From a virus: 31,584 nt of DNA. A program made the position numbers and the translations under genes. The stretch covers positions 1 to 31,584 of IMG/VR virus record IMGVR_UViG_3300032285_001048; one strand, given 5' to 3'. Positions 1 to 31,584 of the stretch are shown here, in pieces; position 1 is the stretch's first letter; the number at the start of each line of letters is the position of its first letter. Below the pieces are notes generated by a model. That model was not told where the DNA came from. It worked only from the letters and a program-made list of their open reading frames with translations, and searched no databases.

Positions 1-32
1 CGGCTTTTACGGCCTTTACGAGCTTTACGCAT
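1..32 (-). CDS. Partial N-terminus of a Lys/Arg-rich small protein (runs off the left edge)
   Basis: On the minus strand an ATG at 32 opens a reading frame whose visible start is MRKARKGRKS; it continues beyond the window. A GGAG Shine-Dalgarno lies about 6 nt upstream. The visible part is half Lys/Arg. It is the most downstream gene of the portal/terminase operon seen here. Function cannot be named; a basic DNA-binding or structural peptide would fit the composition, but only ten residues are visible. Confidence 0.45.
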   Translation of the reverse strand, partial: MRKARKGRKS

Positions 33-111
33 GGTCTTCTCCAAGGTTAGAGGCGGCGAACTATTTGAAAAGGGAAGTAAGCCACACCCTTATTACCCTT
101 TCGGGCAATTC

Positions 112-153
112 TTATCTGCGGTGCTTACGTCCACGCTTTGCTGTTTTGTACAT
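112..153 (-). CDS. Candidate 13-aa basic mini-ORF
   Basis: A 14-codon frame reads MYKTAKRGRKHRR and stop. An AGGAG Shine-Dalgarno sits 6 nt before the ATG, overlapping the end of the preceding gene, which stops 2 nt upstream. The composition (KRGRKHRR) resembles the start of the next basic frame at the left edge. It may be a genuine micro-protein, or a leader for the following gene. The good ribosome-binding site is the only support beyond composition. Confidence 0.35.
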   Translation of the reverse strand: MYKTAKRGRKHRR

Positions 154-155
154 GT

Positions 156-326
156 TCAACTCCTGGTTTGTTGGCGGTTTGAGTCACGTTGACTCTTACC
201 GTATGAGGTTTTATACCCTGTTTGACGCAATGTCAAGCTAGAGCCGCCTTCGCCTTTCGACAAAGACTTGGTGTCTACCCTCGGCTGGTCAGCTTTGGGT
301 TGTGTCATGCCTTTTGCGGTTGCCAT
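156..326 (-). CDS. Small hydrophilic protein directly downstream of portal (56 aa)
   Basis: The start overlaps the portal stop: the junction reads GGATGATGG, so the portal TGA overlaps an ATG at 329 and a second in-frame ATG at 326. An AAGG lies within 7 nt. The 56-residue product is rich in Lys, Arg, Ser, Gln and Thr, has no Cys, and shows no membrane segment. It is translationally coupled to portal, so a role in head assembly or scaffolding is conceivable, but no family is recognised. Confidence 0.6.
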   Translation of the reverse strand: MATAKGMTQPKADQPRVDTKSLSKGEGGSSLTLRQTGYKTSYGKSQRDSNRQQTRS

Positions 327-1960
327 CATCCCACCTTCTTCAAGTCAGGTTTACCCTCTGCCTTGGGCGGTTGAGCTTGCTGTTGAGCTTTTGCTTCAGC
401 TTGCTTGGCTTCCATCTTCTTCAACCGCTCTTTGAGTAATTGTTTCATTGGCGGTTCAATCAAGTCAAGCAAAGATTCCTTGTCAATCACCTGCGCTTGG
501 AACAACTCGAATGCCAACTTGCGGCTGTCTTCCATGAAAATTGGTGAGTTACTGTGAGCATCTACCTTCACCACATAGTCTTTGGTGAACTGTTCAGGGA
601 TGAACTTCCTGCCTTCCAGGTCTGTCAGGTGAGTCTTGTCATAGGCTTGCATACACTTGAGGTACAAGGTAGCCAGCTTTTCCAGACTGTCTTCAATGAC
701 CAGCGCACGTTTCTTGGCACGGCTTGAACCCAGACGGGCAAGCTGAGATGCGTGACCAGACGAGCGAACACCTGCTTCACCACGGCCTTGCAAGACGCTC
801 ACAATGCCAGAAGCCTCTTCAAACATCAGGTCAATCTCACCGATTTCTTTGAACAAATCAGGAGGCATAGTGGGTGCTAACTTCTCTACCTTGGCATTAG
901 GCATATCAGTTGCAAGCAAGCCACCAGCACGGTTGAGCGCAAAGTTCTTTTCATCCAAGATGCCTGTGAAGCCAATCAAAGCGGTGGGAGGGCTGACCTG
1001 TTTGGACAGCAAGTCCAGAATCTCGGTCATGCGCTTGTTGCGTAACTGCTGGAGGTAGACCAGGCGGTGAACCTCAGAGCCACCCCAATAGTAGTCATAC
1101 AGTGGGTTAGGGCAAATCTGGACAAAAGGCAATTCGCCTTTCAAGAACATCTGCTCGCCAGGGCGGTCATAAATGATGACATCAGGGTCAGCCTTGGTGA
1201 CGCACTGGTAATCTTTGGTTTCATCATTCCACACCCACAACTCTGTCATTTCCACCGTGTCTTCAGCAACAGTGGCTTTGTAGGTGGGGTTTCCGTTCAA
1301 GTCCAGATTGACGTTGCCGTACATGGTGGGGTTTGACGCAGACAAGATGATTCGCTGAACCCCGTTGGCAACTTCTGTCCGTTCATGCTGTGTGGACATG
1401 ACTCTTGCAACAATGCTTTCCCTGTCTGGGTGGCTGTACAGCCTGTCGTACAACTCAGACTTGGTGATGTAGTAGGTTTGGACGATAGCCTCTTGTCTGT
1501 CAGAGTAGGGGCTGTCTTCCCGCAACACACCCATACAAGCTGGCTCGACCATGTACGGGTGAATGCCGTTGTTCATGACCAATTTGACAAAAGTGGTGTT
1601 GTAGCAAAGCGCCCACGTGACGGCGGTGGAGAAAACCTGGTCGGCATTGGAGTTCAGCCACTCATCGTGCAAGGCTTTTGTCAGGGACGGAACTTTGTAT
1701 TGTTCTTGGTCTGGCACGGCTGCGCCAACATTGATGCTGAACCTGGTGGTTTCTGCGGAGTACAGGAACGAGGTCAGTTGGTCGATGTGCGGGTAAATCT
1801 TGTTGTACAGGGCAGGTACTTCATCTGGCCCGTTGCCAAACAAGTAGTAGGAGCGAAGTGACCCATAGGTAGGCTTACGCTCCTCCCGACTGACCAAGCA
1901 TTTCTCAATCAGGTCTAAGTAAAAGCGATGTCTGTCAAGTGGGTTCTTCGGAATTCTCAT
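326..1960 (-). CDS. Portal protein
   Basis: 544 aa. Portal proteins form the dodecameric ring at one capsid vertex through which DNA is packaged and ejected. The length, the position in the terminase operon, and the mixed alpha/beta core with a long helical C-terminal part ending in a Lys/Gln/Ala-rich tail (from about residue 500) fit podovirus-type portals. The segment around residues 395-420 (GRGEAGVRSSGHASQLARLG) is the type of Gly/Ser/Arg-rich stretch that precedes the helical barrel. The start ATG at 1960 overlaps the preceding stop (ATGA). I assign it by overall resemblance and context, not by a single diagnostic motif. Confidence 0.85.
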   Translation of the reverse strand: MRIPKNPLDRHRFYLDLIEKCLVSREERKPTYGSLRSYYLFGNGPDEVPALYNKIYPHIDQLTSFLYSAETTRFSINVGAAVPDQEQYKVPSLTKALHDEWLNSNADQVFSTAVTWALCYNTTFVKLVMNNGIHPYMVEPACMGVLREDSPYSDRQEAIVQTYYITKSELYDRLYSHPDRESIVARVMSTQHERTEVANGVQRIILSASNPTMYGNVNLDLNGNPTYKATVAEDTVEMTELWVWNDETKDYQCVTKADPDVIIYDRPGEQMFLKGELPFVQICPNPLYDYYWGGSEVHRLVYLQQLRNKRMTEILDLLSKQVSPPTALIGFTGILDEKNFALNRAGGLLATDMPNAKVEKLAPTMPPDLFKEIGEIDLMFEEASGIVSVLQGRGEAGVRSSGHASQLARLGSSRAKKRALVIEDSLEKLATLYLKCMQAYDKTHLTDLEGRKFIPEQFTKDYVVKVDAHSNSPIFMEDSRKLAFELFQAQVIDKESLLDLIEPPMKQLLKERLKKMEAKQAEAKAQQQAQPPKAEGKPDLKKVG

Positions 1961-2463
1961 CTCTTCACCTGTAAGTTATCTGGGTCTGCCATGTAGCTGG
2001 CTGCTCTCGGCCCTTGCAGGTCACCCGCTGCTTTGGGATTGATGCCTACAGATTCTCCATTAACAGACTTGAATTGTCCACCCATGACGGATTTCATGCT
2101 GATACTGCCGCCTCCACCCCAGATAACGGAGTCACCAGGGCGTGTTTGTTTCTGCTGTTGCTGGTTTTGGGCTTGCATAGCGTCTGTAGCCTCGGCAAAC
2201 TGCTTGTCAGTCAGCTTGTTCTTGCGTTTCATGTAGCCAGTCTGGTGTTCACCCGCTTTTGTGGACTTGATGTCCGTCATATCGTACTCAATAGCCAGTT
2301 GCTTCAAGTTACTGTCGGTTGCAGACGTTTTTGCCGACCTTGTACCTACTGGTTTGAGGTGTACAACGGATAATTCCCCTTTGCAGTGCTTCATGGGGCA
2401 TTGAGCCTCCCATGCTTCAAAGATTCCGTGGTTTGTGCAGTAATAGTCTCTCAGTATTCCCAT
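1957..2463 (-). CDS. Conserved phage protein with a putative zinc-ribbon N-terminus
   Basis: 168 aa. The N-terminal 30 residues contain Cys9, a nearby His, then Cys22 and a Cys five residues later (CTNH...CPMKHC), a plausible Cys/His metal site. A Gln-rich stretch (QNQQQQKQ) and a Gly patch (WGGGGS) follow. It sits between an HTH-like gene and portal with a 2-nt upstream gap and a 4-nt downstream overlap. A GGGGG Shine-Dalgarno precedes ATG 2463. Proteins with a short zinc-ribbon head are common next to portal genes; a packaging or assembly role is inferred from position only. Confidence 0.7.
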   Translation of the reverse strand: MGILRDYYCTNHGIFEAWEAQCPMKHCKGELSVVHLKPVGTRSAKTSATDSNLKQLAIEYDMTDIKSTKAGEHQTGYMKRKNKLTDKQFAEATDAMQAQNQQQQKQTRPGDSVIWGGGGSISMKSVMGGQFKSVNGESVGINPKAAGDLQGPRAASYMADPDNLQVKR

Positions 2464-2465
2464 TT

Positions 2466-2855
2466 TTACCCCCTTAGTGCTTCGTCAAGTGAAATTTCGC
2501 TGTAATCGTGCCTGTTTGTCATCCCAACCTTCACTTTGATGCCCTCTGACGTTACTTGTAACCCCATTTTGGGCATAAATACGGGCTGAGATTCTTTTCT
2601 GTAGTCCACATAGCGGGTGTTATCCCGCCTTTTCATGACCTTCACATTCCCTGCTTTCCACTGCTGGTAGGCCTTACTGACCCTACGCTGGACGTTTTCA
2701 GTCAGTGGTTCTGCGTTGTAGATGAATACATCGTAGAAATGCCCGTAACTTATCCCTGCAAGTTCGGCAAAAAGGGCGATAGAGATGCCCCTTTCCTTGT
2801 CTGCAACGAACCGCTGCATGTGTTTTGTAAGCTCACGCTTGGATAAGGGGGTCAT
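2466..2855 (-). CDS. Putative helix-turn-helix DNA-binding protein (129 aa)
   Basis: Residues about 23-60 (ALFAELAGIS followed by YGHFYDV) look like the HTH of Cro/CI-type DNA-binding proteins: a helix with Leu-Ala-Gly at the turn, then a recognition-like helix. The C-terminal half is basic and beta-rich. A GGAG Shine-Dalgarno lies 7 nt before the ATG. The start overlaps the upstream glycosyltransferase-like gene by 23 nt. The gene lies between terminase and portal, so a small-terminase or regulatory role is possible. I cannot separate these; no classical small terminase is otherwise obvious in this operon. Confidence 0.6.
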   Translation of the reverse strand: MTPLSKRELTKHMQRFVADKERGISIALFAELAGISYGHFYDVFIYNAEPLTENVQRRVSKAYQQWKAGNVKVMKRRDNTRYVDYRKESQPVFMPKMGLQVTSEGIKVKVGMTNRHDYSEISLDEALRG

Positions 2856-3648
2856 ATTTGTACTCCGCTGTGTAACCTTGGCTTTCCATCCAGGCCATAA
2901 ACTTCATTTCACCGTGGCTGACACGGGGGTCGGCAGGAACAACAATGTGGCTGTCTGTCACCAGCTTCCTTGTCTGGGCATGATGGCCCAACAAAGACCC
3001 AAAATCAAAGTCTTCTTCGTGGAAACCAAGACCGACATATTCAATACTGAAGTGTTTGGCAATGTCGATAGGGCAATACTTGTAGCCGTAACCTTCCAGG
3101 ACAGGCTTGAGGATGGCTGACAACTGAGCATCCTCATTCCACCCGTGTATCTCATTGCTGTTCAGGTGCATGATGCCGTGCTTGTTACAGGCTTCCAGGA
3201 ATCTTTTGCTACGCAGGGAGAAGCCACCATTCTGGACAACAGAGACAGGCTCTGTGGCTTGTGTCCAGGCAAACTTCAAGTACAGGTGACCGTTACCAAA
3301 AGCGCAGTGTGAGGGTGCGCCTATGTAATCGTATTCGTAGTATTCAGGTTTGAAATTCTTTCCGTTCAACACCCAACCGTCATCTTGGACAATCAAGCAG
3401 AAGTCTGTCTCTATGTAAGCGTACAGGCTGTGCATGGTGAAGAGAGAGTAACCAAGATAGTCTATGGGGTGGCAACGCTTCCACTCCACACCCTCTGGCA
3501 TGTTCTCAGGCTTCTCAACAGAGATGAGCAGACCTCTGCTACCAGGCAACTCCCTCATAGACCTCACGATAGAGGGCAGAGCAGAAGCACCGTTGTTGTG
3601 TCCGTAGATGGACACGATAGTCAGTTGGTTATGAACCATACATGCCAA
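2833..3648 (-). CDS. DUF5672-type glycosyltransferase-like protein
   Basis: 271 aa. Hallmarks recalled for DUF5672 are visible in order: an N-terminal beta strand (LTIVSIYGHN), then IVQDDGWVLN near residue 103 (an acidic DD in place of a DxD sugar-nucleotide motif), YIGAP, and VQNGGFSLRSKRFLEA near residue 160. Late on, GWNEDAQLS provides an acidic pair like the catalytic ED of GT-A enzymes. Such proteins probably transfer sugars; the acceptor could be host surface glycan, virion protein or DNA, and nothing here decides it. The start at 3648 overlaps the terminase end by 20 nt; Met4 is an alternative start. It is a cargo gene between terminase and portal. Confidence 0.75.
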   Translation of the reverse strand: MACMVHNQLTIVSIYGHNNGASALPSIVRSMRELPGSRGLLISVEKPENMPEGVEWKRCHPIDYLGYSLFTMHSLYAYIETDFCLIVQDDGWVLNGKNFKPEYYEYDYIGAPSHCAFGNGHLYLKFAWTQATEPVSVVQNGGFSLRSKRFLEACNKHGIMHLNSNEIHGWNEDAQLSAILKPVLEGYGYKYCPIDIAKHFSIEYVGLGFHEEDFDFGSLLGHHAQTRKLVTDSHIVVPADPRVSHGEMKFMAWMESQGYTAEYKYDPLIQA

Positions 3649-5383
3649 TCCTTTTCAAGTAATCAGAAACATTTCTACCAACAGCAATTTGTTCAGGAGA
3701 GAAAGACTCTTGAGCTTCGCTGACAGCACGGGTAATCTTCTGCGCTATCAAGCGTGGCTGAATCTGTTCGGCATAAGCTACAGCTGCCAAGGCAGAGGCA
3801 ATCACCCTGTCATCTTTGCCACGACCAGGTGCGCCTAAAAATCCGTTCTCCCGCACGATACCTTTCATCTCTTCCAGGGTATCCATGCTGAGAATCTTCA
3901 TCATGCCCCGCTCAAAGTAATCTTTCATGTACTGCAACATGCGTTCCTTGCTGTTGCTGGTAGTCAGGTAGCCAATACTGTTGGAGAGGCCACCAAGGGT
4001 GTCGTTACGCCTCCAGATGTAGTTGGACATACTGCCAAGCACATCCATCAAGTCCTTGCCTGTAGAGCCTCCCATAGAGCTTGCCAAGCGTTTGAGGTTT
4101 CTCAGTTCATTGATGACAGCTTGACCAGGGCCGTTGACTTCCAGGTTCAGGGTACTGTTCTTGTATGCACCTGCAAGGTGGGCAATGACCCAAGCAAACT
4201 GGTAGGTGTTTAATTCCGAGGTGGCAAACTCAGCAACTTGGTCAAGCCCATCTGCGTAGCATCTGTAAACTTGGATACAGAATCTATCTGCCCAATCAGA
4301 GCTACCGTAGGCGGGGTCAGCACCAATGACGTAGTAAGCAGAGTCAATAGGCTCTTCCCAAACCTTGAGCGTACCCAATCTCTCAGTTGAGCGCAGGACT
4401 TCTGTATCTTGGAAGAGTTGTCCAAAAGCATAGCGGTAGTGGTCACAGTCTGTCTTCTTACTTGTCTTGGCTGCTTCTGTACATCTGGTGTGTGAGAAGA
4501 AGGATGTGCCAGTCATCACAAAGGCATAGTCCTCAGTGGGTGGGAACTCTTGGTACATAAGAGCATCGTCCTTGATACCCTCGTACATTTTCCAGCGCCA
4601 CCAAGCCATCTGACGGCTATTGATTTCATAGCCGTAGAGCTTCTTGATGTCTCTGTGCCATTCCTTCTCTTCACCTGTCAGCTTGCCATCCCAATACACC
4701 TTGTAGATGTTGGAGTCGGCAGGGACTTGGTAATACTCGTTACGCCACCAGCCGCAGAAGATGGCTCTCTGTGTCTTTGCTTTCTTGGCAGTCTTGTACA
4801 TGTCGTGGAACATGTTGAAGCCCTGGGCAGTACTCTCGAACATGTACAAGCGTTCAGGGTTCTTTTCAGCCAGTGAAGCTATCAGGGAAGCTAGACCTTC
4901 TTCATTTCCCCAAGACGCTGTTTCAGTGCCGTGTAGGTAAGTGATAGCTTTGCCTTGACCCAAGCGAGACTTGTTGCCAGCGATTTGGTAAAAAAGTCTA
5001 GACCTGTTTTTGAGCACCATTTGATTGCGGTTGTGAGCAACCAGAGGAATCTTGTACTCCTTGGGTAGACCTTCAAGATACATTGCCAGTGTTGACCTGA
5101 ACATATCTCTGTTTTCTTCAGTATCGGCAACAAGAGTGCCCTGCCAACCAGGGTGAGTGAATTGCCAATACAAATCAAGGGCAAGGCTGATAGTAGTAAT
5201 ACCCAACTGCCTACCTTTAAGAATAACGAAGAAATGAACATCTTCATTCAAGCCTTTCTGGATTTCATCCATCACGTATGTCTGAGTACCCAAGAGAGTA
5301 CCCATCTTTTTCAAGCCTTCTTCCTTTGTCTCAATCTTGAGTTCGGAACAAAACTTGTAAAACTTCTTCAGGTCAAAGTTCAT
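3629..5383 (-). CDS. terL: Terminase large subunit (TerL)
   Basis: 584 aa. TerL is the packaging ATPase and nuclease that docks on the portal and cuts concatemeric DNA. A Walker A-like loop KGRQLGITT lies at 56-64. The Walker B-equivalent segment is YLHGTETASW with Glu154. The coupling motif ESTAQG is at 183-188. The RNase H-like nuclease domain shows IGADPAYG (Asp356), LEVNGPGQAV (Glu415) and KDDRVIASALA (Asp524/525), the expected acidic triad. The start ATG 5383 overlaps the preceding stop by 4 nt. The length is normal for the family and both domains look intact. Confidence 0.93.
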   Translation of the reverse strand: MNFDLKKFYKFCSELKIETKEEGLKKMGTLLGTQTYVMDEIQKGLNEDVHFFVILKGRQLGITTISLALDLYWQFTHPGWQGTLVADTEENRDMFRSTLAMYLEGLPKEYKIPLVAHNRNQMVLKNRSRLFYQIAGNKSRLGQGKAITYLHGTETASWGNEEGLASLIASLAEKNPERLYMFESTAQGFNMFHDMYKTAKKAKTQRAIFCGWWRNEYYQVPADSNIYKVYWDGKLTGEEKEWHRDIKKLYGYEINSRQMAWWRWKMYEGIKDDALMYQEFPPTEDYAFVMTGTSFFSHTRCTEAAKTSKKTDCDHYRYAFGQLFQDTEVLRSTERLGTLKVWEEPIDSAYYVIGADPAYGSSDWADRFCIQVYRCYADGLDQVAEFATSELNTYQFAWVIAHLAGAYKNSTLNLEVNGPGQAVINELRNLKRLASSMGGSTGKDLMDVLGSMSNYIWRRNDTLGGLSNSIGYLTTSNSKERMLQYMKDYFERGMMKILSMDTLEEMKGIVRENGFLGAPGRGKDDRVIASALAAVAYAEQIQPRLIAQKITRAVSEAQESFSPEQIAVGRNVSDYLKRIGMYGS

Positions 5384-5625
5384 TCCGCAATCTCGTAGGT
5401 CATCTCAAAGATGTCGGGCTTGCAAGGATAGTGCTCACCTTTAACCCCCGTAATAATCCAGTCGCCGTAATTAACTCTCATTTGACCTTCCAACGTATTG
5501 ACAAAGAAAAAATATTCTTTCTTGCCTCCCTCCATCAAAGACCAACCTGGCATGACGGCATGATGGTCACCCATCTTGAACCACTGCGTTGCTTCTATGA
5601 CTACAGGTTTTTTTCTGAACTTCAT
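5380..5625 (-). CDS. PGDYG-family small phage protein
   Basis: 81 aa from ATG 5625, chosen because the upstream stop overlaps it (TAATG) and GAGG lies 7 nt before it; a longer in-frame start at 5646 lacks these. The protein starts MKFRKKPVVIEATQW and contains YGDWIITGVKGEHYPCKPDIFEMTYE-like spacing (positions about 50-76), matching the phage family named after its PGDYG motif, here YGDWI. Function is unknown. It is a frequent accessory of tailed phages and here is translationally coupled to terL. Confidence 0.8.
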   Translation of the reverse strand: MKFRKKPVVIEATQWFKMGDHHAVMPGWSLMEGGKKEYFFFVNTLEGQMRVNYGDWIITGVKGEHYPCKPDIFEMTYEIAE

Positions 5626-5849
5626 TACATGTCCTCTATGTTCCATTCAAGGATGCTTGCAGCAGCCTGTTTGTTTTTTGCACATCTGATTAACTCTGCG
5701 ACATATGTGGGTGAATACTTGGCTTTCCACTCTGCTACCAGCTTTATCTTCTGCGTCTTCCTAGTGCAGGACAAGGCTCTGCGAAGCTCTTGCTGAAGAC
5801 GAATACGACTCTCCCGTAATGCCATCCTCGTATCCTGCTTGGTATCCAT
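5625..5849 (-). CDS. Small basic helical protein, unknown (74 aa)
   Basis: The product is mostly helical and rich in Arg/Lys (ESRIRLQQELRRAL), with two Cys and no membrane segment. ATG 5849 has GAAGG 9 nt upstream; an internal ATG at 5825 (MALRES) has an AGGA at similar spacing. Either start lies inside the upstream gene, so the two genes share 65-89 nt in different frames. The stop overlaps the start of the next gene by 1 nt, supporting expression. No family recognised. Confidence 0.6.
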   Translation of the reverse strand: MDTKQDTRMALRESRIRLQQELRRALSCTRKTQKIKLVAEWKAKYSPTYVAELIRCAKNKQAAASILEWNIEDM

Positions 5850-5976
5850 ACTCCACAGCCTTCTCTATGCTTATAGCCATCATCACCATCATCTGCTCCG
5901 TACGGGCGAGCTTGGTCATCAGGTCAGCATAAGCCTCCCGTAACTCATCCTCACCCATCCAGAACAATTCATTCAT
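5761..5976 (-). CDS. Small protein with a GYQAGYEDG motif (71 aa)
   Basis: The start is ATG 5976 (MNELFWMGEDE), because the stop of the upstream 41-aa gene overlaps it as ATGA. The first in-frame ATG at 5994 has no Shine-Dalgarno. Residues about 48-56 read YGYQAGYEDG; a similar YQAGFED occurs in the unrelated small gene at 12759, a short motif common in small phage proteins. The 3' end overlaps the next gene by up to 89 nt. Function unknown. Confidence 0.65.
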   Translation of the reverse strand: MNELFWMGEDELREAYADLMTKLARTEQMMVMMAISIEKAVEYGYQAGYEDGITGESYSSSARASQSLVLH

Positions 5977-6098
5977 TCTTCGTATCCAGCCCATTTAAAC
6001 AAGCAAACGTACATGTGTGTCTCCCACCGCATTAGAGGTTCATATTTATGCCAATCAAAACAACGCTCTGCTTGCCAAAGCCAATACTGTTTGTTCAC
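5973..6098 (-). CDS. GTG-start Trp/Tyr-rich micro-protein (41 aa)
   Basis: A 42-codon frame fills the gap between two minus-strand genes. Its GTG overlaps the upstream TGA (GTGA, 6098-6095) and its own TGA overlaps the next ATG (ATGA, 5976-5973), so 4-nt overlaps are present at both ends. The product contains five Trp and four Tyr in 41 residues (QYWLWQAERCF at the start, FKWAGYEE at the end). Two perfect coupling junctions make a real gene likely; function unknown. Confidence 0.65.
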   Translation of the reverse strand: MNKQYWLWQAERCFDWHKYEPLMRWETHMYVCLFKWAGYEE

Positions 6099-6316
6099 GA
6101 CATCCTCCACACACGGACTACATCACCCTCAGTCCTGGCAGCAAAGTACCTTCCCAACCGCTTACCAGCCCTGTAGTTGGCATTCAACACCTTTGCCCTG
6201 GCATTCAGAGGCACAACAAAACTATCCCCTACTTCCATCTCCTCATAAGGGTAAGCGTAAACAGTACGCTGTTTAGGCATACTCACTCCACTCTCTAGCA
6301 CTATCTCTGTAATCAT
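6095..6316 (-). CDS. Conserved small phage protein, first gene of the left minus operon (73 aa)
   Basis: ATG 6316 follows GAGGGG at 5 nt spacing. The sequence has YPYEEMEVGDSFVVP near residues 22-36 and ends in a basic KRLGRYFAARTEGDVVRVWRM segment, a pattern I know from many small phage proteins (a MxVGDSFxVP followed by FxxRxxxxxxRVWR). Function is not known; the fold is probably a small beta-rich DNA-associated domain. It is the promoter-proximal gene of the terminase/portal operon. Confidence 0.75.
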   Translation of the reverse strand: MITEIVLESGVSMPKQRTVYAYPYEEMEVGDSFVVPLNARAKVLNANYRAGKRLGRYFAARTEGDVVRVWRMS

Positions 6317-6342
6317 ATTAACCCCTCTACTGATAACTCCAT

Positions 6343-6369
6343 AGTATAGAGAAAAAAAAGGTTAGTCAA
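6343..6369 (-). promoter_or_regulatory. Sigma70-like promoter for the left minus operon
   Basis: Read on the minus strand: TTGACT at 6369-6364, a 15-nt spacer, then TATACT at 6348-6343. This would start transcription near 6336, giving a leader of about 20 nt before ATG 6316. The spacer is 2 nt shorter than optimal, and the -35 lies inside a terminator-like hairpin. Confidence 0.5.
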
Positions 6370-6391
6370 GAGCTTGATTCCTGACCAACCT
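6352..6391 (-). terminator. Rho-independent terminator, minus strand
   Basis: A 10-bp stem with one A/C mismatch (6359-6368 with 6382-6391), a 13-nt loop, then eight U on the minus strand (6359-6352). It would stop minus-strand transcripts entering from the early region before the left operon. The 3' arm carries the TTGACT promoter element. Confidence 0.65.
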
Positions 6392-6503
6392 AAGAGCAAC
6401 TGCAAAAGCAATTTACCAGAAAAACTAATTTTTTTTATGGGGGGCGAGAAGTGGGGGGCACACCATTACAGACCTCACGACCCATCTCCTGCTCCACTGG
6501 CAA

Positions 6504-6531
6504 GCGTCTAGCGTGAGTGTGTGCGTCTAGC
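6504..6531. repeat. Direct repeat GCGTCTAGC x2
   Basis: Identical 9-mers at 6504-6512 and 6523-6531, 19 nt start to start (close to two helical turns). It could be a protein-binding site pair in the control region. Confidence 0.6.
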
Positions 6532-6640
6532 ACCCAAACCCAAACCTGAGCAGGGAAGAGGCATAGGGGAAAACTATCGACAAGGGTGAGCGGATAGGGC
6601 TAACCCCCAACTGGTTCTAACGAGTGGACAGGCTACTGCT

Positions 6641-6814
6641 TAGACTACTATTACAGAACACACTCTAGAATAATCTATATTGTACTATAGTCTAACCCTA
6701 GACTAGAACACCAGTGGCATGAACAAAAGTAGTCATAGAGAAAATCTAATAGTCTATGCTTTGCAATAGAAATAAATGTGTCATCCGACTATTGACTTGC
6801 ATCGTTATAGTCTT
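6641..6814. repeat. Cluster of TAGTCTA / TAGACTA heptamers
   Basis: TAGACTA at 6641, TAGTCTA at 6688 and TAGACTA at 6699 (inverted pair, 4-nt spacer), TAGTCTA at 6750, and TAGTCTT at 6808 overlapping the -10 of the plus promoter. Another TAGTCTA lies at 8606 in the origin candidate. This is more than chance predicts for 174 nt. The positions suggest operators or initiator-binding sites. Confidence 0.55.
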
Positions 6815-6819
6815 ATAAT
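6792..6819 (+). promoter_or_regulatory. Strong sigma70-like early promoter
   Basis: TTGACT at 6792-6797, a 16-nt spacer and a perfect TATAAT at 6814-6819. Expected start near 6826, directly at a small hairpin (CTGAC 6827-6831 with GTCAG 6839-6843). It drives the plus-strand early genes from 6865. Confidence 0.8.
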
Positions 6820-6864
6820 TAACTCACTGACTAACACAGTCAGCAACAAACAGGAGCTAGTAGC

Positions 6865-7050
6865 ATGACACTCACGAAAGAACTTCAGTATAGGAAGACA
6901 GCACTCATCTCAGCGCAGAGAGAGTTCACCAAGAACCCTAGCGCAACCAACTGGAACAAGGTTATGTTTCAGATGGAGTACTACCAGCTCATCCACACCA
7001 AAGCACAAGACGAGCGTGAGAGCAAGCAGCTCTGGAAGGTTGCGGCCTGA
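6865..7050 (+). CDS. Small helical early protein (61 aa)
   Basis: This is the first gene behind the early promoter. AGGAG lies 8 nt before ATG 6865. The 61-residue product is hydrophilic and predicted helical, with many Lys/Gln/Glu, two Trp (NWNKV and QLWKV) and no Cys. No family recognised. As the promoter-proximal early gene of a phage it could act on host processes, but the sequence itself does not show how. Confidence 0.7.
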   Translation: MTLTKELQYRKTALISAQREFTKNPSATNWNKVMFQMEYYQLIHTKAQDERESKQLWKVAA

Positions 7051-7057
7051 GTGACAC

Positions 7058-7101
7058 CTAGTAGCATCTCTCGGGGTGCTACTGGATTGCCACTTGCAAT
7101 C
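7058..7101 (+). promoter_or_regulatory. Tandem stem-loops in the leader of the next gene
   Basis: Hairpin one is a 12-bp stem (7058-7069 with 7074-7085; three G-U pairs) closed by a CTCG tetraloop. Hairpin two is GATTGC (7085-7090) with GCAATC (7096-7101) and a CACTT loop. They share base 7085, so they may compete. No U-tract follows, so they are not terminators; mRNA processing, stability or translational control would fit. Confidence 0.55.
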
Positions 7102-7125
7102 GTCAACCAACACAAGGAAGTTCCT

Positions 7126-7377
7126 ATGCTTACATTCTCATTCGATGAACTGGTTCAGATTGAACGCACGCTAGAGCGTGTCTACAACGCTGTCTCATCA
7201 CTGGCAGACAAAGAGACTGCTCAACAGTTAAGCCTTGCCAAGTACATCGTGGCAGAGGTCAGACACTGCGCCAACACGCTGGATGTCTCAGACGAGTTAC
7301 TGGTCAACCCCGACATTCTCAAGACCGCCGCTATCAAACGACTGGTCAGCATGATGAAACAAACACAGGAGGCTTGA
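7126..7377 (+). CDS. Small early protein, unknown (83 aa)
   Basis: ATG 7126 is chosen over an upstream in-frame ATG because AAGGAAG sits 5-6 nt before it and the extension would cover the leader hairpins. The protein is helical (VQIERTLERVYNAVSSL, then QQLSLAKYIVAEV) with one Cys (RHCANTL). No family recognised. Its stop is 2 nt before the next start. Confidence 0.7.
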   Translation: MLTFSFDELVQIERTLERVYNAVSSLADKETAQQLSLAKYIVAEVRHCANTLDVSDELLVNPDILKTAAIKRLVSMMKQTQEA

Positions 7378-7379
7378 AC

Positions 7380-7703
7380 ATGGAATACAACTTTTTTGAA
7401 CAGTTCGCAGGTGCAGACCTTGACCGCTTGAGCGAGTGCTTGAAGGCCATCAGAGAAGCAGGACTCAAGACCGACAAGTACACACAGGCAGGAGTCAACC
7501 AATCGTCTGGCAACGTTTGGGTGTGGTCAGAAGACTGGGCAGGGTGTGTGGCCTGTTCTATCGGGTTCAACGTGTTCTGGGTGTATTCATGCCCTGAGTG
7601 TGGAGAAGAGCACGAGTTTGACTCTTACCCTGAGCTAGAGGAGTTCGCAGCAGAGAATAGGGAAAACTGCACAGCTTGTCGCACTGAAGAAGTAGAAGCC
7701 TGA
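7380..7703 (+). CDS. Cys-rich, probably zinc-binding early protein (107 aa)
   Basis: ATG 7380 follows AGGAGG at 7 nt. The C-terminal half has three CxxC pairs: GCVAC, SCPEC and NCTAC. CPECGEEHEF is a typical zinc-knuckle opening and pairs with the last CTAC about 25 residues on, as in a zinc ribbon. The first half is helical. Small zinc-ribbon early proteins often bind nucleic acid or a host enzyme; the target is unknown. Confidence 0.72.
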   Translation: MEYNFFEQFAGADLDRLSECLKAIREAGLKTDKYTQAGVNQSSGNVWVWSEDWAGCVACSIGFNVFWVYSCPECGEEHEFDSYPELEEFAAENRENCTACRTEEVEA

Positions 7704-7713
7704 TAGTTCAACT

Positions 7714-7752
7714 GCTAGCCTCTACTGGGGGCTAGCGGGTGCGCTATTGCAC
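7714..7752 (+). promoter_or_regulatory. Second tandem stem-loop leader
   Basis: A 9-bp stem (GCTAGCCTC 7714-7722 with GGGGCTAGC 7728-7736, one G-U) with a TACTG loop, then a 5-bp stem around 7738-7753 with a GCTATT loop. It is followed by AAGGAAGTTCC and ATG 7774. The layout matches the leader at 7058-7128: large hairpin, small hairpin, then the same ribosome-binding segment. Confidence 0.55.
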
Positions 7753-7773
7753 TACAACAGAAGGAAGTTCCAC

Positions 7774-8079
7774 ATGCAAACCCTCAAAATCGGTTCAACT
7801 ACTTACAAGGTCAAGCCAGAGCGTACAAACCTGTTCGAGCTGGTCAGCAAGTGCCACAAAAAGCCCAGAGTCAAGCCAGGGAAGGCTCGCAGCTTCCCTC
7901 TGTTCACACAAGGCATGTCAACCTCTGAATACGTCCGCTTGTATTTCCTGAAGAATGAAGCGGTGTTCGGTGCATATTCAACAGCCATCTACGACCAGTA
8001 CGTGCTTAACGATGCCCCTTGTGCCTTGTATGAAGGTGAGGATGCCTATTGGGAAGAAGAAACCCTGTTAGCTGCTTAA
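7774..8079 (+). CDS. Small early protein, unknown (101 aa)
   Basis: ATG 7774 is chosen because AAGGAAG lies 7 nt upstream; an earlier in-frame ATG at 7747 would run through the hairpin. The N-terminus (MQTLKIGSTTYKVKP) is beta-like, the middle is very basic (KCHKKPRVKPGKAR), and the C-terminus is Tyr-rich and acidic (YEGEDAYWEEE). No family recognised. The basic middle could contact nucleic acid. Confidence 0.7.
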   Translation: MQTLKIGSTTYKVKPERTNLFELVSKCHKKPRVKPGKARSFPLFTQGMSTSEYVRLYFLKNEAVFGAYSTAIYDQYVLNDAPCALYEGEDAYWEEETLLAA

Positions 8080-8088
8080 CCGCCCCTC

Positions 8089-8108
8089 TAGCCCCTGACT
8101 AGGGGCTA
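8089..8108 (+). terminator. Intercistronic stem-loop, possible weak terminator
   Basis: TAGCCCC (8089-8095) pairs with GGGGCTA (8102-8108) around a TGACTA loop. The following ATTCTTAA is only weakly U-rich, so it may act as an RNA-stabilising hairpin rather than a terminator. It shares the CTAGCC/GGGGCTAG core with the hairpin at 7714-7736. Confidence 0.45.
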
Positions 8109-8131
8109 TTCTTAACCTTTGGAGATTGACA

Positions 8132-8314
8132 ATGATTAAATTCAAGCCTGAGTCCCTGAACGACACTACCCGCAGGTTTCCCCGTACCTTGCAGGAAGCC
8201 TTTCCCTCTGCCCCTGAATGGCAGGATAAGCCCCATCTGGCAGACAGAATCATTGTCTATCTGGGGTGTTTCGTGGCGGGTTACCTGTTAGCCCTATTGA
8301 CTATGGGCTATTGA
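8132..8314 (+). CDS. Small early protein with a C-terminal membrane segment (60 aa)
   Basis: ATG 8132 lies about 6 nt after GGAG. Residues 1-38 are hydrophilic with Pro and Arg. Residues about 40-58 (IIVYLGCFVAGYLLALLTM) form one hydrophobic helix reaching the C-terminus, so this is a tail-anchored inner-membrane protein. It is not next to the lysis genes, so a holin role is unlikely; superinfection exclusion or host takeover are possible but unproven. Confidence 0.65.
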   Translation: MIKFKPESLNDTTRRFPRTLQEAFPSAPEWQDKPHLADRIIVYLGCFVAGYLLALLTMGY

Positions 8315-8341
8315 CAAGCCCCTAAAGGTTAGTGATATGAT
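8311..8341 (+). promoter_or_regulatory. Possible promoter for the structured RNA
   Basis: TTGACA at 8311-8316, a 19-nt spacer, then TATGAT at 8336-8341. The -35 is perfect but overlaps the stop of the preceding gene, and the spacer is long. Transcription would begin near 8348, just before a hairpin-rich noncoding segment. Confidence 0.4.
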
Positions 8342-8348
8342 TCGCCCC

Positions 8349-8449
8349 ATCGTAGTGATGCACGATAAGCAAGCCCCTAAGTGTCTGTATTGGGGAATCC
8401 ACCACGGATTCCGCATCACCCAGTGCAGACGTTTAGGGGCTTTTTTATT
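8349..8449 (+). ncRNA. Candidate structured small RNA ending in an intrinsic terminator
   Basis: About 100 nt. A first hairpin has ATCGT/ACGAT arms (8349-8366). Then comes a 17-bp stem, 8371-8387 with 8426-8442 (two G-U pairs, no mismatch), topped by a 5-bp stem (8390-8394 with 8419-8423) and a 6-bp stem (8395-8400 with 8406-8411, loop ACCAC). A run of six T ends it (8441-8446). It lacks a T-loop, so it is not a tRNA. The structure is much longer than a simple terminator needs. Transcription as a separate RNA is inferred from the promoter-like sequence upstream. Confidence 0.55.
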
Positions 8450-8730
8450 GTCATCCAGCGTTCGGGGGCATCACCCACCCCTTGTAAATGTTGATGCGAC
8501 AGATACAGATAAGCGTGACGAACTGGCCTTGTGTCTCCTGGGTGAGCATCCCTCGGGGCAGCGACAAGTCGGGTTTGACAAGGTGCTAGTAGCCCCTTTG
8601 TTGAATAGTCTAGATAAACGAGAGCATCTATCCCCTGTGGATAACACAGTGGATAAGTTACCCACAGGCACTCCCTCGGGTGGCCCTTCTACGTCTAATG
8701 TTTTAAATTTACAAAGGGGATACGGATACC
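8450..8730. other. Candidate replication origin (noncoding, about 280 nt)
   Basis: No convincing gene on either strand. It contains the DnaA-box cluster at 8636-8666, one TAGTCTA (8606), several CCCTCGGG-type GC patches and an AT-rich segment just before the next gene (8698-8712). With no phage polymerase or helicase in view, host-DnaA-dependent initiation is plausible. Confidence 0.5.
8636..8666. promoter_or_regulatory. Cluster of DnaA-box-like 9-mers
   Basis: TGTGGATAA at 8636-8644 is a perfect DnaA box (complement TTATCCACA). AGTGGATAA at 8648-8656 and TTACCCACA at 8658-8666 each differ at one position. The outer copies form an inverted repeat, CCTGTGGATAAC with GTTACCCACAGG, one mismatch. 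Confidence 0.65.
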
Positions 8731-8922
8731 ATGACTAGAGAAGAAGCAAACCAAATACTAGATGAAGTGAAGTCAGGGGTTAATCGCCCCTTGTTGGAAG
8801 TGACAGAAGCGTTAGTAACAACAGGAGATATAAATGGAAGTCTTAGGCTGGTGCATGATGTTTCTCGCAGGTTTCATTCTTACGATTACTCCCATGCTAC
8901 TTATTTTATTTTTGAAGATTAG
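8731..8922 (+). CDS. Small early protein (63 aa)
   Basis: MTREEANQILDEVKSG opens an amphipathic helix, followed by LEVTEALVTTGD, a pattern seen in small phage proteins of unknown role. GGA lies 4 nt before the ATG and a GGGG is further upstream. The last third (from about residue 35) is overlapped in another frame by the membrane peptide at 8834. The C-terminal tail is aromatic (HSYDYSHATYFIF). Confidence 0.55.
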   Translation: MTREEANQILDEVKSGVNRPLLEVTEALVTTGDINGSLRLVHDVSRRFHSYDYSHATYFIFED

Positions 8923-8953
8923 AAGGGAGAACCCATGTCAGTCCGACAAATAA
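8834..8953 (+). CDS. Nested small membrane peptide (39 aa)
   Basis: It is read in the +1 frame relative to the gene at 8731 and overlaps it by 89 nt. ATG 8834 has a perfect AGGAG at 6 nt spacing. Residues about 4-27 (LGWCMMFLAGFILTITPMLL and onward) form a hydrophobic helix, followed by KIRRE, so the C-terminus is probably cytoplasmic. The Shine-Dalgarno is better than that of the enclosing gene. Function unknown. Confidence 0.55.
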   Translation: MEVLGWCMMFLAGFILTITPMLLILFLKIRRENPCQSDK

Positions 8954-9003
8954 GAAAACGACACTACCAATTTTTTTTACACAGAGAAAGGAAACCCTAT
9001 TGA
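8935..9003 (+). CDS. Candidate 22-aa basic mini-ORF
   Basis: GGGAG lies 5 nt before ATG 8935. The 22-residue product starts MSVRQIRKRHYQFF and ends HRERKPY, a very basic composition. It overlaps the end of the membrane peptide by 19 nt. Its stop overlaps the TTGACA of the next promoter. It may be a real micro-protein; supported only by the ribosome-binding site and composition. Confidence 0.35.
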   Translation: MSVRQIRKRHYQFFLHRERKPY

Positions 9004-9030
9004 CATCATCTAACTAACTGTGCTTATAAT
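9000..9030 (+). promoter_or_regulatory. Sigma70-like promoter for the recombination operon
   Basis: TTGACA at 9000-9005 and TATAAT at 9025-9030, spacer 19 nt (18 if TTATAA with a TGC extension is used). Both hexamers are perfect; the spacing is long. Transcription would begin near 9037, 29 nt before ATG 9066. Confidence 0.6.
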
Positions 9031-9065
9031 CTAATCCTCAACATTCAACTGAAAGGTTCGTGACC

Positions 9066-9323
9066 ATGAAACTGTGTATCAACTGCAAATACTGCCTAGC
9101 ATCTACCGCTTTACCAGATGACTACGAGTACGCCAGATGTGGCTTTGACAGGCCTTCTAGCCCCGTTACAGGCCTCCTACGCTCTATCCCTGAACTACCC
9201 TACTGCTCTTCTGACAGAAGCCGTTCTGGACGCTGTACCCTCGCAGCCGTTAATTGGGAACGTGCTGACCATGTAATGACTCCAGAAGAGGAAGAAGAAC
9301 TCATGAAGGGAAACATCGTATGA
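9066..9323 (+). CDS. Small Cys-rich conserved phage protein (85 aa)
   Basis: The N-terminus MKLCINCKYC carries CxxCxxC. Further Cys follow at ARCGFD, PYCSS and GRCTL, with PVTGL between them. I know this arrangement (CINCK, then C.RP..PVTG, then YC..ER) from phages of Burkholderiales; it is probably metal-binding. A GTG at 9060 is an alternative start, but AAAGG is better placed for ATG 9066. It is the first gene behind the 9000 promoter and overlaps the next by 4 nt. Confidence 0.75.
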   Translation: MKLCINCKYCLASTALPDDYEYARCGFDRPSSPVTGLLRSIPELPYCSSDRSRSGRCTLAAVNWERADHVMTPEEEEELMKGNIV

Positions 9324-9688
9324 GTGACTTCACATTAGCAGATGCTTACGGGAATCCTTTCCGCTATGTAGGCCACATCAAGTCAGCAAGGGTAGAAGAG
9401 CTGTCACTAGAACACGACAGCATCCGACACAAAATCTATCGCCTGAACAACAAGATGCTCAAGACTGACAACCTTGAACAAAAGAAACAAATAGAAATTG
9501 AAATAGAACTTCTTAAAGTTAAGAAAGAAAATACCCTTTCTAACCTTACAAAGTCTATGCTCAATTACAGGATAAAAAGACTTCACCTACTTTGGGTTCA
9601 GTGTGTAGAAGAACTTTGCGGTTCTGAGCAGTTAGCAGAATGTATCGCTTGGCTAGATGTAAACACACAGGAGAACGTGAATGTCTGA
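9320..9688 (+). CDS. Coiled-coil protein, unknown (122 aa)
   Basis: The start overlaps the upstream stop (ATGA). Residues about 25-85 are a Lys/Glu/Leu-rich coiled coil (KKQIEIEIELLKVKKE). The C-terminus has a Trp and two Cys (LLWVQCVEELC). It is coupled upstream and overlaps the exonuclease start by 8 nt, so it may be a partner of that enzyme; this is inference from position. Confidence 0.68.
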   Translation: MSDFTLADAYGNPFRYVGHIKSARVEELSLEHDSIRHKIYRLNNKMLKTDNLEQKKQIEIEIELLKVKKENTLSNLTKSMLNYRIKRLHLLWVQCVEELCGSEQLAECIAWLDVNTQENVNV

Positions 9689-10577
9689 CTTTTCACCAGA
9701 AACAAGAAATAGCGCAATTTGGTCTGGAGACTCCCGCAAGGTAGCTTCTGGCAAAGCCAACGAAGTCATCCTCACCAAGCAAGGCAAGCTGGAAATCCCA
9801 GACCTGTCTGGCATAGAAGCTGTCCAGATGGGTCATGTGCTTGAACCCGTCATAGGCAGACTTGCACAAGCCCAACTACAAACAGAGTTGACCAAGATTG
9901 AAGATGCTCTGACCCACCCTAAACATACCTGGCTGAAAAGCCACTTTGACTTTGCAGGGAAACTCGGTGATAAAACAATTCTTGTCGAAGCTAAGAACTA
10001 CAACGCTGGTGTGCGTGGTAAGTTTGATGTGTCTGGTATCGCACCCTCTGCGGATGTTGCACAACTGGTACACGAAGCTGCTGTTTTCGGTGTCGATATG
10101 GTTTATCTCGCCGTTTTGTTCGGTGGTCAAGAGTTCGTCCTCATTCCGTTCCACATCACCGACCAACAAAAAGATGAACTTATCAAACAAATGGCAGTCA
10201 TCTGGGGTCATGTCCAAGCAGGGACAACTCTTCCCCCAGAAGACCTAGACCAGGTAAAACTCCTCTACCCAACTGAGGCCACAGGAAGCATTAAAACAGC
10301 CTCTGCAAGCGTAGAACAAGCCTGTCTAGCCCTAGCCCAGGTCAAGGCCAATATCAAGGCTCTAGAAGCCCAGGAAGAGCAGTATCAGACCCTTGTAGCT
10401 GGCTATATGGGGGAAGCCTCCACACTGTCCAGCATAGATGGTCAGGTGCTTGCCACTTGGAAGAACGCCAAGCCAAGTGCCAGGTTTGACTCCAAGTTGT
10501 TCCAGTCAGCCATGCCAGACATTTACAACCAGTTTGTCAGGGAAGTGCCTGGTTCTCGTAGATTTTTAATAAAGTGA
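9681..10577 (+). CDS. YqaJ/lambda-exonuclease-like recombination nuclease
   Basis: 298 aa. A RecB-fold nuclease that would resect double-strand ends to give 3' overhangs for annealing. Motifs in order: MGHVLEP with Glu55, SHFDFAG with Asp90, and VEAKNY with Glu103 and Lys105, the D-ExK metal site of the YqaJ family. The C-terminal 100 residues form a helical extension with a coiled coil (VKANIKALEAQEEQYQ). It lies three genes before a RecT-like annealing protein, the usual two-component arrangement. Confidence 0.85.
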   Translation: MSDFSPETRNSAIWSGDSRKVASGKANEVILTKQGKLEIPDLSGIEAVQMGHVLEPVIGRLAQAQLQTELTKIEDALTHPKHTWLKSHFDFAGKLGDKTILVEAKNYNAGVRGKFDVSGIAPSADVAQLVHEAAVFGVDMVYLAVLFGGQEFVLIPFHITDQQKDELIKQMAVIWGHVQAGTTLPPEDLDQVKLLYPTEATGSIKTASASVEQACLALAQVKANIKALEAQEEQYQTLVAGYMGEASTLSSIDGQVLATWKNAKPSARFDSKLFQSAMPDIYNQFVREVPGSRRFLIK

Positions 10578-10584
10578 GGTTCAC

Positions 10585-10800
10585 ATGTTTTTTAGAAAAG
10601 ATGCAGAGTTAAGTGCAGAGATAACACATCTGAAAAGTAGGGTTGCCTATCTCAGTCATGATGTACGTATCTTGAAAGACCAGTTGGGTATTCAATCTCT
10701 ACGTTTAGATGCGTTGATGAAAGCCTATCCTTATGGCCTCAACAAAGATGGCAGTCCTCGCAAGAAGATTGGCAGACCACACAAGAAGGTGACAGCATGA
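10585..10800 (+). CDS. Small coiled-coil protein with AT-hook-like tail (71 aa)
   Basis: Residues 5-40 are a short coiled coil (ITHLKSRVAYLSHDVRILK). The tail reads GLNKDGSPRKKIGRPHKK; GRP flanked by Lys/Arg is the core of an AT-hook, which inserts in the minor groove of AT-rich DNA. GAGG is 5 nt before the ATG. It is probably a DNA-binding accessory of the recombination operon. Its LMKAYPYG segment is encoded by one copy of a 16-nt direct repeat that also starts the next gene. Confidence 0.7.
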   Translation: MFFRKDAELSAEITHLKSRVAYLSHDVRILKDQLGIQSLRLDALMKAYPYGLNKDGSPRKKIGRPHKKVTA

Positions 10801-10812
10801 AAGCCTATCCTT
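10717..10812 (+). repeat. 16-nt direct repeat spanning a gene start
   Basis: ATGAAAGCCTATCCTT occurs at 10717-10732 inside one gene and at 10797-10812 as the start of the next, 80 nt apart. Confidence 0.8.
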
Positions 10813-11018
10813 TCCTACACAAACACCCTACAAGTGGTCAAACAACCATGTCAGAAGGTATGGACTTGCGTGATTACTTTGCTGGTCTGGCAATGATAGG
10901 TTTATTGTCTTCTGAAGACTGGACTACAGATGCTGGATTTGATGAAACTGCACACTGTGCATACAAACAAGCAGACGCAATGATGAAGGCCAGGGAGGTT
11001 CAGCATGAGCAGTCTTGA
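10797..11018 (+). CDS. DYFAG-type small phage protein (73 aa)
   Basis: It contains GMDLRDYFAGLAMIGLL followed by CAYKQADAMMKARE, the signature of a very common small phage protein (DYFAG..AM..LL, then AY..ADAM..AR) of unknown function. The start overlaps the upstream stop (ATGA). The first residues MKAYPF are encoded by a 16-nt direct repeat of the preceding gene, so the start region may have come from a local duplication. Confidence 0.75.
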   Translation: MKAYPFLHKHPTSGQTTMSEGMDLRDYFAGLAMIGLLSSEDWTTDAGFDETAHCAYKQADAMMKAREVQHEQS

Positions 11019-11094
11019 CCTTGCCGTATATGTGATGGCTGCATCCTCAGTCATAGAAACACTAATCACAATCTGGGAGAAGTTCTATGTCTAA
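11005..11094 (+). CDS. Hydrophobic micro-protein (29 aa)
   Basis: ATG 11005 lies 6 nt after GGGAGG. The frame runs 29 codons (LDLAVYVMAASSVIETLITI forms one hydrophobic helix) and its end overlaps the next start by 8 nt. It fills the gap between the DYFAG gene and the RecT-like gene with 14-nt and 8-nt overlaps. It could be a membrane peptide or a translational coupler. Confidence 0.5.
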   Translation: MSSLDLAVYVMAASSVIETLITIWEKFYV

Positions 11095-11941
11095 TATCGT
11101 TCCGTTTAACGACATGCAACAAATGGCAGAGGTTGCAGCATCCAGCAAGATGTTTGGCTTCAAGAACACAGGTGAAGCCCTAGCCATCATGCTTCTGTGC
11201 CAGGGTGAGAACATGCACCCCGCAGTAGCTATGCGTGATTATCATGTCATTCAAGGTCGTCCAGCATTGAAAGCAGATGCCATGCTTGCTCGCTTTCAAC
11301 AAGCTGGTGGTAGCGTTCAGTGGAAGGAATACACAGATGAAAAAGTCACGGGATTATTCTCCCACCCGCAGGGCGGTTCTCTTGAACTCAGCTGGACTCT
11401 ACGCCAAGCGAAGGAGATTGGAATTGCCAACAAGGATAACTGGAAGAACTATCCTAGAGCGATGCTCCGTGCGAGAGTCATTAGCGAAGGAATACGCTCT
11501 GTATTCCCAGGTTGCGTGGTGGGTGTCTACACCCCAGAGGAGGTACAAGATTTCCAGCCTACCCCACAACCAACGGTCAAGCACATGGGTGAGGTCGAAC
11601 GGGTGGAGGATGTACACACGCATGTTCTATCAGAGAACGATGGCGCTTTTGCTCTCCACATCCCAGGTACGGAAGAACCGTATAAAAGATTTGCAACAAC
11701 AGAAGATTGGATAGACGGCTATGCCGACATGGTTTCCCGCATTATTCAGAGCCAGAAATTCTCTGTGGAGGAAAAGACAGTCAAGCTCGCAGCTCTCAGT
11801 GAATGCAACCTCAGTGTTACAGAAAACTTCAACACTATGGCTAAAGTCAAACTCAAAGGAGCTATCGTCACAGCAGGAGGAACAGCCTCCCCAAAGCCCG
11901 ACAAGTCCCCACCACCTCCAGATACGGGACTCAGCGAATGA
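11087..11941 (+). CDS. RecT-like single-strand annealing protein
   Basis: 284 aa. RecT-type proteins coat ssDNA and anneal homologous strands in phage recombination and replication. The N-terminal 180 residues carry a pattern I associate with phage RecT-annotated proteins: ENMHPAVAMRDYHVIQGRPALK, DAMLARFQQAGG, then DNWKNYPRAMLRARVISEGIR and GVYTPEEV. The C-terminal part is variable and ends in a Pro-rich tail. GGGAG is 7 nt before the ATG. The YqaJ-like nuclease upstream supports the role. The family name is from memory and should be confirmed. Confidence 0.72.
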   Translation: MSNIVPFNDMQQMAEVAASSKMFGFKNTGEALAIMLLCQGENMHPAVAMRDYHVIQGRPALKADAMLARFQQAGGSVQWKEYTDEKVTGLFSHPQGGSLELSWTLRQAKEIGIANKDNWKNYPRAMLRARVISEGIRSVFPGCVVGVYTPEEVQDFQPTPQPTVKHMGEVERVEDVHTHVLSENDGAFALHIPGTEEPYKRFATTEDWIDGYADMVSRIIQSQKFSVEEKTVKLAALSECNLSVTENFNTMAKVKLKGAIVTAGGTASPKPDKSPPPPDTGLSE

Positions 11942-12126
11942 ATATTTTGACCCACCTCACAAACGTTGGTAGCTTGACACCTCTGGAGGCATTAAATGAA
12001 TACGGGTGTTTCAGGCTTGCAGCACATATCGAATCTCTGCGAAAAGACGGACACAGAATCTTTACGGAGATGGTTAACGAAGGCGGCAAGAAGTTTGCCA
12101 AATACACACTCACAAGGAAGGACTGA
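11938..12126 (+). CDS. HTH_39-type small DNA-binding protein (62 aa)
   Basis: LTPLEALNEYGCFRLAAHIESLRKDGHRI is a winged-helix signature that I associate with the HTH_39 family (YG..RLA..I..LR..G), followed by a wing with KFAKYTLTR. The start overlaps the RecT-like stop (ATGA). It probably binds DNA, as a regulator of this operon or as a recombination accessory. Confidence 0.8.
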   Translation: MNILTHLTNVGSLTPLEALNEYGCFRLAAHIESLRKDGHRIFTEMVNEGGKKFAKYTLTRKD

Positions 12127-12127
12127 A

Positions 12128-12439
12128 ATGTCAACAGGAAATGCACACAAAGAGATGCCTGGTTCAGGTGTCATGTATTGGGAAGAAGAGGAGATGCGTA
12201 AGTCTCCCAAAGGCCCAGACTTCAAAGGCTTTATCGTTCTGGAAATGGACTACAAGGCTGGTGAGAAGTTGAAGATTGCTGCATGGCAAAAGCCTACCAG
12301 CCGTGGTCACAACCTGCTGGCATTGAAAGAAGACAACTGGAGCAAGAAGAAACGTGAGGAAGAGATGAAGGACAAGGAAGTCACACCCTCCTACGCACGT
12401 AGACCATCACGTTCACAAGACGATGACGTACCCTTCTGA
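12128..12439 (+). CDS. Small protein with SSB-like acidic tip (103 aa)
   Basis: ATG 12128 follows GGAAGG. Residues 29-60 look beta-rich (FKGFIVLEMDYKAGEKLKIAAW), then a highly charged helix (SKKKREEEMKDKE) and a basic linker. The last residues are SQDDDVPF, closely matching the acidic tip DDDIPF of bacterial SSB that recruits partner proteins. Placed between RecT-like and nuclease genes, it may be a minimal ssDNA-binding or recruitment protein. An OB fold cannot be shown from sequence alone. Confidence 0.6.
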   Translation: MSTGNAHKEMPGSGVMYWEEEEMRKSPKGPDFKGFIVLEMDYKAGEKLKIAAWQKPTSRGHNLLALKEDNWSKKKREEEMKDKEVTPSYARRPSRSQDDDVPF

Positions 12440-12762
12440 TGGCTACCAAAGTCTCACCCACACAGCGTAGTCTGGCTCATTTACGTGAGCAGGGTTACCA
12501 CGTTGAAATTGTTGAGAAGTGGAACAGCTTCACTAAACAACGAAAAGACCTGTGGGGGTGGGCTGACCTTCTTGCTATCCGCAAGGGTGAGGTTCTGGCA
12601 GTGCAGGTAACAGCCTCTGCTGTCAGTAACCGCATAAAAAAGATTATGGCCTCCGACACGTTAGCTCTTGTCAGAGATGCTGGAATCAGGATTGAAGTAC
12701 ATGGCTGGCGCAAGTCAGCAAAGACCAACAAATATGTTTTAAGAATTGAGGATATATCGTGA
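12439..12762 (+). CDS. PD-(D/E)XK-like nuclease/resolvase candidate (107 aa)
   Basis: The start overlaps the preceding stop (TGATG). The order is a helix (TQRSLAHLREQGY), Glu24/Glu26 (HVEIVEKW), Asp43 (GWADLLAIRKG), then VLAVQVT, where a family ExK would be; here it reads Gln56-Val-Thr58. This is the layout of small VRR-NUC or Holliday-junction resolvase-like enzymes, with an unusual third motif. It probably processes recombination intermediates, or is inactive. Confidence 0.65.
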   Translation: MATKVSPTQRSLAHLREQGYHVEIVEKWNSFTKQRKDLWGWADLLAIRKGEVLAVQVTASAVSNRIKKIMASDTLALVRDAGIRIEVHGWRKSAKTNKYVLRIEDIS

Positions 12763-12947
12763 CCGACATGCAACCACCAAAACAAATTGTGATGAGCCAA
12801 GACTCTATCAACAAGGCCAACAACAGCATGAACTACACCATGAACCTGGTGAACATGTCTTTGCAACAACTGTGGAACATTGCCTACCAAGCTGGCTTTG
12901 AAGACGCACAAGAAATCATGAAGACCGACCAAGGTATCCAGCAATGA
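12759..12947 (+). CDS. Small protein with YQAGFED motif (62 aa, GTG start)
   Basis: The GTG at 12759 overlaps the preceding stop (GTGA), and GAGG lies 7 nt before it; the ATG at 12768 is less well placed. The product is Asn- and Met-rich (NKANNSMNYTMNLVNMS) with AYQAGFEDA near residue 46. It overlaps the next start by 4 nt. Unknown function. Confidence 0.68.
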   Translation: MTDMQPPKQIVMSQDSINKANNSMNYTMNLVNMSLQQLWNIAYQAGFEDAQEIMKTDQGIQQ

Positions 12948-13690
12948 GCAAAGCACACATCTTCATCGCAACACCTATGTATGGTGGCATGACCACTGGC
13001 TATTACTGTCAGTCACTGGTGAATACAACCGCTGTCATGCGAGCTAACGACATAGACATGAGCTTCTCCTGCATGTTTAACGAAAGCCTCATCCAGCGTG
13101 GCAGGAACGCTCTGGCACACGGTTTCCTCCAGAAGAAGGAAGCCACACACTTGATGTTCATTGACGCAGATATTCGCTGGAATCCTGCTGACATCGTGAA
13201 GATGATTGAGGCAGACAAAGACATCCTGTGCGGCATCTATCCTAAGAAGGAAATCAACTGGCATGGTGTCGAGCAAGCTGTCAAAGATGGCGTGGCTGTT
13301 GACCAACTGAAGACCCGTACAGGCAGCCTGGTGGTTAACCTGGTTGACTACCAAGGAACAGTCACAGTACCAGCACATGAGCCTGTGGAAATCTGGAACG
13401 GTGGTACAGGGTTCATGCTTATCAAGCGTGAGGTGCTGGAAGACCTGGCGACAAAGATGAACAGCTATGTCAATGACGTAACCTTTCTCTCTGGCGAAAT
13501 CAAGAATGACAAGATTGTGGAGTTCTTTGCCTGTGCTATCGAGGAAGGTGTGGGACGTTTGCTGTCAGAAGACTACTACTTCTGCCAAGAAGCACGCAGA
13601 CATGGGTACAAGATTCATGCTGCTCCCTGGGTGGTTCTAGGCCATTTTGGTAGCTACCTCTTTGAAGGTGGTTTAGTCCCTGCACCATGA
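12944..13690 (+). CDS. GT-A type glycosyltransferase
   Basis: 248 aa. The N-terminus has KAHIFIATPMYGG. ESLIQRGRNALAHGFL is at 48-62, and the metal-binding triad FIDADIRW has Asp74-Ala-Asp76 (a DxD). WNGGTGFMLIKREV follows near residue 156 and EDYYFCQEARRHG near 207, an acidic motif typical of GT-A inverting enzymes. It transfers a sugar from a nucleotide donor to an unknown acceptor. ATGA overlaps at both ends tie it to its neighbours, and the methyltransferase follows immediately. Confidence 0.83.
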   Translation: MSKAHIFIATPMYGGMTTGYYCQSLVNTTAVMRANDIDMSFSCMFNESLIQRGRNALAHGFLQKKEATHLMFIDADIRWNPADIVKMIEADKDILCGIYPKKEINWHGVEQAVKDGVAVDQLKTRTGSLVVNLVDYQGTVTVPAHEPVEIWNGGTGFMLIKREVLEDLATKMNSYVNDVTFLSGEIKNDKIVEFFACAIEEGVGRLLSEDYYFCQEARRHGYKIHAAPWVVLGHFGSYLFEGGLVPAP

Positions 13691-14157
13691 CCATCTCTCT
13701 TGACCTTGGGTGCGGAGAAACCATCCGCAACCCTTACCAAGCAAACCAGGTGGTAGGACTTGATATTGAGGACGCTGACCTTGCTATTGAGCCTATCCCC
13801 TACGCTAACGAGTATTTTGACTACGTGACGGCATACGACTTTCTGGAACACATTCCCAGGCTGTTGTATGTCCCACAACGCAGATACCCGTTTGTGGAAC
13901 TCATGTCAGAGATATTCAGGGTGATGAAGGTGGGAGGAAAGTTCTTGTCCTCGACTCCTGCCTTCCCTCACAGTGCGGCTTTCCAAGACCCGACACATGT
14001 GAACATCATCACGCCAGATACGTTCTATGAATACTTTGATGACCAAAAAACCTGGGCAAAGCAGTATGGGTTCAAGGGCGCATTCCATATAAATGAGATG
14101 CGCTATCACGGCCCACACCTGCTGTGTGAGCTACAGAAGGTTCATGTCAACGTTTAG
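13687..14157 (+). CDS. Class I SAM-dependent methyltransferase
   Basis: 156 aa. Motif I LDLGCGE at 5-11, a second acidic strand end (VVGLDIED), then YDFLEHIPRL and the post-motif RVMKVGGKFL, the usual Rossmann MTase order of small-molecule or sugar methylases. The length is short but complete for the core. The start overlaps the glycosyltransferase stop (ATGA), so the pair may make and methylate one glycan; the acceptor is unknown. It converges on the late operon, overlapping its last gene by 11 nt. Confidence 0.8.
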   Translation: MTISLDLGCGETIRNPYQANQVVGLDIEDADLAIEPIPYANEYFDYVTAYDFLEHIPRLLYVPQRRYPFVELMSEIFRVMKVGGKFLSSTPAFPHSAAFQDPTHVNIITPDTFYEYFDDQKTWAKQYGFKGAFHINEMRYHGPHLLCELQKVHVNV

Positions 14158-14293
14158 CAGTCTTTGCTGAACGCTTAAATGCCGCCTTGGTAGGGTAGCC
14201 TTTCTGACCACGCTTCTTAGCTGGTAGACCTGCTGCCCTACGTCTGTTGATGTTGTAGTACAAGCCACGCTTGGCTTTAGGTGTGTATGCCAT
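14147..14293 (-). CDS. Basic 48-aa protein, last gene of the late operon
   Basis: The ATG at 14293 overlaps the preceding stop (TAATG). The product is about one third Lys/Arg (KAKRGLYYNINRRRAAG, then KKRGQKGYPTKAAFKRSAKTAKR), with no acidic residues. It could bind DNA or be a packaged basic peptide. The 3' end overlaps the convergent methyltransferase gene by 11 nt, leaving no room for a terminator between the operons. Confidence 0.6.
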   Translation of the reverse strand: MAYTPKAKRGLYYNINRRRAAGLPAKKRGQKGYPTKAAFKRSAKTAKR

Positions 14294-14523
14294 TATCTGC
14301 ACCCCCATCTCTTTCTTGCTGCTTTGCCACGCTCACCCGTCCAACTCTTGCTTCTGGCACAAAATGACTTGTGGCGTGGCCCTGATTTTGTTGGGGCTTT
14401 CAAGTTGCTACCTGTAGCCCTGTTTGTCTTTGCTCTGCCTTTGGCAGTCAAGCCACCACCCGCCTTGACGGACAGCTTTTCGCCTCTGCCAACAGACAGG
14501 TTGGGTGACTTCTTTTTACGCAT
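14293..14523 (-). CDS. DUF6321-like basic phage protein (76 aa)
   Basis: It carries GGGLTAKGRAKTNRATGSNLKAP and then GPRHKSFCARS, ending in KRWGCR, a pattern I recall from DUF6321 proteins (LTAKGRAKYNRATGSNLKAP, SFCARM, KWKC). It is very basic with two Cys. The start overlaps the endolysin stop by 8 nt. It is a structural or DNA-condensing candidate; function unknown. Confidence 0.7.
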   Translation of the reverse strand: MRKKKSPNLSVGRGEKLSVKAGGGLTAKGRAKTNRATGSNLKAPTKSGPRHKSFCARSKSWTGERGKAARKRWGCR

Positions 14524-14944
14524 ATTCTCTTGTGCCTGACTTATCAATGATGAGAGCCATGTTTCTAGGCTGGATGTCTTCATGGTTGGGAATAGAGACA
14601 TGTGTCCAGCGGTCAAACTCACGGATACATTGGTCGTAAGGCAGACCAGAATTGATAATGGCAGACACCACTTCATCTGGAGTCATGCCAGGTACACGAA
14701 TGTCGGCAGCACAGCCATGACGGTGCTGAGACTTGTCGGTAGAACCCACAGCCTTGTTGACCTCGGCAGAGCGGAAAGCTGAGTTAATCATGATGGGTTT
14801 GCCACCCAAGACTTCTTTCACCTGCTCCAGAAAGTTTGCCAGACGAACCAGGTTTACCATCTCGTCTTCGTTGGGCGTGTTGTCAAACTCACGGTGGTCG
14901 GTGTGGGTGAGTTCTTCGTAGGTAAAGTTTTCTGACAAGTTCAT
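14516..14944 (-). CDS. Endolysin, M15 peptidase family
   Basis: 142 aa. A zinc peptidase cutting the peptide of peptidoglycan. The M15 signature SxHxxGxAxD is exact: Ser72, His74, Gly77, Ala79, Asp81; the third zinc ligand His115 lies in WTHVSI. SAFRS at 55-59 supplies the family Arg. There is no signal peptide, so it depends on the holin. The ATG overlaps the Rz stop (ATGA). Confidence 0.9.
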   Translation of the reverse strand: MNLSENFTYEELTHTDHREFDNTPNEDEMVNLVRLANFLEQVKEVLGGKPIMINSAFRSAEVNKAVGSTDKSQHRHGCAADIRVPGMTPDEVVSAIINSGLPYDQCIREFDRWTHVSIPNHEDIQPRNMALIIDKSGTREYA

Positions 14945-15420
14945 GGTTTTCCTTTCAAGGTTTGGTAGGCTGAGTTGTAGGCATCAATACAGGCGTTGAG
15001 TTGCCTGGTGTTGGCATCTCCTTGGTCTGTGATGGCGACAAGAGATTTAGCAATCTCTCTGTCAAGTTCGGCTGTTGCTTGAACGCTATTTCCGCTGGCA
15101 GGGGCGGGATTGTCGGGGGTTGATACGGGGCAGATGGTTTTGACAGGAATCCGCAACTGGAGAGCACCAGTGTCAATATCAGTATTGCGCTTTTGCTGAA
15201 TGAGTTTTGCATTTTGATTTGCCTTTGCAAGTTGAGTGGCTTGTGCATTAACAGCGGCAGTAAGTGCCTGTTCTTTTTGTCTAGCTTCAGCGTTGAGCTT
15301 GGCAATCTCTATCTCTTGACGCACTGTTTCATCATGACCGCCTTTGTAATACCCTCCACCAAAGGCAGACACGACAGCCAAAACAATACCAAGCAAAACA
15401 TAAGGATTGAATAAGCTCAT
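14941..15420 (-). CDS. Rz: i-spanin (Rz-like)
   Basis: 159 aa. An N-terminal membrane anchor at about 7-24 (YVLLGIVLAVVSAFGGGYY) precedes a long periplasmic coiled coil (IEIAKLNAEARQKEQAL, then NQNAKLIQQKRNTD). The C-terminal half holds two Cys. It sits between holin candidate and endolysin, and a lipoprotein frame is embedded inside it. Together they fuse inner and outer membranes at lysis. Confidence 0.88.
   Translation of the reverse strand: MSLFNPYVLLGIVLAVVSAFGGGYYKGGHDETVRQEIEIAKLNAEARQKEQALTAAVNAQATQLAKANQNAKLIQQKRNTDIDTGALQLRIPVKTICPVSTPDNPAPASGNSVQATAELDREIAKSLVAITDQGDANTRQLNACIDAYNSAYQTLKGKP
14955..15212 (-). CDS. Rz1: o-spanin lipoprotein (Rz1-like), embedded within Rz
   Basis: 85 aa in a different frame entirely inside the Rz gene. 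ATG 15212 is chosen because AAAGG lies 9 nt upstream and the signal peptide starts there: MQNSFSKSAILILTLVLSSC, with lipobox Leu-Ser-Ser-Cys20. The mature part is Pro-rich (KPSAPYQPPTIPPLP), as in Rz1 proteins. This is the classic nested spanin arrangement. Confidence 0.88.
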   Translation of the reverse strand: MQNSFSKSAILILTLVLSSCGFLSKPSAPYQPPTIPPLPAEIAFKQQPNLTERLLNLLSPSQTKEMPTPGNSTPVLMPTTQPTKP

Positions 15421-15755
15421 GGCACTTCCGTGGGTGGTAAGTTGGCAGACAAGGGCTTGACAGGCACTTGTGGCACAGGCGGGGCTGGAGGCTTGGCAGG
15501 AAGTGCTGTGGCATTGCTTCCGTGGCCTACCGCCATCAACGTACCAATAATGGAAATCATGCTGGTCAGCACGGTCTTCAAGATTTCAAACAAGACTGCA
15601 TCGTTCTTGGCTTGACCCACCATAGGCTGAGTGACAAAGATGAAGCAGTACAGCACACCAAACACAGCACCTATCAAACAAATGTTGAAACTGATTTGGG
15701 TGACAAATTGAGACAGTGCGTGCCAGTCTTCAGGAGTTCTTTTTGAACTTGTCAT
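15417..15755 (-). CDS. Putative holin with two membrane segments (112 aa)
   Basis: TM1 about 21-41 (ISFNICLIGAVFGVLYCFIF) and TM2 about 58-76 (ILKTVLTSMISIIGTLMAVG), then a Pro-rich cytoplasmic or periplasmic tail (KPPAPPVPQVPVKP). Length, two helices and position directly before the spanins and endolysin fit a holin. The Pro-rich tail is unusual. The stop overlaps the Rz start by 4 nt. No family assigned. Confidence 0.65.
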   Translation of the reverse strand: MTSSKRTPEDWHALSQFVTQISFNICLIGAVFGVLYCFIFVTQPMVGQAKNDAVLFEILKTVLTSMISIIGTLMAVGHGSNATALPAKPPAPPVPQVPVKPLSANLPPTEVP

Positions 15756-15924
15756 AAATATCCTTTGGAATCAAGTCTTTAGTGCATGTACCAGAGGCTT
15801 CACATGCAGGTGGTTCACATTCAGGCTTTCCCCAATTCTGGGGGTCTTGGCATGGATAGCGATAGCGGTCTTCGCACCCTGTCAAAAACAGGATTGTCGT
15901 TAAAAGAATCAGGCTTTTTGTCAC
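15730..15924 (-). CDS. Small Cys-rich lipoprotein (64 aa, GTG start)
   Basis: GTG 15924 lies 6 nt after AAAGGG. A signal peptide MTKSLILLTTILFLTGC ends in lipobox Leu-Thr-Gly-Cys17. The mature protein has four further Cys (PCQD, ECEPPACEASGTC), likely two disulfides. It overlaps the upstream coiled-coil membrane protein by 104 nt in another frame. Its place in the lysis cassette suggests a role at the outer membrane, perhaps with that neighbour. Confidence 0.7.
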   Translation of the reverse strand: MTKSLILLTTILFLTGCEDRYRYPCQDPQNWGKPECEPPACEASGTCTKDLIPKDIYDKFKKNS

Positions 15925-16162
15925 GCTTATCCCTTTCCAAGTCTCGGCGCAATCTTTCTACTTTCTCAATTTGCGCTTTAGTTTCATGTTTGACAGCCAG
16001 AATGTCAAGATACAAGAAAGCCATGACAGGCAATATCAAACCTAACAAAACAACCAGGAATATGACCGCCATCAAAAGGACTGATTCATTTCCTTCATTC
16101 GGTTGAGGAGGAGAAACCAAAGGTGGAGGTATCCAAGAAGAATTACTGTTCCCACCAGCCAT
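15821..16162 (-). CDS. Membrane-anchored coiled-coil protein (113 aa)
   Basis: The start is set at ATG 16162 (MAGGNSNSSWIPPP), where an AAAGG lies 10 nt upstream; the in-frame ATG at 16207 is an alternative. A Pro-rich head is followed by one long hydrophobic helix at about 29-51 (VLLMAVIFLVVLLGLILPVMAF) and a charged coiled coil (KAQIEKVERLRRDLERDKRD). The C-terminus overlaps the lipoprotein gene, and the N-terminus overlaps the preceding gene by 91 nt. It has i-spanin-like topology, but the true Rz lies downstream. Confidence 0.6.
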   Translation of the reverse strand: MAGGNSNSSWIPPPLVSPPQPNEGNESVLLMAVIFLVVLLGLILPVMAFLYLDILAVKHETKAQIEKVERLRRDLERDKRDKKPDSFNDNPVFDRVRRPLSLSMPRPPELGKA

Positions 16163-16764
16163 GCTGCTTGAGCCTTTAACCTTTCTGCTCGTTGGCGTAG
16201 TTGCCATTTCCTGTACCTTTCCTTGGCTTCCTGGGCCAATCGTGCTTGCTCCTGCTCCTCCTTGATAGTGTCTCTCATTTCAAACACTTTTGAGTACAGT
16301 GCACCCATTTCGGGCGGGGACTGGTAAACCATTGTTTCCCTGATTGTCACTTCCAGTGCAGCCATCTGGTCAAGCGCCATCACCCTGTTCAGAGCCGCTT
16401 CCATGTGGTTCTGGTCAGGGTCGTAGACGTTGCGGGACTTCTCTTCTTCTTGCCTGATATGGGCGGCAAGAGTTTCTTGTAAGCGGAAGAATTCGGTCAG
16501 TTGCTTGACCACATCTGCCATGACCTTGGTTTCGTCAACGGCAACAAACTTTTCTTTCTTCTTGGCTACAGGCTTGGGAGCTTCTGGCTTTGCACCAAAC
16601 AGCTTTGCCCAAAACCCTTGTACTTCTTTGGCTACACCTACAGCCTCATCTACAGTAGCCTTGACCTCCATGAAGGAAGTCTTGGCTTGCTTGTAGAGTT
16701 CGCACCCTTCCTTGATTGCAGCAACACAGGCGTTGGCAGCAAAGAGGATGCTTATCGGGTCAAT
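16072..16764 (-). CDS. Tail-anchored coiled-coil membrane protein, probable ATT start (230 aa)
   Basis: The frame is open without ATG, GTG or TTG from the upstream stop (16767-16765) to an ATG at 16671 that lacks a Shine-Dalgarno. ATT at 16764 directly follows that stop, and GAAGG lies 7 nt before it. The added 31 residues (DPISILFAANACVAAIK and on) look like real protein and match my recollection of homologous N-termini. Central helices and a coiled coil lead to a membrane helix at about 200-220 (WLVGTVILLGYLHLWFLLL). Function unknown; it is at the head of the lysis region. Confidence 0.68.
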   Translation of the reverse strand: MDPISILFAANACVAAIKEGCELYKQAKTSFMEVKATVDEAVGVAKEVQGFWAKLFGAKPEAPKPVAKKKEKFVAVDETKVMADVVKQLTEFFRLQETLAAHIRQEEEKSRNVYDPDQNHMEAALNRVMALDQMAALEVTIRETMVYQSPPEMGALYSKVFEMRDTIKEEQEQARLAQEAKERYRKWQLRQRAERLKAQAAWLVGTVILLGYLHLWFLLLNRMKEMNQSF

Positions 16765-17115
16765 TTACAGACCTTCGCCAGGAACGATATAGGCTTCAGG
16801 AGTTCCTGTTTCCGACACAAAGGTAACGTATACAGGGGCTGTGTTGGTGACTTGTGGGCCAGAAATAACCATGCGGGTATCTTGTGGAACAACAACAGCG
16901 TACTGAGGAGTTCCGTTTGTCGGAATGGCTACGTTGGCAGTAGCACTGTTAGAGATACGCACGTACACAGGCAAGCCAGTGTTGGCATTCTCATGGTTGA
17001 CAATCATGTACTGGTTGGACGGGCTGTCAGAGTACATGGTGATTTGCTGAATAGTGGTTGCAGCATTCAGCTTGTAAATCTTACCCATAGGGGTAAAAGC
17101 GATGTTATTCGCCAT
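16765..17115 (-). CDS. Beta-rich virion-type protein ending in VPGEG (116 aa)
   Basis: A Thr/Val/Asn-rich beta sandwich with strands YMIVNHEN, VYVRISN, YAVVVPQDTRMVISG and VYVTFVS, ending AYIVPGEGL. Its order and ending resemble the 109-aa protein at 25756 (VYIVPGDGM end), so the two are probably paralogous head- or fibre-decoration proteins. The ATG is separated from the upstream stop by two nucleotides (TAATCATG). Confidence 0.65.
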   Translation of the reverse strand: MANNIAFTPMGKIYKLNAATTIQQITMYSDSPSNQYMIVNHENANTGLPVYVRISNSATANVAIPTNGTPQYAVVVPQDTRMVISGPQVTNTAPVYVTFVSETGTPEAYIVPGEGL

Positions 17116-17117
17116 GA

Positions 17118-17360
17118 TTAGTAAACCTTCTTGCCGCCACCTTCAGTAGGCGAATGCTTGGTGTCATAGGTCGGTGTGCCAGAGAAGTCAAACACAGCAC
17201 GGTAACCACCCTTGGGCAGTTCGCCTGGTTGCCAGCGAGTCATGTGAGAAGTGGCATCCCGTGGAATGGGAGGACGCACAGCAGTGGAAGTCTGCTGGTT
17301 TAAATCGTGGTCACGCTGGTGTGGACGATTACTCGGAATCTTGGGGTTGTGATTTAACAT
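17118..17360 (-). CDS. Pro/His-rich small protein, unknown (80 aa)
   Basis: AGGAG is 7 nt before ATG 17360. The product is low in hydrophobic residues, rich in Pro, His, Arg and Thr (SNRPHQRDHDLNQQ, then GGGKKVY at the end), probably disordered. It overlaps the upstream membrane-protein gene by 32 nt. Its location among late genes suggests a minor virion component, but this is inference. Confidence 0.6.
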   Translation of the reverse strand: MLNHNPKIPSNRPHQRDHDLNQQTSTAVRPPIPRDATSHMTRWQPGELPKGGYRAVFDFSGTPTYDTKHSPTEGGGKKVY

Positions 17361-17550
17361 TACTTTTCTCCTTGGTTCTCACCGTTAGATAACTGAATAT
17401 GACATAAATTGCAAGAGTTGTCACCCTTTCCCACCCCAACCCCCACATTGTCCAGCAACCCAGACCAAAGGAGGTGAGCAGAGCAAGAATGGTAATTAAG
17501 CGGTCTGAGATGACCACCAACGCTAGACGGATGATTGCTGTTGCGTCCAT
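17329..17550 (-). CDS. Small two-helix membrane protein (73 aa)
   Basis: TM1 about 5-30 (IIRLALVVISDRLITILALL) and TM2 about 36-58 (WERVTTLAIYVIFSYLTV), then a charged tail (RTKEKSNVKSQPQDSE). AGGA precedes the ATG. It could be a second holin-class protein, or an ejection/membrane factor; it is 1.6 kb upstream of the holin candidate in the same operon. Confidence 0.68.
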   Translation of the reverse strand: MDATAIIRLALVVISDRLITILALLTSFGLGCWTMWGLGWERVTTLAIYVIFSYLTVRTKEKSNVKSQPQDSE

Positions 17551-17585
17551 GAGAATTCCTGTTTAATGTCGGGATAACCATATTA

Positions 17586-17795
17586 TCATGTATCCTCGTC
17601 ATCGTCTCCAAACAATCCTGCACCGTAACCTTCGTCAGCGTCTTTCATCTTCAGGGCTTCCAGCTTGAGCGCACGGTCAATGACCTTCATCTTGTCGGTG
17701 ATGGTGGCAGTAGGGTCAACCATGACCACCGCCATCAACTCGTTGATTGCTTTCTCCAGGGCTGGATTTATGCCCTTCTCTTTCTTCTTGCTCAT
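17586..17795 (-). CDS. Conserved small phage protein (69 aa)
   Basis: The start ATG overlaps the upstream stop (ATGA). A helical protein with KGINPALEKAINELMAVVM and DPTATITDKMKVIDRALKLEALKM, then an acidic C-terminus (GDDDEDT). I recall similar small proteins annotated as unknown in podovirus-like phages; the helical part with a charged tail resembles assembly or small-terminase-like helpers, but I do not assign it. Confidence 0.62.
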   Translation of the reverse strand: MSKKKEKGINPALEKAINELMAVVMVDPTATITDKMKVIDRALKLEALKMKDADEGYGAGLFGDDDEDT

Positions 17796-17953
17796 TTAGA
17801 CAGCTTGCGTCCGACAGCACGTTTGGCAGGTTTGACATCGCCTTTGGTTTGCTTGCGTTGTGCCATCTGGCGGTTGTAGTCTTCAGAAGCTCTCACTTCG
17901 TTCTCACCACCCTCACGGGCCATACGTTGTGTTGCTGATTCTTTCTTTGCCAT
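17792..17953 (-). CDS. Small basic protein (53 aa)
   Basis: An AAAGGAG Shine-Dalgarno lies 5 nt before ATG 17953. The product is charged and helical at the start (MAKKESATQRMAREGGENEVR) and basic at the end (KPAKRAVGRKLSK). The preceding stop and this start form TAATCATG; its own stop overlaps the next start (ATGA). Unknown. Confidence 0.62.
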   Translation of the reverse strand: MAKKESATQRMAREGGENEVRASEDYNRQMAQRKQTKGDVKPAKRAVGRKLSK

Positions 17954-17955
17954 GA

Positions 17956-20175
17956 TTACTCCTTTGGGGGTTCACTGATACGTCTTTGCATTGCTCTTGC
18001 AAATGGGCTGTCTGTCAATTCACCAAGCGCAAAACGCTTTGTTCTTGACAACAATGATGTAAGGTCGCCAGGAGGAAGCTGTGCTCCTTCAAACATCCCA
18101 CGCATGTTTAACTGTCTTCCAGCAAGACCAGCTTCATACAAAGGATGGCTTTCAGGCAAATATTTAGTCAATTCACCTAAACGCTCAAGACTGACGTTAC
18201 CTTGCAATATGCCGTTCTTTCTTTCAAGTTCCAACAATAAAGAGTTGGCAGCATATTTTTTGTTTGTGTCTTTGAACAAATCTGCTATTTCAGGATTGCT
18301 TCTCTCAATAGCTGCATCTATTTCACGCAACAACTGACCAGCTCTGTACTTATCTTGACCAGACAATCTGTACGTCAAGTCAGATAAGTTGCTTCTCAAT
18401 GCTTGCAGTTCTCGTCCATTAACTCCACCAGCCATAGACACTTGAGGATTTAATGCAGGCTCAGAAGCGACAGTTTCTTCAATGACATTTGGTTTCCAAT
18501 TAGCACGATAAAACTCTTCTACTTCTTTTGCCAATCCAATATGACCAGTTACACGTTCGTAAATAGATTTCCATGTCTTAGCAACATTGGCAAAGAACTT
18601 CTCAACAACAGTTGTAGGTTCTTTTGTTGTGGTTATCCATCGTGAGGTTTGTTCGGCAAACCACTCTGCAAAATTACGCAAATACTTCTGCTCATACTCT
18701 CTGCTTGGTATTTTTGTTCTGAAGTCTTCAGAGTACTTCGCTGCCGTTATTGGGCGATATTGTTCAGTCGTTTTTGTGCCAAGCCTTGTGCTTTTACGAT
18801 GTTGCTCAAAGGCTTTGTAAATTTCTGATTGAACATTTGGCGGTGCGTATCTCAACAAATGATGTTCAGCAACATGACCAAATTCATGCAAAGCAGTGGC
18901 AATCGCACCTTCTCTATCCATGCCTGTGCGAATGACAATGTTTCCTGAAGTACCTGCCATTCCGTACGTGTTTCCATCTTTATCTACGCCAAACCAAACC
19001 TTTGGCTTGACACCAAGATTCAGATTTTTTGCCAATTCATCAATGGTTTTTTGTACTTCAGATGCGTGTTCAGGCGCATTTTTGGCAGTTGCCTCTACCA
19101 AATTTGACCACTCTCTACGCATGTTTGCGCTCATTGGGTCTGGTTCTGACAAAGGCGAAAATGGCTTTTTCTTGTAAGCAGCCAAACGCTGATTCAATGC
19201 CTGTATTTCATTCCATCGGCCCAAAATATTGTCAGCAGTCTTTGAGATGCCAGAAACTTTTGCGGGGTCAATAGACGCTTCAAATTCAGCCGCTTTGTTG
19301 GCTGCATTGGCAAGAGTCTCATCAATTTTCAATTCTTTTGGCTTTGCTTCTGTACCAAAAATTTCATCGTATTTTGAACCCAGTTGTTTTTGGGTATTTT
19401 CAAGATGAGGTTTTGTAACTTTACCAAGACCAGCTTTATTTCCTGTAGCAGAAGTCACCTCTTCGTTGGCAAGAGTTTGATTTTTTCTCATCCTCTTCAA
19501 GTCGTAACCAGGTGAACCCAAAGGCTTGACTTCTCTCAACTGACCAGGTTCAAACTCATACCCCATAGCTTCACGTTTTCTTGCAAGCTGTTCAACAGAT
19601 GGAGTAGTCTTTCCAACAACAGCTTCAACGCCTCTACGAATGGGATATGCAGCACCAGTCCTTAAACCTTTGCCTAATTCTTCGGCTCTGGAAGTGGCTC
19701 TTTGAATAGCGGGTAAAGCGGCTACTTGCCTTGCAGCGGGAGCGGCAGCTTGCATTGCGCCTTCAACAGCGCCACCCATTCCCAACACGGGCGGCAATCC
19801 TTCTAATGCCTTGCCTAATTTTTCAGCAACAGCCTGACCACCACGGGTTTTGAATTGATACCCGTACTTTTGCATAAAGTCAGCCATAGGCTCGGCTTTG
19901 CCACCAGTAGCTACAGCACCAATCAAACTGGCAGGTATGTTTTGAACCATTGATATTGGCACTTCAGGGGCTGCCAATACTTGTTCAAAAAATCCTGGCT
20001 CTTGCTTTTTGGCAACTTTTGCACGTTCTTTTGCTTGTCTTTCGCTTACAGCAAGACTTTCTTTTGTCGGAACTGATAAATCTACAGGCGCAGCAGTATC
20101 TCTCGCATCAAACTTATCAAAAGGATTTGATGTGCTTGCAGATTTATCAAATGCGTCAAAAGGATTTGTAGCCAT
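17956..20175 (-). CDS. Large internal/ejection-type protein with HExxH metalloprotease domain (739 aa)
   Basis: N-terminal NPFDAFD/NPFDKFD repeats, Ala-rich helices at about 130-170 and a long coiled region are typical of internal virion proteins ejected with DNA. Inside, HEFGHVAEHH (430-439) is a zinc metalloprotease motif with Glu431 as catalytic base; FAEWFAEQ near 502-509 gives a candidate third ligand. The region about 390-560 forms this domain, flanked by helical ejection-protein sequence. It could cut cell-wall peptides or virion proteins. The start overlaps the upstream stop by 1 nt. Confidence 0.78.
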   Translation of the reverse strand: MATNPFDAFDKSASTSNPFDKFDARDTAAPVDLSVPTKESLAVSERQAKERAKVAKKQEPGFFEQVLAAPEVPISMVQNIPASLIGAVATGGKAEPMADFMQKYGYQFKTRGGQAVAEKLGKALEGLPPVLGMGGAVEGAMQAAAPAARQVAALPAIQRATSRAEELGKGLRTGAAYPIRRGVEAVVGKTTPSVEQLARKREAMGYEFEPGQLREVKPLGSPGYDLKRMRKNQTLANEEVTSATGNKAGLGKVTKPHLENTQKQLGSKYDEIFGTEAKPKELKIDETLANAANKAAEFEASIDPAKVSGISKTADNILGRWNEIQALNQRLAAYKKKPFSPLSEPDPMSANMRREWSNLVEATAKNAPEHASEVQKTIDELAKNLNLGVKPKVWFGVDKDGNTYGMAGTSGNIVIRTGMDREGAIATALHEFGHVAEHHLLRYAPPNVQSEIYKAFEQHRKSTRLGTKTTEQYRPITAAKYSEDFRTKIPSREYEQKYLRNFAEWFAEQTSRWITTTKEPTTVVEKFFANVAKTWKSIYERVTGHIGLAKEVEEFYRANWKPNVIEETVASEPALNPQVSMAGGVNGRELQALRSNLSDLTYRLSGQDKYRAGQLLREIDAAIERSNPEIADLFKDTNKKYAANSLLLELERKNGILQGNVSLERLGELTKYLPESHPLYEAGLAGRQLNMRGMFEGAQLPPGDLTSLLSRTKRFALGELTDSPFARAMQRRISEPPKE

Positions 20176-21692
20176 TACATTCCCTCTGGCAAATAGCCAT
20201 ATTTTGATTTGAACTGCTCTTTGAACTCAGGATGTTGTTTCAAATACTGAACAGCCTCTGTTGGAGCTTGAACTCTACTGGAAGGTTGAGGTGCAGAAGC
20301 GGCAGATGGTCTTTTCTTATCAACAAAAGTCTGTCTGACAATATCAGGCAATCTTGTTTCAAAGTCATGCCGACCTGTGGCAGATTCATAATGTGCTCTT
20401 GTTGTATCAAGGCGGCTATAAATCAATTCTTTGACTGTATCAATAGCACCTTGCAACTGTGCTGGAGACTTGATTTCACTGAAAATTTGTTCAGCTTCTT
20501 TACGGTCTGCCAATGCGCCAGCAGTACCCGTAATAGCTTTAACAACTTCACCCGCAACAGCTTGTTTTGCAGCGTTGAAATTGGTTACTTCTGGATTTCC
20601 AGTTTGAACAGCAATGTAATTCAATGCTTGGTTGGCAAGTTGTGTATCTTTGTTATTCAGAGCTTCACCAAGAGTCTCTAAACTTTGCAAGTGACCTGCA
20701 ACTGTTGTAAACGCTTGCAACTGTTTTGCACCAGTACCGTTGGGATTGGTGTAGTTCCTCAAAGCTAAATCACGCTGTCCATAATCCATTTCGTTGTAAT
20801 TTGGATTGATTTGACGGACACGGGCCATGATTTGTGGACGAGTTTTGTCTCTCAAACCTGGTGGTTTTTGTGCATAGTTGGCAATAGCTTGTGCGCTACT
20901 TTCAACGTCACTTGTCACATTTGCACCAGCAGGGGCTGTACCCAGACCAGCTTTTACACCTGCTCTGAAAGCAATCTCAGCTTCTTTTGCTTTCAGTTTT
21001 TCATACGATTCAATGCCTTTATCAATACCCTTGTGTAAATCTTTTACGGTGTTGTAAGCATTGAGCAAATAACCTTTGTCAAGTTGAGCCTGAACAATGG
21101 CACTGCCAGCTTTGACAGCAGCCATCTTTGCTTCTGCCATTGCAGCATCTTTGTCGATAGGTGCTAACTTGATAGCATCTTCCATCTCTCTGCGGAACTC
21201 TTCATGTTTCTTAATCATGGCCTTGAAGTTCTTATCAAACTCTGTGGCTTCTTTTTTGTACAAGTCACCACGACCTTTTTGATAACCCTCAAGCATGGCA
21301 TTCATGTTTCCCAATGCCATCTGTGCATTGTTCTTGCCAGCAACTGCTCCAATCACGCTGATTAACGAAAACAAGCCAGCAATATCTTGCACATTGTCTT
21401 TTGTTGGAACAAACGCAGGAAGTGGTTCTGTTTCTAGTTTGCCTTGATATGCTTGTTGAGCACCACGAATATCTTCAGCTTGTTTTTTTGTACTTTCTTG
21501 TTCAGCCGTAGCAATCATTTCTTCTTGCTGTTGCTTGGCTTTTGCCGCACGACCTTCTGCCTCAGTAATACCAGTTTGAAGCTGCGATTCACTTGTAATG
21601 TATGGCTCATCCAAAACTTGCCGTGTACGCAAAGATTTGGCTAATCCTGCATCAATATCAGATTTTGGTTCTTTAACAGCTTGTGTTGCCAT
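20175..21692 (-). CDS. Internal/ejection-type virion protein (505 aa)
   Basis: Lys/Ala/Glu/Gln-rich, mostly helical. An N-terminal coiled coil (AKAKQQQEEMIATAEQESTKKQ), a hydrophobic patch near 105-125 (DIAGLFSLISVIGAVAG), long helices, and a C-terminal YLKQHPEFKEQFKSKYGYLPEG motif. Its place beside the HExxH protein and two other Ala-rich genes fits an ejection-protein set. The ATG follows the upstream stop by two nucleotides. Confidence 0.7.
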   Translation of the reverse strand: MATQAVKEPKSDIDAGLAKSLRTRQVLDEPYITSESQLQTGITEAEGRAAKAKQQQEEMIATAEQESTKKQAEDIRGAQQAYQGKLETEPLPAFVPTKDNVQDIAGLFSLISVIGAVAGKNNAQMALGNMNAMLEGYQKGRGDLYKKEATEFDKNFKAMIKKHEEFRREMEDAIKLAPIDKDAAMAEAKMAAVKAGSAIVQAQLDKGYLLNAYNTVKDLHKGIDKGIESYEKLKAKEAEIAFRAGVKAGLGTAPAGANVTSDVESSAQAIANYAQKPPGLRDKTRPQIMARVRQINPNYNEMDYGQRDLALRNYTNPNGTGAKQLQAFTTVAGHLQSLETLGEALNNKDTQLANQALNYIAVQTGNPEVTNFNAAKQAVAGEVVKAITGTAGALADRKEAEQIFSEIKSPAQLQGAIDTVKELIYSRLDTTRAHYESATGRHDFETRLPDIVRQTFVDKKRPSAASAPQPSSRVQAPTEAVQYLKQHPEFKEQFKSKYGYLPEGM

Positions 21693-21694
21693 GA

Positions 21695-22711
21695 TTAAGC
21701 CTGTGGTGTGGGTTGAGCAGGTGCGCCAGCGGTTTGAGGAGCAACACCGTACAAGGTACGCATGATGTTATTCATGTAGTTACTGCTCAACTGTTGGACA
21801 TACTGGTCAGCTTGCAAACCAGATTTGATAGCACCCAAAGCAATGTTGTCTCCAATGCCAGACAACTTCAATCCGTAGTCGTACTGCTGTTGCAACAAAT
21901 TATTACGGAATGCTTCTATTTGAGCGGCTGATTGCTGTGCGCCTACACCGCCACGGGAAGAGGCCTGTTGTGCCAACTGAGCCTGAACCGTTTGCATTTG
22001 TTGCTGTGCGGCAGGAGTCAACTCGCCACGTTGGGCAGCGGCAGAAAGTTGTTGGCCTTGTTGCTGATATGGACGAGCCATAGATTGCATTTCTTCTTTG
22101 GCAGCTTGACCTTGTTTGGCGGCTTTGTTTGCCATCAAAGTGGCAGCTAAAGACTGAAGACCACCCACACCCAATTTTTCCAACCTGTCACCTTTGGACA
22201 AATAATCTTTCAACTTGTCCATGTAACCTGGTTCGGTAGGAGCAGGTTCTGCTACTGGTGGCTTGCCGTAATCAGGGCCGTAAGTTGTTACGCCTGTTGG
22301 TGTTGGGCCAGCAGTGACTGTTGGTGCGGCTGTAGGAACAATCTGAGGAAAAACTTCAGGCCTTGCATACGATGCCGCCATAGCAGCAGGGTTGTATGCT
22401 GGAGCAGGTGCAGGAGCAGCGGCTGGAGCAGGTGGTAAATCTGTGCCTACAGGGGCAGCGGCTGTCTCAACAGGCTGAGTAGTTACGTCACCAGTAGGGA
22501 AGTTAGACTCAAAAGACATGCTCTCATCTTCAAAAGATGGAATGCCAGTGTCAGCATGGGGTTTACCACTACCACCTTGAGCTTTGAGCAAGGCAGCTTC
22601 TTCTGGGGTGATGTAGGCAAGCATGTGCCCTTCAGGAGCTTTTGCTTGAAGCAATTTAGCAATCTGACGCACATCTGCGCCCATGCGGGTCATTTTCTTT
22701 AGCGTTGCCAT
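21695..22711 (-). CDS. Pro/Ala/Gln-rich internal virion protein (338 aa)
   Basis: Starts with a basic helix (LKKMTRMGADVRQIAKLL), then a disordered Pro/Ala region at about 80-170 (PPAPAAAPAPAPAYNP) and a Gln-rich helical half (QQQGQQLSAAAQRGEL, LAQQASSRGG). It ends NIMRTLYGVAPQTAGAP. The composition matches ejection proteins near the tail gene clusters of podoviruses. It abuts the preceding stop with no gap. Confidence 0.68.
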   Translation of the reverse strand: MATLKKMTRMGADVRQIAKLLQAKAPEGHMLAYITPEEAALLKAQGGSGKPHADTGIPSFEDESMSFESNFPTGDVTTQPVETAAAPVGTDLPPAPAAAPAPAPAYNPAAMAASYARPEVFPQIVPTAAPTVTAGPTPTGVTTYGPDYGKPPVAEPAPTEPGYMDKLKDYLSKGDRLEKLGVGGLQSLAATLMANKAAKQGQAAKEEMQSMARPYQQQGQQLSAAAQRGELTPAAQQQMQTVQAQLAQQASSRGGVGAQQSAAQIEAFRNNLLQQQYDYGLKLSGIGDNIALGAIKSGLQADQYVQQLSSNYMNNIMRTLYGVAPQTAGAPAQPTPQA

Positions 22712-23857
22712 TTAGACTCCCAGAGCATCTTTGAGGCGCAAGGAGGCCTCGTTCCACACGTTTTGACGGGCCTTGCCTGATTCTTTACTCTCAATTTCAC
22801 CCGCTCCACGCTCTCCTGTCAAGCCGACAGTAGTGCCTGTCGTAGCACCTCCAGTGGGTACAGGAGATGTACCGCCAGCAGCAGGTGCGCCTGGGACTTT
22901 TGGCCCAAGACCAAACAATTCTGACAAAGCGCCAGAAATAACTGGTCTTGCAAGGGCTTCTGTTGTCTTTGAAATAGCAGGTTCAGGTTTAGCTGTAACC
23001 GTGGTTGGCTCTTTGTAAGGCGTTTCTGGTGTTGTGCCTGTAATAGATGTATCAAAAGAAGGTGGAGTCAGCTTGTCAGCAGCAGAAGTTGCCGCAGGTT
23101 GCAATCCACCTGTATCTGTACCCGCTACTTTACCTGTGCTTGGTGGCACATAGGGAGACTTTGCCAAAGAAGGGGGCAAGATAACGTTAGGGTCAACAAT
23201 CAAGCCAGAAGCACCACCCATAGAATCCATTGTGGCTGGTACTTTGTCAGTCAAGCCAAGACCGCTGACTTTTGTTTGGTCACCAGCAAGGGTAGTTCCT
23301 GCACCTGGAACGGCTTTGATGCCACCACCAGTTTCAGGAGGAGCTAATGCTTCCTTGCTGTATTCAATAGCGCCAGTAGTTCCACCCGCAACAACGGCAG
23401 AAGACAACCCGTCTTTCAAAGCATCACCTAATGATTTACCAGAAGCAACCGCAGATATAACAGTAGATGTAGATGCACCAGCAGCAGAGGAGGCAACTTT
23501 TGCCAATGTGGTGCTTGCTCCAGCTTCAGTAGCGGCAGTACCAGCGGCACTACCAGCCTGACCGCCTACATAACTACTTACAGCAGCTTTTGCAATATCT
23601 TCAATTTTCCCGCCATTCATGGCAGATACAGCGGCAGAAGCCACTACAGGTGGAACACCCAGAGCAGTCAAAGCTATGGTTTCAATTACAGGCAAAGGAT
23701 TTTTAACAATGTTTGTAATGGTGTTTCCAACAAAATTTAACGCTTTACCAAGAAGACCTCCAGTGTCTTGGCTAAGAGAACGCATAGGTTTTCCAGTCAA
23801 GACATCAGTTGCTGCTCCAACTACATTTGATACCGCTTGTACTACGCCACCCATCAT
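22712..23857 (-). CDS. Gly/Ala/Thr-rich internal virion protein (381 aa)
   Basis: The N-terminal half contains several amphipathic hydrophobic stretches (VIETIALTALGVPPVVASAA, YVGGQAGSAAGTAATEAG) that could insert in a membrane during DNA ejection. The middle is disordered and Pro/Thr-rich. It ends ARQNVWNEASLRLKDALGV. GAGGTG precedes the tandem ATGATG start, which overlaps the upstream stop by 4 nt. Confidence 0.66.
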   Translation of the reverse strand: MMGGVVQAVSNVVGAATDVLTGKPMRSLSQDTGGLLGKALNFVGNTITNIVKNPLPVIETIALTALGVPPVVASAAVSAMNGGKIEDIAKAAVSSYVGGQAGSAAGTAATEAGASTTLAKVASSAAGASTSTVISAVASGKSLGDALKDGLSSAVVAGGTTGAIEYSKEALAPPETGGGIKAVPGAGTTLAGDQTKVSGLGLTDKVPATMDSMGGASGLIVDPNVILPPSLAKSPYVPPSTGKVAGTDTGGLQPAATSAADKLTPPSFDTSITGTTPETPYKEPTTVTAKPEPAISKTTEALARPVISGALSELFGLGPKVPGAPAAGGTSPVPTGGATTGTTVGLTGERGAGEIESKESGKARQNVWNEASLRLKDALGV

Positions 23858-24285
23858 TTCACCTCTATGGTTAATTGATACTGAGCATTGCCCTGTGCAC
23901 CAGGCACTTGCTTGACTTGTACAGGAATCTTTGCGGCATTTAACACACGGGCAATCTGTGAGTTATCAGTGGTTGTGATGCCTTGTTTGAATCCTGCTTT
24001 TTTCATGGCTTCGTACAAGTCTTGTACAGACGCAATCAGCTTGTCTGGTGTCTCAGCAGTAGAGATATGCACTTCAGCAACACCAGGTTGCATGATTGTG
24101 TAAATCAACAAGGTATTGCCAGAACGCAAAATTCTCATCTTGCCTGAATCTATACCCTGCTTCAAAGCTGCATAGACAGAATCAAAATCACCGCCAGAAG
24201 ACTCTACATCTTTTTTGAGAATGTCCAGCATGGGCATGTTGTCCTCACCCTTTTGCTTTTGCATTGTCTGCATTACGTCTGCCAT
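23854..24285 (-). CDS. Possible GNAT-like internal protein (143 aa)
   Basis: A head helix is followed by a beta-alpha core: RILRSGNTLLIYTIMQPGVAEVHISTAETPDK, then a helix (LYEAMKKAGFKQG) and another beta hairpin. In T7-like phages a small acetyltransferase-like protein lies just upstream of the internal virion proteins, and the location here matches. The catalytic GNAT signature is not clear, so only a similar fold is suggested. GGGAG lies 6 nt before the ATG. Confidence 0.55.
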   Translation of the reverse strand: MADVMQTMQKQKGEDNMPMLDILKKDVESSGGDFDSVYAALKQGIDSGKMRILRSGNTLLIYTIMQPGVAEVHISTAETPDKLIASVQDLYEAMKKAGFKQGITTTDNSQIARVLNAAKIPVQVKQVPGAQGNAQYQLTIEVK

Positions 24286-24286
24286 A

Positions 24287-24619
24287 TCAAACTCCCAAAG
24301 ATGCTGCTATTTGTTGATGAATGGTCTGGTGAACACCAATCCAGTCATAAAAGTCCTCTTCCACATTCCAATCACTATCAAGCAACTGGAACGGATTATC
24401 CAACCCTAAGATGCTTGCCAGCCTTTGATGTTCCTGGTTATGCACATACAACCAGTCATCCAGGTTATTCACATCGGCATCTGTCAACGGGTACTTCTGC
24501 ACGGCAATACCGTTGTCACCCAAGATTTCGTAGAACAACTGGTGCTGCACACCGTTTTCAAACAGGAACTCACCGAGGCCATCTTTGTCCCCAAACTTCA
24601 CGTAAGACAATGCCTCCAT
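24287..24619 (-). CDS. Small acidic protein, unknown (110 aa)
   Basis: ATG 24619 is used; the longer frame would need TTG 24625. The protein is acidic and helical with two similar segments, DDWLYVHNQEHQRLASILGL and YDWIGVHQTIHQQIAASLGV, an internal repeat of D-W-x-x-V-H-x-x-x-H. The paired His could bind a metal. It sits between the GNAT-like gene and a membrane protein. No family recognised. Confidence 0.65.
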   Translation of the reverse strand: MEALSYVKFGDKDGLGEFLFENGVQHQLFYEILGDNGIAVQKYPLTDADVNNLDDWLYVHNQEHQRLASILGLDNPFQLLDSDWNVEEDFYDWIGVHQTIHQQIAASLGV

Positions 24620-24621
24620 GT

Positions 24622-24846
24622 TCAATTTTTGTCTGCCTTGTTGTCTAGCTTGTTGAAGATTTGTTTGAGAATATCTTTGACTTCAGCAATGTCATTGCGG
24701 TAATCATCTTTTGCCACATATTCTTTAGGTAATTCATTTATCTTGTCCTCCAGTTTTTGAATCTGTCTGGTCGTTGTATTGATAACGTACACGGCAAGAA
24801 AGCCAGCAATGCTGACTATTCCGTTAAAGATTTGTTGGTTATCCAT
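24622..24846 (-). CDS. Small membrane-anchored coiled-coil protein (74 aa)
   Basis: ATG 24846 is the first good start (MDNQQIFNGI); a GTG at 24855 is possible. Residues about 8-25 (NGIVSIAGFLAVYVINTT) are one membrane helix, followed by a charged coiled coil (RQIQKLEDKINELPKEY and on to KLDNKADK). Similar short proteins are common in late phage operons as unknown membrane or holin-like proteins. The upstream fibre stop is 1 nt away. Confidence 0.65.
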   Translation of the reverse strand: MDNQQIFNGIVSIAGFLAVYVINTTTRQIQKLEDKINELPKEYVAKDDYRNDIAEVKDILKQIFNKLDNKADKN

Positions 24847-24847
24847 G

Positions 24848-25753
24848 TTAAACACCGTAATAAGGAATTTTCACAACAGTAGCGTTAGCTAACGTGAATT
24901 GCAAATAGCCAGCAGGAACAAGAGGAAGGCTTGCAGTTGGCATTGCAGCAGTTGATGAAGCTGTTTGTGAAAGAGAGTTAATAGTTACGCTGTTGTTTCC
25001 ATTTACAACCATCGCACTTGCTGTAGACCCACTTGAGTTTGCAACAAAGTGAATAGAGTTAGCTGACCATGTAGACAGAGCTAAATCTCCACCATAAGCA
25101 ACCAAAAATGATGCGTTAGGAGAAGACACAGCATTGTTAGGAAAACCCGCAGCAGAATAACTGTAGGTTGTACTGTTTGTTCCTAAGTCACTGTAAGCAC
25201 TAAAACCATCATTGATGGTAGAAACACTTGCATACGATGTGTTGCTGTTATTGGTGTTCTGTATAGCAACATAAGAATAAGTAGAACCGTTACCTACAAA
25301 GCTAGAAATGATGCCTATATCAGAAGAAGATAGGTTTCCACCAACATTAAGTGCGCCAGTGTTAGATGATGTTCCTCTATAAGTAACATTGACGTTACCA
25401 GCACTTACATTTGTAAGTGTTGCGTTACCTCCAGTTATAGTGACATTACCACTTACGAAGTTTGTAACATTTGCCGTAGCAATGTTTGCTGTTCCACTTA
25501 CAGTAATGGTAGTGAAGTCTCCAGTGCTTCCACCGTCAACCTTTTGCCAAATACTTCCGTTAAAAACTGCCCAGTCACCTACACCCCACAAAGTAGTTCC
25601 ATCTAGGTTTGTAGAACCAGCTACAGACACAACATAATAGTAACCCTTGGTTCCTACGCTAGAAGTAAGCGTAGGATTGTTTGTAGATGCGTTCCAAGTG
25701 CCTTGATATACAAGTGCGCCTGTTACTCCTGTTTGGGCTACCGTCTTTAACAT
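24848..25753 (-). CDS. Tail fibre/receptor-binding protein (301 aa)
   Basis: The N-terminus has a small domain typical of fibre tips: YQGTWNASTNNPTL, then GYYYVVSVAGS and GVGDWAVFNGSIWQKVDGG, a carbohydrate-contact-type beta fold. The rest is Ser/Thr/Asn/Gly-rich repetitive beta sequence (GNVTITGGNATLTNVSAGNV). It is one of two fibre genes here; together they probably decide host range. TAATCATG junction with the upstream gene. Confidence 0.78.
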   Translation of the reverse strand: MLKTVAQTGVTGALVYQGTWNASTNNPTLTSSVGTKGYYYVVSVAGSTNLDGTTLWGVGDWAVFNGSIWQKVDGGSTGDFTTITVSGTANIATANVTNFVSGNVTITGGNATLTNVSAGNVNVTYRGTSSNTGALNVGGNLSSSDIGIISSFVGNGSTYSYVAIQNTNNSNTSYASVSTINDGFSAYSDLGTNSTTYSYSAAGFPNNAVSSPNASFLVAYGGDLALSTWSANSIHFVANSSGSTASAMVVNGNNSVTINSLSQTASSTAAMPTASLPLVPAGYLQFTLANATVVKIPYYGV

Positions 25754-25755
25754 GA

Positions 25756-26085
25756 TTACATCCCGTCACCTGGCACGATATACACAGCCGCAGTGCTACT
25801 GCTTGTGATACCAGTAAAGTAAGCGTTAGGAACAAATGAAAGAATTTCATCTGTGCCTGGCAATAAAGGTATAGATTTACCTGTAGTGGTGACTACAGCA
25901 GTGTTTGCAGTAGCACCAGCAGAAGTGTCTCCATAGCCTAGAAACACAGTTACAGACCCGCTATTGATGATGCGGTACTGGTTACCACCAAGCGTAGTAG
26001 AGACTGCCTGTATAGGCGTAGGCGCAGATGTGTCGGCAGTAAAGACCACCGTGTTACCTGTCTTGGTAAATGCTTGTGTTCCCAT
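25756..26085 (-). CDS. Beta-rich decoration/fibre-associated protein (109 aa)
   Basis: A beta sandwich with NQYRIINSGSVTVFLGYG, AVVTTTGKSIPLLPGTDEIL and VYIVPGDGM. Strand order and ending resemble the 116-aa protein at 16765, suggesting duplication. It lies between the two fibre genes, so a fibre-base role is likely. It shares the TAATG junction with the gene before it. Confidence 0.66.
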   Translation of the reverse strand: MGTQAFTKTGNTVVFTADTSAPTPIQAVSTTLGGNQYRIINSGSVTVFLGYGDTSAGATANTAVVTTTGKSIPLLPGTDEILSFVPNAYFTGITSSSTAAVYIVPGDGM

Positions 26086-26237
26086 TACTGACTTACCTCA
26101 TCTGCGGGTAGTGGTGTGTTGCCAAGCTCCAGCCAGCGGAGGTATTCTTGGTAGTCACGATTACTTGGGTTAAATGGAATAAATGCGTTGTCTGACAAAC
26201 GCTGAACAATATCTGGTTGTTGTGTTAATTTATACAT
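26085..26237 (-). CDS. Small fibre-associated protein (50 aa)
   Basis: ATG 26237 is used, since GGAG precedes it and the fibre stop is 1 nt away; a longer frame would start inside the fibre gene. The product ends with a pattern common to tail-fibre accessory proteins: RLSDNAFIPFNPSNRDYQEYLRWLELGNTPLPAD. It may cap or help fold the fibre; only its position beside the fibre supports that. Confidence 0.7.
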   Translation of the reverse strand: MYKLTQQPDIVQRLSDNAFIPFNPSNRDYQEYLRWLELGNTPLPADEVSQ

Positions 26238-26238
26238 T

Positions 26239-27600
26239 TCATAACTCCGAATCAGCAGACCAATGAACAGCAATTCTATTTGTTGCCCCAGAACCAGCAG
26301 GAGTAGATGCACTTATTGCAAAAGAACTTTCTCCAGCCATCCATGCTGATGTAGCTGTACAGTTCACTCCAGCGTTTTGGTCTCTTGCAAAAGCATTTGC
26401 TGCCGCTGGATTGTAAAAAGTAACAGTTGCCGCAGTTCTTTTATTAACCTTATATCTTGTATCTCCAAAAGCCATTCCGCTTAATGGCCCAGGAGATGAG
26501 GCTACTGCCGTACCGTTATAAGTTCCTGAGTTTTGCGCTACTGCTGTACCAATATCAAATGATTTCTCATAATAGCGTTGTGCTAATTGCAATTCGGTTG
26601 TATACGGCCTGTAATCAAAGCTCGTTGCTGTTGAGCCTTTCTCAAGCTGGACACCTGTGATGTAGAAAGTAGCACCGTTTGTTCCGACAACTGATGTTGC
26701 GCCTGTGACTGAGAAATAAATATTTCCTGACCATACGCTAGAAGTTGTACTATAAGTCGCACCAGACCCTAGACTCCATAAAATTTCAACACCCTCTCCA
26801 TTTGTTGCCCCAACCCAAGTACCAGAAGTATCACCAGCAATAGTTATGGTTTTTTGTTCCCATGTATTTGCAGATGAAATTGTGTATGAAAATGGATATG
26901 AACGATTATTTGCAGAATTTCGTAATCCCCCGCCAAAAGTTCCAGTAAGGCTTGAACGAACCCAAAAAGAAAGCGTGACAGTAGCGGCATTTGCAGTACC
27001 CCATGCCATATCTGCAAAGTTAAAGCCTTCAATTCTTTGAGCAGTTAAAAAAAAGTCTCCTGTAAGAATTGAGTAGGCAGACGATGATGTAAAACCTAGA
27101 TAGTTACTAAAACCTACCGGAGGCGTTACAGAACCAGCATTTTGTTGTGCGGTAAATTTGCTTGATTGTGTTGCGTAAGTAAGAAATCTATCTATAGGGT
27201 ATACGTTATTTGAAGTTGTCGGAGTTACTGCCGCCCCCGCATTCCTCTGGTCAATCACCATCGCACCATTGATGATGCGGTTTTTGAAGCCAAATGTACT
27301 CAAAGAAGTAAATAAACTTGCTGTGATATTTCCAGTTACAGCAGTATTACCCAACACTGTTTCATTACTTGTAACCACAAGCGTAGATACGTTTGCAGTG
27401 CCACTTACGTTAGCACCAGTAATAGTCACATTACCACTGCTGATAGTGACGTTAGTGAGCGTCACATTACCAAAAGAAGTTACTGTGTTACCTAGCTGTA
27501 CAGCGGTATTACCGATAGTAACAGGGGTAGCAAAGTTGGTGTCTAGTTGCGATAACGGAATTGCCGCAGTCGCAGTACCGAAAATATTAGGAACAGCCAT
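26239..27600 (-). CDS. Tail fibre protein (453 aa)
   Basis: The head (MAVPNIFGTATAAIPLSQLDTNF) is followed by Gly/Asn/Thr-rich beta repeats (GNVTLTNVTISSGNVTITGA). The segment FKNRIINGAMVIDQRNAGAA (about 101-120) opens a common fibre receptor domain of about 240 residues, with a jelly-roll-like pattern ending YITGVQLEKGS. The tail is about 110 residues. No chaperone or esterase motif seen. Confidence 0.8.
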   Translation of the reverse strand: MAVPNIFGTATAAIPLSQLDTNFATPVTIGNTAVQLGNTVTSFGNVTLTNVTISSGNVTITGANVSGTANVSTLVVTSNETVLGNTAVTGNITASLFTSLSTFGFKNRIINGAMVIDQRNAGAAVTPTTSNNVYPIDRFLTYATQSSKFTAQQNAGSVTPPVGFSNYLGFTSSSAYSILTGDFFLTAQRIEGFNFADMAWGTANAATVTLSFWVRSSLTGTFGGGLRNSANNRSYPFSYTISSANTWEQKTITIAGDTSGTWVGATNGEGVEILWSLGSGATYSTTSSVWSGNIYFSVTGATSVVGTNGATFYITGVQLEKGSTATSFDYRPYTTELQLAQRYYEKSFDIGTAVAQNSGTYNGTAVASSPGPLSGMAFGDTRYKVNKRTAATVTFYNPAAANAFARDQNAGVNCTATSAWMAGESSFAISASTPAGSGATNRIAVHWSADSEL

Positions 27601-27601
27601 T

Positions 27602-29596
27602 TTAGAACCTCACTCTCAATTCGTGTTCAAACTCAATCGTGTTAATAGTAAATGCAGGGTCAGAAGAAGTCATCGTCAAACCCAAATACTTACCATACTG
27701 TTGTGCATCTGACTTGTACAGGGCATACCCCGCACTTGTCAACCACCCTATTGTCGCCAAACTGTTGTTCTGCCAAGGGATTGTTGTCCCTGAATTGTTG
27801 TACCAAGTCACACTGTTGTTCAACGTGTAAACAGGACTAGAACCGCTCTCACTATCCACGGTTACATTTAACGTGCCTCCTGTAGTGAGAGTAGCCTCAA
27901 TACCAAACTTTAATGCTTGCTTGGTACGGATAGGGTCTTTCATGGGAGACAGGGATGTCTGTATCTGGCTAGAGACATTTGCAGTTGCATCCCCGTACAG
28001 CTTATACAAAGCCGTATCCGTCACCCCATACAAGCTAATCAACCCGCCTACAGGAGCAGATGTTGTGTATGTCAGCGCACCCTGGCTGGTGATAAACCAC
28101 TTCTTTTCAAAAAACACCGCCTGTACATACCTGCCACCTGTAGCGTAGGGGTAGGTTGAAGACAAATAGAAGTTGAATGCCGCACACAGGATGTTGTTGA
28201 GCAGGACTTGACCGCCTGTAATGGGCTTGGTGAAGTCGATATAGGGAAAAATACCGTCAAGCTGGTCAGAAATCTTGCTGGTAGTAGAGCCGACAAGGGC
28301 ATACACACCGTAGTTGTTCATGAACAACACTGAACGGAAGTAGGGAAAAACCGCATATTTCAGCTTGCTACCGACAGAAGCAGACACGTTGGTGTTGGTA
28401 AACAGGGTAGAACCTGTAGTAGTTACCCTAACATCCGAGAACACGTTGATGCTGTCATCCCCGTAGATATACAGGAAGTTGTTGGCAGACATCATGTACT
28501 GGATGTTGCCGTGCAGAGTCGAATCTGAAAGTGTCAGAGAGCCAGCAGAAACAGAAGTGAAGTCAGTAGGGGTAACGCTGGACGAATACGTCACCGTGCG
28601 CCCTGTAGACACCCAGACACGACCAGAAAAGGTAGCCACGCTGGAAATCTGGTCTAAGTTGGGAACACCTATGGCTGTAGCAGTGGTGTTTCCTGTGGGT
28701 GTGGGAGGTGCGGCAATAGCAATGGTGGGCACACTGGTGTAGTTGTTGCCTACGTTGGTCATGATGACCTGTGTGACTGCATTACCGTACACGATGGCTG
28801 TCGCAGCGGCATTTGCACCGCCACCACTGGTGATTGTGACGCTTGGAGGTGAAGCAGGGTTGTATCCAGACCCGCTATTTGTAACCTGAATGGCAAGCGC
28901 ACCCTTGGTGAAGGTCAAAACCTGGGCAATAGCATTTGCACCGCTACCACCACCACCTGTAAGAGTCACTGTAGGTGCTGCTGTGTACCCGCTACCACCG
29001 TTGGTGATGGCAATAGAGGACACGGTATTGGCTGTGATGGTGGCTGTGGCTGTAGCCTGGACACCATTTGATTGATTGGGGGCTGAAATAGTGACTGCTG
29101 GCGCAGTGACATAGCCTGTACCCCTGTTTGTGAGGCCAATCTGACCTACACCGCCCACAGCAAGCAAGTCAGTGCCATTCCAGGTAAACAAGCCCTTGTC
29201 AGGGTCACCTATAAAGACTTCCTCGTTCTTCCACTGTGCAACAGAGACGTTTGAGGATGAGAATGTGCCAGTAACAGCCACATTTCCTTTTGTAGCCATA
29301 TCTACTTTGAAGTATTCACCCCGTCCGTTGGCTTCAAAAGCCAGAATGTAGTCAGACAAGCCCAGATTGCAACTGGTCAGGCTGGTGACTACATTGCCAA
29401 ACGACACAGCGGCATTACCAGAATCTTTGACAGTAGTTTGAGCAGGAACAATCTTGATGTTGCCAAAGCCAATAGGCATGGCGTTCTCAATCCAGGAGAA
29501 CTCTTCCTCGTCAATAGCTGTTCTATTGGCCTTGGTGTTCAGGCCTTTGAAGTTCTTATAGACAGCATAAGATTTTTTTTGCTCTGCTGCTGCCAT
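27602..29596 (-). CDS. Tail hub/stabilisation-like protein with four GSGY repeats (664 aa)
   Basis: Starts [20 protein letters not shown], a pattern of podovirus tail hub or stabilisation proteins, with a beta-propeller-like run ([30 protein letters not shown]). Residues about 151-310 hold four tandem repeats of about 40 aa with the core TNxGxGYxxxPxVTI. It lies between fibre and adaptor genes. The TAATCATG junction lies upstream of its start. Confidence 0.76.
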
Positions 29597-29598
29597 GA

Positions 29599-30438
29599 TT
29601 AGAACGTGCTGTAGGGGTCAGGGATGCGCCTTGTATAGACAGAGTTCAACACTGCCTGTACATGCTTGAGATATTCTTGTTTATAGATTTCAGCCTCACC
29701 ATAACTCTGCTCTTTGTACTTGGCTTTGTAAGCCGCATAGAAAGCCACAGGTGTGGTGTAGGGGTCTTGAATAGGGTCAACAGCGTTAGGCGTGTTCAGA
29801 CTCAGTGCTGTTGGCAAGATGGTCGTGTCAATCTCAACAGGATAAGATTGGTCAGGCACAGGGCCAATGTAAATCTGTTGTTGTCCGTAGACAGAGAAAC
29901 ATACGGGTCTGCCGACATAGTTCTGCCAGTAGCGCAGTTGTGCGTTGAAGTTTGACCAGGGCAGGTAGCGCAGGGGAATGCGGCTGTTACCCCAATAAAT
30001 AGTGACGTTCAGGATGTCCAGGGTCGTGCCGTTAGACAAAGTGGCAAACGGAATAATCTCAGCAGGGCCAGAGTATGTCAGTTGTGCCGTACCGTCAGTG
30101 AACGGGGTGGACGGTGGGAACGTGTAGTTGGCAGCAGGGTAGGGAGGTGGTGTTGTGCCAAGCGTTCCAGATTGGGTAACTTGGTAAATGAAGATGTTGG
30201 AGAAGACAAACTGACCAGCAGTTACGGCTTGTCCAGCAGTCCAAATACTTGCAGGTACGCCAGTGTTGGAAATTGGGGTGGAGGTAATTTGCAGGGTACG
30301 CAAGCACCCCGTATCTCTCGCTACTCGCTCACGGGCATCGTTGATGTAGTCCGTCAGCTCCGAAGTAGACCAGAATACAGCGTTTGCGTCATGCAAGAGT
30401 CGCTGTACTTCCGTAATGTAGGAAGAGAGAGTTGCCAT
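29599..30438 (-). CDS. Head-tail adaptor protein (SU10/P22-adaptor-like)
   Basis: 279 aa. The N-terminus [43 protein letters not shown] matches the helix pattern of adaptors that dock below the portal. A beta insert follows, then [27 protein letters not shown] and a C-terminal helix ([25 protein letters not shown]). GAAGG precedes the ATG. It probably connects portal and tail hub. Confidence 0.82.
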
Positions 30439-30450
30439 GTTACCTTCATG

Positions 30451-30792
30451 TTAAGCAACCCTCTGATTGACCTTTCCCTCACCACGCTTTTCAACGTGGA
30501 GAGGTACTACGCCAACCGCCGAGGGTAACGAGCGGTTCTTTGTTGGAGGAGTTTCAGAAATTTCAATCTTTCTGAACTTCTCCGTTGCTTCTTCAAGTTC
30601 GCTGTGCAGACGTATCAAGCCCAACTGGACAAGATACTTCTCTTTATCGTCATCTCCGTAACCAAGAACATGCTTGGCTGTTTGCAACGGTATCTCTACC
30701 GTCTTGCCGACAGGAAATTCAATCGCAACAAAGTTGTACTCAAAGTTCAAGTCTTTGTTGGAGTTGTTGGTTACGTAGACAACTTCTGTCAT
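30451..30792 (-). CDS. Small late protein, unknown (113 aa)
   Basis: A beta-rich N-terminus (VVYVTNNSNKDLNFEYNFVAIEFPVGKTVEIP) is followed by a charged helix (LHSELEEATEKFRKIEI) and a basic tail. The start overlaps the stop of the decoration-like gene (ATGA), placing it in the head-assembly block before the adaptor. A head-completion role is conceivable; no family assigned. Confidence 0.65.
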   Translation of the reverse strand: MTEVVYVTNNSNKDLNFEYNFVAIEFPVGKTVEIPLQTAKHVLGYGDDDKEKYLVQLGLIRLHSELEEATEKFRKIEISETPPTKNRSLPSAVGVVPLHVEKRGEGKVNQRVA

Positions 30793-31199
30793 AGTGATAC
30801 AACGTCACCGTAAACTGTAATATCAACAGTGTTGTTTGCCGCAGCACCTGTGTTCACACACACAAACAAAGGAGTTGTATAAATCTTGGTTGACGTATTT
30901 GCAGTCAATGCCAAGTCTTGATACAAGCCAGTGCCTGTGATGTTAGAGAGCACAGTTGCGTTAGAAACTGCGTTTGCCAAGTTACCATCATTACTTGTAA
31001 AGATGGTGACGTTGGCAGCAGCAACACTTCCGTTGGCATTAGCAGCGGTAATACGGCGAACGATGTAGCCAGTACTGACAGTATTGATAACTGCGATGGC
31101 GTTACCAGTGTTTCCCACCGCAACGGGTGGGTTGGTAGAGCCAACAGCAAAGCTGCCAAAGCTGTCTGGGTACAGTGCGCCTACATGGTTTGCGTTCAT
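30789..31199 (-). CDS. Beta-rich head decoration-like protein (136 aa)
   Basis: A Thr/Asn/Ala-rich beta protein: AVGNTGNAIAVINTVSTGYIVRR, ANVTIFTSNDG, SNITGTGLYQDLAL and TPLFVCVNTGAAANNTVDITVYG. AGGAG lies 5 nt before ATG 31199. Composition and position immediately after the putative capsid region suggest a capsid decoration or cement protein. Confidence 0.6.
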   Translation of the reverse strand: MNANHVGALYPDSFGSFAVGSTNPPVAVGNTGNAIAVINTVSTGYIVRRITAANANGSVAAANVTIFTSNDGNLANAVSNATVLSNITGTGLYQDLALTANTSTKIYTTPLFVCVNTGAAANNTVDITVYGDVVSL

Positions 31200-31210
31200 A
31201 CCGTCTCCTA

Positions 31211-31534
31211 TTAGCTGTTGTAAGTACCAGAGACGTTCACACCACCGTTGATGGTCAGAGCGGTCACAGCACCAGCGCCAGCAATAGTAGATTGTGCAAA
31301 CACGTTCACGCCATCAGACAAAATCATGCCGCCAGTGTTATTGGCAAGCAGAGTTGTAATAGCAGAACCGTTGTTGGCAGTAATCACTACGTTAGCAGCG
31401 GGGAACAACAGGTATGTACCTGCGGGAATCACTGTACCTGCGTTTGCAGCAGTCAGAGACACGTTGGAGAAGTAAGCACCAGCAGTGTTGGTGGTTGCAT
31501 TCGCCAGAATGATTTTGTTCATTGCTAAAGCCAT
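31211..31534 (-). CDS. Beta-rich head decoration-like protein (107 aa)
   Basis: Ala/Thr/Asn/Gly-rich beta strands (AGAYFSNVSLTAANAG, TYLLFPAANVVITANNG, AGAVTALTINGGVNVSG). AGGAG lies 8 nt before ATG 31534; an internal ATG (MNKII) is possible. It directly follows an upstream gene whose last 11 codons are visible. Decoration or cement role inferred from composition and location. Confidence 0.6.
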   Translation of the reverse strand: MALAMNKIILANATTNTAGAYFSNVSLTAANAGTVIPAGTYLLFPAANVVITANNGSAITTLLANNTGGMILSDGVNVFAQSTIAGAGAVTALTINGGVNVSGTYNS

Positions 31535-31545
31535 GTCTTTTTCTC

Positions 31546-31584
31546 CTTACAGTGAAAGGTAGTTGTAACCCGTCACCTTGGTCA
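31546..31584 (-). CDS. C-terminal end of an upstream late gene (partial)
   Basis: On the minus strand the last codons read TKVTGYNYLSL then TAA (31548-31546), running off the right edge. The stop is 11 nt before the next gene's start. Gene order would put the major capsid protein here; the short tail is compatible but not diagnostic. Confidence 0.45.

Follow-up and report, generated by a model that had tools for sequence, protein, structure and literature searches.

Zincin metallopeptidases are an established component of proteins that phages inject at infection (Iyer 2017, PMC5512222; N4 gp50). Among the domains of phage polyvalent proteins they are described as the most frequent, and it is debated whether they cleave the chain that carries them, other virion proteins or proteins of the host. 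The locus described here, in a 31,584-base virus record from IMG/VR (hereafter the window, meaning the whole stretch of DNA analysed), raises this question for a zincin-like domain predicted within a probable ejection protein. What is new is an uncatalogued branch of zincins, found in a single-enzyme format on a small backbone that is probably an ejection protein, with natural plus/minus alleles and exchange. A lone zincin on such a backbone, with no second effector found and with plus/minus alleles in close relatives, offers a clean system to decide between the proposed targets, and the cassette gives a way to ask whether phages use injected proteases early against their hosts.

Genome context of the zincin-carrying gene

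The window encodes a terminase, an SU10-type portal and an SU10-type adaptor, and by these marker proteins the virus is an SU10-like short-tailed phage. On the minus strand, the adaptor gene (29599-30438) is followed by genes for a 664-aa nozzle-like protein, fibres, proteins of 381, 338, 505 and 739 aa, an M15 endolysin and other lysis proteins. Since no coat or scaffold gene was recognised in the window, and the portal lies at one end with small virion genes at the other (1-325 and 31535-31584), the record is probably incomplete.

The sequence-only reading had placed a zinc metalloprotease domain inside an internal virion protein, the 739-aa product, and had called the helices on either side ejection-protein-like. 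In the window, MW202825.1 and MW202496.1 alike, this gene position is the last of the ejection block and is followed by the lysis genes. Homologues of the 505-aa neighbour precede the equivalent gene in MW202825.1, Bradyrhizobium phage ppBeUSDA76-2 and MW202496.1; in the last of these, the next gene is annotated 'DNA injection protein' and is followed by a holin gene. The C-terminal backbone shows weak similarity to this 'DNA injection protein' (E 0.003, probability 10%, 108 columns) and to its counterpart in the Bradyrhizobium phage (E 0.0023). Comparisons with P22 gp16, by profile, and with P22 gp20 were uninformative. Gene position and weak 'DNA injection' similarity therefore make the backbone, flanking helices included, a probable ejection protein and not more. 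The presence of a conserved, inserted zincin-like domain was borne out, and the class of the protein that carries it is probable.

As the last protein of an ejection block before the lysis genes, helical and probably internal to the virion, the window protein is like P22 gp16, SU10 gp20-24 and T7 gp16. None of these proteins, by contrast, is known to carry a zincin: T7 gp16 (PMC8954989) and SU10 gp20 (PMC9509320) bear transglycosylase activity instead, and P22 gp16 has no detectable sequence relation to the window protein.

A conserved HExxH motif under purifying selection

The coordinates previously given for the gene proved exact, and its strand, which had been left unstated, is minus (Table 1). 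The motif HEFGHVAEHH is indeed found at residues 430-439 of the 739-aa ORF and contains the sole HExxH of the protein. The number of HExxH motifs expected from composition is 0.010, and 177 of 20,000 shuffled sequences had one. A chance motif was ruled out by conservation, because HEFGH and a downstream FxEW[FY]AEQ are present in 23/23 related viral-contig ORFs (some of them near-copies or from overlapping contigs), down to ~31% identity. In a 19-row alignment, the invariant residues are H430, E431, H434, E437, Q472, R474, P475, K480, Y481 and Y498, followed by E504, W505, A507, E508, Q509 and R512. Two motifs, QxRPxTA and FxEWFAEQ, are specific to this family of zincin domains. The dN/dS of the insert is ~0.05-0.19 where dS is unsaturated, and the conserved HExxH...E domain is, judging from these comparisons, under purifying selection.

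Table 1. Features of the zincin-carrying gene and its upstream neighbours (window coordinates)
Feature	Position	Strand	Residues or size	Basis and remarks
Zincin-carrying gene, whole	17956..20175	minus	739 aa	ATG start; probable ejection (internal virion) protein; ORF list, homologues, gene position
N-terminal region	19624..20175	minus	1-184	Low-confidence/disordered, pLDDT mostly <50
N-terminal half of helical backbone	19201..19623	minus	185-325	pLDDT ~75-93; aligns with insert-free L007 and L047
Inserted segment	18424..19200	minus	326-584	Missing from L047, L007 and L032, where the backbone halves are joined directly
Conserved zincin-like core	18472..19143	minus	~345-568	Alignments, AF2 model, profile and structural matches
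HEFGH motif	18874..18888	minus	430-434	Two predicted zinc ligands and predicted catalytic Glu (E431); invariant in alignment
FAEWFAEQ helix	18649..18672	minus	502-509	E504, W505, A507, E508 and Q509 invariant; helix 502-515 in model
C-terminal half of helical backbone	17959..18423	minus	585-739	pLDDT 72-91 over 581-700; alignment
Upstream neighbour, probable second ejection protein	20175..21692	minus	505 aa	One-base overlap with zincin gene
Neighbour, possible ejection protein	21695..22711	minus	338 aa	Position only; no convincing family match

Architecture of the protein and predicted fold of the insert

The full-length model shows mostly disorder over residues 1-180 and has the insert flanked by a long helix (309-335) and by the helices of the C-terminal part (583-700). 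The N-terminal region has mildly hydrophobic patches at ~72-90 and 130-148, with 19-residue Kyte-Doolittle maxima of 1.28 and 0.97. The domain had been described as ~170 residues long with helices on both sides. The helices were recovered (predicted at 181-335 and 583-700) but the size was not, the insert comprising ~255 residues (326-584) and its core ~345-568. We infer the boundaries of the insert, and that it is dispensable, from metagenomic contigs.

Structure prediction agrees with a metalloprotease fold. The AF2 model of the insert (core pLDDT ~80-93) has a zincin-like topology: an initial helix leads into three strands, which are followed by the HExxH helix, a further helical stretch and finally the EWFAEQ helix. 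HExxH falls in helix 421-442 and E504/E508 in helix 502-515. The order of helix, three strands, HExxH helix and Glu helix is that described for polyvalent-protein zincins (PMC5512222). Conservation of E504 and E508 suggests that the helix following the motif supplies the Glu expected as third ligand.

When the insert model was compared with solved structures using VIA-align, the top rows were mostly HExxH enzymes: HtpX (Z 6.7, 83 residues), Wss1 (5.9), selecase (5.2), the HExxH oxygenase ChlB (5.1), 3c37 (4.8) and lethal factor (4.7), together with aminopeptidases and BepA. Since every match stays below Z 8, the domain is not assigned to any one family. A Foldseek search of the PDB yielded nothing below E 0.001; N4 gp50 appeared weakly in its list. 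Among BFVD models, uncharacterised and polyvalent phage proteins lead the matches, which also include the internal core protein of Ralstonia phage RSB3 and a crAss zincin. A search with the full-length model returned mostly helical matches with Z < 8, uninterpretable for the backbone. A PDB sequence search with the domain profile found two methylases only, which we rejected as spurious because the alignment crosses the HExxH helix into an unrelated fold. On the modelled topology, the insert is predicted to be a zincin-like (gluzincin) domain.

Relationship to polyvalent-protein zincins and M48 peptidases

No Pfam, NCBIfam or PADLOC model convincingly recognises the zincin domain. In PHROGs, 8 of 16 members match phrog_4529, 'minor head protein and DNA pilot' (best E 2.9e-5). 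A defence-system assignment was rejected, PADLOC having returned a weak PtuA match only (E 0.011).

Relatives of the domain are housed in polyvalent proteins, with which the window protein thus shares a zincin hub domain. A domain of the same family, 38% identical, is part of a 2084-aa LPD38 protein of Methylobacterium sp. WL119 (profile E 2e-48); Microcystis phage Mae-Yong1326-1 has a more distant relative in an LPD1 protein of 2441 aa (profile E 5e-16). N4 gp50 and BPP-1 Bbp10 are matched weakly; for N4, comparing the profiles directly gave a probability of 16%. Within the family of the Methylobacterium relative, the domain was found in 1 of 248 genomes, namely the query itself. The LPD38 protein (L035:6939-13190) has two HExxH motifs, and its gene is directly preceded by a transglycosylase gene. 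Two HExxH motifs are also present in the Mae-Yong1326-1 protein (L008:5157-12479), which is annotated 'peptidoglycan transglycosylase' and has, besides LPD1, a CLCA_X-like stretch over the second motif.

Like the zincin metallopeptidases of polyvalent proteins (PMC5512222; e.g. N4 vRNAP gp50, residues 2130-2448), the domain in the window combines HExxH with a Glu in the next helix and has a three-strand core between helices. Those zincins ride on large proteins delivered at infection; here, delivery is predicted. Unlike polyvalent proteins, the window protein has 739 aa, one recognised enzymatic domain and no LPD domain; because no other domain was detected by Pfam, PHROGs or NCBIfam, we do not file it as a polyvalent protein.

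M48 peptidases (HtpX, BepA, 3c37) include HtpX, the best single solved-structure match. In sequence, the M48 model PF01435 matched weakly, scoring 13.9 bits against a curated cut-off of 20.3 (E 0.05), which leaves the domain outside that family. Unlike M48 peptidases, the window protein has no clear transmembrane helices around the motif.

Insert-free alleles and exchange of the insert

Homologues without the insert, the comparison called for by the sequence-only reading, do exist, and their junctions are clean. In contig L047, the gene encodes 474 aa, in which ...NIIERFNQARQQTG is joined directly to ATVSAVGVDGRELQRLRSEL..., whereas the window has residues 326-584 between them. MW202825.1 (L007) and MW202796.1 (L032) also lack the zincin domain. 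When MW202825.1, a complete circular 34-kb genome whose nozzle-like protein is 63% identical to that of the window, was searched throughout for the domain, no copy was found. Searches for insert-free homologues from single sequences yielded little; L047 came from a narrow profile of the C-terminal backbone.

L047 and the insert carrier L028, contigs with a common sample prefix, show 88% identity upstream, up to and including the gene start, and 83-86% identity downstream over the lysis genes. Between these shared flanks the gene body is replaced (L047:421-1842 compared with L028:4969-7335), so that the gene looks like a site of allelic replacement. At the same position, MW202753.1 (L033:5950-7851) encodes a 633-aa protein that has only an N-terminal segment in common with insert-free L007, i.e. 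a third, unrelated body on a shared start.

Nucleotide identities among carriers differ between insert and flanks. Between the window and L009, identity is 85 and 90% in the two flanks and 74% in the insert; between L009 and L010, the flanks have 83 and 82% and the insert 92%. Judging from these identities, the history of the insert among carriers differs from that of the backbone. A recent alien insertion was rejected, because GC and GC3 of insert and flanks are alike within genomes. The backbone tree does not separate insert-free forms as ancestral from insert-free forms as losses. Presence/absence, exchange and the low dN/dS of the insert together indicate a cassette that is old, maintained, exchangeable and optional.

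Predicted role of the zincin domain

As the last protein of an SU10-like ejection cassette, the backbone would leave the head with or before the DNA and would carry the zincin domain into the periplasm or cytoplasm. Zinc would be held by H430, H434 and probably E504, with E431 acting as the general base that activates water, and E508 might give second-shell support, by analogy to the ExxxD of gluzincins. Its substrates would be few, perhaps a single protein, and most likely of host origin, e.g. a defence, envelope or regulatory factor. We give roughly even chances to this reading, in which the zincin is an accessory peptidase that reaches its site during entry and cleaves proteins of the host or of the entry machinery. 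Within it, a host substrate appears most likely because the cassette is optional, is exchanged among relatives and is also found in giant phage polyvalent proteins. Natural presence/absence and exchange favour an accessory, host-facing role; exchange falls short of proving a host target. More tentatively, the domain may be a swappable single-enzyme protease cassette in an ejection protein. It would enter the cell together with the DNA and, before any phage gene is expressed, cut a particular host protein with a defence or regulatory function; phages sharing a habitat would gain, lose and exchange the cassette according to their hosts.

The protease might instead arm the ejection machinery by cleaving the backbone in which it sits, or the 505-aa and 338-aa proteins packaged with it, either inside the head or while ejection is under way. 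The insert-free relatives keep both the backbone and the neighbouring genes, so such a step is not generally required, and no second effector domain to be released was found in the window protein by Pfam, PHROGs or NCBIfam. The placement of the domain does suit self-processing, since a cut there would separate the two backbone halves. Precedents point both ways: self-processing has been proposed for polyvalent-protein zincins and P1 DdrB is processed before packaging (PMC5512222), but N4 gp50 is packaged unprocessed. Overall, we regard processing of the chain or its virion partners as rather unlikely.

That the domain is no protease at all, being either similar to alpha-ketoglutarate-dependent HExxH oxygenases or a catalytically dead binding domain, is improbable. 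HExxH is also found outside proteases, as a paper on N4 points out (PMC12633501), and ChlB gave some of the longest structural alignments (Z 5.1 over 133 residues and Z 5.5 over 139). However, the catalytic Glu never varies, nor do two Glu downstream of it, as expected for gluzincins, and most other top structural matches are peptidases.

Opening of the cell wall by a peptidoglycan peptidase during DNA entry, which the sequence-only reading had offered as one role, is disfavoured and we consider it very improbable. Wall peptidases usually belong to M15, M23 or NlpC/P60 and are not HExxH gluzincins, which counts against it, as does the transglycosylase encoded just before the Methylobacterium domain protein. 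Ejection proteins do bear wall-degrading domains (T7 gp16, PMC8954989; SU10 gp20, PMC9509320), and neither the window nor the carrier records searched yielded an SLT or M23 domain, but the insert-free relatives lack SLT and M23 as well, so neither of these two families compensates for the missing insert.

Other features of the window and its relatives

The nozzle-like protein (27602-29596) has glycine-rich repeats of the YTxxPTVTIxxGGGxGA type, matching cyanophage baseplate-wedge and structural proteins. A DUF5672 (glycosyltransferase-like) gene (2833-3648) lies between the terminase and portal genes. The endolysin varies among relatives independently of the zincin insert: it is of the M15 type in the window (14516-14944) and a different one, GH108-like by eye, in L028 (L028:10143-10652) and L047.
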